Of a DNA stretch of 64,000 nt, positions 1-64,000 are shown one piece after another. The notes below the pieces were generated by a model. It ran no database searches and was not told the origin of the DNA. It was given only the letters and a program-made list of their open reading frames with translations. The stretch's first letter is position 1, and every line of letters begins with the position of its first letter. The translations under genes and the position numbers were made by a program. Location: assembly GCA_028285415.1 (NCBI GenBank), contig JANQPF010000005.1:620001-684000 (forward strand), given 5' to 3'. Source of the stretch: Pseudomonadales bacterium (GTDB lineage: Bacteria > Pseudomonadota > Gammaproteobacteria > Pseudomonadales > Azotimanducaceae).

Positions 1-2
1 GC

Positions 3-824
3 GAAGTGGATCCCAGCATGGCGGAGTTTGTGCGCATGATGGTCGAGAAGCGCTGGATCGAAGGCACCACGGGTCCGCGCAAAGCGCCCGGCGCCTATTG
101 CACCGGATTCTCCAAGTCACGTAATCCCCGGGTCTATATGACGTACACGGGTGGGCAGAGTGACGTCATTACGCTTGCCCATGAGCTTGGCCATGCGCTG
201 CACAGCTGGGTCATGCGGGATCTGCCCGACAGTCAGCGCAGCTACGGCATGTCGCTTGCGGAGACCGCAAGCACGTTTGGAGAAACGCTCGTTCGCGACG
301 CGCTGCTGGATCGCGCTACGTCCCGGCAGCAGCGCCTCGACATTCTGTGGGAAGAGATGAGCGCCTTTACCGCATTTCTGCTCAACATCCCGACTCGGTA
401 TGAATTCGAACGCAAATTCTACGATGCCCGTGTCGAACGTCCCCTCAGGCCCCAGGAGTTGAAGGACATGATGAGCGAGGCCTGGACCGCATGGTACGGC
501 GATGCGTTGAGTGAGCCGGATCCGCTGTTCTGGGCAAGCAAGCTGCACTTCTATATATCGGGTCTGAGCTTCTACAATTTCCCGTACCTCTTCGGCTATC
601 TGTTCAGCCTCGGGGTGTATGCGCACCGCGAGGAGTTTGGCAACGACTTCTATCAGCGCTACGTGGCGCTGCTGCGGGATACGGGCCGGATGACCGCGGA
701 AGACCTTGCGCAGGGGCACCTCGGGGTGGCGCTCGACGAGCCGGTGTTCTGGCAGAACACGATTGCGTCGATCGGAGAACGAGTGGATGCGTTCGAAGCG
801 CTGCTCGATGAAATAGAGAGCTGA
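3..824 (+). CDS. M3 family oligoendopeptidase, C-terminal part (5' end outside window)
   Basis: The reading frame is open from the left edge, so only the last ~273 residues of a ~600-residue enzyme are present. The zinc-binding motif HELGHALHS of clan MA, family M3 is complete, and the downstream zinc-ligand helix with Glu (SLAETASTFGE) is visible. The remainder is the all-helical C-terminal half that closes the peptide channel. M3 enzymes such as PepF and oligopeptidase A cleave short peptides in the cytoplasm. The pattern around the HEXXH and the ending near IASIGERVDAFEALL fit the PepF group better than OpdA. The PAP2 gene follows on the same strand. The true start cannot be seen. Confidence 0.9.
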   Translation, partial: EVDPSMAEFVRMMVEKRWIEGTTGPRKAPGAYCTGFSKSRNPRVYMTYTGGQSDVITLAHELGHALHSWVMRDLPDSQRSYGMSLAETASTFGETLVRDALLDRATSRQQRLDILWEEMSAFTAFLLNIPTRYEFERKFYDARVERPLRPQELKDMMSEAWTAWYGDALSEPDPLFWASKLHFYISGLSFYNFPYLFGYLFSLGVYAHREEFGNDFYQRYVALLRDTGRMTAEDLAQGHLGVALDEPVFWQNTIASIGERVDAFEALLDEIES

Positions 825-876
825 CGCCGCACTGGCAAACAACAAAGATAAGGCGAGAACAATCAGAATAATAACC

Positions 877-1407
877 TTGCTAGCCGCCAGCCTGGTTCTG
901 GCGTTGCCGGCGTGGGCCGGTGAGAACCCTTCAGGCCGCACTCGCACGGGCGAGTACGGTGACTACCTGGAAGTGCTCGTTCCGGCTGCAACGCTGGTCA
1001 GCTCCATTGCCAGAAAGGACTATGAAGGTGCCCGCCAGTTCTCCTGGGGGCTCATTACCACGGCAGCAACCACCCGCATCCTCAAAGAAGCCGTCAACAA
1101 GGAACGCCCAGACGGGCGGGACAGTGATGGCTTTCCGTCCTCTCACACTGCGGTGTCCTTCCACGCCGCGGCCTACGTGCACGAGCGATATGGCTGGCGC
1201 TGGGCCGTACCGGTTTACCTTACTGCCGGCTGGGTGGGGCACAGCCGGGTACATGACGACCGCCACGATGTCGAGGATGTCCTCGCCGGTGCGGCGCTCG
1301 GGGTGTTAGCCGCGCGCTATTTCACGACAGAGTATCGGGGCATCGAAGTTACCCCGGATGTGGCGGACGGCTATGTCGGGTTGCGATTGTCCTGGCGACC
1401 CCGCTGA
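877..1407 (+). CDS. PAP2 family membrane-associated phosphatase
   Basis: The protein carries the three acid-phosphatase motifs of the type 2 phosphatidic acid phosphatase superfamily: K-x6-RP-like (KEAVNKERP), PSSHT, and SRVHDDRHDVEDV with the catalytic His. It is short (~176 residues) and starts with a hydrophobic segment ending in PAWA, so it is probably exported with a periplasmic active site, acting on lipid phosphates or undecaprenyl pyrophosphate-like substrates. The start is uncertain. TTG at 877 gives a signal sequence with no positive charge, while the frame is open back to 817 and the upstream codons add KDKARTIR, an ideal signal-peptide N-region, but contain no ATG, GTG or TTG. A CTG at 832 or another rare start is possible. 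Confidence 0.85.
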   Translation: MLAASLVLALPAWAGENPSGRTRTGEYGDYLEVLVPAATLVSSIARKDYEGARQFSWGLITTAATTRILKEAVNKERPDGRDSDGFPSSHTAVSFHAAAYVHERYGWRWAVPVYLTAGWVGHSRVHDDRHDVEDVLAGAALGVLAARYFTTEYRGIEVTPDVADGYVGLRLSWRPR

Positions 1408-1416
1408 CGCCCTTCT

Positions 1417-1749
1417 TCAGGCGTTGCAGGTAACGAGCGCCACGAGCACAAAGTAAGTCATGGTGGTGCCATAGATCGCCTTGCCCGCGGTCAGCTCCCC
1501 GACTCGCAGAACGAGCCGCACGAATATGACGGCGGCAATCAGCGTGGTCAGGATGGCTGGCGGCTCGGTGGCCGGCACGCCTGCCAGGTACGGCAGGTTG
1601 CCGACAACCTCTGCAATCAGCGCGGCGCGTACGGCACCCCAGAGGCTCGAGCTCTCGACGGTGATGTAAGTGATGACCCAGAACAGAAGCCCGAACGTGA
1701 TGCCTTCAAGGATGATGCTCGACAGGTAGTGTCCCAGGTTCGCCAGCAT
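1417..1749 (-). CDS. Small four-helix membrane protein, unknown function
   Basis: A 110-residue, mostly hydrophobic protein with about four predicted transmembrane stretches and few charged residues. I do not recognise a family. Its ATG lies only 2 bases after the lon stop codon, so it is almost certainly co-transcribed with lon and has its ribosome binding site inside the end of lon. The coupling hints at a membrane role linked to protein quality control or simply read-through expression, but nothing in the sequence proves either. It converges with the PAP2 gene, leaving only a 9-base gap. Confidence 0.65.
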   Translation of the reverse strand: MLANLGHYLSSIILEGITFGLLFWVITYITVESSSLWGAVRAALIAEVVGNLPYLAGVPATEPPAILTTLIAAVIFVRLVLRVGELTAGKAIYGTTMTYFVLVALVTCNA

Positions 1750-1751
1750 TT

Positions 1752-4082
1752 TTACGTTTGGCCAAGCGCCGGGATGGCCACTTTCAGCACGTCGTCGAGC
1801 GTTTCCGCGAGCGTGATTTCCATCTCGTCGCGCACCGTTGCCGGCAGCTTGTTCAGATCAGCTTCGTTGTCCTTTGGCAGGATGACGTGGTTGAACCCGG
1901 AACGATGCGCGGCAAGCACTTTTTCCTTGATCCCGCCGACGGGCAGGACCAATCCGGTCAGCGTCAGCTCGCCCGTCATCGCTATGCCGGGCTCGGTTGC
2001 ATTGCCGCTGTAGGCAGAGGCAATGGCCGTGGCCATGGTGACACCCGCGGAGGGGCCGTCCTTGGGCACGGCACCTGCCGGGACGTGGATGTGAATACCC
2101 TGACTCTCGATGTCCTCCTGAGACATGCCGATGCTCTCGGCAATTGACCAGACGTAGCTGCGAGCCGCTTTCGCAGACTCCTGCATCACCTGCCCGAGAT
2201 GTCCGGTCAGGGTGACTTTTTCTTCCTTCGGCGTTGGTGTGGCCTCGATGTAGAGCACGTCACCGCCTGCTTCGGTCCAGGCGAGTCCCGCGGCAACACC
2301 GGCATGTTCCTGTTCGCGGCTGGCGTCCTTCTTGAATTTTTCCGGACCGAGGAGTGCAACAAGATCTCCGGCCGAAACCTCTGCCGCGACCGCCTCACCT
2401 TCGACGACCTGGCGCGCGCGTTTGCGGCACAGGCGTCCGATCACCCTTTCGAGCTCCCGCACGCCCGCCTCACGGGTGTAGCGGCGGATGATCTGCGCCA
2501 GCGCCTCGTCGCCGACCGCAATCTGCGTGTCGTCGAGGCCCGCTTCGGCGCGCTGGCGCGGAATGAGATAACTTTCCGCAATCGCTTTCTTCTCCATGTC
2601 CGAGTAGCCGCTGACTTCCATGACTTCCATGCGGTCGAGCAGGGGCCGAGGGATACCCTCCAGCGTATTTGCGGTGGTGATGAACATGACCCTGGAGAGG
2701 TCGTACGGCAGGTTCAGGTAGTTGTCGCGAAACTCTTTGTTCTGCGCGGGATCCAGTATTTCCATCAACGCCGCTGACGGGTCGCCGCGGAAGTCGCGGC
2801 CGAGCTTGTCGATTTCGTCGAGCATGATCAGCGGGTTGGTCACTTCAGCGCGCCGCAGTGCCTGGAGAATCCGTCCCGGCATGGAGCCGATGTAGGTGCG
2901 GCGGTGACCGCGCAGCTCCGCCTCGTCATGCAACCCGCCCAGGCTCAGACGCTCGAACTTGCGGCCCATCGCGCGCGCGATGGACTGGCCTAGAGAGGTT
3001 TTGCCGACGCCGGGTGGGCCGACAAAGCAGATGATCGGCGCCTTAGATTCCGGATTCAGCTGCATGACGGCAAGCGATTCGAGAATCCGCTCTTTGACCT
3101 CCTCGAGGCCGTAGTGATCTTCGTCGAGAATCACCTCAGCGTGCTTGAGGTCGAGGTTGTCCTCCGTTGCGGCGTGCCAGGGCAGCTCCGCCACGAGTTC
3201 GAGATACGCGCGCGCGACCTGATAGTCCGCCGCATTCGCGGACATGCGCGCAAGCCGCTTCAGCTCCCGATCCACCTCGTCCTGAATTGATTCGGGCAGC
3301 TTCGCGTCTTTCAGCATCTGCCGGATCTCGGCAATTTCCTCGTCTTCGCCGCCCTCGCCGAGCGCATGTTCGATCGCCTGCTTCTGCTGGCGCAGCACGT
3401 GCTCGCGCTGCTGTTTTTCGATGTCGTCCCGCGCCTGCTCGGCAATCTCGCGGCGCAGCTCCGTGACTCTGAGCTCGTGGGTCAGCACGCCGTTGACCTG
3501 TTGCATCAGATCGAGGGTGGTATCGCAGTCGAGGATGGATTGCTCATGTTCGAGGGTCAGATTGGCCAGCGATGCGATGCGATACATCTGTATGACCGGG
3601 TCGCTGATGTGCCCAACCAGCTGCTGGTAAATCTGCTGTCCGTTGTCGGAATCGTAAAGCGCGGCGATACGCTGTGCGAGTTCGCGGTTCACGCGCAGGA
3701 GGGCATCAATCTCCATGCCGTCCGGTCCCGTTTCGGTGTGCTCGAGATTGATCATGTGCTCAATCTCAGCGCAGAGATATTCGTCGTGTGCTACCTCGTT
3801 GAGAAGCCGTACGCGTCTGTCACCCTGGGCGATGACCTGGGCGCCCCCGTCACGCTGTTCGATGCGCGATATCTTCGCAACCGTGCCGATCGTATGGAGA
3901 TCGTCCAACCCGGGATTCTCGACATCGGGATTGCGTTGCGCCACGGCGATGAACTCGCGGCCCTGGTCCATGGCCGCGTTGATGGCCGCAAGGGAGCGTG
4001 GTCGACCGACCGCCAGCGGCACCACAATCTGAGGGTAGACCACGGTGTCTTTCAAGGGGAGAACGGGAAGCGCGTATTCCAT
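1752..4082 (-). CDS. lon: ATP-dependent Lon protease
   Basis: A 776-residue protein, close to the usual ~784 of bacterial Lon. The N-terminal substrate-binding LON domain covers about residues 5-200 (LPVLPLKDTVVYPQ). A coiled-coil linker follows, then the AAA+ module with Walker A GPPGVGKTS near 355-363 and Walker B LIMLDEIDK near 419-427. The protease domain has the Ser-Lys dyad: Ser678 in PKDGPSAG and Lys721 in GGIKEKVLAAH. It degrades misfolded and regulatory proteins in the cytoplasm as a hexamer. All key residues are intact. It is followed by a small membrane-protein gene two bases downstream. Confidence 0.98.
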   Translation of the reverse strand: MEYALPVLPLKDTVVYPQIVVPLAVGRPRSLAAINAAMDQGREFIAVAQRNPDVENPGLDDLHTIGTVAKISRIEQRDGGAQVIAQGDRRVRLLNEVAHDEYLCAEIEHMINLEHTETGPDGMEIDALLRVNRELAQRIAALYDSDNGQQIYQQLVGHISDPVIQMYRIASLANLTLEHEQSILDCDTTLDLMQQVNGVLTHELRVTELRREIAEQARDDIEKQQREHVLRQQKQAIEHALGEGGEDEEIAEIRQMLKDAKLPESIQDEVDRELKRLARMSANAADYQVARAYLELVAELPWHAATEDNLDLKHAEVILDEDHYGLEEVKERILESLAVMQLNPESKAPIICFVGPPGVGKTSLGQSIARAMGRKFERLSLGGLHDEAELRGHRRTYIGSMPGRILQALRRAEVTNPLIMLDEIDKLGRDFRGDPSAALMEILDPAQNKEFRDNYLNLPYDLSRVMFITTANTLEGIPRPLLDRMEVMEVSGYSDMEKKAIAESYLIPRQRAEAGLDDTQIAVGDEALAQIIRRYTREAGVRELERVIGRLCRKRARQVVEGEAVAAEVSAGDLVALLGPEKFKKDASREQEHAGVAAGLAWTEAGGDVLYIEATPTPKEEKVTLTGHLGQVMQESAKAARSYVWSIAESIGMSQEDIESQGIHIHVPAGAVPKDGPSAGVTMATAIASAYSGNATEPGIAMTGELTLTGLVLPVGGIKEKVLAAHRSGFNHVILPKDNEADLNKLPATVRDEMEITLAETLDDVLKVAIPALGQT

Positions 4083-4168
4083 GAATCGTTACTGCAATTC
4101 GATTGGGCCGATTGTGAACGCCATCGCGGCGCGCCTCAAGGCTGCGCGATGGGATCGCGTTGCGAGGC

Positions 4169-5470
4169 TCATGCTCTCGTGGGGTCGGTCTTGTCCGCGG
4201 ACGCAAGGTCGCGCAGACCCGCGTCGCTGGAAAGTGCGGCGTGATTGAAGATGTTGCGCGCCATCGAAGCGGTCTGGCGGGCGGCGCGCTCGCGGTAAAT
4301 TTTGGCCCTGGTGGTGTGCACGCCGGGATCTTCGGGGTGGGCATGATAAGCCGCCTCGATCAGGTGAGCGGCCACGGCGGGATTGTCCGCGAGTTCCTCT
4401 TCAGCCCGGCGCACCACCGCGTCGACGCCCCCGGCGAGGTCAATCCAGGCCTGGGCAAGCTGCGCCTTGGGCGCCGGCAGAAGGTTGTCGTATTCGCCGT
4501 CCCACCAGCCGCCATAGCGGCGCCAGATCATGCGGATGAGAAAGTGGGCGTCGTCGTAGATCGGCTGCAGGTAGGGCCGGGTCAGCGGCGGTATCTCAAC
4601 CGAATGATAGATCTCATCGAGGCTGAGGCCCCGGTTCATGCCGGCGACCACCTGGTCTTCGATGGCGTCGAGCACCGCAGCCGTTTCGGTCAGTGCCTCA
4701 TGCACGCGCTCGGCGCCAAAAATCGGAAATCCGTGCCCGGGCAGGAGGAGTTCGGGTTTGCGCGCCGCCATGTCGCGGAGGGCGCTCGCCCAGTCTGAAA
4801 CGTAGCGCTGCACTTTCTGTGGATTGCCGGCGTTGGGCAGCGCCCAGATGAATAGATCTCCAGGCATGACGGCTTTGCGCTCGGGGATCCAGGTCCAGGT
4901 GTGATCGTCGGTCTCGCCGCGGGCGTAGTTGAGCTCGAAGGTCAGCTCACCGACCTTACGCGTCATTTGTCTGCCGTAGGTCGTGTCCGGATACCGGTAT
5001 TCGTCCGGCCAGAAGAAGTTGGGCGCGTGGATCGCAAACTGCCGCCGATTGATGGCAGTGTTCCAGCCGTTTGTGTGTTTGTAGCGGTCGAAGTGTGCGG
5101 ACGTCAGCTCGTGTGCGACGACCTCGGGTGGCTTCCACCCACGCTCTGCGGCCTCCCGGGTGAACGGTGCGGTGGCAAAAACGTGATCAACGTGATGATG
5201 CGAGAAGACCACCAATTGCAGCGGCGTGTCCGGGCGCCAGGCGCGCACTTCCGTAAACGTACGTTCAATGTCGAGTTTGGAACCCGCGTCCAGCATGACC
5301 AGCCCGTCACCGGTGTCGATGACGTAGATGCAGGCGATGCCTTTCAGAACGAGCAGGCCGTCTTCGATTTCAGTTGCGCCATCGTAGGCGGCATGCACCG
5401 GGTGGTGCTCGAACGCGAGGTCGAGCTGACCCTGCCAGGCGCGTTCGGCGAGCTCGAGATAGTCTTTCAC
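4169..5470 (-). CDS. Metallo-beta-lactamase-fold hydrolase with alkylsulfatase dimerization domain
   Basis: The N-terminal half is a metallo-beta-lactamase fold with the di-metal motif HHHVDH and later His/Asp ligands (GETDDHTW, MPGDLF, LLPGHGFPI). The C-terminal half resembles the alkyl sulfatase dimerization domain of SdsA1-type enzymes (YGGWWDGEY, followed by a helical AEEELADNPAVAAHL segment). SdsA1 enzymes are ~650 residues and carry an SCP2-like lipid-binding tail. This protein (433 residues) lacks that tail and has no export signal, so it may act on another ester or thioester in the cytoplasm. I chose GTG at 5470 because it overlaps the upstream dehydrogenase stop as GTGA, giving translational coupling. 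A longer reading up to 5527 is less likely. Its operon partners suggest acyl-CoA or sulfate-ester catabolism. Confidence 0.85.
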   Translation of the reverse strand: MKDYLELAERAWQGQLDLAFEHHPVHAAYDGATEIEDGLLVLKGIACIYVIDTGDGLVMLDAGSKLDIERTFTEVRAWRPDTPLQLVVFSHHHVDHVFATAPFTREAAERGWKPPEVVAHELTSAHFDRYKHTNGWNTAINRRQFAIHAPNFFWPDEYRYPDTTYGRQMTRKVGELTFELNYARGETDDHTWTWIPERKAVMPGDLFIWALPNAGNPQKVQRYVSDWASALRDMAARKPELLLPGHGFPIFGAERVHEALTETAAVLDAIEDQVVAGMNRGLSLDEIYHSVEIPPLTRPYLQPIYDDAHFLIRMIWRRYGGWWDGEYDNLLPAPKAQLAQAWIDLAGGVDAVVRRAEEELADNPAVAAHLIEAAYHAHPEDPGVHTTRAKIYRERAARQTASMARNIFNHAALSSDAGLRDLASADKTDPTRA

Positions 5471-6525
5471 GCAAGGCCCTGCAGTGCTGCTGCTTCGTCG
5501 CGGACCAGCTCCGGTGCGCCGAGCCACTGACGGTTCGCGCCGCAGCGTTTGAACCAGTAGTGCAGGCCGAGGAGGTCCGTGAAGCCCATGCCGCCATGCA
5601 CCTCAGTTGCCGTTTTGGCGACGAACTTGCCGACCTCAGCTAGATGCGCTTTCGTATGACAAGCTGTCAGACGAGCTTCGTCGGGAAGCTCCGCTAGAGC
5701 GTGCGCGGCGAACCAGACCATCGCGCGGCAGGGTTCGAGTCCCGCTGCCATCTCGGCACACATGTGTTTTACGGCCTGGAAGCTGCCGATGGGCCGGTTG
5801 AACTGCTCACGTTCCTTGGCGTAGTCCACGGCCTTGTCAATCATGTTCTGCGCGGCACCGAGCGTATCCGCGGCGAGCATGACCCTGCCGATGTCGAGCG
5901 TTGTATTGAATACTTCGGGGTCGTCGCTGATCTGCGTCGCGCTCGAGCCATCGAAGGTGAGCTCAACGGTACGCCGTGATTTGTCGATGGTGGTCAACGG
6001 CTTAATGCCCGCAGCGTCCGCGTCTACCAGATACAGCGCTTTGTCGTTGCTGGCGACGAGGTAGGCATCGGCCGCATCGTCGAAGGCGAACAGCGCTTTG
6101 CCGTCGAGGGATGCGCCCGCAACCGTCACGCCCGCGTCGTTGCGACGGCCGATGGCCTCGCCGAAGGCGATCCCGATACGTTTGCTGCCCGCTGCAAGCT
6201 CGCCGAGAAGCTCTGTGTGATCACCGCCGCTTGCGGCGAGCGCCGTGGGCGCCATGACGGCGCTGCCGAGATAAGGCGCGGGTGCCGTGTTGTAACCCAG
6301 GCATTCGGCGACGATGGCTGCGTCCAGCGGAGTGAGACCAATGCCGCCGGCTTCCTCGGGAATGAGCAGCGCGGCAACGCCCAGCTCGCTGAGCCCCTGC
6401 CAGATTGTGGCGTCATCACCACCGTCCGCGTAAGCGCGCACCGCGTCGAGCGGCACGTTGTCGGTAAGGAAGCGGGCAACGTTATCCTGCAGGAGTACCT
6501 GTTCTTCGGAAAGTCCAAACTGCAT
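5467..6525 (-). CDS. Acyl-CoA dehydrogenase, probable non-catalytic chain of a heteromeric enzyme
   Basis: A 352-residue member of the acyl-CoA dehydrogenase family with the N-terminal helical domain (LSEEQVLLQDNVARFL), the middle beta domain and the C-terminal helical domain with REQFNRPIGSFQ and HGGMGF. It is shorter than the usual ~380. The position that holds the catalytic base in isovaleryl-CoA-type dehydrogenases (LER) reads DIGR here, with Gly213 in place of Glu. Its start codon overlaps by one base the stop of the second, larger dehydrogenase. Together these features match alpha2-beta2 heteromeric dehydrogenases such as mycobacterial ChsE pairs, in which only one chain carries the base. 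The role would be alpha,beta-desaturation of a bulky or side-chain acyl-CoA, passing electrons to ETF. Confidence 0.88.
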   Translation of the reverse strand: MQFGLSEEQVLLQDNVARFLTDNVPLDAVRAYADGGDDATIWQGLSELGVAALLIPEEAGGIGLTPLDAAIVAECLGYNTAPAPYLGSAVMAPTALAASGGDHTELLGELAAGSKRIGIAFGEAIGRRNDAGVTVAGASLDGKALFAFDDAADAYLVASNDKALYLVDADAAGIKPLTTIDKSRRTVELTFDGSSATQISDDPEVFNTTLDIGRVMLAADTLGAAQNMIDKAVDYAKEREQFNRPIGSFQAVKHMCAEMAAGLEPCRAMVWFAAHALAELPDEARLTACHTKAHLAEVGKFVAKTATEVHGGMGFTDLLGLHYWFKRCGANRQWLGAPELVRDEAAALQGLA

Positions 6526-7721
6526 TACAACGCCCCCATTTCGAACTTCGGTTCTTTGGGCATGTCGAGACCCCTTTCGCTGATGATGTTCTTCTGAATC
6601 TGCGATGTGCCACCGCCGATGATCAGTCCCAGAAAGAACATGTACTGGCTCTGCCAGCTGCCTGCCCCGCGGGTGTAAGGGTTGTCCTCATAGGAAAGGC
6701 CAACTTCACCCATGATGTCGATCGCCAGACCCTCGAGGTCGTGCCGCAGCTCCGTGCCCTGTAGCTTGGTCACCATGCGCGCAAGTTTTGCGTCCTGGCC
6801 TTCGTTGATGCGCGAAGAGAGGATGCGCAGCTCGTTGAAACGCATGGCCATGACGCGCCCCTGGATCTGCATGAGGCGATCGCGATAGACCGGGTTGTCG
6901 ATCATCCGCTCGCCGTTGACCGTCTCCGTCTTCATGAGCTCAGTCAGCGCGTTGAGGCGTGTCAGTGTGACGTTGGGGTCGCCCAGGGAGTCACGTTCGT
7001 GTCCGAGAATGGCGTTTGCCACCAGCCAGCCGTCGCCGCGGTTCCCGACAATCTGTTGTTTGGGGACGCGCACGTCGGTGAAAAACGTCTCGTTGAAATT
7101 GGCCACGCCGGTCATGTCCACCAGCGGGCGGACCTCAATACCCGGCGTGTCCATGCTGAAAAGCAGAAACGATATACCCTTGTGTTTGGGAGCGTCAGGC
7201 TCGGTGCGCACCAGACAGAAAATCCAGTCAGCCAGGTGGGCGGTGCTCGTCCAGATCTTCTGGCCGTTGACCACCCACTCGTCGCCGTCGAGCTCAGCCC
7301 TGGTTTTGAGGCTGGCGAGATCAGAGCCGGCGCCAGGCTCGGAGTAACCCTGGCACCAGACCATCTCACCGTGGATGGTGGGCTTGATGAACTCGAGCTT
7401 CTGCGCCTCGGTGCCGACTTCCAGCAGCGTGGGTACCAGCATGGAGATGCCCTGGCCACCCATCCCTGAGTTGACGCGGGCGTCGGCGAATTCTTCGGCA
7501 ATGATCCGGGATTTGATGATGTCCGGCTCCGCGCCGAAGCCGCCGTAGGCTTCGGGTATCGTGCGCGCCGTATAGCCGTGCTCAATCAGGCGCTTCTGCC
7601 AGCTGATGAGCTCATCGCTCTTGAGTGCTGCGTTACGCGGCGCTTTGTCGCCGTGGTCATTGAGAAATTCACGCACTTCAGCGCGAAAGGCCTCGTATTC
7701 GGGCCCGAAGGATAGATCCAT
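6525..7721 (-). CDS. Acyl-CoA dehydrogenase, probable catalytic chain of the pair
   Basis: A 398-residue FAD enzyme with a complete acyl-CoA dehydrogenase layout: N-terminal helical domain, substrate loop GYSEPGAGSDLASL, FAD/middle-domain motif WTSTAHLADW, and C-terminal GGGTSQIQKNIISERGL. The medium-chain-type base position (E before GT) is Gly, but Glu242 in GHERDSLG aligns with the base used by isovaleryl-CoA-type and ChsE4-type enzymes. It is first of a three-gene overlapping minus-strand unit with the smaller dehydrogenase and the MBL hydrolase. The pair probably oxidises branched or cyclic acyl-CoAs. The substrate cannot be read from sequence. Confidence 0.93.
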   Translation of the reverse strand: MDLSFGPEYEAFRAEVREFLNDHGDKAPRNAALKSDELISWQKRLIEHGYTARTIPEAYGGFGAEPDIIKSRIIAEEFADARVNSGMGGQGISMLVPTLLEVGTEAQKLEFIKPTIHGEMVWCQGYSEPGAGSDLASLKTRAELDGDEWVVNGQKIWTSTAHLADWIFCLVRTEPDAPKHKGISFLLFSMDTPGIEVRPLVDMTGVANFNETFFTDVRVPKQQIVGNRGDGWLVANAILGHERDSLGDPNVTLTRLNALTELMKTETVNGERMIDNPVYRDRLMQIQGRVMAMRFNELRILSSRINEGQDAKLARMVTKLQGTELRHDLEGLAIDIMGEVGLSYEDNPYTRGAGSWQSQYMFFLGLIIGGGTSQIQKNIISERGLDMPKEPKFEMGAL

Positions 7722-7744
7722 GAGTAGTGTCCCTTTGTCCGTCC

Positions 7745-7793
7745 GCTGCCTGCGGCAGCCGCTTAGGAATCTACCGCCTCACACGAAAGGCGG
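7745..7793. terminator. Two adjacent GC-rich hairpins between the hydroxyacid dehydrogenase and the acyl-CoA dehydrogenase
   Basis: Two inverted repeats lie in the 86-base gap: GCTGCC-TGC-GGCAGC (7745-7759) and CCGCCT-N8-AGGCGG (7774-7793). Reading the minus strand they follow the end of the hydroxyacid dehydrogenase and precede the acyl-CoA dehydrogenase start. There is no T-run, so they may be a weak terminator, an attenuator or an mRNA processing site rather than a classical terminator. Confidence 0.4.
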
Positions 7794-7807
7794 CAACCTG
7801 GGTGCGA

Positions 7808-8815
7808 TCAAGCAAGGCGGGCGAGATGCTCTCGCTTCACCAGGTGTTTGAGGTTCATGCCGCGTGTGTAGCGCTCGAGTTCGGCGACAATGTAGTCCGT
7901 CAGACGCTGGGTCTCATCGCCGAGGGAGCCGGCGATGTGCGGGGTCAGAAAGACGTTCGGCAAACGAAACAGCGGATTGTTGGCGGGTAAAACTTCTGGA
8001 TCGGTCGTGTCGAGTATCGCAAACAGTCTGCCGCTGGCGAGTTCTGCCTCGAGCGCGGCCTGCTCGATAATAGCGCCGCGGGCCGTATTGATCAGCGTTG
8101 CGCCGTCGTTGATCAGTGCAAGCTCACGCGCGCCCAGCATGTGCCGCGTGTCCTGCAGGAGCGGTGCATGTATGGACACAACGTCCGACTGGCTCAAGAG
8201 CTCCGTGAGCCCCACCTTGTGCGCTCCCAGCTGGCGCGCGTCGAGCGGCGTCATGTAGGGGTCGTAGAGCAGAACCTTGAGCTCGAAGCGCTGCAGGTGC
8301 TCGATCACGAGCCTGCCAACGTGTGATGCGCCGATGATGCCGACGGTTTTGTTGTAGTTGCCGACGTTGGGTGCTTCCCGCGTCCAGGGTGCGCGGTTTT
8401 CTTTGTACTTCAGGTAAAAGTGGTTGAGCTGAAAAACCTGCTTGTTCGCGAAGAGGATCGCCGCCACGGTGTACTCGGCAACGGGGACCGCGTTGGCGCT
8501 GACGGCGTTGACAACCTGTATGCCGCGGCGCCAGACGGCATCGTCGATGAAACCTTTCACTGAACCGGCGAGATGGGCAACGAGCTTCAGGCGCGGCGTT
8601 TCAGCGATGAACTGCTCGTCGATGCGCGGGCTGCCCCAGCTCGTAATCAGCACTTCGATCTGGGGAAGGTGCGGGGCAACCTCTTCGAAGTCGCGAAACG
8701 GCTTGTCGCTGACAAGGTTGCTTACACGTTGCAATACATCCACGTGGTCGGTGCGAAACAGTTCGTCTCTGACCACAGGATGCATCAGCATTGCGGTTAG
8801 CGGCTTTTTGGCCAT
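7808..8815 (-). CDS. D-isomer-specific 2-hydroxyacid dehydrogenase family protein
   Basis: 335 residues with the two-lobed fold of NAD(P)-dependent D-2-hydroxyacid dehydrogenases. The Rossmann motif is GIIGASHVGR. It is slightly unusual because the second canonical Gly is Ser. Catalytic Arg is in INTARGAII, the acidic partner in the DTTDPEVLP region, and His in TPHIAGS. Family members reduce 2-keto acids or oxidise phosphoglycerate, glycerate, formate or phosphite; the substrate here is not evident. It shares a 57-base divergent promoter region with the dUTPase gene. Confidence 0.9.
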   Translation of the reverse strand: MAKKPLTAMLMHPVVRDELFRTDHVDVLQRVSNLVSDKPFRDFEEVAPHLPQIEVLITSWGSPRIDEQFIAETPRLKLVAHLAGSVKGFIDDAVWRRGIQVVNAVSANAVPVAEYTVAAILFANKQVFQLNHFYLKYKENRAPWTREAPNVGNYNKTVGIIGASHVGRLVIEHLQRFELKVLLYDPYMTPLDARQLGAHKVGLTELLSQSDVVSIHAPLLQDTRHMLGARELALINDGATLINTARGAIIEQAALEAELASGRLFAILDTTDPEVLPANNPLFRLPNVFLTPHIAGSLGDETQRLTDYIVAELERYTRGMNLKHLVKREHLARLA

Positions 8816-8872
8816 GAATCTAAGAATACAGCATAATCTCCGTTTGGGGCGCTAACTCTCGTTCGGAAACCT

Positions 8873-9511
8873 ATGGAAGAAAAACAAGCCACCGCCATGC
8901 TCGAAACCATGGCTCGCATGCAGGACGAGCACAACTGTCAGGTGCACCCGGAGTGGCGCACTCAGGGCTACGAATACTATCGCGCGATATGGGTAGAGTG
9001 CGCGGAGATGCTGGATCACTTCGGCTGGAAGTGGTGGAAGAAACAAAACCCGGACGTGGCGCAGGTCAAGCTCGAGCTGGTGGATATCTGGCACTTCGCT
9101 CTGAGTGAAATGCTGCGGGCAGGCACGCTGCGTGATGACGTCGGTGCTGCACTTGCCGCTGCCGAGCCCGGCACCGGAGACCCCGCTGCGTTCCGGGCGG
9201 CCATCGAGGCGCTGGCCGCATCGAGCCTCGAGACCCGGTCTTTTGAACTTGCGCCTTTTATCGACGCCATGCGTGAGCTGCCGATGCCCTACTTAGAGCT
9301 TTTCGACATGTACATCGGTAAGAACGTGCTGAACCGGCTGCGCCAGAACCACGGGTATCAGAGCGGTGAGTACGTCAAAGTCTGGAACGGGCAGGAGGAC
9401 AACGAACACCTCGTGGAGCTTCTCGATACGGTAGATGCCGATCCCGCCGCGCTGCCCGAAGTGCTCTACGCAGCGCTCGAAGACCGCTACCGCGCGCTCA
9501 CGCAAGCCTAG
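8873..9511 (+). CDS. Dimeric all-alpha dUTP diphosphatase
   Basis: 212 residues matching the dUTPase_2 (MazG-like, all-alpha NTP pyrophosphohydrolase) family. The helix pair with metal ligands [14 protein letters not shown] and [10 protein letters not shown] supplies the E-x-x-E/E-x-x-D acidic set, and the C-terminal motif [16 protein letters not shown] plus [10 protein letters not shown] is typical of the dimeric enzymes of kinetoplastids, Campylobacter and some gammaproteobacteria. It hydrolyses dUTP (and dUDP) to dUMP, keeping uracil out of DNA. It is unrelated in fold to the trimeric Dut. Its last 14 bases overlap the convergent macro-domain gene. Confidence 0.92.
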
Positions 9512-10010
9512 CGAGCGTCTTCCCGTACAACGCAAACGTCTCGTTGTCGAAACAGGTGAAAATGACCCGAATGGTCGCGCGCAGATTGAGGCGCATGACG
9601 GTCTCAACGGCAATGGCGCAGGCGGCATCTTTCGGATAACCGTACACACCCGTGCTGATTGCCGGATACGCGACGCTGGTCAGCCCCATCTCGTCGCAGA
9701 CTGCAAGGCTCGTCCTGTAGCAGGAAGCCAGTAGCTCAGCCTCGCCGTCGTGGCCGCCACGCCACACAGGTCCGACGGTATGAACCACGTGGCGAGCCGG
9801 CAGGCTGTAACCGGCAGCCACCCTGGCTTCACCTGTCGGGCACCCGCCAAGGGTGCGGCATGCCGCGAGAAGCTCGGGACCGGCGGCTCGATGGATGGCG
9901 CCGTCCACGCCGCCGCCGCCGAGCAGGCTCTCATTGGCGGCGTTGACGATGGCGTCGACGTCGAGCGTGGTGATGTCCTCCCGGCTCAGGCTGATCTCTG
10001 CTGAGGCCAC
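9498..10010 (-). CDS. Macro domain protein, O-acetyl-ADP-ribose deacetylase type
   Basis: A single macro domain of ~170 residues with the class-defining motifs [22 protein letters not shown] and STGVYGYP that bind ADP-ribose. Homologues (YmdB/MacroD) remove ADP-ribose from Asp/Glu or deacetylate O-acetyl-ADP-ribose. I set the start at GTG 10010 because AGGAG sits 5 bases upstream and the protein then begins [12 protein letters not shown] longer frame to 10100 adds an unsupported Cys-rich stretch. It converges with dUTPase (14-base overlap) and diverges from the glycosyltransferase. Confidence 0.92.
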
Positions 10011-10103
10011 GGCGACTCCTTGCGTCGTAATGCAACAAAAGTTTAACGTTTGATGCGCTAAGCTGCCGCGGTTTTCCGGCGTGCGGCACTGGCAACACAA
10101 ACG

Positions 10104-11138
10104 ATGAAGAAATTTCTACTCATTACCGATGCCTGGGCACCGCAGACGAACGGGGTGGTGACGACCTGGACCACGGTGCTTGGCCACCTGGAAGCGGCAG
10201 GTTATGAGATCAAAGTGATTCATGCCGGGCTGTTCAAAACCTTTCCGTTGCCGAGCTATCCCGAGATTGAGCTAGCCCGTAACCCCTGGATCATGAAACG
10301 GATGATTGCAGAATATGCACCGGATCACGTGCACGTTGCCACGGAGGGATCGCTCGGTCTTTACGCCCGCCGACTCCTCGTCAAACACAATGTGCCGTTC
10401 ACGACGTCCCTGCATACAAAATTCCCGGAATACGTGCAGGAGCGGGTCAAACTGCCTTTGAGCGTCGGCTACAAGTTCATGCGCTGGTTTCACGGGCCGG
10501 CCGTGCGCACGCTGTGCACGACGGCCAGCCACAAAGCTGAGCTTGAAAGCTGGGGCCTGGACAATCTGGTCGTCTGGAGTCGTGGGGTTGATATCGAGAA
10601 GTTTCAACCTCGGCCGCTCGGTGAACGCGATCGTCCGAGGCTGGTTTACGTCGGCCGCGTGGCCGTCGAGAAAAACATCGAATCGTTCCTGGCGCTGGAA
10701 ATCGACGCGGACAAGGTGATCGTCGGTGACGGTCCGCAGCGCGCGGAGCTCGAAAAGAAATATCCGGACGCGCACTGGCTCGGGTACCGCAGAGGGCAGC
10801 CGCTTGTCGATGAGTATGCTGCTGCGGATGTCTTCGTCTTCCCGTCGTTGACCGACACTTTCGGGCTTGTCATGCTCGAGGCCAACGCCTGCGGCACGCC
10901 GGTAGCGGCCTTTCCGGTCACGGGTCCGATCGACGTTGTGGTCGAAGGCGTGAACGGATGCCTGCACGACGATCTGGAGACTGCCGTCGACGGAGCGCTG
11001 AAACTGTCCCGGGAGGCGTGTAGAGACCATGCCGAGAACAATACCTGGGCAATTGTCGCGCAGCGGCTGATGGACAACCTCGTCTCCGTATCCTGGAGTG
11101 ATCCCGTGTTGACCCGGTTGGGCAACGCGCGCACGTGA
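10104..11138 (+). CDS. GT4-type glycosyltransferase (MgtA/SqdX-like)
   Basis: 344 residues with a two-Rossmann GT-B layout. The N-terminus [13 protein letters not shown] is the acceptor-side motif of GT4 enzymes. The C-terminal donor site has [13 protein letters not shown] and [15 protein letters not shown], the TDTFG signature seen in alpha-mannosyl and sulfoquinovosyl lipid transferases. It probably transfers a sugar from a nucleotide donor to a lipid or polysaccharide acceptor at the membrane. I see no good Shine-Dalgarno before the ATG. The stop overlaps the Nudix gene start as GTGA. Confidence 0.88.
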
Positions 11139-11674
11139 AGCTGACGACCACCTGGGTTCAGGACTGGCAGCCGGAGTTTGTCGGCACGTTGCTCTTCATT
11201 GTCCACGATGGCCACGTGCTCCTCATTCACAAGAAGACAGGGCACGGGGCCGGGCGTATCAACGGCCCTGGCGGCAAGCTCGAGCCGGGAGAAGGGGTGG
11301 TGGCCTGCGCGGTGCGCGAAGTCTACGAGGAAGTGGGCCTCGAAGTTCACGACGCTGAGGTTGGCGTCGAAATGCGGTTTGTGGAGCGTAACGGCCCGCA
11401 GTGGCTCGGGTTTGCGCTGCGCGCCACCCGGTTCAGCGGCACGCCGTTAGAAACCGCGGAGGCGCGCCCGTTCTGGTGTCCGCTGTCCGAAGTACCCTAT
11501 GAGCAGATGTGGCCTGATGACGCGGTGTGGCTGCCCGGCCTCCTCGAGAGCGTGGGTAACGGAACGGCGGTTTACGACTTTCTTTTCGACAACGAACGCC
11601 TGCTTGCCCATGAACTCGTCCCCGCAGCCTCCATCTGGGAAATGGCGCATCACGGTCCGGAGAACGTTTCCTGA
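11135..11674 (+). CDS. Nudix hydrolase, 8-oxo-dGTP diphosphatase type
   Basis: 179 residues with a complete Nudix box: GGKLEPGE-x7-REVYEEVGL (G-x5-E-x7-RE-U-x-EE-x-G-U). The surrounding sequence (RINGPGGKLEPGE, WPDDAVWLPGLL) resembles MTH1-like 8-oxo-dGTP diphosphatases. It would hydrolyse oxidised nucleotides and limit mutation. The GTG start overlaps the preceding glycosyltransferase stop (GTGA), which implies coupled translation. A dUTPase lies nearby, so this corner of the window has two nucleotide-pool cleaning enzymes. Confidence 0.9.
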   Translation: MKLTTTWVQDWQPEFVGTLLFIVHDGHVLLIHKKTGHGAGRINGPGGKLEPGEGVVACAVREVYEEVGLEVHDAEVGVEMRFVERNGPQWLGFALRATRFSGTPLETAEARPFWCPLSEVPYEQMWPDDAVWLPGLLESVGNGTAVYDFLFDNERLLAHELVPAASIWEMAHHGPENVS

Positions 11675-11699
11675 AGGCGCAGGCGCGTTACAATGCCCT

Positions 11700-11733
11700 T
11701 TTGGGGGAGGAACTTATTTGGGGGAGGAGCTAT
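11700..11733 (+). repeat. 17-bp tandem repeat duplicating a Shine-Dalgarno sequence
   Basis: Two adjacent near-identical 17-base units, each beginning TTTGGGGGAGGA, occupy 11700-11716 and 11717-11733. The second places GGAGG correctly before the ATG at 11732. The first offers an upstream copy of the same site. A TACAAT hexamer lies just upstream at about 11689-11694. Confidence 0.8.
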
Positions 11734-12634
11734 GCGCATAGGCATATCGGTGTGCTCGAACTATCGCGTGTCGGATCCACGGGAAGGTGCGCGCAACATG
11801 GTTGAGCGCGCCCGGGCAGCCCGCCAGGCCGATCTTGATACGCTCTTTGTCGGCGATCATCACGTCACGCCCACCGCGTACTACCAGAACAACGCGATTC
11901 TCGGCCGTATGCTGGCAGAGTGGGGTAACAAGCCAGCCGGTGCGCTTTATCTCTTGCCGTTGTGGCATCCCGTACTGCTTGCTGAACAGATAGGCACGCT
12001 TGCCGCCATCATGGAGGGTCGCTTCATCATGCAGTGCGGTCTGGGAGATGCGCATCAATGTCACGCCATGGGCGTGGATCCGAAGCTCAGAGTGCCGATG
12101 TTCGAAGCATCGCTCGACATCATGCGCGCGCTATGGGCAGGTGAAACCGTTACTCACGAACGTTTCTGGAACATCAAAGAGGCCAGGATCAACCCCGTGC
12201 CCGCAGTTGCAGTAGACGTGTGGGTCGGCTCGACGGTTCCCGCGGCGATCAACCGCACCGCGCGTCTTGCCGAAGGCTGGCTGGCATCTCCCAGCACGAG
12301 TCTCGCGGAGGCAACCGACTCGCTGAATCTTTATCGCCAGGCCTGCGCCGAGCATGAGCGGACGCCCACGGCGGTGGCGCTGCGCCGTGACATTTTTATC
12401 GGCTCGGATGCTGGTGAAGCTGCCGCACTCAAGGCGCGCTATCTCGAGAAAGGTTACCGCGGCTTCAGTGAAGAAGCGTTGATGACGGGTGACGTCGACG
12501 AAGTGGCGGCCGCCATGCAGGCGTTCGCCGATGCGGGTTACACGGACATCATCGTGCGTAACGTCAGTGCCGATCAGGCTGAAGCGCTGGCCACCATCGA
12601 GCGCCTGGCTGAGGTGAAAACGCGCCTCGAATAA
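11732..12634 (+). CDS. LLM class flavin-dependent oxidoreductase
   Basis: 300 residues of a luciferase-like monooxygenase TIM barrel: GISVCSNYRVSDPREGARNM at the first strand, DTLFVGDHH, and NNAILGRMLAEW mark the family. Members use FMNH2 or F420. This one has the F420-type character of N-terminal DHH but the cofactor cannot be decided by eye. Start ATG 11732 follows a strong GGAGG at 11723-11727, part of a tandem repeat. It lies 52 bases before the acyl-CoA carboxylase and may act on the same substrate pathway. Confidence 0.88.
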   Translation: MRIGISVCSNYRVSDPREGARNMVERARAARQADLDTLFVGDHHVTPTAYYQNNAILGRMLAEWGNKPAGALYLLPLWHPVLLAEQIGTLAAIMEGRFIMQCGLGDAHQCHAMGVDPKLRVPMFEASLDIMRALWAGETVTHERFWNIKEARINPVPAVAVDVWVGSTVPAAINRTARLAEGWLASPSTSLAEATDSLNLYRQACAEHERTPTAVALRRDIFIGSDAGEAAALKARYLEKGYRGFSEEALMTGDVDEVAAAMQAFADAGYTDIIVRNVSADQAEALATIERLAEVKTRLE

Positions 12635-12643
12635 AATCATTTT

Positions 12644-12672
12644 GATACGAGTATCGGGCGCGCATGCGCCCG
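12644..12672 (+). other. Twin hairpins in the leader of the acyl-CoA carboxylase gene
   Basis: GATAC-GA-GTATC (12644-12655) abuts CGGGCGC-GCAT-GCGCCCG (12655-12672), sharing one base. They fill most of the 52-base gap before the carboxylase ATG at 12687. There is no T-run. They could slow transcription, protect the 5' end of mRNA or hide the ribosome binding site (GGGGGG at 12679-12684). Confidence 0.55.
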
Positions 12673-12686
12673 GGTAGTGGGGGGAT

Positions 12687-15600
12687 ATGAATACTCTGTT
12701 GATTGCCAACCGCGGCGAAATAGCGCTGCGTATCATGCGTGCGGCTCAGGACCTGGGTCTCGAGACCGTGGCCATCTACGCGGAAGACGACGCCGATTCG
12801 CTGCACGTCAGGAAAGCCGACAGGGCGCTGCCGCTGCAGGGTCGCGGTGCACGCGCCTATCTCGACATAGAGCAGATTGCGGCGCTGGCGGCGGACAACG
12901 GCTGTGACGCCGTGCACCCGGGCTACGGGTTTCTCAGCGAAAACGCGGCGTTTGCTGCGGCGCTGGAAGCATCGGGTGTGACGTTTGTCGGTCCGGACGC
13001 TGCCGCGCTCGAGAAGTTTGGCGACAAAGCCGTTGCGCGCGGATTGGCCGACGAAACGGGCGTGCCGGTTCTCGATGGTCTCTCTCACGCGGTGACCATC
13101 GAAGAGGCACAGGCGTTCCTGCTCGACCATGAGGACACGGGCGTCGTTCTCAAAGCCATTGCCGGCGGTGGCGGCCGCGGCATGCGGGTGGTGCGGGACG
13201 TCACCGAACTTGCTGACGCGTTTACCCGAGCGGCTTCGGAAGCGGAAGCGGCCTTCGGCTCCGGCGCGCTCTACGTTGAGCAATACGTGGGCAAAGCGCG
13301 GCACATCGAGGTTCAGATCGTCGGTGACGGATCGGGACAGGTCAGTCACGTGCATGAGCGGGAGTGCAGCGTTCAGCGGCGGCACCAGAAGATCATCGAG
13401 ATTGCGCCAAGTCCCACCTTGTCTGCGAACTTACGGGAGCAGATTTGTCAGGCTGCGGTCAAAATGGGCGAGGTGGTCGGCTACAAGAGCCTCGGCACCA
13501 TCGAATTCCTGGTGGATACCGAGCGGGATGCGTTTTACTTCATGGAAGCCAACGCGCGCCTGCAGGTTGAACATACGGTCACCGAGGAGGTGACGGGCAT
13601 CGATCTGGTACAGGCGCAGCTGCAGATAGGCGGTGGCGCCACGCTTGCCGATCTCGGGCTCACCCAGGCGGAGATTCCGACGCCCCGCGGTCATTCGATG
13701 CAGCTGCGCATCAACATGGAAACCATGGATGCGTCCGGCAATGTCAAACCGGCCGGTGGGGTTCTCTCGAGCTTCGTTCCGCCAACGGGGCCGGGCTTGC
13801 GTACCGATACGTATGGGTATGCAGGCTACAGGACGAGCCCAAGCTACGACTCGCTCCTTGCCAAGCTGATCGTCAGCGCGACGAGCCCGGACTTTGCGCA
13901 GGTGATCACCCGCGCGCAGCGGGCGCTGGCAGATTTCGAGATCACCGGTGTCGCGACGAACGTCGAGTTTCTGCAAGCGCTGCTCGCACATCCGGCTTTT
14001 CAAGAACAACGGGTCACGACGAGTTTCGTCGATGAGCACGTGAGCGAGCTGGTGAAGCCGCCGGCGGAAGCAGATGCGCCGCTGGCCGGCGTCAAAGTGG
14101 ACCCCTCGGATCCGCTGGCGGTGCTCGAGCACGGAAAGTCCGGCGCGGCAGGGGGCGTACAGGCGCCGCAGATTCTGGAACTGGTCGATGAGGAGTTTGC
14201 CGCCGGGGTCGTCGCAGTGCGGGCTCCGATGCAGGGCACGCTCGTCAGCTACGAGGTACAGCCGGGAGATGAGGTGTATGCGGGCAAGCTTGTCCTCATC
14301 ATGGAGGCCATGAAAATGGAGCACGAGGTGCGCGCGGAGGTGAGCGGCGTTGTGCAGCGCCTCGGCGTGTCGGCGGGAGATGCGGTTTTCGAAGGTCATC
14401 CGCTGATTTATCTGGCCGAGCAGGACGTGGCTGCGGGTCAAGAAGGTGCGACGGAAGCGCTTGATCTCGATCGTATTCGTCCCGATCTGCAGGAGGTATT
14501 CGATCGCCAAGGGGCAGGGCACGATGTATCCCGCCCGGAAGCGGTCGCGAAGCGACGCAAGACCGGACATCGAACGGCGCGCGAGAACGTCGCGGATCTT
14601 TGTGACGAGGGCACCTTCGTCGAGTACGGTTCAGTGGTGCTGGCCGGCCAGCGTCGGCGTCGCTCCATTGAAGACCTGATTGCCAACACGACGGGCGACG
14701 GCATGGTCTGTGGTTTGGGCCAGATCAACGGCGATCTCTTCGGCGAGGATCGTGCTCGCGCGATGATCATGTCGTACGACTACATGGTCCTGGCCGGTAC
14801 CCAGGGAATGAAGAACCACGACAAAAAGGACCGCCTCTTCGAGGTTGCCGAGACCTACAGGCTGCCCACGGTGCTCTTTGCCGAAGGCGGTGGCGGGCGG
14901 CCCGGGGATACCGATGGATCCGGCGTTGCCGGGCTCGACTGCTGGGCGTTTACCTACTTTGCACGGCTGTCGGGTCTCGTGCCGATTGTGGGTATCACCA
15001 CGGGACGCTGCTTTGCCGGCAACGCGGTTTTGCTCGGCTGCTGCGACGTCATCATTGCAACGGAAGGGTCGAACATTGGTATCGGCGGGCCGGCGATGAT
15101 CGAAGGCGGCGGACTGGGCGTGTTCAAACCCGAAGAAGTGGGTCCCATGGATGTCCAGGTGCCTAACGGTGTGGTCGACATTGCAGTCAAGGACGAGGCG
15201 GAAGCGGTCGCCAAGGCCAAGCAATACCTGTCCTACTTTCAGGGGCCGGTTGATGAATGGGAGGCGCCGGATCCCCGTAAGCTCCGGTTTGTGGTTCCGG
15301 AGAATCGCCTGCGTTACTACGACATGCGCGAAGTCATCGAAGGCATCGCCGACGTTGGCTCCATTCTGGAGCTCAGACCCGATTGGGGTATCGGCATCAT
15401 CACCGCCTTCATCCGGGTGGAAGGCCAGCCCATTGGTGTCATCGCCAACAACCCGGCACATTTATCCGGTGCGATCGACGCGCCGGGCGGAGACAAAGGA
15501 ACGCGCTTCATGCAGCTCTGTGATGCGTTTGACATCCCGATCCTGTCGCTCTGCGATTGTCCCGGCATCATGGTCGGCCCGGAGATCGAAAAGACCGCGG

Positions 15601-16031
15601 TCGTGCGCCACGCCGCCCGCATGTTTGTCACGAGCGCCAACATCGACGTGCCGCTCATGACCATCGTCACTCGCAAAGGATACGGACTGGGCGCGCAGGC
15701 GATGGCTGGCGGCAGCTTCAAGGCGCCGCTCTTCTGCGTCACCTGGCCCACCGGTGAGTTCGGCGGCATGGGGCTCGAGGGCGCGGTGAAACTCGGCTAT
15801 CGCAAAGAGTTGCAGGCGATCGAAGATCCGGCCGAGCGGGCGGAAACTTATGAAAGGATGGTTGCTGACATGTACCAACGGGGGAAAGCGGTGAACATGG
15901 CCTCACATTTTGAGCTCGACGACGTCATCGACCCGGCGGACAGTCGCAGGTGGATTACGGCAGGCCTGAGATCCATCCCGCCGAAACCGGCTCGCACCGG
16001 CAAAAAACGACCGAACGTGGACACCTGGTAG
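12687..16031 (+). CDS. Single-chain acyl-CoA carboxylase (biotin carboxylase-BCCP-carboxyltransferase)
   Basis: A 1114-residue protein with all carboxylase functions in one chain. Biotin carboxylase covers about residues 1-450 (LLIANRGEIALRIMRAA; ATP-grasp GGGGRGMRVV; HVHERECSVQRRHQK; FMEANARLQVEH). The biotinyl domain has MEAMKMEH with biotin-accepting Lys543. The carboxyltransferase half runs from about 590 to the end (CLGGR-like CFAGNAVLLG, NIGIGGPAMIEGGG, AGGSFKAPLFCVTWPTGEFGGMGLEGAV). The order matches long-chain acyl-CoA carboxylases (LCC), which are homohexamers. It adds CO2 from bicarbonate to acetyl-, propionyl- or longer acyl-CoA using ATP. No domain is broken. It sits between an LLM oxidoreductase and an MFS carrier. 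Confidence 0.95.
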   Translation: MNTLLIANRGEIALRIMRAAQDLGLETVAIYAEDDADSLHVRKADRALPLQGRGARAYLDIEQIAALAADNGCDAVHPGYGFLSENAAFAAALEASGVTFVGPDAAALEKFGDKAVARGLADETGVPVLDGLSHAVTIEEAQAFLLDHEDTGVVLKAIAGGGGRGMRVVRDVTELADAFTRAASEAEAAFGSGALYVEQYVGKARHIEVQIVGDGSGQVSHVHERECSVQRRHQKIIEIAPSPTLSANLREQICQAAVKMGEVVGYKSLGTIEFLVDTERDAFYFMEANARLQVEHTVTEEVTGIDLVQAQLQIGGGATLADLGLTQAEIPTPRGHSMQLRINMETMDASGNVKPAGGVLSSFVPPTGPGLRTDTYGYAGYRTSPSYDSLLAKLIVSATSPDFAQVITRAQRALADFEITGVATNVEFLQALLAHPAFQEQRVTTSFVDEHVSELVKPPAEADAPLAGVKVDPSDPLAVLEHGKSGAAGGVQAPQILELVDEEFAAGVVAVRAPMQGTLVSYEVQPGDEVYAGKLVLIMEAMKMEHEVRAEVSGVVQRLGVSAGDAVFEGHPLIYLAEQDVAAGQEGATEALDLDRIRPDLQEVFDRQGAGHDVSRPEAVAKRRKTGHRTARENVADLCDEGTFVEYGSVVLAGQRRRRSIEDLIANTTGDGMVCGLGQINGDLFGEDRARAMIMSYDYMVLAGTQGMKNHDKKDRLFEVAETYRLPTVLFAEGGGGRPGDTDGSGVAGLDCWAFTYFARLSGLVPIVGITTGRCFAGNAVLLGCCDVIIATEGSNIGIGGPAMIEGGGLGVFKPEEVGPMDVQVPNGVVDIAVKDEAEAVAKAKQYLSYFQGPVDEWEAPDPRKLRFVVPENRLRYYDMREVIEGIADVGSILELRPDWGIGIITAFIRVEGQPIGVIANNPAHLSGAIDAPGGDKGTRFMQLCDAFDIPILSLCDCPGIMVGPEIEKTAVVRHAARMFVTSANIDVPLMTIVTRKGYGLGAQAMAGGSFKAPLFCVTWPTGEFGGMGLEGAVKLGYRKELQAIEDPAERAETYERMVADMYQRGKAVNMASHFELDDVIDPADSRRWITAGLRSIPPKPARTGKKRPNVDTW

Positions 16032-16063
16032 AAGGTGGCTGATATCCGCGTTCCGGAGGCCGC

Positions 16064-17335
16064 ATGTTGCTGACAAACCAATGGCGGCAGCGCCATCTGC
16101 TGGTCTTTCTTTGCTTCTGCGCCGTCTTCGTCTGCTACATCGACCGCGTCAACATCTCCGTGGCGATCATTCCCATGGCCGAGCAGTACGGCTGGGATTC
16201 AGGGACGCAGGGCTGGATCCTGTCCTGCTTTTACTTCGGCTATATGGTCACGCAGTTTCTGGGCGGCTATCTCGCCGACCGCTTCGGCGGCAAGCTGGTG
16301 CTGGCGGTCGGCGTGCTGTGGTGGTCGGCGTTCACCATTCTGACGCCGCCAGCTGCAGCCATGGGCATTGGCATGCTGATTGCCACGCGGATTCTCATGG
16401 GGATGGGTGAGGGCGTCACGTTCCCTTCGATTTACGCGCTCTATTCCAGATGGGTGCCGACGGCGGAGCGTGCGCGCTCGATGGCGTTCAGCAATAGCGG
16501 CATCCCGATAGGTCAGGTGGCGGCGCTGGTGGTTGCACCTTATATCGCCATTGCCTTCGGCTGGGAGTGGATCTTCTATATTTTTGGTGCCGTCGGGTTC
16601 ATCTGGTTTTTCTTCTGGCACCGGTTGACCGCCCGGGAGCCGGATGCGCATCCGGAGATCAGCGCCGCGGAGAAGGCGGAAATCGAAAACGGGCTTCCGG
16701 ACGGCGCGGCGGCCCAGCCGGCGGCCGTCCCGCTTCTGGCGTTTGCGCGATCGATGCCGGTCTGGGCAATTGTGGTCGCCCACTTCTGCAACAACTGGTC
16801 GCTTTATGTGCTTCTGTCCTGGCTGCCGACCTTCGTCAATAAAGGTCTTGGGGTCGACTTTTCCAACGCGGGCTGGGTCAGCATGCTGCCCCACCTCGTC
16901 TCGTTCGTATTTCTGAACATTGCCGGTAACGTTGCTGACCGTATGGTGCGTTCGGGAATTGGGATCACCCGCGTACGCAAGATCTGTCAGACCATCGGCT
17001 TCGGCGGCATTGCCGCGGCGCTTTTTGTGGTCGGGGAAGTGGAGTCCGCGTGGCTTGCGATCACAATCATGTGCGTGGGCAACGCCATTGGCGCGTTCGT
17101 CACCGGCGGGTTTGCCGTCAACCACATGGATGTCGCACCGAATCACGCGGGTAAGCTCATGGGGATCACCAATACGTTTGCGACGATTCCCGGCATCATT
17201 GGCGTCACGGTCAGCGGCTACATTCTGGACCTGACCGGCAGCTGGGCGCTGGTTTTTCAGGTGGCAGGTGCGGTCACCGTGTTCGGCATGGTGTTTTACC
17301 TGTGCTTCGGATCAGGCGAGAAACACTTCGACTGA
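16064..17335 (+). CDS. MFS transporter, anion:cation symporter-like
   Basis: A 423-residue, 12-helix major facilitator. The start (FLCFCAVFVCYIDRVNISVAI) and the loop 2-3 motif GGYLADRFGGK are typical of the ACS family (SLC17 relatives), which take up organic anions such as hexuronates, galactarate or carboxylates with protons. The order suggests co-transcription with the carboxylase 32 bases upstream. A 17-bp palindrome begins three bases after its stop codon. Confidence 0.88.
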   Translation: MLLTNQWRQRHLLVFLCFCAVFVCYIDRVNISVAIIPMAEQYGWDSGTQGWILSCFYFGYMVTQFLGGYLADRFGGKLVLAVGVLWWSAFTILTPPAAAMGIGMLIATRILMGMGEGVTFPSIYALYSRWVPTAERARSMAFSNSGIPIGQVAALVVAPYIAIAFGWEWIFYIFGAVGFIWFFFWHRLTAREPDAHPEISAAEKAEIENGLPDGAAAQPAAVPLLAFARSMPVWAIVVAHFCNNWSLYVLLSWLPTFVNKGLGVDFSNAGWVSMLPHLVSFVFLNIAGNVADRMVRSGIGITRVRKICQTIGFGGIAAALFVVGEVESAWLAITIMCVGNAIGAFVTGGFAVNHMDVAPNHAGKLMGITNTFATIPGIIGVTVSGYILDLTGSWALVFQVAGAVTVFGMVFYLCFGSGEKHFD

Positions 17336-17338
17336 TCC

Positions 17339-17355
17339 ATATTGTCGGACAATAT
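17339..17355. promoter_or_regulatory. 17-bp perfect palindrome, probable GntR-family operator
   Basis: ATATTGTCGGACAATAT is a perfect inverted repeat around a central G. TTGTC-N-GACAA resembles sites of FadR-subfamily GntR regulators (TTGT...ACAA type). It lies between the MFS stop and the GntR remnant, so it could have been the autoregulatory operator of that gene and its transporter operon. Confidence 0.55.
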
Positions 17356-17510
17356 TTGAGACCGCCACACGCTTGCGCATCACGTAAGTGCTTCTTCTAT
17401 AACTATCTTTTGTCTGAATGTCCTTCTGTATGAGGGATTTCCGGTTCTGCACGGAACTTTTTTTCATCTCGCTGCAACCCTTCTGAAATTCGAAGCATCT
17501 ATACAAGTAA

Positions 17511-17660
17511 GCGCGAACAAACGACGCGCAGGTGGCAAGTCGCACGGTCTGGCAGGACGCAATCAAGCAGCGTCGTCTGCAGCCGGACGATAAATTGCCA
17601 AGCGTCGTAGATGTTGCGCAATCAGTTGGGGCAGTCAATTTGCCGAGGGAGCTTTGGTAA
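17511..17660 (+). pseudogene. Remnant of a GntR-type winged-helix regulator
   Basis: Reading from just after a stop at 17508-17510, a ~49-codon frame contains VWQDAIKQRRLQPDDKLPS then VVDVAQSVGAVNLPREL before TAA at 17658. This matches the start of GntR DNA-binding domains (AIxxGxLxPGdkLPSeRdLAxxLGVSRtpvREAL), including the final P-R-E-L. The canonical recognition segment is short and the effector domain is missing, so this is a decayed gene. I found no continuation in the other frames of the + strand. It ends inside a short tandem repeat. The match is by eye and moderate. Confidence 0.45.
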
Positions 17661-17678
17661 GACCTGATTGGTAAGACC
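17654..17678 (+). repeat. 11-bp direct repeat TTGGTAAGACC, two copies
   Basis: TTGGTAAGACC occurs at 17654-17664 and 17668-17678, separated by TGA (14-base period). The first copy supplies the stop codon that ends the GntR-like remnant. Confidence 0.75.
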
Positions 17679-17855
17679 AAGAACCATTTGAAACAAAAAG
17701 ACGAACGAAAAAGAAAAAAAGACAAAACTTTCTGTTTCGGTGATGCGACTAAGAAGTCAGCCAGCAACAAAATGGATTGAACCAGAAGATTGCAGGCTAA
17801 CGATAGAGATCAGGCGCACAAAGTGCCTCGAATTGAACTGCTAGGAGATGAGAGA

Positions 17856-18191
17856 GTGAAAAAACTGATTGTAGCAACCGTTAGCATCGCTTTGTTCGGC
17901 CTGGGCGGCACCGCTGTCGCCAACGATGAGTACGTACTGACGTATTCAGCCAATGAGCTCAGCACCTTCAACGGCGTCCAGGACGTGCATGCACGTATCG
18001 TCAAGACCGCCAAGCAATACTGCCCCACCTATTCTCAAATCCGCTCACACAATGATGTGAAGACTTGTGTGGACGGCGTTGTTGCAGATCTGGTGGAGAA
18101 AGTCGATCACCCCCAGCTGAGCGGCTATCACGCCGGTGAGGAATGGGTGCGCATCGCCGAAGCCGCACAGCGTGCGGGAGACCGCGGCTAA
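17856..18191 (+). CDS. UrcA family secreted protein
   Basis: 111 residues beginning VKKLIVATVSIALFGLGGTAVAND, a clear Sec signal peptide with cleavage after AVA. The mature part has a beta strand and helix pattern with two Cys (AKQYC, VKTC) and V-x-AR-I-V-K-TAKQYC that fits the UrcA family, small periplasmic proteins common in sphingomonads, xanthomonads and related gammaproteobacteria. Their function is unknown. GTG 17856 was chosen because AGGAG lies about 8 bases upstream and an earlier start would bury the signal peptide. A strong terminator follows. Confidence 0.8.
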   Translation: MKKLIVATVSIALFGLGGTAVANDEYVLTYSANELSTFNGVQDVHARIVKTAKQYCPTYSQIRSHNDVKTCVDGVVADLVEKVDHPQLSGYHAGEEWVRIAEAAQRAGDRG

Positions 18192-18225
18192 CCGCAGATC
18201 GCAAACACGTAACGATTATCCCTTT

Positions 18226-18279
18226 AAGCCCGGATCGTTAGGCGCCGACCCCAACCGGCGTCTGATCCGGGCTTTTTTT
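18226..18279 (+). terminator. Rho-independent terminator after the UrcA gene
   Basis: AAGCCCGGATC (18226-18236) pairs with GATCCGGGCTT (18264-18274), with an inner GCCG/CGGC stem, followed by a run of seven T (18273-18279). Confidence 0.92.
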
Positions 18280-18363
18280 GCCTGCCTTTCCACCCACGTC
18301 ACTACCGGTTGTCCGGGACCAGCAACTTCTCCACCATATCCTTCACAAGTAAGGAGGAAGTCG

Positions 18364-19422
18364 GTGAAAGCTGCACGATTGAACGCGCCAGGAGAACCAC
18401 TGGTCATCGAAGAAATCCCCGTCCCGGCCGTACACCCGGACGGTGTTGTCGTCAGAGTGCTGAGCTCCCACATGATGTCGTATACCGATGAAGTCTTCAG
18501 CGGGGGCGAAGGTCGCCTGCCGACGCCGACACCCTACACGCCCGGATTGTCCGCTGTGGGATTGGTGGAAGAGGTGGGGGACGACGTCATCGGGCTTGCC
18601 AAGGGAGACTTCGTTTTTTGTAATCCGCACGTGGTGGACGCGGCCCCGGACCGTGATCCCGAAATGATCCTCATCGGCTGGTTCGGGCTGACACCCGGAG
18701 CGGGTCCGCTCCTGGACAAATGGAAGAACGGCTCCTTTGCCGAGTTCGCTGGTTATCCGGCGACGTGCGTAACTCGAATTGACCCGTCATTGAAAGACCG
18801 ACACGCTGCGTTGGCCCACCTCAACATTCTGACGGTTGCCTACGGCGCCTTGCAGAAAGGCGGCTGGCAGCCGGGCTGTAGCCTGGTCGTGAATGGCGTT
18901 ACCGGCAACATCGGCGCGAGCACCGCGTTGCTTGCGCTTGCCCTGGGCGCGCGGAAAGTGGTTGGACTCGGACGCGATCGAGAGGTGCTGGCGCAGTTAG
19001 CGCGAATCGATCCCAGGATCGAGTGCGTGGCGCTGTCGGGAGACACCGGCACGGATCTGGAAGCGCTGCTACAGATGGAGCCTCGGGCGGATCTCTGTGT
19101 CGACGCATCCGCCGCGCCGGACTCGTCGTCGACGGAAGTTGCCCTCGGCGGCCTGAAGTACGGAGGATGTGCCGTGTGGGTAGGTGGCGTCGGCACCTCG
19201 ATACCGGTGTCGTATGCCAGTGTTCTGATCAGGGAGCTGAAGATTGTGGGTTCTTACATGTACGATACCGATTGTCCCCTGCAGTTGGTTCGCATGATCG
19301 AATCCGGAGTTCTGGATCTGAGTCTTATTGACACTCACGCTTATCCGCTGGAAAAAATCAACGACGCCATCAGCCAGGCTCCGCATTGCAAAGGAATCTC
19401 CTCGGTGGTGATCCAGCCCTGA
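18364..19422 (+). CDS. Zinc-independent MDR-family oxidoreductase
   Basis: A 352-residue medium-chain dehydrogenase/reductase. The GroES-like catalytic domain includes YTPGLSAVGLVEEVGDDV, and the Rossmann domain has VNGVTGNIGASTALLALALGA for NAD(P). The Cys and His ligands of the catalytic zinc are not seen where expected (LSSHMMSYTDEVF), so it is probably a quinone-reductase-like or other zinc-free member. I chose GTG 18364 because AAGGAGG precedes it by 6 bases. A longer frame to 18136 would run through the terminator and the UrcA gene. Confidence 0.87.
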   Translation: MKAARLNAPGEPLVIEEIPVPAVHPDGVVVRVLSSHMMSYTDEVFSGGEGRLPTPTPYTPGLSAVGLVEEVGDDVIGLAKGDFVFCNPHVVDAAPDRDPEMILIGWFGLTPGAGPLLDKWKNGSFAEFAGYPATCVTRIDPSLKDRHAALAHLNILTVAYGALQKGGWQPGCSLVVNGVTGNIGASTALLALALGARKVVGLGRDREVLAQLARIDPRIECVALSGDTGTDLEALLQMEPRADLCVDASAAPDSSSTEVALGGLKYGGCAVWVGGVGTSIPVSYASVLIRELKIVGSYMYDTDCPLQLVRMIESGVLDLSLIDTHAYPLEKINDAISQAPHCKGISSVVIQP

Positions 19423-19452
19423 GCGGCGGTCTTCGATGCCTGGCCCGATGTC

Positions 19453-20520
19453 ATGTCATTGGTGAAAAAGCTCTGTCTGAGTCTCGCTTCGCTGCTGGGC
19501 GTTCTTGGCTTCCTGACCGGTGCCGTCTGGTTATCCATCGCTGAAGAACAGATTGAGTTTCGCAGCGGTGATCTACTGTTGCGGGGCACGTTACTTGTAC
19601 CGCGCAGGATCGATCCGACACCCGGCGTCGTGCTGGTGCATGGTTCCGGCGAGGTGACGCGCAAATCAATGATGGCGTACGCATGGTTGTTTGCCTTGAA
19701 AGGTCATGCCGCGCTTGCGTATGACAAACGCGGTCTGGGCGCTTCTGAAGGGCTTCCTCATGAGTGGCGCGAGTTCAGCTTCGAACATCTCGCAGCAGAT
19801 GCTGCGGCCGCCTATCGATTGCTGCAGGCTCGCCGCGAAATCGATGCCCGAAGGGTGGGCTTCTTTGCAGCCAGCCAGGGCGGCTGGGTCGTCTCGCTGG
19901 TAGCCGACCAGGTGGAAGCGCCGGACTTTATTGTCATGGCGTCGGTGTCTCTGTCCACCGTAGCGGAAGATCGCCTGTTCGGCCGCGAAGCCCAGGTGCG
20001 ACATGCAGGTTTCGAAGAAGCCGCGGCTGGCGAAGCTCTGCGACTGCTCCGCGCGGATCACGGCGTTACCAGAACAAACTCGGGTTATCGGGAATTCATC
20101 GAGATCTGGAATGAATACGATGATCGTGCCTGGTTTGAAGAAGTTTACGCAGGTGCTGATCCGGAGCCGCTCAATTCTGACCACCGGCAGTGGGAACGGA
20201 CGATACTGGATTTCGATCCGCAGCCGCTGTTGAACCTTATTGGCGCGCCAGTGCTCTGGGTGTTTGGGGACCCACGGCTGGATCGGTTTTCTCCAGTTGC
20301 GCTCAGCATGAGTCGGGTATCCGCGGCACAATCGGCGGGTGCCTGTTACCAGCTCATTCAGGTTGATGGTGTCGGGCACACGTTGGAGCCCGAGGATTCC
20401 GGCGGCTTGTTTGCGCGCTTGAAGGTGCGGGTGCCCCTGGTTCTGGGTATTTACTCATGGCTCGACGATCTGGATCTGCCGGATGCCTGCGGTGCAGGCG
20501 CGCATTTAAATAGGCCTTAG
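19453..20520 (+). CDS. Membrane-anchored or exported alpha/beta hydrolase
   Basis: 355 residues. An N-terminal hydrophobic segment (LCLSLASLLGVLGFLTGAVWL) suggests export or anchoring. The fold has HGSGEV for the oxyanion region, nucleophile Ser in FAASQGG, an Asp in GDPRLD and a His in GVGHTL. The family includes esterases, peptidases and thioesterases, and the substrate is not evident. It starts 30 bases after the MDR gene and may be co-transcribed with it. Confidence 0.82.
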   Translation: MSLVKKLCLSLASLLGVLGFLTGAVWLSIAEEQIEFRSGDLLLRGTLLVPRRIDPTPGVVLVHGSGEVTRKSMMAYAWLFALKGHAALAYDKRGLGASEGLPHEWREFSFEHLAADAAAAYRLLQARREIDARRVGFFAASQGGWVVSLVADQVEAPDFIVMASVSLSTVAEDRLFGREAQVRHAGFEEAAAGEALRLLRADHGVTRTNSGYREFIEIWNEYDDRAWFEEVYAGADPEPLNSDHRQWERTILDFDPQPLLNLIGAPVLWVFGDPRLDRFSPVALSMSRVSAAQSAGACYQLIQVDGVGHTLEPEDSGGLFARLKVRVPLVLGIYSWLDDLDLPDACGAGAHLNRP

Positions 20521-20577
20521 CCCGATCGTCGCACGGTCGGTCTGGCCTCTATTTCACTCGACAACCAACCGTGAGTT

Positions 20578-21135
20578 TCAAAACAGTCGAAAGCGGGGTC
20601 TTCCGCTCGTCCGGGTTCCGGAGAAACGGCTCTCCCGACGCCGTCGCATGCGCGCGTGCAGCTCACGCCGTTTGATTGCCAGGTACTCCTCTCGCGAGAG
20701 GTTGGGGTTGCGGCTGCGGGCGCGCTCTCGATAGCGGCAGAAATCGAGAAACGCGTCGATCTCCGGGCGCAGTTCTTTGACCACAAGCTCAATCATGATG
20801 GCGTCGTCGACGTAGCCGAGTACCGGTACCTCGTCGGGAATCAGATCGTCGGGCTCGCTCAGGTAGACGAGCGCGGCGAGCACGTTCCTGCGTTCAGCCG
20901 GGGGCAGGTCCCACTCGTCGTCGCGCAGCATCTCGACAAGCACGCCCACCCGGTTGACGCGTTCCTCGACAAAGTTCGGCAGACGGGTGCGCTTGGCTTC
21001 GAGTATGTGCGCGTCGGCGGCCTGCAGCACGTCCCGATCTGCCATCGCGGCAGCACGGGTCTGCGCCTTCTGCATGTTTGTGCGGAAATACGACAGGTCC
21101 TCGTCTTCCAGTTCGAACGTCACCCTCAATGGCAT
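20578..21135 (-). CDS. DUF1232 (YkvA-type) protein
   Basis: 185 residues with the DUF1232 core LVYLSEPDDLIPDEVPVLGYVDDAIMI, the hallmark DLIPD-x5-GxxDD seen in YkvA proteins. The N-terminal part is a charged helical region and the C-terminal tail is very Arg-rich (MRRRRESRFSG), perhaps for nucleic acid or membrane contact. Function is unknown; many relatives are membrane-associated. ATG 21135 (MPLRVTFELED) with GGAGAG upstream is preferred over an earlier start at 21180. Confidence 0.8.
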   Translation of the reverse strand: MPLRVTFELEDEDLSYFRTNMQKAQTRAAAMADRDVLQAADAHILEAKRTRLPNFVEERVNRVGVLVEMLRDDEWDLPPAERRNVLAALVYLSEPDDLIPDEVPVLGYVDDAIMIELVVKELRPEIDAFLDFCRYRERARSRNPNLSREEYLAIKRRELHARMRRRRESRFSGTRTSGRPRFRLF

Positions 21136-21312
21136 CTTGTCTCTCCGTTGTGTCAGATGGGATGCCCCGCAGCGGACCACGTGCTGACGACCAGGGTCTG
21201 ACCGTTGAATATATAGAGCGGCCGGTGGACAGTCACTCGGACGGACCTTGGAGGAGACACCGCCATGCCACGGGCGTATTCTCTCCTCAACATAGACAGG
21301 GAGAGCAGGCAG

Positions 21313-21717
21313 ATGAGTAACCTCACGGGTTTTGGCGCTTACGCCGCCGACTTTGAAACGAGTCTGCTGGATGACGACTGGAGTCGGCTCGAACAGTACT
21401 TTGCGCCGGATGCGTCATATCGTCCCGGCGATGGGAGCGAAGCCAATGGCCGCGACGCGGTTCTCGAGGCACTGAAGCACAGCGTCAACGCGTTGGAACG
21501 AAAGAGCGATTCTCGTGGTCTCGTGGGGGAGCCTGAGGTCACCGAATCCGGCGACACGATTACGCTGAAGTTCTCGCTCAAGTACACGAAGGCAGGCATG
21601 CCCGACCTCATTCTCTCCGGATACGAGACGGTTCAGTACGCCGATGGCGTCATCGTGAAGATGGAGGACGTCTTCGATGATCCCGCGGGGATGGTCGCTT
21701 GGAGAAACAGTCTCTAG
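21313..21717 (+). CDS. SnoaL-like / NTF2-fold protein
   Basis: 134 residues with the cone-shaped NTF2-like pattern: a helix that begins GFGAYAADFETSLLDDDW, then FAPDASYRPGDGS, a GRDAVLEAL helix and a curved beta sheet (TLKFSLKYTK, LILSGYETVQY). Such proteins act as small isomerases, dehydratases or ligand-binding proteins. ATG 21313 is chosen because GGGAGAGC precedes it. The earlier in-frame ATG at 21265 adds 16 residues of unclear value. Confidence 0.82.
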   Translation: MSNLTGFGAYAADFETSLLDDDWSRLEQYFAPDASYRPGDGSEANGRDAVLEALKHSVNALERKSDSRGLVGEPEVTESGDTITLKFSLKYTKAGMPDLILSGYETVQYADGVIVKMEDVFDDPAGMVAWRNSL

Positions 21718-21830
21718 ATACCGTGTGTGTTAAGTGACCTGACGGTTCTTTCCAGCCGCTTTTTTGCAATTTTGTATCATCCGCACTAATGTCGGTTCCG
21801 CGCCCATGGATAGGATGTCCGGGAGAGAAA

Positions 21831-22160
21831 GTGCGTAGAGCGACTGACACCGAAGAGTGCAAAGTCTTTCAGACGGACCGTTTCTTCAAAAGCAACGGCA
21901 TGTGGTACTTTGCAACCAGGGAAGGGATTGATTTCGGTCCGTTTACCATCCGCCCGGATGGGGAGAAAGCGGTGCGACGTTACATCGAAACTCAGCACAC
22001 CATGCGCCGTCTGCGCGGACGCGACCCCAACATTACGGAAGAGAATCAGTGGGACGAGCAGGGTGTTGCGAGTGCTGCGAAAGTGGTTTCCGATTGGCGC
22101 TTCGATCGCACGCTCAGGCCGAACAGCCAGTACGCCGATCGCACGGACAAGCATAAGTAG
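21831..22160 (+). CDS. Small conserved protein, DUF6316-like
   Basis: About 109 residues. The segment CKVFQTDRFFKSNGMWYFATREGIDFGPF resembles a small gammaproteobacterial family (DUF6316) marked by an RFF...WYF-TREG-x3-GPF motif that also recalls GYF-type beta modules. The rest is polar and helical. The GTG at 21831 has a good GGGAG 5 bases before it, while the earlier ATG at 21789 has none. Function unknown. Confidence 0.6.
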   Translation: MRRATDTEECKVFQTDRFFKSNGMWYFATREGIDFGPFTIRPDGEKAVRRYIETQHTMRRLRGRDPNITEENQWDEQGVASAAKVVSDWRFDRTLRPNSQYADRTDKHK

Positions 22161-22179
22161 GCAAATCCGGTCAGGTGAG

Positions 22180-24480
22180 TCACAGCCGCCAGGCGTACGA
22201 TAGTTTGATGAAGAAACTGTCTCCGGTCCGGCGTAAGCCGGAAAACTGATCGTTGCCAACCCCGTCTGACGCATAGCCCGCGAAGAACACGGTGCGTGGA
22301 TTTACCTGGTAGGTATACAACAACTGTGTGTCATAAGACTCCACACGACGTTCCTGCTCGCTATCAAAGCGCTCAGGGTTACGCTCTGTGTTGCGATAGA
22401 TGAGCGACAACCGCAACGAGTTTTTCAGATCGAATTCGTAACCAACGCGAAAATCCGTGAGATGCGCCGTCAGGATGCGGCCTTGCCGGACGTCGAGCGT
22501 CTGGTAGGTATGCCGCAGGCGCAGCAGGACATGCTTGTTCAGATTGTATTCCACGCGCTGCTCAATCCGCAGCTCGTCCGCGGCGCGTACGTCGCTGACG
22601 TCGATCTGATCGCCAAAGCGGACGTTTGTTGCGAGAAACAAGCCGTGTGCGGGCCGGGTTCTGAGACTGACAGTGGTGTTCGCCAGATCGAACCGCTCAC
22701 CTGAAAACACCCGTTCCTGGTCGAAATAGTTGATGGTGAGCCAGGTGTCCCTCGGCAGATTCAAATTGCCAAACACACCACCGCCGCGCCACTGGAACGC
22801 GCCGCCGTCTGCCAGGCTCGTGTCCCAGTGCTGCACGCCCAGGTTGGCGAATCTGATCCTGCGACCCGGTCCGCCGCGGTAAAAACGGCCGAACAAGCCG
22901 CCGTTCTGCTGGAAGTCGCGCACGTTCAGAAATCCAAGATCGGCGCTGAAATCGGAGCCCACTTCCTGATGCTGCAGGGTCCAGAACCAGTGGCGGCTGT
23001 TGTGACGATATTGCAGCCGAACGGCGGCATCGTCGGTGCGTTCCTCCAACCCGTTGTCCGCAACGAGCTGAGCGGGGTTCTTGGACCAGCTGCGCGACAT
23101 CTGGGCCGTCAGTCGATCGTTTTTGGTCAGGCGGTAGTCCCCGTCTATGCTGATCACACCGTTCCGATAGTCGTCACCTGCCCGATGGGTTGCGCTGATA
23201 CCGACGAGCGAGCCACCCTCGAGATCGCGGCGATAGCGCAGCGCGGTGGCCTGATGGGCGGAGTCGATTTGTGTTGTCGTCGATCCTTCCGGTCCGCCCA
23301 GCAGGAACGTTGTCAGCCTGTCGCGGGAGGTCATGAGGCCGTAGACGTTTTTTCCAGCTTTACCCGAAAATTTTGCGCCGTAGACAGGGTCGACAATGTT
23401 GCGCGTGTTCACCAGATTGATCGGCGTGGCAAAGAGATCTGCGCCTTCGAGAAAGAACGGCCGGCGCTCCGGGAAGAAGAGGACAAAACTCGAGTTCACC
23501 GCGGATTGAGCAATGTCGGCTTCGACGTTGGAAAAGTCCGGATTGATCGCCGCGTTCAACGTGAGCCCCTGGGTGATGCCCCAGGAAAAGTCGTCGATCC
23601 CGATCTCGACGTCGTTCGATCTTTCTGTGTCCCGTACGCCCGTGACGGGACGTTCGCGAACAATGTCGCCGGTCACCGTCGGGATCACCTGCAGATCGCG
23701 ACCGGGCTTGATGCCTCGCAAGCCGCGGGCGGGCTTGAACTCGCACAGCCAGCAGCTGCTGCCTCGATTGATCGGATAGGACATGTCCTGGAAACGGTCG
23801 CCGCCCCAATGGGTGCGGGAAAGCAGTACTTTCCACTGCTGCTCGCCGGGACGCAGCGAAAAGGGCAGCTCGGTGAGTGGGATGGCAAATTCGACGACGT
23901 AGCCGTTGTCGTTGATCCGCCCCGCGGTGTCGAAGATGGCGTCGAAAGAGAAGTCCTCACCCCGCTGCGGCTCTATGACCGCATCAGCCTGGACACCAAG
24001 CGGGTTTGCCAGGAACTGAAATGCGCGCGTGCCGTCACCCGAGGTATCGATGGCTATGGCCACGTAGTCATCGTTGAATAGTGAATCGCGCTTTCCCAGG
24101 TGAGCACGGATTCCACCGGGGCGATCGGTGCGCGCATCAAAAGCGACGAAAAGCGTCTTGCCGTCGTCCATGATGTAGGCGGTGGTGGAAAACTTCGCGG
24201 GAACGTTGGCGATCGGATTGACCTGCCAGGATACCGGCACGCGGGATGCGTCCTGCCATGCGGGGTCGTTCAACCGGCCGTCGATCTCAACGGCCTGCGC
24301 CGTGCGGCCAATGTCGATGATCGGAGCACCGTATACCGCCATGGCCGCCTCAAATCGGGCCTGGTCGTCTGCGATCGACTCGAGCTCGAGAGGCTCACCG
24401 ATCGCGCCGCACGCCCACATGGCCATCGAAGCCATGCACGCGACCCCCGTTCCTTTCCTGAGCAACGTCCTTCCCTGCAA
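22180..24480 (-). CDS. DUF5916 outer-membrane protein with CBM9-like N-terminal domain
   Basis: 766 residues. After a signal sequence comes a carbohydrate-binding family 9-like domain (EIDGRLNDPAWQDA, ..VAFDARTDRPGG, DEYVAI-like NDDYVAIAID, EFAIPLTELPF). Next is the DUF5916 barrel region with NPDFSNVEADIAQ and FPERRPFFLEGADLF, the most conserved DUF5916 motif, and the protein ends in alternating beta strands with terminal aromatic FFIKLSYAWRL, as for outer-membrane barrels. The role is unknown, perhaps a surface receptor or hydrolase for glycans. Start TTG 24480 has GGAG 7 bases upstream. TTG 24465 or ATG 24435 are alternatives. Confidence 0.88.
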   Translation of the reverse strand: MQGRTLLRKGTGVACMASMAMWACGAIGEPLELESIADDQARFEAAMAVYGAPIIDIGRTAQAVEIDGRLNDPAWQDASRVPVSWQVNPIANVPAKFSTTAYIMDDGKTLFVAFDARTDRPGGIRAHLGKRDSLFNDDYVAIAIDTSGDGTRAFQFLANPLGVQADAVIEPQRGEDFSFDAIFDTAGRINDNGYVVEFAIPLTELPFSLRPGEQQWKVLLSRTHWGGDRFQDMSYPINRGSSCWLCEFKPARGLRGIKPGRDLQVIPTVTGDIVRERPVTGVRDTERSNDVEIGIDDFSWGITQGLTLNAAINPDFSNVEADIAQSAVNSSFVLFFPERRPFFLEGADLFATPINLVNTRNIVDPVYGAKFSGKAGKNVYGLMTSRDRLTTFLLGGPEGSTTTQIDSAHQATALRYRRDLEGGSLVGISATHRAGDDYRNGVISIDGDYRLTKNDRLTAQMSRSWSKNPAQLVADNGLEERTDDAAVRLQYRHNSRHWFWTLQHQEVGSDFSADLGFLNVRDFQQNGGLFGRFYRGGPGRRIRFANLGVQHWDTSLADGGAFQWRGGGVFGNLNLPRDTWLTINYFDQERVFSGERFDLANTTVSLRTRPAHGLFLATNVRFGDQIDVSDVRAADELRIEQRVEYNLNKHVLLRLRHTYQTLDVRQGRILTAHLTDFRVGYEFDLKNSLRLSLIYRNTERNPERFDSEQERRVESYDTQLLYTYQVNPRTVFFAGYASDGVGNDQFSGLRRTGDSFFIKLSYAWRL

Positions 24481-24695
24481 GAAGGCTCTCCGCCGACACG
24501 GTGATGCTACTTTTTTAGCAGGTTGATTGCTATGACATTTTGGTCAGCCGATCTCGCCGGTATGTCGTCACCGTTGTCTTGTTAGCTTGCTAGAACGTCT
24601 AGATGAGGGCATGCTTTTTGACGCTCGCTCGTTCCGCGTCGGGTGCAACACAAGTTGATCGAGCTCGAGTGAACCTACGTGAAGGAGATGCTGGC

Positions 24696-25250
24696 ATGTC
24701 GCTCTTCGAATTCCTGATGATCCTTCTTTCCATTATCGTGGGCCTGGGGATTTCCGAGCTGCTCACGGGATTCGCGCGCATTCTCCGGGACGGACGGATG
24801 CGGGAGTTCTGTCTACCCCATGCCACCCTATGGTTGACGCTACTGGTTGCGCTGCTGCAGATCTTCTGGGAAAGCTGGTCACTTGGCGAGCTCGACCGCT
24901 GGACGTTTCCGGCGATGCTTTTGATGTTCGGCGGTCCCGCCCTGCTATACCTCGTGTCGCATCTGGCGCTGCCGGAGGATCCTGAGGTGCCGCTGGCCGC
25001 TTACTACTACAGTCGCGTGAGACCCATCTACGGCCTGCTGGCGTTGACCGCCGTAGTGGGAGTGTTGTTCCGGCCGTTGGCGTTCGATTATCCGCTGCTC
25101 GTGGTCGACAACGCCTCTTCGTTTCCGATCATTGCAGCGCTTGTGCTGCTCGCTTGGAAGCCCGCTCCGTTACTGCATCGGATTTTGGTGCCCATCTGCT
25201 TCGTGGCGGTTGTACTCGATACGCTGACGATCAGCTACTCGATCGGTTAG
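24696..25250 (+). CDS. Five-helix membrane protein, unknown function
   Basis: 184 residues and strongly hydrophobic, with about five transmembrane helices, beginning SLFEFLMILLSIIVGLGISELLTGFARIL. That start with a conserved GLGISELL turn is common in uncharacterised membrane proteins of this size. ATG 24696 follows AAGGAG closely. A longer frame back to 24603 lacks a ribosome binding site and adds non-hydrophobic residues. It is divergent from the DUF5916 gene with 215 bases between. Confidence 0.75.
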   Translation: MSLFEFLMILLSIIVGLGISELLTGFARILRDGRMREFCLPHATLWLTLLVALLQIFWESWSLGELDRWTFPAMLLMFGGPALLYLVSHLALPEDPEVPLAAYYYSRVRPIYGLLALTAVVGVLFRPLAFDYPLLVVDNASSFPIIAALVLLAWKPAPLLHRILVPICFVAVVLDTLTISYSIG

Positions 25251-25272
25251 GCGCGTTTCGATGGAAATGGGG

Positions 25273-26172
25273 CTACAGCTGCTCCGCTTCCGAGAAATCG
25301 ATGGCATCCGCACCTTCCGTCGAGGCAACCGATGCCCCTTTCGTGGGCATTCTGCCCAGCGCAACCTCGGGCGGCAGGATGTCGCTGACGTCCGCGGGCG
25401 TTTCAGGATCGCTGTAGTAGCCGAGCGCATAGGTGCCCTGGGTATAGCCCAGAAGATCCTGTAGCTCTTCCGGTAAGTCTCTGGCGATGTGCGGCGGACA
25501 GGAGAGATACTGGTTCTCCTCCTGGCGCAGCCAGCCCAGGGTATAGGTCAGGTTGAGACCCAGACGCGCCGCGTCAGACTGATTCTCACCGCCGCTGTGC
25601 AGCACGCTGCCGGTATAGAGAAACACGGACCCCGCGGTCATTTCAGCCTGCTCAATCTGCTCAGGATCGGCGCGCTGGTCCCAGTCCCACTTGTGGCTGC
25701 CCGGGACCAGACGCGTGGCGCCGTTCTCCCGGGTGAAGTCGGTCAATGCCCAGATCGTGTTGAACTGGGGCTCAATTTCCCGCGGGATGTGCTTACCCCA
25801 CGCCAGGCGATCGCGGTGCAGCGCCTGCGCGGGATTGCCTGGGTTGATGTAGATGGTCTGGGTGAGATGCAGAATGATTTTGTCGGTGAATGGCTGCAGA
25901 AATGCGCGCGCGGCGCCAAGGACGCTTTCGTTCAGGATGAGGTCACGACACGTTGGCGTACGCGCCACGAGGGCTCCGGTGCGCTGTGTTTTGCGGCCCG
26001 TAAAGTCGTCTTTCCCCATCGGCGTGCGATCGATGTACGGCATGACTTCATCCCTCATGCGTGCCACAGTATCGGCGTCGATCAGGTTGGCGATGACAAC
26101 CGCGCCATCGCGCTCCATGGCGGCGAGGATCTCTTGCGTTGTGGCGTCTGCGTTCAGCGTCTGTAGCGGCAT
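25273..26172 (-). CDS. Phytanoyl-CoA dioxygenase (PhyH) family protein
   Basis: 299 residues of a Fe(II)/2-oxoglutarate dioxygenase. Metal ligands are visible as His-x-Asp in ALHRDRLAW and a distal His in LHSGGENQSD, with an Arg for 2-oxoglutarate in ARLGL. The region TRLVPGSHKWDW is the classic PhyH strand. Relatives hydroxylate branched acyl-CoAs or other small molecules. The start at ATG 26172 (MPLQTLN) is preferred because GGGGAGATG precedes it; a longer frame to 26328 runs into the divergent MFS gene. Confidence 0.9.
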   Translation of the reverse strand: MPLQTLNADATTQEILAAMERDGAVVIANLIDADTVARMRDEVMPYIDRTPMGKDDFTGRKTQRTGALVARTPTCRDLILNESVLGAARAFLQPFTDKIILHLTQTIYINPGNPAQALHRDRLAWGKHIPREIEPQFNTIWALTDFTRENGATRLVPGSHKWDWDQRADPEQIEQAEMTAGSVFLYTGSVLHSGGENQSDAARLGLNLTYTLGWLRQEENQYLSCPPHIARDLPEELQDLLGYTQGTYALGYYSDPETPADVSDILPPEVALGRMPTKGASVASTEGADAIDFSEAEQL

Positions 26173-26207
26173 TGGCCCATCTCCCCGAAAGATGTGATCA
26201 GAAAGTA

Positions 26208-27443
26208 GTGACTCTGGAATCAAAAGGCAACCGGGCGGCGGGTATTCCCGACGCCGCGCGCTGGTGGCTGCTGGCCGGCCTCTGGCTGCTCTATGCCTGC
26301 TTTGGCCTGGTGGTGGTGAGCGTCGCACCCATGGTGCTGCGTATCGAGGAGAGTCTGTCGATATCTCATGCGCAGATGGGCAGCGTCATGGGCGCCTGGC
26401 AGCTTGTTTATATTTTCTCCGCCATTCCCTGTGGCGTGCTGCTGGACAAGCTCGGTGGGAAATGGTCGCTCTTCATCGGTGGCCTCCTGATTGCCGTGTC
26501 GGGGCTGGGACGCGCCTACGCAACCGACTACTGGTCTTTCCTTCTGGTGGTGATGCTGTTCGGGCTGGGCGGGCCCATCATTTCGTCCGGCGCACCCAAA
26601 GTTGTGACGGAGCTTTTCAGCGGCAGCAAGCGCGGGCTTGCCATGGGCATCTACATGACCGGTCCGGCGTTTGGCGGGGTGGTCTGCCTGACCCAGACGA
26701 ACGCCGTTCTACTGCCGTTGTTCGACATGGACTGGCGCAGCGTCATGACGCTCTGGGGTGTGTGCTGCGTGGTCAGCGCCGTACTGTGGCTTGGACTTGC
26801 CAGCCTGTTTGGCCTGGGCCGCTCCGCGGCATCGTCAACCGCGCCACAGGTGCCGCAGCTGCAGGTCATGCGTGAGCTCATGGCAACTCCCGCAGTCAGG
26901 GTTGTGCTCGTGATGAGTGTTGGCGTTTTTCTGTATAACCACGGTCTCAACAACTGGCTGCCGCAGCTCCTGCAGGACGGTGGTAAGAGCGCCGCTGCCG
27001 CGGGCTACTGGGCCGCGTTGCCAACCGTGGTCGGCATGCTGGGTTCGCTCCTGATACCGCGGCTGGCGACGCCGGAACGGCGGTTCAACATTCTCATGCT
27101 GCTCTGCGCCGCCGCCATGTTCGCCACTCTGCTCATCCAGCTCGGAGACACGATGTCCCTCACGACGGGGCTCATCCTGCAGGGTATTGCGCGTTCGAGT
27201 CTCATGACGGTGCTCATTCTCACGCTGGTGGAATTGCCTGGAATCGGCGAGCAGCGCGCGGGGGTTGCGAGCGGCATGTTCTTCTCAGCCGCAGAAGTAG
27301 GTGGGGTGCTCGGCCCGCTGGGTATTGGTGTCGTCTATCAGACGACCGGAAATTTCGACAGCGCGCTCTGGTCCTTGAGCGCGCTTGCCTTGCTCATGAT
27401 CGCCGGCGCCGCCTACCTCGGCAGAGCGGCTACAAAAGCTTGA
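26208..27443 (+). CDS. MFS transporter, CynX/NNP-like
   Basis: About 411 residues with 12 transmembrane helices. The first helix is WWLLAGLWLLYACFGLVVVSVAPMV and the loop 2-3 motif is CGVLLDKLGGKW. The layout resembles CynX/NarK-related small-solute carriers, but the substrate cannot be read. I chose GTG 26208 because a start at 26139 would overlap the divergent dioxygenase gene. The last 14 bases overlap the convergent reductase gene. Confidence 0.85.
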   Translation: MTLESKGNRAAGIPDAARWWLLAGLWLLYACFGLVVVSVAPMVLRIEESLSISHAQMGSVMGAWQLVYIFSAIPCGVLLDKLGGKWSLFIGGLLIAVSGLGRAYATDYWSFLLVVMLFGLGGPIISSGAPKVVTELFSGSKRGLAMGIYMTGPAFGGVVCLTQTNAVLLPLFDMDWRSVMTLWGVCCVVSAVLWLGLASLFGLGRSAASSTAPQVPQLQVMRELMATPAVRVVLVMSVGVFLYNHGLNNWLPQLLQDGGKSAAAAGYWAALPTVVGMLGSLLIPRLATPERRFNILMLLCAAAMFATLLIQLGDTMSLTTGLILQGIARSSLMTVLILTLVELPGIGEQRAGVASGMFFSAAEVGGVLGPLGIGVVYQTTGNFDSALWSLSALALLMIAGAAYLGRAATKA

Positions 27444-28629
27444 ACGTCACGCCGGCGCTGGCCGGCAGGCGCTCCAGCAGCTGATCGCCCATCGCGCTCG
27501 CCGGCGTCCAGAAACCACCGCCAACTTCGAGCTCATCCTGGGCGAGGCATACGGCGGATTCTGCGAGCATCTTGGCAGTTGATCCATAGCCGGGATCGCG
27601 GTCGCCGCGCACTTCACCGCGCAGGTTCTTGCTGGCATCGCTTGGGTGTTTCGCCAGCAGCTCAATCTCGAAGAATCCGGTTTCGATGGTCTCTTCGCTC
27701 GGCCCTTCGCCGGGTTTAGGCAGGAATCTCTGCAGAATTCGTCGGGCCGGCGGAAAGGCAGCCAGCCCGTTCACGGTCCCCGTGCCCATGGCCATGGCGT
27801 TGCTGCCGAGCATCCCGCCAATGCCATCGCCGACGATGCTGCCTTCGTCGTAGCGAAACTCCGTGCCGTACGCCTGATTCAGGAGCTCATTGCTGCGTCG
27901 TACCACCCGCGTATTAATGGCCGCCATCACAAACGGACCCACCCAGGCTTTGAAATCCTCATCGTAGTAAGCGTTGTTGTGGTCCGGGCCGTCGAGGCCC
28001 CGGGATCTGAAATTGAGCGAATAGGGATCTGCAACGATGTCGAGAATGCTGCGATCTTTCTCGACGGCTTCCATCATCGCCATCATGCTGTCCGCGGTGC
28101 CGCCGCTGAAGCCGCCCTTGAATGCCCTGGTGCGGTATTTGATGTGATTGGCGGGCACGCCGTGCGCTTTCTGCATCTCCTGCTGCATGAAGTAAACGCC
28201 AATGTCCGACGGAATGCTGTCGAAGCCGCAGGTGAAGACGATGCGTGCACCACTTTGTTCAGCTGTGGCCTGATGCTGTTTGATCATATCCCGCATCCAG
28301 TGGACTTCGCCGGTCAGATCGCAATAGTGGGTGCCGTGCTCGGCGCACGCCGCGACGAGTTCCGAACCGTAGCGGGCATAAGGGCCAACCGTGGTGAGAA
28401 TCACGCGGGCCTGCTGTGCCAGATTGCTCATGGCTTCTGGGTCTTTCGCGTCGGCGACGATCGTCTCGATGTCGCGATCGTCGACGACGGCGTTCAGCTT
28501 CTCGGCGCTCCGTCCGCCGAGCGCCCAGGTCAGGTTGCTGTCGCGGTAGCGTTCGACCATGTACTCGGTGACAATTTTTCCGGTGAATCCGGTGGCACCC
28601 CAGATGATGATGTCGTACTGACGTTGCAC
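27430..28629 (-). CDS. Saccharopine dehydrogenase-like reductase (trans-acting enoyl reductase type)
   Basis: 399 residues with an N-terminal Rossmann motif IIWGATGFTGKIVTEYM and the family sequences TTVGPYARYGSELVAACA, YCDLTGEVHW and GFDSIPSDIG. It belongs to the group of trans-acting enoyl reductases related to mycobacterial Rv2953, separate from true lysine-pathway saccharopine dehydrogenases. It is divergent from the acyl-CoA synthetase with an 85-base gap. The neighbours suggest action on acyl thioesters. Confidence 0.88.
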   Translation of the reverse strand: MQRQYDIIIWGATGFTGKIVTEYMVERYRDSNLTWALGGRSAEKLNAVVDDRDIETIVADAKDPEAMSNLAQQARVILTTVGPYARYGSELVAACAEHGTHYCDLTGEVHWMRDMIKQHQATAEQSGARIVFTCGFDSIPSDIGVYFMQQEMQKAHGVPANHIKYRTRAFKGGFSGGTADSMMAMMEAVEKDRSILDIVADPYSLNFRSRGLDGPDHNNAYYDEDFKAWVGPFVMAAINTRVVRRSNELLNQAYGTEFRYDEGSIVGDGIGGMLGSNAMAMGTGTVNGLAAFPPARRILQRFLPKPGEGPSEETIETGFFEIELLAKHPSDASKNLRGEVRGDRDPGYGSTAKMLAESAVCLAQDELEVGGGFWTPASAMGDQLLERLPASAGVTFKLL

Positions 28630-28714
28630 GGCTGTCCCCAGTTTTTGTTGGTCGATAGCCTACCGCATCTGTACTGGGTATGCTTTTCGCTTTTCCTGAG
28701 ACGGAGGTACGGGG

Positions 28715-30268
28715 ATGGCCAGATACACCGCAAAGCAGGCTGAAACGCGGGCTGAAGAGGTTGCGCTGGTGGACGAGCGGGGAGAAACCACCTGGGGTGA
28801 GCTCGATCGCCGGGTGAACCAGCTGATACATGCCATGCGGGCCGCGGGACTCGAGGCCACGGACGCCATTGCAATCTTTGCCGGCAACTCCCGCGAGTAC
28901 TACGAGATCATGGCGGCGGCCGGCCACGCCGGTATCGTCTATGTGCCCGTCAACTGGCATTTCACGGCGGAAGAGCTGCAGTACGTCGTCGACGATGCCG
29001 GCTGCAAGATGCTCTTTGTAGAGGATCAGTTCCTGCCCGTTGCCGAGCCGGTCGTGCAGATCAACGGGAACGCCGTCCCGCGCATCAGTATCCGCAGCAG
29101 CGCACCAGGGTTTACGCCGTACGAAGATTTCCTGGCGGGCGGCGATACGTCTGAACCGGAAGATCAATCTCTCGGCGGTCCGATGTTCTATACCTCCGGC
29201 ACCACGGGCCGTCCGAAAGGTGTGCGCTCGTCGACCTTCGGACAGGTGGTGCCGCTCGAAGTGCTCGAAATGATGGGGGCGGGCCTTGGTGGCATGTTGA
29301 GCATCCCCCCGACCGGACGCACCTTCATCTGCGGGCCGGTTTATCACTCCGCTCAGTGGGCGTTCTCGTTTCTGCCGATGATGACCGGCAGCCAGATTGT
29401 CATGCGGCACAAGTTCGACGCGGCAGACGCCCTGAAAGTCATTGATGATTTCAAGATTACCAACACGCATCTGGTGCCAACGCAGTTCAGTCGGATGCTG
29501 AAGACGGACGACGTGGCAAAACAGGGCTTCGACGGCAGCTCCCTCGAAGTTGTCTGGCACGGTGCGGCGCCCTGCCCACCGGAGGTCAAGCGGCAGATGA
29601 TCGAGTGGTGGGGACCGGTCATCAACGAATACTACGGGTCGACGGAAGGTTCGATTGTCACGACAGCTACCGCCGCGGACTGGCAAGATCGGCCGGGTAC
29701 CGTCGGCAAGCCCTCGGCCATGGTTGAGATCTACATCATCGGTGAAGACCGCAAGCCCGTGCCGCAGGGTGAATCAGGCGAGATCTACGTGAAGAACCTG
29801 ATGGGTACGGATTTCGAATATCACAACGAGCCTGAGAAGACGGCTGATGCACACCTGGAGCCCGGCGTTTTCACTTTCGGCGACATTGGCTATTTCGACG
29901 CAGACGGTTATCTGTATCTCAGCGATCGTAAGATCGACATGATCATCTCCGGGGGCGTGAATATTTATCCCGCGGAGATTGAGGGGGTACTGGCCACGCA
30001 TCCGAGCGTCGTGGACGTTGCGGTGTTTGGCATACCCAACGAAGAGTTCGGCGAGGAGGTGAAAGCAGCGGTGCAGCTCGCCGCGGGCGTGGACGCGGGC
30101 CCTGCGGTAACAGACGACCTCATCGCCTTCTGCCGTGAGCATCTGGCCGGATACAAGGCGCCGAAGTCGATCGACTTCGTCACCGACATGCCCCGTCATG
30201 AGACCGGCAAGCTCTACAAGCGCAAGCTGCGTGATCCTTACTGGGAGAACACGGGCCGCGCTATCTGA
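28715..30268 (+). CDS. Acyl-CoA synthetase, AMP-forming
   Basis: 517 residues. P-loop of adenylating enzymes YTSGTTGRPKG, motif A5 NEYYGSTEG, A7 FGDIGYFDADGYLYLSDRK, A8 MIISGGVNIYP and the A10 catalytic Lys in TGKLYKRKLRD are all present. The enzyme activates a carboxylic acid to acyl-AMP and then acyl-CoA. FadD-like proteins of this length handle medium-chain, aromatic or steroid side-chain acids. The gene has a clear ATG after GGAGG. Confidence 0.95.
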   Translation: MARYTAKQAETRAEEVALVDERGETTWGELDRRVNQLIHAMRAAGLEATDAIAIFAGNSREYYEIMAAAGHAGIVYVPVNWHFTAEELQYVVDDAGCKMLFVEDQFLPVAEPVVQINGNAVPRISIRSSAPGFTPYEDFLAGGDTSEPEDQSLGGPMFYTSGTTGRPKGVRSSTFGQVVPLEVLEMMGAGLGGMLSIPPTGRTFICGPVYHSAQWAFSFLPMMTGSQIVMRHKFDAADALKVIDDFKITNTHLVPTQFSRMLKTDDVAKQGFDGSSLEVVWHGAAPCPPEVKRQMIEWWGPVINEYYGSTEGSIVTTATAADWQDRPGTVGKPSAMVEIYIIGEDRKPVPQGESGEIYVKNLMGTDFEYHNEPEKTADAHLEPGVFTFGDIGYFDADGYLYLSDRKIDMIISGGVNIYPAEIEGVLATHPSVVDVAVFGIPNEEFGEEVKAAVQLAAGVDAGPAVTDDLIAFCREHLAGYKAPKSIDFVTDMPRHETGKLYKRKLRDPYWENTGRAI

Positions 30269-30277
30269 GGCCGGGTC

Positions 30278-32203
30278 TCAGTTGCCGATGTGTTCTGCCA
30301 GGAACGCTTCTACCGCGGCGTACCATCGCAGACGATTCTCCTGCAGCAGGAAGCCGTGGATTTCGTCTTCGAATTCCAGATAGCGCACGTCCTTTCCCTC
30401 TGCCTGCAGCGCTTCGGCCATACGCCGGGAGTGGCGCACGTTGACGCGGTCATCGAGGTCGCCGTGGCCGAGCAGCACGGGCGTCTGCATGGACTCTGCC
30501 TGCAGCGCCGGTGACAGGCTGGCCAGCTTCTTGCGATCGAGTGTCTTGAACACCCGGGTAAAGGAGCGTAAGCCCTCAGCGGCTTCGTTCTCCAGCCATC
30601 GCAAATTGCTCACGCCTGCATAGCTCGCGACGGCCTGGTAGAGCTCCGGGGTCTTGATGCCGCTCATCAGTGCGGCATATCCCCCATAGCTGGTCCCAAA
30701 CACCGCAATTCGCTCGGGATCGGCGATGCCTTCCTTGATCAGCCAGCGCACGCCGTCGGAAATGTCCTCCTGCATGCGTCCGCCCCAGTCTTTGAAGGCA
30801 GAATCGCGGAATTTGCTGCCAAATCCGGAAGAGCCGCGAAAGTTCATACGGAACACGGCGTAGCCACGGGAAGCCAGGAACTGGACCTCGGGATTCCAGC
30901 TGAGCGCGTCGCGCGACACCGGACCGCCGTGCGGCATCACAACGAGGGGCAGGTCCACTTCTTCCTCACCCTTCGGCACGGTGAGAAAACCCATGATGTC
31001 CCATCCATCCGATGCGGGATAGGTAAACGCGCGGGTGGTCGACAGCGCATCGGGCGCCAGTTTCGGGTACTGACGACCGAGCGGTGACAGCGTGGGTTTG
31101 TCTCCGGAACGGTCGTAGAGATAGTAGTGCGGCGGCACGGCGTCGCCCGAATTCCGCAGGATGGCTTTGCGGCCCATACGGTCTGCACTTACCAGCCCGG
31201 TGTCCGTTCCCGGCAAGGCGTTCAACACGGGCCGGTAGAGCGATTCAATCTCCGCGTCGGTGTACACGTATCTGAGCTGCGTGTCCTCGTAGGTGTAGCC
31301 GGCCAGCACCCCGTCGGTCGGGTGATCGATGACGCCGCGGATGTCGTAGCCGGGCGCTGCCAGAACGTCGCCGACGAAGGTCTCGTCCGAGAGCCTGAGC
31401 TGTCGCAGCACAATGAAGTTGTCCATGGTGTCCCACACCCAGACGACGTCCGGATCGCGGCTGAACGCGGCGAAGTTCAGGTGGCCGTTTTCATCGTCGC
31501 TGCGCTGGATGGCAACTTTGACGTAAGGGTCGTCGGCCGTCTTGCGTATCAGAAATCCGTCAAACAAACCCTGCCCGACGCGTACCGCGCCGTTTGTGTC
31601 CGCCCGATGGTTCATGACGCCTTCGTCACTCGATTCGATCTGTTTGATGCTGCCCGTGCGTACGTCCATGCGGTGCACGGCCGCGTAGCGTTTGTCGAGC
31701 TGCCGGATTGCCACCAACACATGGTGCTCGTCATTCGGCAGGAGATGCACGATACGATCCTGATACTGCACGGCTGAAAATCCAGCCCGCGGCCATTTGC
31801 GGCCGAGTATGACGTCCTTCTTACCATCGACGTCGATGCCCATGAGTCGCGTTGCGCGGTAGCGGGTCTTCGTCAGGGTATCCGGCGAGCGGTAGAGTGT
31901 CTGCGCTGACACGAGCAGCCGTTTTTCATTTGCCCAGCTGATGCGATACCAGCGAAACTGCGAATCCGAATTGCGGCCGATGAGTGCCGGTTCCGGATCA
32001 CCGAAACCCCGGACGCCGATGATCTGGTGGGCACCGACCTGTGCAATGTAGGCGACCCTACCACCGTCAGGCGAGAGCCTGGGGCTCGAGAAATTGGGCT
32101 GATTGAAAAACGCCGAGAGCGGGATGAGGTCGGCGCGAACGCTGACGGTTGAACTCACCAGCACTATACACGCGGTGACGTGCAGCCACTTGTTTCTCTG
32201 CAT
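30278..32203 (-). CDS. Exported S9 family prolyl oligopeptidase
   Basis: 641 residues: a signal peptide (MQRNKWLHVTACIVLVSSTVSVRA), an N-terminal beta-propeller about residues 30-370, and a C-terminal alpha/beta hydrolase with nucleophile Ser in FGTSYGGYAAL, Asp in HGDLDDRV and His in DEIHGF. Members remove dipeptides or act as acylaminoacyl peptidases in the periplasm. ATG 32203 has GGGAGGGG upstream; an earlier start at 32254 is less likely. It lies 69 bases after the copper monooxygenase fusion gene on the same strand, with a strong hairpin between. Confidence 0.92.
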   Translation of the reverse strand: MQRNKWLHVTACIVLVSSTVSVRADLIPLSAFFNQPNFSSPRLSPDGGRVAYIAQVGAHQIIGVRGFGDPEPALIGRNSDSQFRWYRISWANEKRLLVSAQTLYRSPDTLTKTRYRATRLMGIDVDGKKDVILGRKWPRAGFSAVQYQDRIVHLLPNDEHHVLVAIRQLDKRYAAVHRMDVRTGSIKQIESSDEGVMNHRADTNGAVRVGQGLFDGFLIRKTADDPYVKVAIQRSDDENGHLNFAAFSRDPDVVWVWDTMDNFIVLRQLRLSDETFVGDVLAAPGYDIRGVIDHPTDGVLAGYTYEDTQLRYVYTDAEIESLYRPVLNALPGTDTGLVSADRMGRKAILRNSGDAVPPHYYLYDRSGDKPTLSPLGRQYPKLAPDALSTTRAFTYPASDGWDIMGFLTVPKGEEEVDLPLVVMPHGGPVSRDALSWNPEVQFLASRGYAVFRMNFRGSSGFGSKFRDSAFKDWGGRMQEDISDGVRWLIKEGIADPERIAVFGTSYGGYAALMSGIKTPELYQAVASYAGVSNLRWLENEAAEGLRSFTRVFKTLDRKKLASLSPALQAESMQTPVLLGHGDLDDRVNVRHSRRMAEALQAEGKDVRYLEFEDEIHGFLLQENRLRWYAAVEAFLAEHIGN

Positions 32204-32239
32204 GCGAACCCCTCCCTGAGACCGAGTGTTCAACAGCAC

Positions 32240-32266
32240 CTGCCCGCGGGTCAATACCGCGGGCAG
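32240..32266. terminator. 10-bp perfect hairpin between the fusion gene and the S9 peptidase
   Basis: CTGCCCGCGG (32240-32249) pairs exactly with CCGCGGGCAG (32257-32266), with a 7-base loop. On the minus strand it follows the fusion gene stop. There is no T-run, so it may be a Rho-dependent or partial terminator or an mRNA-stabilising element. Confidence 0.55.
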
Positions 32267-32272
32267 TGCCGG

Positions 32273-34258
32273 TCAGCGCGCTCCGGCGTTCTCCGTTTGC
32301 TCTGATTCCTCTCGTTCCGCACGGCGCATGGTCAACACGTGCATTTCCTCGATATCGAGGCCACCGTCACCGTTCTTGTCGACCGCTTTGAATCCCTGCA
32401 CGAGCTGCTTCTTCATGCGCTTCGGCAGCTCACGCCAGCTGAGCTTGCCGTCGATGTTCTGGTCGAGGAAACCGACAAACTGGGTAGTCCGTGCCAGCAT
32501 CTTGTCGTGAATCGGCGCCTCCGTGGTTTCGTTGACGTAGGTGTAGGAGAAAGCGCCATACAACATCTCGTCCCAGGACTGCAGCCCCCAGGGCACCTCG
32601 CGATCCGGGTCCGGGTTGCCGGGATTGGCTGCAGAGTTGTCGTACCAGGTGGTGTGGACCAGTTTGGTACCCGCTTCGAGACGCTTTGGCTCGACGAACT
32701 CGTAGGTGCGCTGCCAGTTAAAGTCGTAGTTTGGCACGCTCAGGATCACCTCCTTGCTGCCATCGGGCTTCCACAGCTCGAATTTGGAAGCGACGCCGCG
32801 ATAGTGCGCGTGCGGTACCAGATCGTGGAGCACCGCTTCCTTGTCGAAATGATAGTAGGCGACCTCGGCATGGCGCGCCTCGCGCGGCGGGATCTTGATG
32901 GTCGGATTGACCACTACGTCCTGGCGGTAGAAGTTTTCCGGGGTCTCCGTGTGGAAGTACAGGCCAATCCTGGAGCGGTCTACCGTCTCGCGGCCGACGG
33001 GGGTGTAGTGCATCTGAAACAGGAATTCTCCACCCGGTGGAATGTACACGCCGGTGCCCTTCGGAAAGGTGTGCGATTCGTTGCCGGGTGCATAGCCGAT
33101 GAGGTAGTTGTCGAAGACGCCGCTATCGCGCCGCAGCTGCGTGGTATCCGCGTCGACTGTTCCGGCGAGAATGTGATGCACCACTTCGCGGTCGCCCGGA
33201 ACGACGGTTGCCGCCTTGATCCAGACGCCGGTATCCAGCGGGTTGGAAACGGTCGGGAACTGATAGTCGACCACACCGCTGACCGGCACCGTGTAGGCGG
33301 GTATGTCTAGAACGAGATCAGGCTCTCCGAGCGGCCATTCGACGATGGTCACCTGGGACTCGGCCAGAGGGTCGGGCCCGGAGCCGCGCGGCGCGCCGGC
33401 TTCGATCCAGTGCACCAGCGTCTGCAGCTCTTCGGTGCTGAGGGAAATGTCGTTTTTCCACACGCCGATATGGGGGTCGGCATGCCAGGGCGGCATGCGT
33501 TTGGTGCGCACCACCTCGCGGATCATGGGGGCAAAACCCTGCACCATCGTATAGCTCGACATCGCCCAGGGCCCGAGGCCTCCTTCCGTGTGGCAAACCA
33601 CGCACTTCTCTTTCAGCATGGGCGCAATGGTTTCGCTGTACGAAATACCTGCGTGCTGCTGATTCTTTTGTGGAAAGTTGATCAAGCAGCCCACGGCCTC
33701 GCGGCGGGCGGTTGCCACCGTTTGTCCCTGCATGATGGCGTCGATCGCGTCCGCGGCGTAGTGCGCTTTGGCTTCGTCGAGCTGACGTTCGTAAACGAGG
33801 CGGTCGTTCACCGGACCCCGATAGGCGATCTCCCAGGTTTTCGGATTGAGCACCAGCACTTCGCCGGTGCGCACGAGATCGAGGGATTCGCCGATGATCT
33901 GACTCTCGTCATTCAGAATGGGCATGTCGACGCCGTATTTTTCGGCTTCCGCGCGGATACTCTCGCGGGTGTCCTGCAAGTTGGCATTCAACATCAGAAA
34001 GCGCACGTTCTGCTCGGCGTAAGCATCACGCAGTGCTTTGAAGTCAGGCAGGGCGTTACGCACGATCGGGCAGCCGTTGCCCTGGATCATCAACACAACC
34101 GCGGCTGCGTCCTTGTGATAGTAGAGTTCGTGCGCGTCGCCGTGCTGGTCGAGGAGCACGAAGTTGTCGACACGGCTGGCGTGTGCGAAGCCGGCCAGGG
34201 TGGTGAGCACCACGGCGAGAACCGGCGTGAGAACCTTGGAAAGTAGAATGCGCGGCAT
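32273..34258 (-). CDS. Redoxin / cytochrome c / PHM-like copper monooxygenase / EF-hand fusion protein
   Basis: 661 residues, exported (signal peptide ends GFAHA). (1) A thioredoxin-fold redoxin at about 28-165 has a single Cys63 (GNGCPIVRN). (2) A c-type cytochrome segment has CVVCH at 219-223 with a candidate Met ligand in KRMPPWHAD. (3) A two-domain copper type II monooxygenase region at about 300-580 shows all six ligands expected from peptidylglycine alpha-hydroxylating monooxygenase: His361-His362 (VVHHIL), His417 (MHYT), His483-x-His485 (PHAHYRG) and Met565 (DEMLYG). (4) A C-terminal EF-hand pair has DQNIDGKL and DKNGDGGLD. This architecture implies an electron-fed copper oxygenase in the periplasm. 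ATG 34258 is preferred over 34297 for its GGAG and signal peptide. Confidence 0.85.
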   Translation of the reverse strand: MPRILLSKVLTPVLAVVLTTLAGFAHASRVDNFVLLDQHGDAHELYYHKDAAAVVLMIQGNGCPIVRNALPDFKALRDAYAEQNVRFLMLNANLQDTRESIRAEAEKYGVDMPILNDESQIIGESLDLVRTGEVLVLNPKTWEIAYRGPVNDRLVYERQLDEAKAHYAADAIDAIMQGQTVATARREAVGCLINFPQKNQQHAGISYSETIAPMLKEKCVVCHTEGGLGPWAMSSYTMVQGFAPMIREVVRTKRMPPWHADPHIGVWKNDISLSTEELQTLVHWIEAGAPRGSGPDPLAESQVTIVEWPLGEPDLVLDIPAYTVPVSGVVDYQFPTVSNPLDTGVWIKAATVVPGDREVVHHILAGTVDADTTQLRRDSGVFDNYLIGYAPGNESHTFPKGTGVYIPPGGEFLFQMHYTPVGRETVDRSRIGLYFHTETPENFYRQDVVVNPTIKIPPREARHAEVAYYHFDKEAVLHDLVPHAHYRGVASKFELWKPDGSKEVILSVPNYDFNWQRTYEFVEPKRLEAGTKLVHTTWYDNSAANPGNPDPDREVPWGLQSWDEMLYGAFSYTYVNETTEAPIHDKMLARTTQFVGFLDQNIDGKLSWRELPKRMKKQLVQGFKAVDKNGDGGLDIEEMHVLTMRRAEREESEQTENAGAR

Positions 34259-34317
34259 GCCGTGCTCCGTCGGTAAACCAGAAGGTCTACCGATCATACG
34301 GTACCGGCTGGAGGCTG

Positions 34318-35184
34318 TCAGTGGGCTTTGAGGAACTCGAAGATGGCTTCGTATGCCTGCTGGTATTGCGCCTCCGTAAAGCCGGAGTGGTTGCCGTCTT
34401 TCAGTGTAACCAGCTCGTTGGGCGTGGTCAGCGCTGAATGAAACGACTCCGCCTGATCGAACGGCACCACGGAATCCGCTGTGCCGTGGATGGTAATGAT
34501 GGCCGGTGCGTCGTCGTTGATGAGGAGAACCGGGGAATACGCCGTAGACACCTCCGCCACCTTCTCCCGCGAGCCCGCCCAGGAACGCGCGTAGTTACGG
34601 TCAGCCATTGCACCGTTCAGGTATTCGTCGACGAGCTCAATATCGGTGATGCCGAACCAGTTGACCACGGTCCGCGGCGGTGTGCTGGTGCGGCAGGGAT
34701 GGTCGCCTGTGGTGTTCAAGAGTCCGACGGCGAGAGAGAGGTGACCACCGGCGCTGGCGCCTGAGACGACAATCTGATCCGTTGGCTGGCCGCGTTCAGC
34801 GAGCTGCTCCGCGATGGTTTTGTAAGCGCACATGACGTCATCCACCGCCTGGGGGGCGGTGCCGGGTCCCTGCCTGTAGTTGAGGTTGTAGACCGTCCAG
34901 CCTCGCTCCAGGTAGGGAATCAGCTGCGGAGTTTCTCCCACCTTGTCACCGGCTATCCAGCCGCCGCCGTGAATCCAGACCAGCGTTGGACGCGCGCTGG
35001 TGTCGGGTTTGAAGTAGGTGGGTTCGCCCACACGCTGACCGTGGATATACACATCCATCTTCTGCTGCGGATCGTCTCCGTAGGCGACGTCGGTCTGCTT
35101 GACGACGCGATGCGACCAGAAGCCATCGGCCAGGGCCGCGTTGGACAGTACTAGCAGGGCGAAGGCGGTAACGAGTTTCTTCAT
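34318..35184 (-). CDS. Exported alpha/beta hydrolase (carboxylesterase family)
   Basis: 288 residues starting MKKLVTAFALLVLSNAALADG, a clear signal peptide. The esterase/BD-FAE-type features are WIHGGGW for the oxyanion hole, GASAGGHL with the nucleophile Ser, HGTADSVVPF with Asp and GNHSGF with His. It would hydrolyse esters in the periplasm. ATG 35184 is chosen because it starts the signal peptide; an earlier in-frame start at 35250 overlaps the cysZ-like gene. It precedes the fusion protein gene by 59 bases. Confidence 0.88.
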   Translation of the reverse strand: MKKLVTAFALLVLSNAALADGFWSHRVVKQTDVAYGDDPQQKMDVYIHGQRVGEPTYFKPDTSARPTLVWIHGGGWIAGDKVGETPQLIPYLERGWTVYNLNYRQGPGTAPQAVDDVMCAYKTIAEQLAERGQPTDQIVVSGASAGGHLSLAVGLLNTTGDHPCRTSTPPRTVVNWFGITDIELVDEYLNGAMADRNYARSWAGSREKVAEVSTAYSPVLLINDDAPAIITIHGTADSVVPFDQAESFHSALTTPNELVTLKDGNHSGFTEAQYQQAYEAIFEFLKAH

Positions 35185-35197
35185 GGCGTTGGTGTTC

Positions 35198-35911
35198 TCA
35201 AGTAGAGGATCGGGCGTAGAGATCGCGCATGAGCAGCGTGCCACCGACAACTGCCACAGGGGCGATCAGAAAATTCAACAAGGGGATGGACATCCCCACC
35301 GTGGTGCAGAGGCCAAAACCGAGCGCGCTTGCGCGATGTTGTTTCAGTTTGCTCAGCGTGCTCTTGAAATCAGCGCCGCGGTTTTCGGTGCTGTAGTCGC
35401 AGAACTGCACGGCCATCATCCATGCGCCGAAGCCTAGCCACAGTAGCGGCGAGATGACGTTGATCACGGGGATGACGCTGACGATGAGCAGAAGCAGCAG
35501 ACGCGGCAGATGGTAGGCGAGCTTTCTCAGCTCGCGCTTGAGCGCCGGGGCAACTTCCTGCCACCAGGCGCGCTGCGGTGGATTGCTCGGCGGGTCTACC
35601 CGTATGGAAAGCTCACCCAGGAACGGTGAACCCACAATTGCGGCGAGGAGGCCAAACATCCACGCGCCTATCAATATGCCGGCGAGATAGAGCAGGGGAA
35701 CGAGCAGCCATTCGAGCCACGTGAGCCATCCCGGTAGATTCGAGACGAGATAGTTCGACAAGTCGCTCACATAGCTGAAGCCGAGCCACAGGCCGGCGAC
35801 GATGACCACAAAACTGACTGCGGCGGGCATCATGACAAAAGGCCGGACTTCGGGCTTGAAGGTCATGGACAGGCCCGTGAAGAAGTTCTGGATGCCCAGG
35901 CCGAGCGCCAT
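35198..35911 (-). CDS. CysZ-like sulfate transporter / EI24 domain protein
   Basis: 237 residues with four long hydrophobic segments and the EI24/CysZ features SPFLGELSIRVD and a cytoplasmic helical hairpin with LKRELRKLAYHLPRLLLLL. CysZ moves sulfate into the cell for cysteine synthesis. Here the neighbours are a class III aminotransferase (start overlaps its stop by one base) and a Rieske oxygenase rather than cysteine genes. The relationship is therefore inferred by sequence only. Confidence 0.82.
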   Translation of the reverse strand: MALGLGIQNFFTGLSMTFKPEVRPFVMMPAAVSFVVIVAGLWLGFSYVSDLSNYLVSNLPGWLTWLEWLLVPLLYLAGILIGAWMFGLLAAIVGSPFLGELSIRVDPPSNPPQRAWWQEVAPALKRELRKLAYHLPRLLLLLIVSVIPVINVISPLLWLGFGAWMMAVQFCDYSTENRGADFKSTLSKLKQHRASALGFGLCTTVGMSIPLLNFLIAPVAVVGGTLLMRDLYARSST

Positions 35912-37224
35912 CAGCCGTTATCCAACGTTTCGTCAACACACTCGAGCAGGGTGTCGACCATCTGATCGATTTCGGACTCGGAGATGACGAACGGCGGGCC
36001 CATGCAGACGACGTCGCGCACGTCACCGGTCCCACCGCCGTAGAAGAACACCCCCTTGTCGAGTCCCTTCGCGACGATGTGGTTGGTCACCGCGTTGTCC
36101 GCTGGGCAGCGCTCCAGCGTCTCGCGATTCTGCACAATCTCGATGGCCGCCAGGAGACCGCGGCCGCGCACTTCAGCCACGTGCGGATGATTGGAGAACG
36201 CGTTCTGCAGCCGTTCCTGCAGGTAGACGCCGCGCTCGGCAGCCTGTTGCACCAGGTTCTCCTCGCGCATGATGGCAAGCACTTCTGCCGAGGCCGCACA
36301 CGCGGCCGGATGTGCGCCAAACGTGTTGAACATCACCTGGAAACCAGCGTTCTGTATAGCCGCGCCAATCTCCTCGGTGGCAAACACGCCTCCCAGCGGT
36401 GCGTAACCGCCGGCGAGCCCTTTTCCTGAAATGACGATGTCCGGCATGATCGGCCAGTGCTGATAGCCGAAATTCTTACCGGTACGGCCAAAACCGGTCA
36501 TCACCTCGTCGAGAATGAGGACAACGCCGTACTCGTCGCAGATTTCGCGAACGCTCGGCCAGTAGTCGTCCGGTGGCACAATCGCGCCACCGGAAGAGCC
36601 GGTGATCGGCTCGGCCAGAAATGCCGCTACCGTGTCCGGCCCTTCGGATTCGATGACGTCGCGCAGGAGGTCTGCATAGTACGCGCCGGTGTCGTGGTGG
36701 AAGCTGCCGAGCGGACAGCGCAGCGGGTAAGGCGTATCCACGACCGGAAAGCGCGGCATTGCAGATTCCAGGCCTTTCTTCCGCGCCGGATGCCCGGATA
36801 TCGACGCGGTGGCGAGGGTGGTGCCGTGGTAGCTGATGGAGCGGCCGATGATTTTGGTTTTGCTGGTTGCGCCGATCGCCTGCTGATAGTGCAGCGCAAT
36901 TTTCATGGCCGCTTCGTTGGATTCCGTCCCCCCGGAGGTGCAGTGGATGCGGCTGAGTTCCGGTGGCAGCCAGTGTCCGCGGAGCTCTTTCAACATGGCC
37001 TCGCGGGCGGGCGTCAGCCACGGCGGCACGACATAGCTCGTGTCGAGCGTTGCCCTGGCGACGGCGTCTGCCACGCGCTGCCGGCCATGCCCGATGTTCG
37101 ACACGATGGCACCCCCGGCGGCGTCGAGAATCTGCTGGCCGGAGCGGGTGTACAGATGCACACCCTCGGCGCGTTCGATATAGATGTTCCGTCCCGTCAG
37201 GAAGGGCCAGGCGACGTCGCTCAT
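35911..37224 (-). CDS. PLP-dependent class III aminotransferase
   Basis: 437 residues. The PLP Lys lies in VISGKGLAGGYAPLGG, preceded by LILDEVMTGFGRTG with the Asp that binds the pyridine nitrogen. The N-terminal region EGVHLYTRSGQQILDAAGG and CTSGGTESNEAAMK are also typical. The class includes omega-transaminases acting on beta-alanine, 4-aminobutyrate or polyamines. It is three bases downstream of the Rieske oxygenase stop and overlaps cysZ, so a three-gene operon is likely. Confidence 0.93.
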   Translation of the reverse strand: MSDVAWPFLTGRNIYIERAEGVHLYTRSGQQILDAAGGAIVSNIGHGRQRVADAVARATLDTSYVVPPWLTPAREAMLKELRGHWLPPELSRIHCTSGGTESNEAAMKIALHYQQAIGATSKTKIIGRSISYHGTTLATASISGHPARKKGLESAMPRFPVVDTPYPLRCPLGSFHHDTGAYYADLLRDVIESEGPDTVAAFLAEPITGSSGGAIVPPDDYWPSVREICDEYGVVLILDEVMTGFGRTGKNFGYQHWPIMPDIVISGKGLAGGYAPLGGVFATEEIGAAIQNAGFQVMFNTFGAHPAACAASAEVLAIMREENLVQQAAERGVYLQERLQNAFSNHPHVAEVRGRGLLAAIEIVQNRETLERCPADNAVTNHIVAKGLDKGVFFYGGGTGDVRDVVCMGPPFVISESEIDQMVDTLLECVDETLDNG

Positions 37225-37227
37225 GAA

Positions 37228-38613
37228 TTACTTCTCCAGATACTCGTCGAGGGTTTTGTGCAAGCGGCGGATGCGGACTTCCTGATAGTTACCGAGGGTT
37301 TGTCCGGTTTTACTGGCGGCTTTGATGCCGGCCCGCTGGCGATAGAAGTTTTCCGTGTCCTGGTCGAGGACATGGGCAAGCCCCGTCGCCACAAAGGCGT
37401 CGACCGTTTTGTATTCATCGTCCATGCCGAGCTTGATCACCTCGGCGGGTGGCGGCCGCTCACCGTTGTCCGGGATGGGTTTGAGCAGCATGATCTCGTG
37501 GATGCAGTGATCGACGTCCAGCGGACGGAAGCGATAAACGAGCGGGATGCCGACGCCCGGGAAAAAGCAGGCGTTCGGGAACAGGAAATACTCGATGGAA
37601 TCGAGCATCTCCGAGGTGCTGACGTGGCTGAGATCAGCCCCGAGTTCTGCGCCGAGCCGGCTGCGCATGATGTCGGCATGTTGCGCCCGCGCGCTCGCGC
37701 CTTCCGGCAGGTCGCCGGGGTCGTGTCCGAGGGATGCAAAAAGCTCCTGCTCGCTCAGGCGCTTCGGCAGATGCGGGCTCGGGTAGCCCACGGTATGGAC
37801 AAACCGCGAGACGTGTCTGCCGAACACGTCGTACTGCGCGTTGGCGTCTCCTGCAGTGCGTAACCCTTCCGGGTGCGTCGCGAGCACGTGGAATGCTTCC
37901 AGGAAACCCTCCACGCACATTTTCCAATTGCCGGGCAAGGTTTTCTGCATGTGGAGGTGAACGTAGCGCTCCGACAGCGGCCAGCCGGCGAAGTGTTCAG
38001 GCAGGACCTCCAGATAGTCGGCCAGGGGACCGGCGTCTCGTGAAAAGTTGACGAAGACAAACCCGTTCCAGGTATCACATGGCAGCTCGGTCAACCCGAA
38101 GTTCTCGTCTTCGACGTGGGGAAAATCCCAGCGGCACGGAATTTCCCGCAACGACCCGTCCAGGTGCCAGCTCATGCCGTGAAACGGGCAGCGCAGAAAC
38201 TGTTTGCCGCTGCCTGTGCTGCCCGCGTCGGCAAACTGCATGCCCCGATGCGGGCAGGAGTTGACGAACGCGCGAATTAGGCCGGTCTCGTCACGCACAA
38301 CCAGGGCGGAATACGGACCGACGTCGTAGACGTGGAAGTCCCCGGCGTGCGGGATGTGTTCCTCGCGGCAGGCCCATTGCCAGGTGCGGCCCCACATCCG
38401 TTCGATTTCTGCGTCGTACATGGTGGGATCGGTGTAGCGCGAGAACGGGATGTCGGCGTCACCCAGGAACTCGAACGCTTCAGCGGTCAGGGCCGCAGGC
38501 GCGTTGTCACCGTCCGCGATGATGATTTCCCGGGTGCTCGGACCCGGGCACCGGGCTTCGCCGGGCGCAAGATTCGGATCCCCGGGTGCGTTCAGATCGT
38601 ATGTCTCGGCCAT
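37228..38613 (-). CDS. Rieske non-heme iron oxygenase, alpha subunit
   Basis: 461 residues. Rieske 2Fe-2S site: CPHRGM (C-x-H) and CPFHGMSW (C-x2-H). The C-terminal catalytic domain has VEGFLEAFHVLATHPE with two His iron ligands and a bridging acidic residue, then FLFPNACF. It is the oxygenase component of a multicomponent ring- or side-chain-hydroxylating system. No reductase or small subunit is adjacent. ATG 38613 follows GGGGAGAGACC. A class III aminotransferase and a CysZ-like protein follow in the same unit. Confidence 0.92.
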   Translation of the reverse strand: MAETYDLNAPGDPNLAPGEARCPGPSTREIIIADGDNAPAALTAEAFEFLGDADIPFSRYTDPTMYDAEIERMWGRTWQWACREEHIPHAGDFHVYDVGPYSALVVRDETGLIRAFVNSCPHRGMQFADAGSTGSGKQFLRCPFHGMSWHLDGSLREIPCRWDFPHVEDENFGLTELPCDTWNGFVFVNFSRDAGPLADYLEVLPEHFAGWPLSERYVHLHMQKTLPGNWKMCVEGFLEAFHVLATHPEGLRTAGDANAQYDVFGRHVSRFVHTVGYPSPHLPKRLSEQELFASLGHDPGDLPEGASARAQHADIMRSRLGAELGADLSHVSTSEMLDSIEYFLFPNACFFPGVGIPLVYRFRPLDVDHCIHEIMLLKPIPDNGERPPPAEVIKLGMDDEYKTVDAFVATGLAHVLDQDTENFYRQRAGIKAASKTGQTLGNYQEVRIRRLHKTLDEYLEK

Positions 38614-38688
38614 GGTCTCTCCCCGGTGGCCCATCCACCAAAGCCCATCGATAGTAGCCGTTCTCGTCAGCGTGCTAAAGTCTGGCGC

Positions 38689-39030
38689 ATGCCCAAATTA
38701 ATTGCGCTGATCAGCAAACAGGCGCACCTCAGCGCCGAGGAATTTCGCGAGTACTACGAGGCGAACCACGCGCCGCTGGTGGCCCGCCTGCTGCCGATGA
38801 TCAGCCGCTATACGCGCAGCTACCTGCCGGCGGAAGCTGACGTTCCGGGAAACCAGGGCGCGGCCAATTTCGACGTGCTGACTGAGCTCTGGTTTGACGA
38901 CGAGGTGCAGCTTGCCGCCTTCTGGAAGCGCATACGCGAGCCGGAAGTTCAGGCGGCGATCCGCGCTGACGAAGCGAACTTTCTCGTCAGCGAACGCACT
39001 CAGATGTATCAGGTTGTCGAAGATGAATGA
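38689..39030 (+). CDS. EthD domain protein
   Basis: 113 residues of a ferredoxin-like alpha+beta barrel with the EthD features LSAEEFREYYEANHAPLV and RTQMYQVVEDE. EthD proteins are often found near oxygenase genes (EthD itself aids a cytochrome P450) and may act in stability, transport or isomerisation of a substrate. Divergent from the Rieske gene, 75 bases apart. The last 8 bases overlap the CorA start. Confidence 0.82.
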   Translation: MPKLIALISKQAHLSAEEFREYYEANHAPLVARLLPMISRYTRSYLPAEADVPGNQGAANFDVLTELWFDDEVQLAAFWKRIREPEVQAAIRADEANFLVSERTQMYQVVEDE

Positions 39031-39964
39031 CGTGGTTGTCTTCAGTCTGGCGTTGAACGGTGAGGGGGGCTATACCGAAGCGAGCGACACAGACAATCCG
39101 AACTGGGTGCACCTCGACTGTTCACTGGGTAACGCGGAGCAGCCGCTCGTCGGCATGGGTCTGGAGCCGAGAGTCGCCGAGAGTATGGTACGCAGCGACA
39201 CACGCCCCAGGACGGTCACCACGGAAGATGGCCTGCTTGTCGTGCTGCGCGGTGTCAACACGAATCCCGGTGCCGATCCTGAGGACATGGTCTCGCTGCG
39301 TATGTGGATTGAAAGAGACCGCCTCATCACGGCGCGCCAGCGCAAGCTGCTGTCGATTCAGGACGTGCGCGAGCAGTTGCAGGAGGGGCGGGGTGCCCGT
39401 GACGTTGCCGGGCTTGTGCTGGCCATCGTAGAGCGTCTTGCGGATCGTGTATCGGACTTCGTCGAAGGGATTGAGGAGCAGCTGTCGGGTCATGAAGCCT
39501 CAGTCGAGCACGATAACCCCGTAACCTTGCGACGAGAGGTGACGGCGCTGCGCCGGCAGGCTGCCGTAGTCAGACGCTTTCTTGCACCTCAGCGTGATGC
39601 GCTAGAGACCTGGTATCGTCTCGCGCGGAATATGTTCGATGACGACCAGATGTTCTATCTGAGGGAGCAGTCCGATCGCATGACCCGATACGTCGAGGAT
39701 CTTGATCTGGCGCGCGAGAGAATGCTTGTTGTTCAGGAAGAGCTGATGAACCGCATTGCGCAGGAGCAGAATTCGAGGATGTACGTCCTGTCGCTTGTCG
39801 CGGCTGTGTTTCTGCCAATTACGTTTGTGACAGGTCTCTTCGGGATGAACGTTGCCGGCCTACCGGGCACCGAGGACGAATCGTCGTTCTGGCTCTTGAG
39901 CGGAGTTCTGCTCGTTACGAGCCTGGTCGTGGTGTTGGCCTTCAAGTTGAAGCGCTGGTTCTAG
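39023..39964 (+). CDS. CorA family divalent metal transporter, ZntB-like
   Basis: 313 residues with a large cytoplasmic alpha/beta N-terminal domain and two C-terminal helices joined by the GMN motif (TGLFGMNVAGLPG), the fingerprint of CorA/Mrs2/ZntB channels. ZntB proteins use a close variant, so zinc rather than magnesium is plausible. ATG 39023 overlaps the EthD gene by 8 bases. The stop is shared with the convergent MscS gene in a CTAG. Confidence 0.9.
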   Translation: MNDVVVFSLALNGEGGYTEASDTDNPNWVHLDCSLGNAEQPLVGMGLEPRVAESMVRSDTRPRTVTTEDGLLVVLRGVNTNPGADPEDMVSLRMWIERDRLITARQRKLLSIQDVREQLQEGRGARDVAGLVLAIVERLADRVSDFVEGIEEQLSGHEASVEHDNPVTLRREVTALRRQAAVVRRFLAPQRDALETWYRLARNMFDDDQMFYLREQSDRMTRYVEDLDLARERMLVVQEELMNRIAQEQNSRMYVLSLVAAVFLPITFVTGLFGMNVAGLPGTEDESSFWLLSGVLLVTSLVVVLAFKLKRWF

Positions 39965-40815
39965 GGCTGCTCCAGCCGCAGCGTGCCGTCGAGGTGCACG
40001 TTCCTCTGAGGAAAGGCGATGACAATGCCGTTCTCGCGGAACAGCGCGTCGATCCTGAAGCGTATGTTGCTGCGTATGACTCTGAGATCGCGGTCCCGGG
40101 TGGCATTGATCCAGTAGTAGACGTCGAAGATGAGCGCGCTGTCTCCGAAATCCTCGAAAATGACCAGGGGTGCAGGATCGTCGAGCACGTCCGGCTCCTC
40201 GCACGCCGCCTGTTCGATGAGTCTGGCAACGTCCTCGACGGGTGAGCCGTAGGCAACGCCGACCCGCACGACAGAACGCATGAGTCGGTCCACCAATGTC
40301 CAGTTGACGACAATGTTCTCCAGCAGGAAGCTGTTGGGGACAAGCAGGTGCACACCGTCAACGCGCCGGATACGGGTTGAGCGCGTGTTGATGCTCTCGA
40401 CCGTGCCGCGGGTCTCTCCCACCTCTAGGAAATCGCCGATGCGAATCGGGCGTTCCCACATCAATATCCAGCCGCTGATGAAGTTGTTGATGATGTTCTG
40501 CGCGCCGAAGCCCACGCCGATGGCAATGGCACCGGAAACGAAGGCAAAGGCGGTGAGCGGGACGTTCAGCAGATCCAGCGTAGTGATGATCAGCACCGCA
40601 AGACCGACAATGTAGAAAGCGCGCGAGATCAGTTGCACGATGTCGGCGTTGAGATTGCGCGCCTCCATGCGCGTGACCAGCTTGCGGCCTCCCCAGCGGA
40701 TCAGGAATAAACCAACTAAGACAACCGTTGGCACCAGCAACAGCTGCCCGACTGTGATCGTTTGATCGGAGAGCGTGAAGAGCGGCTGGTTGAGGAATTC
40801 GAGGAATTTGTCCAT
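39961..40815 (-). CDS. MscS-family mechanosensitive channel
   Basis: 284 residues with about three transmembrane helices and the MscS core: VSGAIAIGVGFGAQNIINNFISGW, where the pore helix has GxGFGAQN, then beta domain RPIRIGDFLEVG and RSTRIRRVDG. Small-type channel protecting cells from osmotic downshock. Full length for the MscS class. Confidence 0.94.
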   Translation of the reverse strand: MDKFLEFLNQPLFTLSDQTITVGQLLLVPTVVLVGLFLIRWGGRKLVTRMEARNLNADIVQLISRAFYIVGLAVLIITTLDLLNVPLTAFAFVSGAIAIGVGFGAQNIINNFISGWILMWERPIRIGDFLEVGETRGTVESINTRSTRIRRVDGVHLLVPNSFLLENIVVNWTLVDRLMRSVVRVGVAYGSPVEDVARLIEQAACEEPDVLDDPAPLVIFEDFGDSALIFDVYYWINATRDRDLRVIRSNIRFRIDALFRENGIVIAFPQRNVHLDGTLRLEQP

Positions 40816-40902
40816 TGCGGCATTCTACGAGGATGCCCTGCGAAAGCCATTGATAAGCTGGCTGGCCGTCAAAACTTGTGGGCAACTCGCCGTGAGTAAA
40901 AC

Positions 40903-41364
40903 TCAGCGTCCGCGCATGGCCTTGGTGACGGTGCGGTCTATTTCGCGAGCCGTGTAGCCGGTTAGATCTTTGTTGATTTCACACCCGGTTTTGCGCCGCG
41001 TGTTGGCCGCCAGGTTCTTGCGGAGCTGACCGAGAAAAGCGGGTGCGGCCACCAGCGCAAGATTGACGTAGTTTTTGTCGGCGGCAAGTTGATTGAAGCG
41101 GTGCGCAACTTCACGGGCAAATTCGTTGGCAGCGTGGGTTTTGATGTCCGTGTGGGGTGCCATGGCGTGGCGACCGTCGCCCCGGCTGTCAAAGCTGCGG
41201 CCTGCTCTGTCAGTCTGCAGATCCATGCCGCGCAGATGGGCGTTGCTGTTAACCAGGGCCTCGAGCTCAACCAGCGTCTGGGCTTCCTCGGTGGCGGCAA
41301 AGATGCGGGCACGCGCCGCATCGGCAACCAGCACCAGGACTTTCTTGTCGGCCAGATACGTCAT
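40903..41364 (-). CDS. Host attachment family protein
   Basis: 153 residues with the family pattern KVLVLVADAARARIFAAT, NSNAHLRGMDLQTDRAGRSFDSR, GDGRHAM and HTDIKTHAANEFAREVAHRFN seen in host attachment proteins (named from a plant-pathogen context). Cytosolic and with unknown biochemical role in most bacteria. All members have a translation-factor eRF1-like nuclease-type fold; I infer nothing further. Confidence 0.85.
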   Translation of the reverse strand: MTYLADKKVLVLVADAARARIFAATEEAQTLVELEALVNSNAHLRGMDLQTDRAGRSFDSRGDGRHAMAPHTDIKTHAANEFAREVAHRFNQLAADKNYVNLALVAAPAFLGQLRKNLAANTRRKTGCEINKDLTGYTAREIDRTVTKAMRGR

Positions 41365-41469
41365 CGCATCCTCCTTATCACCCGCGTTTCACCCGCGTTC
41401 CCGGCGGGCGCACCCCGACTCTCTGCGAATACTACCTCCGCCCGCTGCGCAGGGACATGCCGGTGCTGC

Positions 41470-42261
41470 CTACCGGCCCTGCCAGTCGGGCTCGCGTTTT
41501 TCCGCAAAGGCCCGTGGACCTTCCATCGCATCGGCGCTGTTCCGCCGCGCTACCTCAGCGTCGTACGCGGTGTGAAAAGCCTGTTCCAGCGGCATTTCCA
41601 GTCCCAGCATCGCCGCCTCTTTGGTGGCGCGCACGGCAAGCGGGGCGCAGCGCAGAATGTCCGCCACCCAGCCGTCGACGCAGGCATCGAGCTCAGCGGC
41701 TGGAACAACCTCGTTGACCAGCCCCAGCTCATAGCCGCGCTGCGCGGTCATGTGGCGGCCGGTCAGGAGATAACCCATCGCGGTTTTCAAGCCAATCTGC
41801 CGGGGCAGGCGATGCACACCAACGCCGCCAGCAATCAGCCCACGACGTGGCTCGGGCAGCCCGAGTTCTGCATGCTCTGCGGCAACGATGATGTCACAGG
41901 CGAGCGCCAGTTCGAGACCGCCGCCGAGGGCAAAGCCGTTGATCTTGGCAATGACCGGCTTGGTGAATTCCCAGCGCTGGTTGAGCGGCGTGGTTTCAGC
42001 CGTCATGCGTGCCCATTCGTCGCGCTGAGCATCCGAGGCTTCGCTTTCACGCGCTCGATGTTTGAGATCCGCACCGGCACTGAAGGCGCGCTCACCGGCG
42101 CCGGTGATGACGGCCAGCCAGATGTCATCGTTCAGAAGCACCTCGTCGAAATGCTTCGACAGCGCCCAGCGCAGCTCCGGGTTCAAAGCGTTCATCGCTT
42201 CGGGGCGATTCATCGTGATGTACGCCACGTGGTTGTCGACGTGAAACTCTGTGACCGCCAT
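41470..42261 (-). CDS. Enoyl-CoA hydratase/isomerase family protein
   Basis: 263 residues with the crotonase oxyanion segments AFSAGADL and KPVIAKINGFALGGGLELALACDI, and catalytic Glu in GLPEPRRGLIAGGVGV, one of the two Glu expected; the first position falls in the GGGLE region. It would hydrate enoyl-CoA in the cytoplasm. ATG 42261 (MAVTEFHVDN) is preferred over an upstream in-frame start at 42372 that enters the GST gene. Confidence 0.9.
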   Translation of the reverse strand: MAVTEFHVDNHVAYITMNRPEAMNALNPELRWALSKHFDEVLLNDDIWLAVITGAGERAFSAGADLKHRARESEASDAQRDEWARMTAETTPLNQRWEFTKPVIAKINGFALGGGLELALACDIIVAAEHAELGLPEPRRGLIAGGVGVHRLPRQIGLKTAMGYLLTGRHMTAQRGYELGLVNEVVPAAELDACVDGWVADILRCAPLAVRATKEAAMLGLEMPLEQAFHTAYDAEVARRNSADAMEGPRAFAEKREPDWQGR

Positions 42262-42320
42262 CAGATGGGTGCGCCTTGTTGCCGGATGTCCTTTGAGAAT
42301 CGGCGGTGTGCCACAGCCTG

Positions 42321-42938
42321 TCAAGCCGCCTTTGCAATCGCGAACGCCGGACGCGCCTGCAGCCGCTGCCAATAGTCCCGCAGGGTTTCCGGGACGCGCT
42401 CGGGGGTGAGCATATCGGCCAGATGGATGCCGTAGCCAACGGAGATGTCCGCCGCGGTAAACGCGTCCCCAACGAGGAACTCGCGTCCCGCAACGTGATC
42501 CCCGATGGCTCGCAGGCAGTCCGCGGCGCGATTTGCCATTTCGTCCACCACTTCCGGTATCCGCGCGTCGCCGGGAAACTCCCGGCCGTGGTTGACAATC
42601 TCACCGAGCGGGCGGGAAAAAGTCGCTTCGCCGAACCACAGCCATTGCAGGTAGTGCGCGTAGTCGGGTGATTCGACGGCAGGGCGCAAGGCGCCGTCGG
42701 CGTAGCGGTCGAGCACGTATTGCATCATCGCGCACGATTCGAACATGACGGTCTCGCCGTCGGCCAGCACCGGCACCTTGCCCACGGGATTGAGCGCGCG
42801 CCACTCCGGCGTCGCGCGGAAGGCGGGTGAGAAGTCGATTTTGGTGACTTCGTAGGGTAGGCCGAGCTCCTCGCAGAGCCAGATGACCCGCATTCCTCGG
42901 GTCGTGGTGACGTGATAGATTTGCAGCATGGGAGCCAA
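42321..42938 (-). CDS. Glutathione S-transferase family protein
   Basis: 205 residues. N-terminal thioredoxin-like domain (YHVTTTRGMRVIWLCEELGLPYE; NPVGKVPVLADGE; MFESCAMMQYVLD) with Ser/Thr near the glutathione thiolate position and a C-terminal helical domain. Start: TTG 42938 has AGGA six bases upstream, while ATG 42929 (MLQIYHV) is in frame but lacks a suitable ribosome site. Such enzymes help with detoxification or isomerisation in catabolic pathways. Confidence 0.88.
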   Translation of the reverse strand: MAPMLQIYHVTTTRGMRVIWLCEELGLPYEVTKIDFSPAFRATPEWRALNPVGKVPVLADGETVMFESCAMMQYVLDRYADGALRPAVESPDYAHYLQWLWFGEATFSRPLGEIVNHGREFPGDARIPEVVDEMANRAADCLRAIGDHVAGREFLVGDAFTAADISVGYGIHLADMLTPERVPETLRDYWQRLQARPAFAIAKAA

Positions 42939-42961
42939 TCGTTTTCCTGGGGAGGGAGACT

Positions 42962-43396
42962 ATGCCGCGACGCGTCCAGGCGAACAACAAAACGCAGCCG
43001 CACGATGCGGATGTTGCCGCGTATATCGAAGGCATCGAGCATGCCGGCCGGCGGGAGGATGCGTACCTCCTCTTGGACATGCTGGGCGATATCACCGGGG
43101 AGCCTGCCCGCCTGTGGGGTCCCAGCATCGTCGGTTTCGGGCAATACCACTACGTCTACGACAGCGGCCGCGAGGGTGACCACTTCCTCACCGGCTTTGC
43201 ACCGCGTAAGGCCAACATGGTGGTCTATGTCATGCCGGGCTTTTCGGCCTATGGGGATCTGCTCGATAAGCTGGGGAAGTACAAAACCGGCAGCTCGTGT
43301 CTGTATCTCGGCCGCCTCGGCAACGTCGACACGAAGGTGCTGCGCCGCCTGGTGGACAAATCTGTAAAAGACATGCGGCGTAAGTACAAAGCCTGA
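42962..43396 (+). CDS. DUF1801 domain protein
   Basis: 144 residues with VAAYIEGIEHAGRREDAYLLLDML, GPSIVGFGQYHYVYDSGR and a C-terminal YLGRLGNVDTKVLRRLVDKS, the recognised DUF1801 layout. Function unknown; the fold is small alpha/beta. ATG 42962 follows GGGGAGGGAG, a strong ribosome site. Confidence 0.85.
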   Translation: MPRRVQANNKTQPHDADVAAYIEGIEHAGRREDAYLLLDMLGDITGEPARLWGPSIVGFGQYHYVYDSGREGDHFLTGFAPRKANMVVYVMPGFSAYGDLLDKLGKYKTGSSCLYLGRLGNVDTKVLRRLVDKSVKDMRRKYKA

Positions 43397-43413
43397 TGGT
43401 GGTATTGCGCTAG

Positions 43414-44787
43414 GTGCTGGACGACGAACCCAGGGACGAATACACCCAGCCACCGAATGCGGTCGCCGAGCCGCCGTCGACGTTTGCCGAGACGCTGAAA
43501 TACCTGGGACCGAGCGTCATCATCTCAGCAACCATCGTCGGCTCGGGTGAAATCATCCTTACCGCCAGCCTCGGTGCGGCGGTCGGCTATGGCATGCTCT
43601 GGTGGGTGTTGTTGTCGTGCTGGAGCAAGTCGATCCTGCAGGCTGAGCTTGCCCGTTATGTGGTGCTGAGCGGAGACACCTATCCGCGCGCGCTCAACCG
43701 GGCGCCGGGTAAACTGCCCGGCCCGCGCGGCAAGTTCTCCTGGCCGCTGGCGATTGCCATTTTTGCCTTCATCCCGGGTTTTACCGGCCTTGGCGGCGTC
43801 ATTGGCGGTGCCGGACAGGCTGTGGTGCTGCTCTTCCCCGATGTGAATCCGGTGCTAGCCGTGGGCGTGCTCGCGACGCTGACGGCGGTTCTCCTCGGCA
43901 GCGGCAGCTACGGACGGCTGGAAAAGGTGATGCTGCCGCTCGTCATGACGTTTACGGTCCTGACCATTGTCAGCGCCGCGCTGATGCAGGGGACGGAGTT
44001 TGCCACCCGCGCGTCGGATCTCGCCGCGGGATTCACCTTCGAGTTCAACACGACCTTTGCGGTGCTTGCGCTTGCCGCTTACGGCTACACCGGCGTCAAC
44101 TCGGGAGAAATCTCGTCGTACAGCTACTGGTGCGTCGAAAAAGGCTATCCCGCGCGTATCGGTAAGTACGACGGCTCGGACGACTGGTACCGGCGCGCCC
44201 ACGGCTGGCTCAAGGTACTGCGGACGGATGTTTGGATTACGCTGGTGCTGCTCACCTGCGCGACCGTGCCGTTCTACATACTCGGCGCCGGGGTGCTGCA
44301 TCCGACGGGGCAGACGCCGAGCGGCAATGAGACCATCATTGCGCTCAGCAATATGTTCACGCAGACGCTGGGTGACTGGTCGCTGTGGGTGTTTGCCCTC
44401 GGCGCCTTCTGCATTCTTTTCTCGAGCAGCGTCTCGGGCGTTGCGGGTGGCGGGCGTTACATACCGGACTATCTCATAGAGCTCGGCTTCATGAAGCGTG
44501 ATCGGCTCAACGTTCGCTTTGCCATCATTCGATGGTACGGCCTCATCGTGCCGTTCATCGGACTGCTCCTGTATGCTGGGTTCCAGCGACCGGTCCTGAT
44601 GGTGACCATCGCCGGCTCGTTTGCTGCGATCATGCTGCCGGTGCAGTGCGGTTTGACCATATACCTGCAGCGCAAGCGGTTGCCGAAGGCCGTGCTGCCG
44701 GGCCGTCTGGCCAGCACGTTTCTGTACGCCACGTTCGTTCTCCAAGCCACGCTTGCCTGTGCGGTGCTCTATTTCGTGGTTTTCTAG
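43414..44787 (+). CDS. Nramp-like divalent metal transporter lacking the DPGN motif
   Basis: 457 residues with 11 or 12 transmembrane helices and the LeuT-like Nramp arrangement. The first core helix reads KYLGPSVIISATIVGSGEIIL. Canonical Nramp has DPGN for metal binding at that bend; here the corresponding residues are VGSGE. Helix 6 reads AAYGYTGVNSGEI without the usual MPH-like residues. So it is a distant subfamily whose substrate is open. GTG 43414 is the only reasonable start. Confidence 0.85.
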   Translation: MLDDEPRDEYTQPPNAVAEPPSTFAETLKYLGPSVIISATIVGSGEIILTASLGAAVGYGMLWWVLLSCWSKSILQAELARYVVLSGDTYPRALNRAPGKLPGPRGKFSWPLAIAIFAFIPGFTGLGGVIGGAGQAVVLLFPDVNPVLAVGVLATLTAVLLGSGSYGRLEKVMLPLVMTFTVLTIVSAALMQGTEFATRASDLAAGFTFEFNTTFAVLALAAYGYTGVNSGEISSYSYWCVEKGYPARIGKYDGSDDWYRRAHGWLKVLRTDVWITLVLLTCATVPFYILGAGVLHPTGQTPSGNETIIALSNMFTQTLGDWSLWVFALGAFCILFSSSVSGVAGGGRYIPDYLIELGFMKRDRLNVRFAIIRWYGLIVPFIGLLLYAGFQRPVLMVTIAGSFAAIMLPVQCGLTIYLQRKRLPKAVLPGRLASTFLYATFVLQATLACAVLYFVVF

Positions 44788-44849
44788 CCCGGCAGGCTGC
44801 ACACCCTCAGACGAGTCTGTACAATCCGCGCCCTCGTCATGGGGGACCA

Positions 44850-45743
44850 ATGATAAAAAACATTCGCTTTTACCGGGTGCACTCGGAGTGGCCGGACTCG
44901 GAGAACGCGCTCGACAGCGCCTTGCAGAACGCCGCCTTCAAACCTTGCGGCACCTTCAACGAACGGAGCATGGGCTTCGAGATGCCCGTCGAAGGCGCGG
45001 GCGACCTGCTCTGCCGCCGCGTGGCCGGAGCGGATCTTCTGCAGCTGCGCATTCAGAGCCGGATCCTGCCTGCCGCCGCGGTGAAAGAAGCGCTGGCCGA
45101 CCGTGTTGCCGCCTTCAGCGAACGTACCGGACGGGCTCCCGGTCGTCGGGAAAAGCGTGAGCTCAAAGAAGAGGTGACCGCTGATCTTCTGCCCAAGGCG
45201 CTGCTGAAATCAGAGCGCGTTGCCGCTTTCTACCTCGTCAACGAAGATCTACTCGGCGTCGCGACCCCGTCAGCCGCGAAGGCGGAGCTCCTGCTGGATA
45301 CCCTGCGCGGTGCCCTCGGCAGCCTGCAGGCGGTGCCGCTCGCTTACCGTCAACCTGCCTCCAGCCTCATGCATCAGATCTTTCTCGGGGACGGGCCCCG
45401 CGAGTTCGGGCTGGGACGAGAGTGCCGGATGAAGGACCCTTCCGAACCGAAGTCCACCGTCAACTGGCTCGACATGGATCTCGGCGACAAAACCGTGCGC
45501 AGCCACGTTGCTGGTGGGCTTGCCCTCGACCGTCTGGGCTTTCAATTCGACGGTCTCGTCCGCTGTACGCTCGATCAGGATCTTGTGATACGGAAGCTCC
45601 GCCTCGAGGGCATCGAGGAGCTGGACGAGCTCGATGACGAGGATCCCCTGGCCCGTCACGATGCTGAATTTACGCTCCTGGTGGGCCTGATCGGACGTCT
45701 CCTGGGGGCGCTGAAAAAAAATCTCAAAGGATATGCCACCTGA
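44850..45743 (+). CDS. rdgC: Recombination-associated protein RdgC
   Basis: 297 residues beginning MIKNIRFYRVHSEWPD and ending LIGRLLGALKKNLKGYAT, with conserved FKPCG, RRVAGADLLQLRIQSRILPA and HQIFLGDGPREFGLG blocks. RdgC forms a ring around double-stranded DNA and limits RecA access. It is typical of beta- and gammaproteobacteria. ATG 44850 after GGGGGACCA. Confidence 0.96.
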   Translation: MIKNIRFYRVHSEWPDSENALDSALQNAAFKPCGTFNERSMGFEMPVEGAGDLLCRRVAGADLLQLRIQSRILPAAAVKEALADRVAAFSERTGRAPGRREKRELKEEVTADLLPKALLKSERVAAFYLVNEDLLGVATPSAAKAELLLDTLRGALGSLQAVPLAYRQPASSLMHQIFLGDGPREFGLGRECRMKDPSEPKSTVNWLDMDLGDKTVRSHVAGGLALDRLGFQFDGLVRCTLDQDLVIRKLRLEGIEELDELDDEDPLARHDAEFTLLVGLIGRLLGALKKNLKGYAT

Positions 45744-45804
45744 GCTGTAACCTTTTGCCCCGCTCGCACGTATCTGTTTCCGCATTCATCAAAAGGAGAC
45801 AGAC

Positions 45805-46494
45805 ATGCGAAAACTATTTTATTTGTGCCTGGGGGCAGGCGCCGCACTGATAGCCGGCAGCGCCTGGGCGGTCGACGAGCCGCCGAAAGAGCGTACCTAC
45901 GAGGTCACAATCACCAACATCACCAAGGGTCAGACGTTCACCCCGCAGCTCATTGCCGCGCATAAAGGCTCAATCCAACTCTTCCAGGCAGGTGAACCCG
46001 CGGGTCTGCCGTTGGAAATTCTTGCCGAAGCCGGTGACACCACGCCGGTGGCAGAAGTGCTGGCGGCGTCCGGGAAAGCTTCCGCGGTTGAGACCATCGG
46101 TGGTCTGCTCGAGCCGGGAAAGAGTGTATCGATGACCTTCTCTGCCGCCCGCGGCGATCGCTTCTTCAGCATGGCCGCAATGCTGATTCCCACCAACGAC
46201 ACGTTCGTGGCCTTGAATCGCGTGCCGCTGCCGCGTCGTGGCGCCTGGACTCGCACCGCAATTGCTTACGATGCGGGCACCGAAGACAACGATCAAAACT
46301 GCCTCAACATTCCGGGACCGCGCTGTGGCGGTGAAGGTCACTCACCGGGACCCAACGTGGGCGATGAAGGATTTGTCTACGTCAGTAACGGCTTCCACAA
46401 TCTGCCGGCGGCTGAAGAAGGTGAAGTGCTCGGCCCGCTGGTGTACGACTGGCGGAACCCTGTGGCCCGAGTTGTTGTCAGACGTATCCACTAA
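45805..46494 (+). CDS. Spondin domain secreted protein
   Basis: 229 residues with a signal peptide (RKLFYLCLGAGAALIAGSAWA). The mature part fits the spondin_N beta sandwich: YEVTITNITKGQTFTPQLIAAHK, PGKSVSMTFSA, LIPTNDTFVAL, YDAGTEDNDQNCLNIPGPRC. Bacterial spondin-domain proteins are of unknown role. It lies immediately before an ECF sigma factor gene separated by a hairpin. Confidence 0.88.
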   Translation: MRKLFYLCLGAGAALIAGSAWAVDEPPKERTYEVTITNITKGQTFTPQLIAAHKGSIQLFQAGEPAGLPLEILAEAGDTTPVAEVLAASGKASAVETIGGLLEPGKSVSMTFSAARGDRFFSMAAMLIPTNDTFVALNRVPLPRRGAWTRTAIAYDAGTEDNDQNCLNIPGPRCGGEGHSPGPNVGDEGFVYVSNGFHNLPAAEEGEVLGPLVYDWRNPVARVVVRRIH

Positions 46495-46504
46495 CGGATA
46501 TTGA

Positions 46505-46527
46505 GGCGGCGTCCGAGGGGCGCCGCC
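46505..46527 (+). terminator. Hairpin between the spondin gene and the sigma factor gene
   Basis: GGCGGCGTCC (46505-46514) pairs with GGGCGCCGCC (46518-46527) through one G-T pair, with a 3-base loop, followed by GTTATT. It is GC-rich but without a full T-run, so it may partly separate spondin and sigma-factor expression. Confidence 0.55.
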
Positions 46528-46539
46528 GTTATTGGAGCG

Positions 46540-47067
46540 GTGACGAACTGGGAAGCGGATGAAGCGCGCTGGTCAGCCTGGCTGGTCGAGGCGCAGGCTG
46601 GAAATGCGGGGAGCTACGAACAGCTGCTGGCTGAGCTCGTGCCCGCGATCCGTGCCTATCTCTTCTCCAGATTCGGCAGCTTCGAGGCAATCGACGATTG
46701 TGTGCAGGAATGCCTTCTGGCCATTCACCAGGCGCGGCACACGTACGATGCGCGTCGGCCGTTTCGTCCCTGGATGTTTGCCATCGTGCGCAACCGCACA
46801 ATCGACGTTCTACGCAAAGTCCGACCGGCCCCCGAGCTACCCGGTGCCGACGCGACAACTCATGACTGGAACAGTGAAATCGACGGCCGCCGCTTGCTCG
46901 AGCAGCTCTCCCAAGGGTTGCGCGAGACACTCCTGTTGACGAAGCTAATGGGACTGTCGACGGCCGAATGCGCTGCGCGCCAGGGCATCTCCGAAAGCCT
47001 CGTGAAAGTGCGCGTGCATCGAGGAATCCGGCAATTGAAAAGCCTCTGGGAGGCGGAATCATCGTGA
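46540..47067 (+). CDS. ECF RNA polymerase sigma factor
   Basis: About 175 residues with region 2 (YLFSRFGSFEAIDDCVQECLLAIHQARHTYDARRPFRPWMFAIVRNRTIDVLRK) and region 4 (LRETLLLTKLMGLSTAECAARQGISESLVKVRVHRGIRQLK), the minimal ECF plan. GTG 46540 lies after the hairpin; TTG 46501 would start within it. The GTGA overlap with the next gene links it to an NrsF-type anti-sigma factor, so a membrane-controlled regulon is likely. Confidence 0.9.
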   Translation: MTNWEADEARWSAWLVEAQAGNAGSYEQLLAELVPAIRAYLFSRFGSFEAIDDCVQECLLAIHQARHTYDARRPFRPWMFAIVRNRTIDVLRKVRPAPELPGADATTHDWNSEIDGRRLLEQLSQGLRETLLLTKLMGLSTAECAARQGISESLVKVRVHRGIRQLKSLWEAESS

Positions 47068-47738
47068 CCCAACGAGACGACAATGCGCTGATCAGCACGC
47101 TGGTGGACGACCTCCAGCCCGTTGCCGTGCGTTGGCCGGCGTTGCGAGTTGGTGCGATCTGGCTCGTCTTGAGCGTGGCGTACGTCCTCGGCGCCATGGC
47201 GCTGCTCGGCCCGTTTCGCGAGGGTGCCGGAACGCAGCTGCTGACCCATCCGCGCTTTGCAGCTGAGATGATGGTTGGGGTGCTGGCGGTCATCTGTTTC
47301 ATCATGGTTGCCATTCGCCAGGCGGTACCGGGACAATCGACCCGCCCGCTGCAATATGTTGCACTCGGGCTTGGCGCCATCTGGCTCTTCAACTTTGTCG
47401 CCGGTATTCACTTCCCGACGCTCGAGCCGTCGATGCACGGCAAGCGCGAATTCTGCGCCTGGGAGTCTTATGTTTACAGCGCGCCCCCGGCGCTCTTTGC
47501 GGTGGTGCTTCTGGTGCGTCGTTTTCCACTGCAGCCGCTGGCCAGCGGCATCAACGCCGGCGTGGCTGCCGGGTTGATCCCCGCGGTGACCATGCAGATC
47601 GCCTGCATGTACGAGCCGGTGCACATCCTCGAGCATCATGCGGCGCCCATTGCCGTTGTTGCACTCGTTACCGGCGTCGCTGCGTTCATGGTCAACCGTC
47701 ATCGACATTCCCACACAAGGAGTGATCCCTTAGGCTAG
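47064..47738 (+). CDS. NrsF-type (DUF1109) anti-sigma membrane protein
   Basis: About 224 residues with six transmembrane helices: VAVRWPALRVGAIWLVLSV, then alternating hydrophobic runs. The C-terminus is His-rich (VNRHRHSHTR). Its Cys-containing EFCAWESYVY and IACMYEPVHILEHH match the conserved Cys positions of Caulobacter NrsF, which holds SigF at the membrane until a metal or oxidative signal. The GTG start overlaps the sigma-factor stop as GTGA. Confidence 0.82.
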   Translation: MTQRDDNALISTLVDDLQPVAVRWPALRVGAIWLVLSVAYVLGAMALLGPFREGAGTQLLTHPRFAAEMMVGVLAVICFIMVAIRQAVPGQSTRPLQYVALGLGAIWLFNFVAGIHFPTLEPSMHGKREFCAWESYVYSAPPALFAVVLLVRRFPLQPLASGINAGVAAGLIPAVTMQIACMYEPVHILEHHAAPIAVVALVTGVAAFMVNRHRHSHTRSDPLG

Positions 47739-47765
47739 CCCTGCCGACTCACTATTGGATACGGG

Positions 47766-48344
47766 ATGGCCAAGCGGGAGGACGATGCTGGCGAATCGTC
47801 CACGGAGGAAAGCCCCAAGGAATCGCGCCTCGCGCGACACCGGCGCATTGCGGAAGAGATTTACGCGGAACCGCGGACCGCGGGGGAGCACCTGCGTCGC
47901 GCGTTCGTGACCGTCTGGGCTGCCCACGGCGCGGGTTTTTATGGTCTCGGCTGGATCTGCGCGTTTCTGGTCCTGGAGTTCAACATGATCACCGGCGAGT
48001 TCGGTGAGAGCGACGGGGTGGGTGACTTTCTCGGCAGTCAGCTCCTGGAATATCTCTTCCGTATCGGTTTCATGTCATTCGTCAACGGTATCCTCGCGTC
48101 GATCTGGCCGGTCTACGTCATCGAGTGGCTGGGCGCGTTCTGGGCGATTGCACTTCTGGTGGGTGGCTATCTGTCGTTCGAGCACTTGTTAAGACCTGCT
48201 GTCGAGGCCTGGTCGCCGGAGCTGAAAGCAGCCCGTGAGGAAGCCGCTGCCAAGTCCGCAGAGAAGGCGCGGAAGAAGGAAGAGAAAAAGGCCGAAAAAA
48301 CCAAGCAAGCCGCTAAGAACAAACAAGTGGACGAGTCAGACTAG
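47766..48344 (+). CDS. Membrane protein with Lys/Glu-rich tail, unknown function
   Basis: 192 residues. An N-terminal polar, helical stretch is followed by two or three hydrophobic helices, the longest being FVTVWAAHGAGFYGLGWICAF. The C-terminus has a long Ala/Lys/Glu coiled-coil-like region (KSAEKARKKEEKK). No family is recognised with certainty. It directly follows the anti-sigma gene and could belong to the same regulatory unit or be its output. Confidence 0.65.
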   Translation: MAKREDDAGESSTEESPKESRLARHRRIAEEIYAEPRTAGEHLRRAFVTVWAAHGAGFYGLGWICAFLVLEFNMITGEFGESDGVGDFLGSQLLEYLFRIGFMSFVNGILASIWPVYVIEWLGAFWAIALLVGGYLSFEHLLRPAVEAWSPELKAAREEAAAKSAEKARKKEEKKAEKTKQAAKNKQVDESD

Positions 48345-49756
48345 AACGCTTGTTGCTGCTTTGAACGCCAGTCGACGTCCGCTTCGAGCTGACCGGCCAG
48401 GCTGAGCAACGTACCTTCGTCTCCCATTCGGCCCGCAAACTGAATCCCAACCGGGAGATCGTCCGCCGTCCAGTGCAGCGGCAGGCTGATCGCAGGTTGG
48501 CCCGTAGCGTTGAACAGCGGCGTGTTGGTGGCGTAGCGGAACGTGTTCCGGGTCCAGTCCATCGCCGAAATTTCCGCATTGTTCTGGTTCAACGTGCCGT
48601 GGACAGGCGGTGGTGTGCCGAGGGTTGCGCTCATCAGACAGTCAATCTCGGCAAAGACGGCTGCCGTCTCCCGGCTGATGCGGTTGACGTAGTCGAGCGC
48701 GTTCAGGATGTCGAGTGCAGAGCTTGAGAAGCCGAACTCCGCACACGTCAGGGTGACGGCCTCGAAGCTGTCATTGTCTGCCTTGACGCCCGTGAGACTC
48801 GTCACCTGGTCGACGAACTGGGCGGCGAACGCACACCAGAGCACGTTGATGTGCCGGGCGAACTCCTCGAAGTCCAACGTGAAATCACATTCCACCATTC
48901 GGTGACCCAGCGATTCACAGCGCTTCACAGCGTTCTCTACGGCAGCTGCATTTTCGGCATGGATCTCGGTGCCCAGCAGCGACCCTGCAACAACGCCGAT
49001 GGTGAGCTCGCCGGGCGGCCTGGCGGCCGCTTCGGCAAAGCTGATCGGAGGGGGTGCAATGATGTGTGCAGCACCCTGATCCGGTCCTGCGACACAATCC
49101 AGTAACGCCGCGCTGTCGCGAACGCTTCTGGACACGGCAAACTCGATGGCCTGGCTGAAGAGAGGATCGCTGGTCCCGGGACCCACGGGGACACGATCCC
49201 GGGTGGGTTTTAAACCCACCAAACCGTTGCAGGAGGCCGGCACGCGAATGGATCCGCCGCCGTCGTTGGCGTGCGCGATCGGCACGATGCCTGCAGCAAC
49301 TGCTGCGCCCGAACCACCGCTCGAGCCGCCTGCGCTGTGCCCGGACTTCCACGGGTTGTGCACGGGTCCGAACGCCACCGTCTCGGTAGTGGCGTTGTAA
49401 CCCATCTCTGGCGTCTGGGTGGTGCCAACCAGATGGAGTCCGGCCGTGCGGAAGCGTTGCATCAGATTGGAATCGGTGGGCGCCGCCTCGCCGGGTGTGG
49501 CGCGGCTGCCCGCCCTACAGGGAGCACCTTGCGCCTGCAGGACAAGCTCTTTGACCAGGAACGGTACGCCACTGAAAGGCTGGCCGGCGCTGAACGGCTG
49601 GTTGTCGAGCGTGCTCAAGACCGCATTCAGTGACGGATTGTGTGAGTCGATCAACTCGGCAGCGCATGCTGCGAGTTCCTCTGCGGTGACCTCTCCCTTT
49701 ACAACGAGCTCAGCTAGCCCGAGCCCGTCATAGGGCGTGTATTCGTTTGTTTTCAT
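48341..49756 (-). CDS. Amidase signature family hydrolase
   Basis: 471 residues with the amidase signature: catalytic Lys in VPFLVKELV, and GHSAGGSSGGSGAAVAAG supplying cis-Ser and nucleophile Ser. Members hydrolyse amides of aryl or alkyl acids, or act in tRNA amidation; no GatC or GatB is nearby, so a small-molecule amidase is likely. Start at ATG 49756 (MKTNEYT) is preferred over 49783. The stop shares a CTAG with the convergent membrane protein gene. Confidence 0.92.
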   Translation of the reverse strand: MKTNEYTPYDGLGLAELVVKGEVTAEELAACAAELIDSHNPSLNAVLSTLDNQPFSAGQPFSGVPFLVKELVLQAQGAPCRAGSRATPGEAAPTDSNLMQRFRTAGLHLVGTTQTPEMGYNATTETVAFGPVHNPWKSGHSAGGSSGGSGAAVAAGIVPIAHANDGGGSIRVPASCNGLVGLKPTRDRVPVGPGTSDPLFSQAIEFAVSRSVRDSAALLDCVAGPDQGAAHIIAPPPISFAEAAARPPGELTIGVVAGSLLGTEIHAENAAAVENAVKRCESLGHRMVECDFTLDFEEFARHINVLWCAFAAQFVDQVTSLTGVKADNDSFEAVTLTCAEFGFSSSALDILNALDYVNRISRETAAVFAEIDCLMSATLGTPPPVHGTLNQNNAEISAMDWTRNTFRYATNTPLFNATGQPAISLPLHWTADDLPVGIQFAGRMGDEGTLLSLAGQLEADVDWRSKQQQAF

Positions 49757-49830
49757 CGCGTGGCGCTCCCCCGTTCGACACACGGGGTGAGGTTCGCAGA
49801 TTGAGAGGGAAAAGTGTAGGGGAGGTGCCG

Positions 49831-50718
49831 TCAGCCCTGCAGGCCCTGCTCTTCGGCAATTTTCATCGCGAGGTAGGTTTCGATCACCTTGATCTCTTTT
49901 TTCCCGCCGACGAGGCGCATGATGCCAAGCGCCATCTTCAGTTCCTTCGAGCGCGCAAGCTCGGCAAAGCTTGCGAATCTGCGTTCCTCGCCGTTGACGG
50001 TCACTTTTGGTTCCGCATACATCGCGTTCATTTTCTCGAGGTCTTTGGGGGAGAGCTCAAACGCCTCTTCCTCGGCGGCCTGCCGATCGTGTTCGAAATG
50101 CCAGAGGTCGAAGATCGTCTTCAGCGCGACGAGCAGCACCAGTCCGGCAAGCGGTTCTTCCAGCACGCCGAGCAGAAATCCGCTGGCGAGGATGGTGATG
50201 TGGAGGACAACAATGCGGCGGTACGGGGCAACCATCACGTCTTTGACGGAGTCGGTACCGAAACCATGTTTGGCAAAGTCTTTCTGCCAGTCGAACAGCT
50301 GCAGAAATACGAGCGATGCCAGGGCTGCCAGCATGGTGGGCTCAGCCAGGACCTCGAGCGCTGCAGGGACGAGTTCCATCCGGTCCGGAAATTCACCGAA
50401 CAGTGAAACGACAAACGTGCCGTGACCCCAGCAGAACATGCCGTAGTGAAAGGCAAAAAATGGCGCCAGAAACAGAGGGAAAGCCAGTTCAAAGGGCGAC
50501 TCATAGCGTCGCACGACCATACGCAGAATCATCACCGCGCCAATCACGACGTTTTCCATCCAATACAGGAAGATCAGGTCGAAGCTCTGCCAGTCCCAGA
50601 GGAAAACGCCGCAGAGCGGCAGGAGGTTGAGACCGCAAATGATCAAGAGATCTTGCGGCGGGATGTTGCGAATGCTTGCACCGGGGATCATTGGGAACGC
50701 TCCATATTCCAGAGTCAT
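49831..50718 (-). CDS. DUF6498 membrane protein
   Basis: 295 residues with at least five hydrophobic helices and the DUF6498-type LIFLYWMENVVIGAVMILRM motif, then a charged C-terminal tail with HFEHDRQAAEEEAFELSP. Function unknown. It is co-directional with the amidase, 74 bases apart. Confidence 0.7.
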   Translation of the reverse strand: MTLEYGAFPMIPGASIRNIPPQDLLIICGLNLLPLCGVFLWDWQSFDLIFLYWMENVVIGAVMILRMVVRRYESPFELAFPLFLAPFFAFHYGMFCWGHGTFVVSLFGEFPDRMELVPAALEVLAEPTMLAALASLVFLQLFDWQKDFAKHGFGTDSVKDVMVAPYRRIVVLHITILASGFLLGVLEEPLAGLVLLVALKTIFDLWHFEHDRQAAEEEAFELSPKDLEKMNAMYAEPKVTVNGEERRFASFAELARSKELKMALGIMRLVGGKKEIKVIETYLAMKIAEEQGLQG

Positions 50719-50857
50719 TATCCCCGAGAGTGCTTCGGCAAAGCCGGGCGCAGATCAAAGTCGTCTGCGTGGACGTGTGAAGTACATCACGGCATCGTCA
50801 TGCGGGCGTCCGGTGTCATCGAACGAACGGGGACACACCTTTTTTTGTCGAAAGAGA

Positions 50858-50922
50858 AAGGTGCTTGACCACTTGACGCTAAAGTCTGCCGATCCCGGGG
50901 CCTTGTGCTTGAAAAGCACCTT
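50858..50922 (+). promoter_or_regulatory. Repeated GTGCTT elements and inverted repeat upstream of the TonB receptor
   Basis: AAGGTGCTT (50858-50866) and its exact reverse complement AAGCACCTT (50914-50922) flank a 47-base segment. A separate GTGCTT (50905-50910) also pairs with AAGCAC (50914-50919) to form a local hairpin. These are candidates for an operator pair or alternative RNA structures controlling the receptor gene start at 51004. Confidence 0.5.
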
Positions 50923-51003
50923 CGACTTCCTCCAGCATGTACGTTGTTCCACAGGCACATCTGCCCGCGAGAACGTTCATGACCAACTTTGGGGAGGGTA
51001 GTC

Positions 51004-53460
51004 ATGTCTACGATCAAGGGAAAAGGTACCTGCACATGGCTATGGATTGCTGCCTTGTTGGTAGGCTCCGGTCAAATGGTCAGCGCGCAGGAACAGGACG
51101 CCAGCGGCATCGTCGAAGAGATAGTGGTTACCACCAAACGCGGTGGTGCCGAAAATGTGCAGGACATGTCCGAGGCCGTGACGGCATTTTCAGGTCCGAG
51201 CCTCGAACGCGAATTCGCGGTTTCTCTGGAAGACTTCAACCACGCCATTCCGAATACTCAGCTGGAACACGTTGGGCTCTTTCAAGCTGCCGCTTCGTTC
51301 AGCATGCGCGGGATTGGCACAGCCGGTATCGAGAGCTTTGCGGATCCCGTGGTCGCGGTGTTCGTTGACGATGTGTACTACTCTCGCAATGCCGTTGCCC
51401 TTCTGGATCTCTTCGATATCGAATCCGTGACCGCACTGCGGGGACCGCAAGGGACGCTGTACGGACGCAATGCCTTTGCCGGTGCGATCTCGGTGCGAAC
51501 CAAACGACCGGACGTGGAATCCCAGGCGGTGGAACTGCACGTGGATGTCGGCAACCACGGCCGTCAGAACATCGGACTCGTCTACAACCAGCCAATCAGC
51601 GACACCGCCGCGTTTCGCCTGGCAGCGAACTACCACGAGTTGGAAGGTTTCTACGAGAACGACGGGGTGGTCATCGAAAGCTATGACCCGGCGACGGCGA
51701 CCCTGGTCACCCGCGTCGACCGGAGCAAGAGGGGCGATCCGGAAAACGGTGAAAGGTCGCTATTTCTCAGACCCAGTCTGAGCCTGCGGCCGAACGATGC
51801 ATGGCGTATCGATATCATCGGTGAAATCTGGGAAGACAAAGGCGACGGCACCGCCAACTGGACGCAGTGTTACGAGCCGGGCAGCCTGCCGCCGCCCCTG
51901 GGCACGGGTCCGAGCGGCGTACCGGCTGTGCATCAGCTCTTCGGGTTTCCCTGCAAAGACCCCTTCGGCGATTCTCGGTTCAATGTTTCCGGTGACGGCA
52001 GCGACCCGTACGAAGTAGGCGCCAACCTGGCCCCGAACCAGACTGAGCAGGATATCTGGGGAGTGACGCTGGACACGAGCTACGACACCGAGAACGGCAC
52101 GTTCACGCTCATCCTGAATCACCGGGACGTGGAAGAGGACATCACAACCGATACGGATGGCTACAACTGGGACGTGTTCTCGAGCACGAGGCTGCAAACC
52201 TTCGAGTCGACCCAGGCTGAACTGCGCTACGCCACGACCTTGAACGACAATATCGACATTCTCGGTGGGTTGTTCTATCTGCAGGACGAGTATCAGGTGG
52301 AACAGTATTTGTGGATCTTTCTCGACAGCGCGCTCTTCGGCGGTGGCGGTTTCACGCGCGACAATCCGCTCGTGAGCTATGGGACCAACGAACAGGAGCG
52401 TTCCTCCTTTGCTGCCTATGTGCAGGTCGATTGGCATCTGACAGACCAGTGGACACTCAATTTCGGCGGCCGTTACACCATGGAAGAAAAAGATAACGTG
52501 CTCGGCATGGCCATCAACGACAGCGCCTGCCCGCCGGGCGAGACTCCCGCCACCGCGGCGTGCAACGGCGTCCCTTTCTCGGGTACCGATCCCACCAACC
52601 CGCGGGACTTTGACCCGTCGGTTCGCTTCGGGCCGGTCGACGAAGACTGGAACGCGTTTTCACCCAGAGTGGGCGTTGAGTATCGCCTGAGCGAGGACAT
52701 TCTGTTGTTCGGCTTCTGGCAGCGGGCCTTCAAATCCGGGGGTTTCGTCAACAACGCCGGCACGCTGCCGGTGTTTTCGGCGCCCTATGATCAAGAGCAG
52801 GTGGACAACTTCGAGGTGGGGGTCCGCTCTGATCTCTTTGACGACCGCCTGCGCTTGAACGCCAACGTGTTCATGGCCGAATACGAAGACCTGCAGCGAG
52901 GGGTCATTCGTGCGGCGCCGACGTCAACGGGACAGGAAACGTTCACTGACAATGCCGCAGGTGCGGAATCGTTTGGGGCGGAGGTTTCTTTCAGCTGGGT
53001 ACCGGCGGCCGGGTGGAACATCAACGGCAACGTGGGTTACCTCGACATCGAGTACAAGGACTTCGATGCCGACTTGACGGGTGACGGGATTGAAACGGAC
53101 AACAGCTCGCTCGACCTCGTCAGGGCACCCAAATGGGACCTGAGCGTGGGCGCTTCCTACGAGTTCGACCTCGCTGATGCGGGTACTCTCACGATTGGCG
53201 CTCGCTATACCTATACGGACGAGATGGTGTTGACGACGCCCAACGACGTTGGCTTTTTCCGTGAGGACCTGGACACCTGGGACGCTCAGGCGGTGTGGGA
53301 ATCGGCGGACACCCGCTATCGATTTGCCGTCTGGGGCAAGAACCTCGATGACAACATCGAACGCCTTGGCGGTACCCCGGTTGCGACCTTGTTTGCCTTC
53401 GCGGCACCCACGCAGCCGCGACAATATGGTGCAACGCTGACGGTCAGGTTGGGCGACTGA
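51004..53460 (+). CDS. TonB-dependent outer-membrane receptor
   Basis: 818 residues. Signal peptide (ends VSA), TonB-box-like EEIVVTTKR, plug domain with MRGIG, LRGPQGTLYGRNAFAGAI, and a long C-terminal barrel ending in TVRLGD. Full length for this class. Such receptors import siderophores, vitamins, steroids or glycans; no substrate genes adjacent decide this. A GGGGAGGG site precedes the ATG. A terminator-like hairpin follows. Confidence 0.95.
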   Translation: MSTIKGKGTCTWLWIAALLVGSGQMVSAQEQDASGIVEEIVVTTKRGGAENVQDMSEAVTAFSGPSLEREFAVSLEDFNHAIPNTQLEHVGLFQAAASFSMRGIGTAGIESFADPVVAVFVDDVYYSRNAVALLDLFDIESVTALRGPQGTLYGRNAFAGAISVRTKRPDVESQAVELHVDVGNHGRQNIGLVYNQPISDTAAFRLAANYHELEGFYENDGVVIESYDPATATLVTRVDRSKRGDPENGERSLFLRPSLSLRPNDAWRIDIIGEIWEDKGDGTANWTQCYEPGSLPPPLGTGPSGVPAVHQLFGFPCKDPFGDSRFNVSGDGSDPYEVGANLAPNQTEQDIWGVTLDTSYDTENGTFTLILNHRDVEEDITTDTDGYNWDVFSSTRLQTFESTQAELRYATTLNDNIDILGGLFYLQDEYQVEQYLWIFLDSALFGGGGFTRDNPLVSYGTNEQERSSFAAYVQVDWHLTDQWTLNFGGRYTMEEKDNVLGMAINDSACPPGETPATAACNGVPFSGTDPTNPRDFDPSVRFGPVDEDWNAFSPRVGVEYRLSEDILLFGFWQRAFKSGGFVNNAGTLPVFSAPYDQEQVDNFEVGVRSDLFDDRLRLNANVFMAEYEDLQRGVIRAAPTSTGQETFTDNAAGAESFGAEVSFSWVPAAGWNINGNVGYLDIEYKDFDADLTGDGIETDNSSLDLVRAPKWDLSVGASYEFDLADAGTLTIGARYTYTDEMVLTTPNDVGFFREDLDTWDAQAVWESADTRYRFAVWGKNLDDNIERLGGTPVATLFAFAAPTQPRQYGATLTVRLGD

Positions 53461-53474
53461 CTTGGGGCTTTGCA

Positions 53475-53505
53475 GGGCAGGTCCGACGGCAGTTCGGACC
53501 AGCCC
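53475..53505 (+). terminator. Hairpin terminator after the TonB receptor
   Basis: GGGC-A-GGTCCGA (53475-53486) pairs with TCGGACC-A-GCCC (53494-53505), with an A-A mismatch and 7-base loop, followed by a short TTT. It marks the right end of the GC-rich part of the window. Confidence 0.65.
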
Positions 53506-53615
53506 TTTGCACCCACTACCGCATCGAGTAAGCCGAAACGCTTTGCCGCGAAGAGCCGTATCAATTCCTCATGCGACCCCTTGTTGCCATTCGCCAACGC
53601 GTTTAGTTTGGTGAG

Positions 53616-54359
53616 ATGGCTGGGCAAGGACACTCGTATATTCTCTGTAGCACACCTCGTACTGGCAGCACCTTCCTTTGCTCGCTCCTGAAGGCAACGA
53701 ATGTCGCTGGAAAACCCGAATCCTATTTCAGATCGCAAGACGTTGAGGCAAGAGTCGAGGACTGGAACATCCGTGAGCCAGATGGTTCTTATCGCTTCAG
53801 AGATTTCTTGAACTGCGTTCGCGAACGTGGGCGCACGGACAACGGCGTGTTCGCTGCCAGAATCATGTGGGGAACGATGCAGGAACTAACCGACGATCTT
53901 CGGTCGATCGGAATGGCAGGCGGAGATCTAGACGTTTTGTCCGAGGCATTCGGGCCGCTGAAATTCGTCTATCTGGAGCGACAGGACGTTCTGGCACAGG
54001 CGATCTCACGGCTTCGGGCCGAACAGACAAACGTCTGGCACATCAAAGACACACGTGATCGGAAAGCAGCGAGAAACAACGCGCACTACGACCGGGAAGC
54101 CATTCGACTCTATATCGATGAGTCTAAAGAGCACGCCCGGGAATGGCACACGTGGTTTACAAAGAATGATGTAGTGCCTTTGCGCCTTCGGTACGAAGAC
54201 CTGGACATAGACGGGCAAGCAGAGGCACACAGGGTTTTGAACTACATCGGTGTCGAGCCTCCGTTGTCTACGATCAACGCACCTGACGTCCGCATGGCCG
54301 ACAGGACAAGTGAGGAGTGGGCAGAGAGATTTAGAGCCGAAACACAGTACGCTGACTGA
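53616..54359 (+). CDS. Stf0-type sulfotransferase
   Basis: 247 residues. The 5'-phosphosulfate loop ILCSTPRTGSTFLCSLL at residues ~9-25 is that of Stf0, the trehalose sulfotransferase, which sulfates trehalose during sulfolipid-1 synthesis. A 3'-phosphate-type region follows (VYLERQDVLAQAISRL). It would transfer sulfate from PAPS to a sugar or lipid acceptor. It starts the lower-GC part of the window. Confidence 0.87.
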   Translation: MAGQGHSYILCSTPRTGSTFLCSLLKATNVAGKPESYFRSQDVEARVEDWNIREPDGSYRFRDFLNCVRERGRTDNGVFAARIMWGTMQELTDDLRSIGMAGGDLDVLSEAFGPLKFVYLERQDVLAQAISRLRAEQTNVWHIKDTRDRKAARNNAHYDREAIRLYIDESKEHAREWHTWFTKNDVVPLRLRYEDLDIDGQAEAHRVLNYIGVEPPLSTINAPDVRMADRTSEEWAERFRAETQYAD

Positions 54360-54552
54360 TGCTCCCGACCGAACAGCGACGGCCGGGTGACTGAAAACGT
54401 ATCAACGGACGGGATTGTAGTTGGGTAGTTCTGGCGATAGGGTGAGGTTTCTCCATTCACTGATTCGGCGGAGTGCTATCCAAATGATTTCTTAAGCGTT
54501 TGGCCCGATGTACGGGTTTGACTACATACGCTGGCTTACCAAAGGAATCAAA

Positions 54553-55026
54553 ATGGCTACGACCGTTCGCCTCGCCACTCCCAAAGAAAAAGGAGTGGTT
54601 CAAAACATCGATCAATTTTATCTGTATGAGTTCGCCAGATTCATGCCTGGCTACTACAAGCTGGGCGATGATGGCTTGTTCCACGACGAAGACTACGCGC
54701 CTTACTGGGACGATGATCAGAAATATCCCTACCTGATTTTTCATGATGGTGAGAAGGCCGGGTTCGCGCTTGTCGAAGACAACGGTGAAGAGCGGGTTCT
54801 GGCGCAGTTCTTTGTGTTGTACAAATTTCAGGGAATAGGCGTCGCGAGATCAGCCGCGCTTGATCTGTTCGCATTGCACGTTGGTCCCTGGGTGGTTCAT
54901 TCGCTGATTGAAAATCCCAAGTCCGAAGGATTCTGGCCAAAGGTGATCGAAGAATTCAGTGCAGGGAAGTTTACTGTCGCCTTGCAGGAACCAAGGCGTA
55001 CCCACCATGTATACAAGTTCGGGTGA
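54553..55026 (+). CDS. GNAT family N-acetyltransferase
   Basis: 157 residues. The segment FFVLYKFQGIGVARSAALDLF is motif A with Q-x-x-G-x-G/A, and the flanking strands FALV and HSLIENPKSEGFW fit GNAT folds of the COG5628 type. It would transfer acetyl from acetyl-CoA to a small-molecule amine; the substrate is unknown. ATG 54553 follows AAAGGAATC; an in-frame ATG at 54508 is possible. Confidence 0.85.
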   Translation: MATTVRLATPKEKGVVQNIDQFYLYEFARFMPGYYKLGDDGLFHDEDYAPYWDDDQKYPYLIFHDGEKAGFALVEDNGEERVLAQFFVLYKFQGIGVARSAALDLFALHVGPWVVHSLIENPKSEGFWPKVIEEFSAGKFTVALQEPRRTHHVYKFG

Positions 55027-55045
55027 GCGGATGGGAGATCACATC

Positions 55046-55828
55046 ATGCGACAACTTGTTACCGTTCCCACGATAACTCAGGGTCTTGATGCGCTGGGTG
55101 TGTCCAAAGGCTCGACCCTCATGGTTCACTGCGCGATGTCCAGCTTTGGTCGCGTTCAAGGTGGCGCACAAACCATCATTGAAGCGCTTACCACAACCGT
55201 TAGCGATTCGGGCACCCTCGTAATGCCGACGCTTACGAATGGACGGTTCGATCCGAGTGAGTGGGGAAATCCCCCAGCACCGGAGGAACACTGGCACCGA
55301 ATCAGGTTTGAAACACCGGCGTTTCACCCTCAGAAAACGCCGACAGATCACACTATGAGCGCCGTGTACGAACTTTTCCGCACATGGCCCGATGCCTTGC
55401 GTACCAATCACCCGCACTCCTCAGTAGCAGCATGGGGGCAGCATAGAGACCGGATTGTCAGGGTACATAAGCTCGAAGAGCGCTTTGGGGATTCGTCACC
55501 GCTCGGTGTTCTTTACGAACTGGATGCCCAGGTTTTGTTTCTTGGTACGACCTATTCGACCAATACGTGTTTCCATCTGGCTGAATATCGCCAGCCTGAT
55601 CCGCCCGTCAGGGAATTCCTGATCGTTCAAGGCGATGATGAAAACAGAAGATTAACCTCATACGAGGATGTTGATACCGACAGCAGTGTCTTCGAGACCA
55701 TTGGGGCTGATTTCGAGAGGGAACGCAAAGTCAGGATAGGGCGTATTGGCTCAGCAACCTGCAGACTATTCAGCTTCCGGGAAGCGGTGGATTTTGCCGT
55801 CAATTGGCTCACGCACCGAAAAGAATGA
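55046..55828 (+). CDS. AAC(3) family aminoglycoside N-acetyltransferase-like protein
   Basis: 260 residues with the family pattern: ITQGLDALGVSKGSTLMVHCAMSSFGRVQGGAQTIIEAL, HTMSAVYELFRTWPDALRTNHPHSSVAAWG and GVLYELDAQVLFLG. AAC(3) enzymes acetylate 3-amino groups of aminoglycosides. Chromosomal relatives such as YokD often have other substrates, so resistance is not shown. Starts at 55046 (GGGAG upstream) or 55031 fit; I use 55046. Confidence 0.85.
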   Translation: MRQLVTVPTITQGLDALGVSKGSTLMVHCAMSSFGRVQGGAQTIIEALTTTVSDSGTLVMPTLTNGRFDPSEWGNPPAPEEHWHRIRFETPAFHPQKTPTDHTMSAVYELFRTWPDALRTNHPHSSVAAWGQHRDRIVRVHKLEERFGDSSPLGVLYELDAQVLFLGTTYSTNTCFHLAEYRQPDPPVREFLIVQGDDENRRLTSYEDVDTDSSVFETIGADFERERKVRIGRIGSATCRLFSFREAVDFAVNWLTHRKE

Positions 55829-55906
55829 CCGACCGTGTCTGGTCGATGTCGTGACATCAGTAGCTACCTTCTGAGTGGGCCCGTCACCAACCCTGAGTCG
55901 ACATTC

Positions 55907-56230
55907 CTAGAGACAATTACCCTTTGAGCATTCGATCAAAAGAGCGATAGCGATACCAACGGGATAAAGTACGGGCGGTGCAGTTACGAGGACCCACCAC
56001 ACCCTTAGTGTCCTGATAGCCAATATCACAGTCAGGCCCCATACAGAAACGGTGATCCAGAACAACCAGGCCCGGTGGCCAAGAGCCAATTCTAACCAGC
56101 CGTACTCGAGCTGTGATTGCCACAAGGGCATTGCGACTGCTATGAAAATTGGAACTGCTACCAATAGGTAACGTAATCGCCCCTTTTCTGCAGGCACGGG
56201 AACGTTCTCCAAAGGGTGGTCTCCTGCCAC
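55907..56230 (-). CDS. Small three-helix membrane protein, unknown function
   Basis: 107 residues with three hydrophobic stretches (LLVAVPIFIAVAMPLW, WLFWITVSVWGLTVILAI, WWVLVTAPPVLYPVGIAIAL). No family is recognised. The GTG start follows the stop of the BAAT-type hydrolase by 11 bases on the same strand, so both are probably co-transcribed. Confidence 0.6.
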   Translation of the reverse strand: MAGDHPLENVPVPAEKGRLRYLLVAVPIFIAVAMPLWQSQLEYGWLELALGHRAWLFWITVSVWGLTVILAIRTLRVWWVLVTAPPVLYPVGIAIALLIECSKGNCL

Positions 56231-56241
56231 CTCACTTACCC

Positions 56242-57174
56242 TTACTCGGCAGATTTCGGTTTATCAACTAACTTGGCGCGGAAAAAATCTCTAATTTTGC
56301 CGATAACAACATGACCGTTGTTCCTGACGGAATGATCATCGTTCAGAACTACGTGCTCGAATTGGTGTTCGAACGACTTTTCGATTAGCCGGTTCATAGA
56401 GATCTGCGCGAGTTGAGTTGATGGCCAAACGTGATCTTTTGAGACTGAGATCAGAAGTACAGGACCATTGATGTTTTCCACCGCAATTGTCGCCTCTTTC
56501 ACTAACTCTTCTTGCGCCAGACTATCGCGGTATAGATTGATCCATTTCTCATCTGCCTCAAAGAGCGGTCCTCGTTGATACGGAACGAACGGCACGAGCT
56601 TACCTTTGTAAGACCATGATGATGTTTTCTGAAAGGGTTTGCTTTGCCAAACAACGCCGCTTGGGAGAGATGCGGCGACGGCTTTTATCCGTGGTTCAAT
56701 CGAAGCGAACATGAGCGCCAGTTCGCCGCCCTTTGAACCACCCAGGAAACCTATTCTGGACCCATCGAGGTCCGGGTGTTGCTCGATGTAGTCGACAGCC
56801 TTCTGGAAGTATTCCAGCGGGATCAGTTCCAACTTCTCAGGTAGTCCCTCCTCGCCGAAATAGCCCAGACCGAGTATCGCAGCCCCACTTGGAGCGAATG
56901 CTGCGCCTGAGGCTTTTGCGGTTCCTGTTCCCCCCTCTGATCCGCCTACCGAGATAACCACGGGATGTGGACCAGTCGTAAGCGGTAGATACAGATATCC
57001 GACTAGACCTGAATCATCCACCTTCGAGCAGGTGAATTCCTTGCCGGGTTCAATACCAGCCTCTTTGACCATAGCTGCCATGTCATCCAGAAACTCACAC
57101 GGTTGAGGCTCAGCATGTAAGGGGGTGACTGCCAGTCCGGCTGCCAACGAAACAAAGGCAACAACTCTCTTCAT
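56242..57174 (-). CDS. Exported BAAT C-terminal-type acyl hydrolase
   Basis: 310 residues. The signal peptide VVAFVSLAAGLAVTPLHAEP is clear. The alpha/beta hydrolase core shows VVISVGGSEGGTGTA, nucleophile Ser in LGGSKGGELALM, Asp in SKDHVWPS and His in DDHSVRNNGH, as in the bile acid-CoA:amino acid N-acyltransferase / acyl-CoA thioesterase C-terminal group. Being exported, it is more likely an esterase than a CoA enzyme. Confidence 0.85.
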   Translation of the reverse strand: MKRVVAFVSLAAGLAVTPLHAEPQPCEFLDDMAAMVKEAGIEPGKEFTCSKVDDSGLVGYLYLPLTTGPHPVVISVGGSEGGTGTAKASGAAFAPSGAAILGLGYFGEEGLPEKLELIPLEYFQKAVDYIEQHPDLDGSRIGFLGGSKGGELALMFASIEPRIKAVAASLPSGVVWQSKPFQKTSSWSYKGKLVPFVPYQRGPLFEADEKWINLYRDSLAQEELVKEATIAVENINGPVLLISVSKDHVWPSTQLAQISMNRLIEKSFEHQFEHVVLNDDHSVRNNGHVVIGKIRDFFRAKLVDKPKSAE

Positions 57175-57303
57175 CTCCTGATTCTAGCAAGAAGCGAATT
57201 TCGATTGTTGGCAGCATATGCGTTTGCGCACAAATGTTAGTCGGTGGAGACATTCTGGTCAGACACGGGTATGTTGATTCGCAATTGTCTTTGGAAATCT
57301 CTC

Positions 57304-58134
57304 ATGAGCATCAAAACGTTTCTGTTACTGCTCATTCTTATTCCTCACATTGGCGTTGCGACGAGTGACCACAAATGGGAATTCACAGAGATTCACGGTA
57401 ATACCATCGCATGGTCATGCGAGGGGGAGGGCAGGCCAACAGTTCTGCTGATTGCGGGCAGCGGCTTAGATGCGCACGGATCGTTCGGTCGCATCTACCA
57501 CGGCTACGAAGGTCCTGGAAAAATCTGTTTTTACGACAGAGCCGGGATGGGGCTCAGCACCTTCGAAAACCCGGCGCCAAAGACCTTAGACGAGATGGCG
57601 AATGAGCTATCCGCCTTGATAGCACATCACAAATGGAAAGAATTGGTTCTCGTTCCCCATTCATTTGGCGGCATGATCGCTCGTAAATACGCCGCGCTCA
57701 ATCCCGAGGGCGTTCGCGGCATCTTGTTTGTTGATTCCAATCACGAAGATTGGCTGGGGATGATGCAGGGCCAAGTGGTTGATTCTGACTGGGCGATCAT
57801 GGAGCGGATCATGGATTGGAATGTCCGCACATTTTATGAGGATATTAGAGAGGCTGAACGTTCGGTAAGAAAAGCAACAATAGATGATCAAACCCCGATC
57901 ACATTGATTTCACGCGGTGTGCCGCACACGCAAATCCGGTTAGAGAAAATGACCTACGCGGGCATACGAGCGTACGAAGCGACGTTCATAGAAACGCAAA
58001 AAAGAATCCTGCATCTTTCCGAGGACTCTAGACATGTCATCGCGGAAGCTTCTTCACACATGATCAACGACTACGATCCTTGGCTTGTCATCGAAGAAAT
58101 AGAACTTCTGGTTAAGCGTGCTATGTCTGAATGA
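57304..58134 (+). CDS. Exported alpha/beta hydrolase
   Basis: 276 residues. A hydrophobic N-terminus (TFLLLLILIPHIGVATS) suggests export. The fold includes LLIAGSGLDAHGSF, FYDRAGMGLS, nucleophile Ser in VPHSFGGMIA, and a late His in AEASSHMI. ATG 57304 (MSIKTFLL) is preferred over the upstream 57244. Its stop overlaps the next GNAT gene start (ATGA), so the two are translationally coupled. Confidence 0.85.
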   Translation: MSIKTFLLLLILIPHIGVATSDHKWEFTEIHGNTIAWSCEGEGRPTVLLIAGSGLDAHGSFGRIYHGYEGPGKICFYDRAGMGLSTFENPAPKTLDEMANELSALIAHHKWKELVLVPHSFGGMIARKYAALNPEGVRGILFVDSNHEDWLGMMQGQVVDSDWAIMERIMDWNVRTFYEDIREAERSVRKATIDDQTPITLISRGVPHTQIRLEKMTYAGIRAYEATFIETQKRILHLSEDSRHVIAEASSHMINDYDPWLVIEEIELLVKRAMSE

Positions 58135-58559
58135 GCGTGCGTATTTCTACAGACAAAGCGCAACTGGATATCGCCTTCATTCACGGTTTTCTTACGCGCT
58201 CGTATTGGTCTGAATCGATTTCCGAAGAAACCGTACGCAAGTCGATCGATCACTCGATGTGCTTTGGAGTTTTCGAGGCTGGCCAGCAAATTGGGTTTGC
58301 AAGAGTGATTACGGACTACTGCACATTCGCCTACCTCGCCGATGTCTTTATCGATACTAACCAGAGTGGCAAAGGCTATGGCAAAGCGTTGATGCGTTAC
58401 ATTCGAGCACATGCAGATCTTCAGTCGATAAAGAGGTGGCACCTTGTCACCAAGGACGCCCAGGGTTTGTACCAACAATTCGGATTTCAAATCGTCGAGT
58501 TTCCAGAGCAGCATATGGAAATCGCGACCCCAAGTTTTTTCAAGAACACATCGAGTTGA
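58131..58559 (+). CDS. GNAT family acetyltransferase, first of a tandem pair
   Basis: 142 residues. FIDTNQSGKGYGKALMRYI is motif A with the pyrophosphate-binding Q/R-x-x-G-x-G. Strand and helix order match small GNAT enzymes. It and the next gene are paralogs: both begin MS(V/I)R(I/L)S, contain W-x-(E/D) then QIGFAR-x-(I/V)TDY and F-(I/V)-D. It overlaps the hydrolase gene as ATGA. Confidence 0.87.
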   Translation: MSVRISTDKAQLDIAFIHGFLTRSYWSESISEETVRKSIDHSMCFGVFEAGQQIGFARVITDYCTFAYLADVFIDTNQSGKGYGKALMRYIRAHADLQSIKRWHLVTKDAQGLYQQFGFQIVEFPEQHMEIATPSFFKNTSS

Positions 58560-58563
58560 GAAA

Positions 58564-59004
58564 ATGAGCATTCGCTTATCTGACAAGTCAGAAGAAGTAG
58601 ACTTCGAGTTTGTACACCGCTTCTTATCTGGTGAATCCATTTGGGCAGATGGTATCGGGAGAGACACCCAAAAACGTGCAATCGCCAACAGCCTTTGCAT
58701 CAGCGCTTTTCAGGATGAGCTGCAAATTGGGTTTGCTCGAGCTGTGACAGATTATGCTACGTTTGTCTGGATAGATGATGTGTTTGTTGATCCGGAGGCT
58801 CGCCGCAGCGGCGTTGCCAAACTTCTCATCCAGACGATTGTTGAGCACCCTGAATTGGATTCAGTGGCGTCATGGTGGTTATCGTCCAGTAGTCCGAACG
58901 CGCGCGCATTGTTTGAACAATTTGGCTTCGAGGTTCCTGAAAAAGAGCGAATCGCCAAATGGATGGGTCGCCCGAAAGTAAAGTCGGAGGCATATCGTAC
59001 GTGA
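58564..59004 (+). CDS. GNAT family acetyltransferase, second of a tandem pair
   Basis: 146 residues, paralog of the preceding gene, sharing the layout FLSGESIWADGIGRDTQKRAI, LQIGFARAVTDYATFVWIDDVFVD and motif A VDPEARRSGVAKLLI. The two differ in most surface positions, so they probably acetylate different amines. A 4-base gap separates them. A hairpin overlapping the stop codon follows. Start ATG 58564 is preferred over 58444, which would overlap the first gene. Confidence 0.87.
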   Translation: MSIRLSDKSEEVDFEFVHRFLSGESIWADGIGRDTQKRAIANSLCISAFQDELQIGFARAVTDYATFVWIDDVFVDPEARRSGVAKLLIQTIVEHPELDSVASWWLSSSSPNARALFEQFGFEVPEKERIAKWMGRPKVKSEAYRT

Positions 59005-59025
59005 CGGAGGATCTGTTCACGTACG
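58996..59025 (+). other. 9-bp perfect inverted repeat overlapping the stop codon of the second GNAT
   Basis: CGTACGTGA (58996-59004) pairs exactly with TCACGTACG (59017-59025), with a 12-base loop. The stop TGA lies within the left arm. It is followed by TTAGAT, not a T-run. It may attenuate expression between tandem GNAT genes or stabilise mRNA. Confidence 0.55.
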
Positions 59026-59052
59026 TTAGATGAGCTGTTTGGAAGTGCACGC

Positions 59053-59514
59053 TTGAGAAGTCAGCAAACGCACATACGTCCAGCGACTCAACGGGACTTG
59101 GAATCCATAAAGGCTTGTGCTCATTTAGCCTACTCGAAATACGTCGAGCGTATAAGCAAAGAACCGGCGCCGATGCGGGCAGAATTTCGCACCCAGATAG
59201 ACCTGGGGTACGTGTTTGTTGCGAACCTCAATGCCCGTTTCGCGGGCTATGTTGTGTTCTATCCGGAGGGAGACCATCTGCACCTTGAAAATGTAGCCGT
59301 TCTCCCAACGCACACTGGAAAAGGGGTAGGCAGCGCATTGATTAGATTCGTAGAGCTTTGTGCCAGCAGTCAGGGATATAGTGCGGTGGAGCTGTATACC
59401 AATGAAGCAATGACTGAGAACTTGCGCATGTATCCAAGACTAGGTTACGCCGAGATTCGCAGGGCAGAGCAAGACGGCTTTGAGCGTGTGTTTTTTCGCA
59501 AAGATGACCTTTAG
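59053..59514 (+). CDS. GNAT family acetyltransferase, third in the row
   Basis: 153 residues with an N-terminal IRPATQRDLESIKACA strand-helix and motif A LPTHTGKGVGSALIRFVE. It is clearly GNAT but not closely similar to the preceding pair. TTG 59053 is used as the start because GGAAG lies 6-7 bases upstream. Its stop is 11 bases inside the next gene. Confidence 0.87.
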   Translation: MRSQQTHIRPATQRDLESIKACAHLAYSKYVERISKEPAPMRAEFRTQIDLGYVFVANLNARFAGYVVFYPEGDHLHLENVAVLPTHTGKGVGSALIRFVELCASSQGYSAVELYTNEAMTENLRMYPRLGYAEIRRAEQDGFERVFFRKDDL

Positions 59515-59995
59515 CGTTGTCAGATGGACGCTCATCCCCGCGATTATTCTCCACAACCTTGAAGAGTGGTTGTTTGCACCTGACTTTTCGCAAGTACCAA
59601 ACGCTTTCGGTTCCTCCGGCGTCTATTCGTCGGAGGTCTTTGAAATTGGACTAATAATTACGGCGCTTGTACCAGCTGCATTCATTGCGTGGGCCTCAGC
59701 AGGTGAGCAAAGACAGTTCAAAGATTGGACTGTGTGCTGGATTGCGTCCATCTTCTTCGCCAATGCGTGCGTACCACATGTAGTTTTGTCGACTTTGGAA
59801 ATGAGGTACACCCCTGGACTCGTCACGGCGTTGTGCTTACTCCTACCGATACCTGCTTGGCTTTTCCTCTTAGTACGAAGGGAAGACAGGCTGAGTCAAC
59901 CGAAGCTGCTTGGTTCGGTTCTTATGGGCGTGCTCACCTTGCCAATCGCAATATTATCGACGCTCCAGGCGGCGAAGCTGATAGCAGAGATTTAG
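59504..59995 (+). CDS. HXXEE domain membrane protein
   Basis: 163 residues and four or more hydrophobic helices. The early HNLEEW matches the HXXEE motif that defines this small membrane family, in which the His and two Glu are thought to make a functional site in the membrane. Function unknown. ATG 59504 overlaps the previous GNAT gene by 11 bases. It is likely part of the same transcription unit. Confidence 0.8.
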   Translation: MTFSVVRWTLIPAIILHNLEEWLFAPDFSQVPNAFGSSGVYSSEVFEIGLIITALVPAAFIAWASAGEQRQFKDWTVCWIASIFFANACVPHVVLSTLEMRYTPGLVTALCLLLPIPAWLFLLVRREDRLSQPKLLGSVLMGVLTLPIAILSTLQAAKLIAEI

Positions 59996-60086
59996 AAAGG
60001 ATCAGGACCCAAAGCGATCGTTCACCAGTTACCCGATTAACGCTATGCTCAAACTTAGTCCGTGACAGTTTGGGTTTCTCCAGAAT

Positions 60087-61253
60087 GTGAATCAGGGAAT
60101 CTCTTTGTGGGATTTAGCGCTTACTAATCTCTTCCGAAAGCCCGTGCGGACGTGCCTTACCGCATCTACGTTGTTTTTCGGGTTTGTCTTGTTTGTCCTC
60201 TTGCAATCAATGTGGATTGAACTTGCATCGCTCGAAGAGAGCTTGGATAAACGACTGGTTGTCGGCCGTGCGCATCCATTTGCGTATTTACTGCCGTATG
60301 GTTTTCTTGAGGAAGTACGAAAGATCGAAGGGGTGGAAATTGCTGCTCCACGGCTGGGTGCCGGGTGTCGACAGCCGGCTTCTAATCAAAGCCACGCCTG
60401 TTTTGCGGTCGAGCCAGAGTCGCTGTTGGCCGTTCTGGACAGCGTGTACCTCCCGTCTGCTTCGCTGACTGCGTTTTCGCAGGTGAGAACAGGCGCCGTG
60501 GTGACAGATAGCCTTGCCGCAAAGCTTGGCTGGCAGATTGGTGATGCAGTTTCGGTGACCATTATGCAATCGCCGCGAAAAAACGGGTCCGATGTATGGG
60601 AGTTCCAACTGGTCGGCGTTCTTACCTCCACCAAAGAAGAAACGCTCGGGGAGGCCCTTTACTACAACATCGCTTATCTCGATGAGGGTTCCGCTGCCGG
60701 CGTAAGCACGCTGGGAGCGATACAGGTGGTGGCATCCTCCGTCGATGAGATCGACGACGTTTCGAAGCGAATCGACAATCACTTCAGCATCAGTTCAACG
60801 CCCACCATGACCGTAAGCCGTTCTTATCTGGCGCGAAACTCGGCACAAAGGTTGGGAGACCTCAATCAAATCATCACCCTCGTTCTTTCAGCTGCGCTTT
60901 TCTCGGTGTTGATCGTTGCCGGCAACACGTCAATTCAGGGCGCTAGGGAGAGAACCGCAGAACTCGCGACGATGAAAGCAATGGGGTTCAGCGATGGCGC
61001 ACTGTCCATCATGTTGTTGAAAGAGAATGTGATGTTGTGTTTTGCCAGCGCGATGGTAGCCCTCGCAGTCGGGTATTTCGTTACTCCGATAGTGAGTACA
61101 ACGGGTTTAACAATGCTTGGACGGTTAGACCTTGGCATGACTGTGGTTGGTTTGACGTTGGCGATTGCCCTTGTGCTTGCCCTCATGACTAGCCTGCTGC
61201 CTGTCATGAGCATACTGGGACGCTCACCTTCCGACGGTTTGAGAGACGCCTAG
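60087..61253 (+). CDS. FtsX-like ABC transporter permease, first of a pair
   Basis: 388 residues. N-terminal transmembrane helix (TCLTASTLFFGFVLFVLLQS), a large periplasmic MacB-type core domain, then three helices at the end, including LVLSAALFSVLIVAGNTSIQGARERTAELATMKAMG with the coupling-helix motif R-E-R-T-A-E. This is the LolC/MacB/FtsX organisation. It needs an ATPase that is not encoded next to it. GTG 60087 is the start; a nearby ATG is in another frame. Confidence 0.88.
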   Translation: MNQGISLWDLALTNLFRKPVRTCLTASTLFFGFVLFVLLQSMWIELASLEESLDKRLVVGRAHPFAYLLPYGFLEEVRKIEGVEIAAPRLGAGCRQPASNQSHACFAVEPESLLAVLDSVYLPSASLTAFSQVRTGAVVTDSLAAKLGWQIGDAVSVTIMQSPRKNGSDVWEFQLVGVLTSTKEETLGEALYYNIAYLDEGSAAGVSTLGAIQVVASSVDEIDDVSKRIDNHFSISSTPTMTVSRSYLARNSAQRLGDLNQIITLVLSAALFSVLIVAGNTSIQGARERTAELATMKAMGFSDGALSIMLLKENVMLCFASAMVALAVGYFVTPIVSTTGLTMLGRLDLGMTVVGLTLAIALVLALMTSLLPVMSILGRSPSDGLRDA

Positions 61254-61254
61254 C

Positions 61255-62406
61255 ATGTTTGACCGAATCGTCGCCATTTCGCTGATGAACCTCCAGAACG
61301 TTCCTCACCGCCTCGGTTCTTCGTCGCTGATTGTTGTAGGAACGGCAGGCATTGTTTGTGTGCTCTGCGGTCTGTTTGCAATGAGCTCCGGGCTTGAAGG
61401 TGTAACCAGAGTGGGCGGTGCGAACGAGCGAGTGTTGATGTTGAGCAAAGGCACACCGCACGAGTTTGGGAGTTATATTCCGGCGGAGACAGCGGATTTG
61501 CTGAATCAGTTAGACGGTTTCATGGTTCGCAGCAAAGAACGACTGATTGCAATTCGCCAGAAAAACCAAGAGCGAGGGCGGGATGATTACATCCTGGTGC
61601 GTGGTCTTGGGCAGGACTGGAAGAAATTACGCTCTGAAGTCGAGGTAGTACAAGGGCGAACGTTTAGCCCAGGTCGAGCGGAAGCGATAGTCGGACGCGC
61701 CCTCCTTCACGAGTTTCCGGAATACGGCATTGGTAAGACGATACCTTTTTATCAAGGTGACCTGAGTGTTGTCGGTGTTTTTGAAGCAAACGGAAACCTC
61801 TCAGAGTCCGAGGCGTTCACGGACCTCAGTATTGTGGCAGACCGCTACGGCGGTAACTTCACACACACTGTTCGCGGGCAGCTCGCGTCTCCGAGTGACT
61901 TTGGTTCCGTCGCAGCACAATTGGACCGGATTACCCAGGGCTATTTGCGGTTGGTGTGGGAAGCGAGCGTGTTGCCTGAACATGTAAAGGAACGCACAAC
62001 CATGATTGAGAACTTCGCTACGGTAGTGATCACGATCATGGCTCTAGGTGCTGTGACCGCATCTCTTGCCAGCATGACTGGGTCCGTTGAATCGCGAACA
62101 CGTGAAATCGCAACTTTGCGCGCTCTTGGTTTCGGCAATGGGCCTGTGGCTGTCTCCATACTGGTTGAAGCCTGCGTGTTGTCGGCTCTAGGCGCGGCAA
62201 TTGGCGTCGCGTTAGTCTTTGCCTTCCTGGATGGTGTAGAGGCAGCGACGCGTGGGGGTCTGGGTAACACGCTGCTATTCAGATTTGACGTAGACGCAAT
62301 GACGGTCGCCCGCTGCGCTCTATTGGCAATGTTCCTGGCGTTCTGCGGTGCTGCTGCTGCAACGATGAGGGTGGTTCGGCTTCCGGTAGTGCAGTCTCTT
62401 AGCTAG
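61255..62406 (+). CDS. FtsX-like ABC transporter permease, second of a pair
   Basis: 383 residues with the same layout as the preceding permease: N-terminal helix, MacB-PCD-like periplasmic domain, and final helices containing VESRTREIATLRALGFGNGP, the conserved coupling-helix motif. It begins one base after the first permease stops. Together they may form a heterodimeric exporter or lipoprotein releaser. Confidence 0.88.
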   Translation: MFDRIVAISLMNLQNVPHRLGSSSLIVVGTAGIVCVLCGLFAMSSGLEGVTRVGGANERVLMLSKGTPHEFGSYIPAETADLLNQLDGFMVRSKERLIAIRQKNQERGRDDYILVRGLGQDWKKLRSEVEVVQGRTFSPGRAEAIVGRALLHEFPEYGIGKTIPFYQGDLSVVGVFEANGNLSESEAFTDLSIVADRYGGNFTHTVRGQLASPSDFGSVAAQLDRITQGYLRLVWEASVLPEHVKERTTMIENFATVVITIMALGAVTASLASMTGSVESRTREIATLRALGFGNGPVAVSILVEACVLSALGAAIGVALVFAFLDGVEAATRGGLGNTLLFRFDVDAMTVARCALLAMFLAFCGAAAATMRVVRLPVVQSLS

Positions 62407-62488
62407 AACTTTTGAGGTCGCGAACGATTCCTTGAGTGGCCAGTTCCAACCCACTGCACACGTTCGGGCTGTAAGGTACCCTCTTTCA

Positions 62489-63097
62489 ATGCATAAGCTC
62501 ATTCTTTTTGATATTGGTCACGTGCTTGTTGAGTTAACAGGCACTGCGCTCATCAAGAAGTTCGCGAATCTCGAACTCAGCGATCAGCACATACATACGA
62601 CATGGACAACCGTACCTGGGGTAAGGCGATTCGAGACTGGGTTGTGTGGCGAGACTGAGTTCGCGAAAGGTGTGATCGCTTTCTACGACCTCAGGTGCAG
62701 TGTCGATGAATTCGTGCATCACTTTCGCAATGCTGCTGAAAGAAAGTTCGATGGAGTAGATGGGTTTCTAGAGACCCTCGCCGCTAGTCATGAATTGGCG
62801 TGCCTTACGAATACGAATCCACTTCAGTGGCCGAGGATTAGTGAGGAGTTTGGCCTGGGAGCCTATTTCACAAAGCAATATGTTTCGTATCAGCTGGGCT
62901 TGATGAAGCCCAACCCTGCGATTTATGACCACGTGATAGGGGATTGCGGGCTTTCCCCTCGAGAAATTTTATTTGTAGACGACAACGCGAACAATTGTGC
63001 TGCAGCTCGAACGATCGGTATTGATACTTGTCACGTTAAGAGTTTCGAGGACACTCGATCGCAGATTTTCGGAAAGCTTGGGATAGCGTTCGAATGA
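62489..63097 (+). CDS. HAD-superfamily phosphatase (YihX-like)
   Basis: 202 residues. Motif I LFDIGHVLVE (nucleophile Asp, without the second Asp of the DxD found in most phosphatases), motif II CLTNTN, motif III Lys in GLMKPNPAIY and motif IV FVDDNANN. This fits the YihX/YcjU-type HAD-IA group acting on sugar or nucleotide monophosphates. ATG 62489 is chosen over 62432. Its stop overlaps the start of the pyrF-like gene by 4 bases (ATGA). Confidence 0.85.
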   Translation: MHKLILFDIGHVLVELTGTALIKKFANLELSDQHIHTTWTTVPGVRRFETGLCGETEFAKGVIAFYDLRCSVDEFVHHFRNAAERKFDGVDGFLETLAASHELACLTNTNPLQWPRISEEFGLGAYFTKQYVSYQLGLMKPNPAIYDHVIGDCGLSPREILFVDDNANNCAAARTIGIDTCHVKSFEDTRSQIFGKLGIAFE

Positions 63098-63789
63098 GTA
63101 CATCAAAGAACCGAATAATAGTTGCGCTTGATTACGATGATGGTGACAAGGCATGGAATCTCGTAGAGCAACTTGGCGATGAAGCGTGTTGTTTCAAAGT
63201 TGGATTGCAACTCTTGACTGCGGCTGGCCCACAGTTCGTGCGGAAACTCGTAGACGCAAACAAGCGCGTGTTTCTAGACTTGAAGACGTTTGAGATTCCA
63301 AACTCAGTAGCTGGTGCTGTCGATTCTGCTGGAGCATTGGGCGCGTCGATGGTAACAGTACATGCTTCTGGCGGTAGCAAAGCGCTCAACGCTGCAGTAA
63401 AGGCCGCAGAACCGTATCCGGATCTTATTGTACTTGGGCTCACGGTTGTTACGAGCATGAACGAATCGGATCTTGCCGAAGTTGGGGTTAGAGGATCAGT
63501 CAAAGAGCAGGTGTTACGACTCGCGAAACTGACCGTCGATGCTGGTTGTCAGGGCGTAGTCGCATCGACGCTAGAAACCCAAGTACTTAGACGCGAGTTA
63601 CCAAAAGAAACCTTGATCGTTACTCCTGGAATTCAACTCGACGGGGGAAAGTCAAATGACCAAGAGAGGGTCGCGACTCCGAAGGCAGCGATACAGGCTG
63701 GGGCAAGTTATTTGGTTATCGGTCGTGCAATTACAAAGGCGCTCGATCCAAAAGCTGCATTTCTGGACGCAGTAAATGGGATGCCCTGA
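63094..63789 (+). CDS. pyrF: Orotidine-5'-phosphate decarboxylase (PyrF-like) with altered active-site residue
   Basis: 231 residues closely matching PyrF: IIVALDYDDGDKA, FKVGLQLLTAAGPQFVRKL, VTVHASGG, VTSMNESDLAEVG, IVTPGIQLDGG and LVIGRAITKALDP. The active site DxKxxD normally reads DLKFHDIPN; here it is DLKTFEIPN. The two Lys and first Asp remain, but the second Asp that comes from the partner subunit is Glu. PyrF makes UMP from OMP. The change could weaken or redirect activity. Translationally coupled to a HAD phosphatase. It is not in the usual gammaproteobacterial pyrF setting, so it may be an extra copy. Confidence 0.9.
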   Translation: MSTSKNRIIVALDYDDGDKAWNLVEQLGDEACCFKVGLQLLTAAGPQFVRKLVDANKRVFLDLKTFEIPNSVAGAVDSAGALGASMVTVHASGGSKALNAAVKAAEPYPDLIVLGLTVVTSMNESDLAEVGVRGSVKEQVLRLAKLTVDAGCQGVVASTLETQVLRRELPKETLIVTPGIQLDGGKSNDQERVATPKAAIQAGASYLVIGRAITKALDPKAAFLDAVNGMP

Positions 63790-63934
63790 ACAGCCGTTCC
63801 GGGCCGACAGCAGGCTTAGCATTGACGGATCACCTCCCTACAAAAACCTCTTCTGGGTAACGAACTGGTGACCTCATGACCCAATCACGCGAGAACAGGC
63901 TGTGCTGGCAAATGTGAGATCGAGTAGGAGCACG

Positions 63935-64000
63935 ATGCTTCCAGAAATCAAAAAACACCGAAGAACAAACTCTTCTAGACGCTTGAGGCATACATCTATC
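63935..64000 (+). CDS. Possible gene start at window edge (partial)
   Basis: An open frame begins ATG 63935 with AGGAG four to five bases upstream and reads MLPEIKKHRRTNSSRRLRHTS to the end of the window. It is only 22 codons long here. The basic start might be an N-terminal tail or chance. No family can be assigned. Confidence 0.3.
   Translation, partial: MLPEIKKHRRTNSSRRLRHTSI

Follow-up and report, generated by a model that had tools for sequence, protein, structure and literature searches.

An exported bacterial fusion of redoxin, cytochrome c and a PHM/DBH-fold copper domain: a candidate monooxygenase with a probable built-in electron donor

Introduction

Can a bacterial copper monooxygenase carry its own electron donor within the same polypeptide? 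Peptidylglycine alpha-hydroxylating monooxygenase (PHM) activates O2 at its CuM site and hydroxylates an aliphatic C-H bond of its substrate, and in animals PHM and the related enzyme DBH serve to produce amidated peptide hormones and noradrenaline. In PHM, each copper receives one electron from ascorbate (PMC6123673), and a 2020 review of metalloproteomes places PHM and DBM among the eukaryotic proteins only (PMC7435645). The question is raised by a gene within the 64,000-nucleotide stretch of Pseudomonadales DNA analyzed here (the window), which encodes a redoxin, a c-type haem domain, and a PHM/DBH-fold copper domain in a single chain. Our main reading, to which we assign a probability of roughly 0.6, is that its product would be an exported dicopper monooxygenase, structurally of the PHM/DBH class, that draws its electrons from its own cytochrome c and not from ascorbate.

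The gene encodes a single multidomain chain

The gene is located on the minus strand (34258..32273), as are all of the window features described below, and it consists of 661 codons extending from an ATG to a stop. The gene is real; the plus-strand reading of 32273-34258 is interrupted by internal stops. A sequence-only reading of this DNA had described one 661-residue chain at the same coordinates, which is correct, and its residue numbers for Cys63, the CVVCH site (219-223), His361/362, His417, His483/485, Met565, and two EF-hand loops (599-610 and 627-638) were right as well. From its N-terminus, the chain comprises a signal peptide, the redoxin, the c-type haem domain, the copper domain, and two EF-hands. 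The putative signal peptide occupies residues 1-27 (MPRILLSKVLTPVLAVVLTTLAGFAHA; 34178..34258) and includes a basic start, a hydrophobic core, and an AHA cleavage motif. Hydrophobic leaders are present in the sampled relatives too, and the protein is probably exported to the periplasm of this marine-type bacterium. The only Pfam models above cut-off in the window protein were AhpC-TSA (residues 30-150), Redoxin, and EF-hand_5, while cytochrome c models fell below cut-off. An AlphaFold2 model of the whole chain, from which haem is absent, yielded a mean pLDDT of 91.7 and a pTM of 0.89, and this pTM over the full chain suggests that the domains are packed in a fixed arrangement. At the C-terminus, EF-hand loop 1 (residues 599-610, DQNIDGKLSWRE; 32429..32464) and loop 2 (residues 627-638; 32345..32380; Pfam EF-hand_5, 3.3e-6) both read as canonical 12-residue D..D..D..E calcium loops, judging from the sequence and the EF-hand_5 match. 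This tail is optional, as it could be aligned in about three quarters of 62 homologues (Asp at column 599 in 47/62) and is missing from about one quarter.

The copper domain shares the fold and ligands of PHM and DBH

The predicted dicopper domain spans residues 311-590 (32489..33328). In the predicted model, residues 313-603 matched rat PHM (1phm) with a Z of 20.6 over 265 residues at 3.4 A, and human DBH (4zel) gave the copper domain its highest score, with a Z of 22.2 over 314 residues at 4.4 A; Foldseek E-values for the domain were about 1e-13 to 1e-14. As in rat PHM, there is a double jelly-roll fold with six copper ligands at equivalent positions, whereas sequence identity is only ~17%, the protein is bacterial and fused to a cytochrome c and a redoxin, and the peptide-carboxylate residues are not kept. 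DBH carries a DOMON domain and resembles the window protein in having an extra domain ahead of the copper domain, but identity is 15% and a c-type cytochrome and redoxin take the place of DOMON here. The putative CuH ligands are His361-His362 (33173..33178; PHM H107 and H108), which align with those of a bridging relative described below (L118), and His417 (33008..33010; PHM H172), where QMHY aligns on QVHY. The putative CuM ligands are His483 and His485 (32804..32812; PHM H242 and H244) together with Met565 of a DEM motif (32564..32566; PHM M314), all of them aligned with both rat PHM and L118. Each of the six is identical in 62/62 homologues, as are Cys219, Cys222, His223, and Met255 of the cytochrome domain, and Cu2_monoox_C matched 47/62 relatives with an E of 0.1 or lower (best 1.5e-5; 0.099 for the window copper domain alone, which is under the Pfam cut-off). 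The features pointed out by the sequence-only reading are accordingly not chance occurrences.

By sequence, rat PHM itself is a distant partner. The rat query, which matches the PDB chains letter for letter, gave a weak hhalign result against the domain profile (prob 18, E 0.0013), although QMHY/QVHY, PHAH/VHTH, and DEM/DEM were aligned, and a search of PDB sequences with the copper-domain profile retrieved no PHM chain at E up to 10. For this reason, the case for homology to PHM rests on the fold and on the bridge provided by L118, a 414-residue, lipoprotein-like cyt c-PHM protein from another family. L118 scores above cut-off in Pfam for Cu2_monooxygen as well as Cu2_monoox_C, and hhalign places it on the window copper domain with all ligands in register (prob 99.3, E 1e-20). 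Given fold Z values of 20-22 and the alignment of every ligand position through this bridge, the assignment to PHM/DBH holds, and it is unlikely that the six residues are dispersed in space. PHM is disulphide-bonded, whereas the window copper domain has no cysteines. Most mature homologues contain only four cysteines (Cys63, Cys191, Cys219, and Cys222), which indicates that their copper domains do without the disulphides of animal PHM. One divergent redoxin-cyt c-PHM copy (L139:915-2780) has RMS where the CuM HxH pair would be expected; it is a probable inactive or altered paralogue, and its loss of the pair is a point against the monooxygenase reading.

The common fold and copper ligands could also mean that the protein is a strict PHM, which would act in amidation by hydroxylating glycine-extended peptides (a class that had been put forward for testing), and Gln415, the counterpart of PHM Gln170 in the substrate water network, is indeed invariant in the 62 homologues. 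PHM, however, holds the peptide carboxylate with R240, N316, and Y318, and these correspond to V481, Y567, and A569 here, such that the carboxylate set of EC 1.14.17.3 is lacking and glycine-extended peptides become an unlikely class of substrate. Gln415 is also gone from the stand-alone and most of the CYT-PHM forms. We therefore consider strict peptide amidation highly improbable.

The cytochrome is linked to the copper domain across several architectures

The putative c-type cytochrome domain (residues 203-310; 33329..33652) contains the CVVCH haem c attachment site (residues 219-223; 33590..33604) and Met255 of an MPPW motif (33494..33496), which is probably the axial haem ligand, since CxxCH and this distal Met are each found in 62/62 homologues and the Met is kept in divergent members as well. 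Cytochrome_CBB3 matched 53/62 members with an E of 0.1 or lower (best 2.2e-4), although in the window protein it remains below the Pfam cut-off. Structural comparison of the domain returned the monohaem cytochrome PccH (4rlr) as its best row, a weak match with a VIA Z of 6.2 over 73 residues at 2.1 A, while Foldseek found no significant match for the domain alone in the haem-free model. The missing haem is probably responsible for these poor scores.

Per-domain profiles were run on the relatives to assign their architectures. The arrangement of the window protein, redoxin-cyt c-PHM, is accompanied by a cyt c-PHM form of about 390-470 residues (the L118, L139, L141, and L142 types), in which a PHM domain likewise comes after a cyt c bearing an MPP motif, but which lacks both the redoxin and the EF-hands. 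A third form is cyt c-cyt c-PHM (L140), whose gene adjoins those for a TlpA-like redoxin, DUF3570, and ApbE. Fusion of cytochrome c to the PHM domain is therefore seen both in the presence and in the absence of the redoxin. Two genomes have a row of stand-alone PHM genes, three in L134 and four in L135, that encloses a separate redoxin-cyt c gene; every PHM gene in these rows has a hydrophobic leader. In a midpoint-rooted copper-domain tree with some weak nodes, the stand-alone PHM genes are nested within the redoxin-containing group, and they look like the result of a later split in which the parts have been kept together. Since the split redoxin-cyt c gene has been retained beside stand-alone PHM genes, there is good evidence, from gene order and sequence, that the PHM domain acts in concert with the redoxin-cyt c module. 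With the cyt c-PHM forms that have no redoxin, this also upholds the earlier proposal that the cytochrome is functionally tied to the copper domain.

The tandem arrays of exported PHM-domain genes surrounding the redoxin-cyt c gene extend over L134:5156-9722 and L135:5367-10967, and they are flanked by genes for an old-yellow-enzyme type oxidoreductase and a BCCT transporter (by Pfam in L134 and by eye in L135). At L140:3090-8330, the CYT-CYT-PHM copper oxygenase gene is embedded in a flavinylation/thioredoxin envelope electron-transfer cluster. Clusters with ApbE, DUF3570, and thioredoxin-like genes are described as envelope electron-transfer systems (PMC8238504), and the main text of that study makes no mention of copper or monooxygenases.

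The redoxin thiols are dispensable, unlike the haem and copper sites

The redoxin (AhpC-TSA/PRX-like; residues 28-200; 33659..34177; Pfam AhpC-TSA, 7e-11) was found in 62/62 aligned homologues. In the predicted model, residues 25-203 matched the thioredoxin-like fold of the PRX-like redoxins 3u5r, 2ywi, and 2cvb with VIA Z values of 22.5-22.8 and 25-27% identity; those three are stand-alone proteins whose PDB titles assign no role, whereas the redoxin here is fused. The domain had been described as a single-Cys redoxin on the basis of Cys63 (34070..34072). This was mistaken, as Cys191 (VGCLINF; 33686..33688) is present in the same number of homologues (61/62), and the two cysteines align with the pair of the solved redoxin 2cvb, Cys191 with its GC. 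The sole exception for both is L004, a paralogue in the genome of the window. Among more divergent members, four genes lack both cysteines (L133, L136 15466-17253, L137, and L138), and a fifth (L136 4131-5897) has kept the first but lost the second. These five genes cluster in the copper-domain tree and all retain CxxCH, MPP, and the copper ligands. Because this sub-clade has dispensed with the thiols and kept the haem and copper sites, the thiols are dispensable for the conserved function, and an essential role for them is not supported. What the family conserves, as far as its sequences tell, is the cytochrome-copper core rather than the redoxin thiols.

This pattern bears upon two further explanations. 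The first is that the redoxin is a Sco/TlpA-like reductant or metallator of the protein's own copper sites, with the cytochrome accepting electrons rather than donating them. The L140 locus would fit such a role, given its TlpA-like redoxin, ApbE, and DUF3570 genes in a cluster of the electron-transfer kind (PMC8238504). However, Cys63 is not part of a CxxC or CxxxC pair, as the second conserved cysteine is Cys191, one sub-clade is without both cysteines, and the CYT-PHM forms have no redoxin at all, which makes this explanation distinctly unlikely. The second is that the protein acts as a peroxide- or copper-protective scavenger or as a sensor, with the copper domain serving as a metal sink that is not fed by the haem or the redoxin. 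An AhpC-TSA type redoxin with a conserved cysteine pair would suit a scavenger, and one paralogue in the genome of the window (L131) adjoins a hybrid histidine kinase gene. Yet strict retention applies to the CuM methionine and the two copper sites and not to the thiols, a storage protein would have no need of an invariant PHM active site, and the 8-11 matches per genome found in one family (see below) resemble substrate diversification. Overall, we judge a scavenger or sensor to be unlikely.

Proposed mechanism

The monooxygenase reading is supported by the domain content, the conservation of the ligands, the predicted PHM fold, the joint conservation of haem and copper sites, and the physical linkage between them. 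A cytochrome c is found beside the copper domain in every fused form, and so the fused cytochrome would most simply be the electron donor in place of ascorbate. In this mechanism, an envelope electron carrier would reduce the haem (His223/Met255), which would pass electrons to CuH (His361/362/417) and CuM (His483/485 and Met565), where O2 and the substrate would then react. The redoxin could be an ancestral accessory for folding, docking, or thiol upkeep with a dispensable cysteine pair, and the EF-hands would probably stabilize the C-terminus. Metal and haem loading, the direction of electron flow, and hydroxylation itself are all inferred steps, and a co-fused haem domain may instead sense or scavenge rather than donate electrons. 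Haem-domain donors are known to reduce the copper oxygenase in lytic polysaccharide monooxygenases, which offers an analogy only, as the folds are unrelated and the copper site is mononuclear.

Distribution and relation to known systems

A scan of bacterial genomes returned 432 pattern matches, 419 of which encode a relative, and almost every one of the best 80 loci carried the label Gammaproteobacteria or that of one of its subgroups. The genome of the window has four copies, and every one of the 25 genomes examined from its genus has one to four matches. Sampling of the family gave a match in 23/37 genera, and eight genomes from another family of the same order had 8-11 matches each, whereas only 3/398 genomes in a phylum-level sample matched, including that of the window. 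The family is thus patchy, yet deep where present. A protein-mode search of a plasmid collection yielded no match. The sequence-only reading knew of no characterized enzyme with this exact fusion, which stands for the literature searched; as a gene, the fusion is common in gammaproteobacterial genomes, with 419 related stretches. In the open-licence PMC literature searched, neither the redoxin-cyt c-PHM fusion nor the cyt c-PHM proteins are described. The copper chemistry is known, but the bacterial branch that carries a fused cytochrome and redoxin appears to be undescribed in that literature. More tentatively, and at somewhat short of even odds, these genes could represent a large ascorbate-independent bacterial family of PHM/DBH type that is wired to the envelope chain by its fused cytochrome c, has expanded in some lineages to around ten copies per genome that act on different substrates, and is possibly related to the ancestry of eukaryotic PHM/DBH. 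If bacteria do have a well-populated branch that shares these copper sites and has a fixed haem partner, the eukaryote-only picture would change; such a branch would also provide single-chain systems in which to study electron supply to two coppers, and new candidate enzymes for hydroxylating C-H bonds selectively.

Gene neighborhoods

Upstream of the window gene, a BD-FAE type alpha/beta hydrolase (esterase) gene (34318..35250) on the same strand stops some 60 bp short of the start codon, and 11 loci, most of them in the close clade, have a BD-FAE homologue in the upstream position. The hydrolase is a possible operon partner. The upstream esterase and EI24 genes and a saccharopine-dehydrogenase-like gene recur in the close clade only, and their sharing may be plain synteny. 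About 2-4 kb upstream of the window gene, class-III aminotransferase and Rieske oxygenase alpha-subunit genes stand in a row (35911-38634). In one clade, a gene fusing a pyridine-nucleotide-disulphide oxidoreductase to a selenophosphate synthetase (SelD-like) lies downstream on the same strand, usually within about 200 bases (L033, L035, L039, L041, L052, L054, L055, L057, L060, L064, L066, and L079). The idea of a selenocysteine at Cys63, which this neighbor suggests, was rejected, as all aligned members of that clade have Cys. The neighbors of divergent members are heterogeneous and indicate no substrate (LytR-CpsA-Psr, MFS, DUF2333, SapC, HMG-CoA reductase, TauD, NMT1-like, NUDIX, and AP endonuclease-like genes). 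Lastly, near or adjoining cyt c-PHM genes are members of an exported family of ~310 residues with a C-terminal DQCCWxN motif and 32-59% identity (L139:3054-3977, L139:17364-18296, L141:6682-7599, and L142:9417-10352). The one member scanned had no Pfam match, and proteins of this family are possible partners of the cyt c-PHM proteins.
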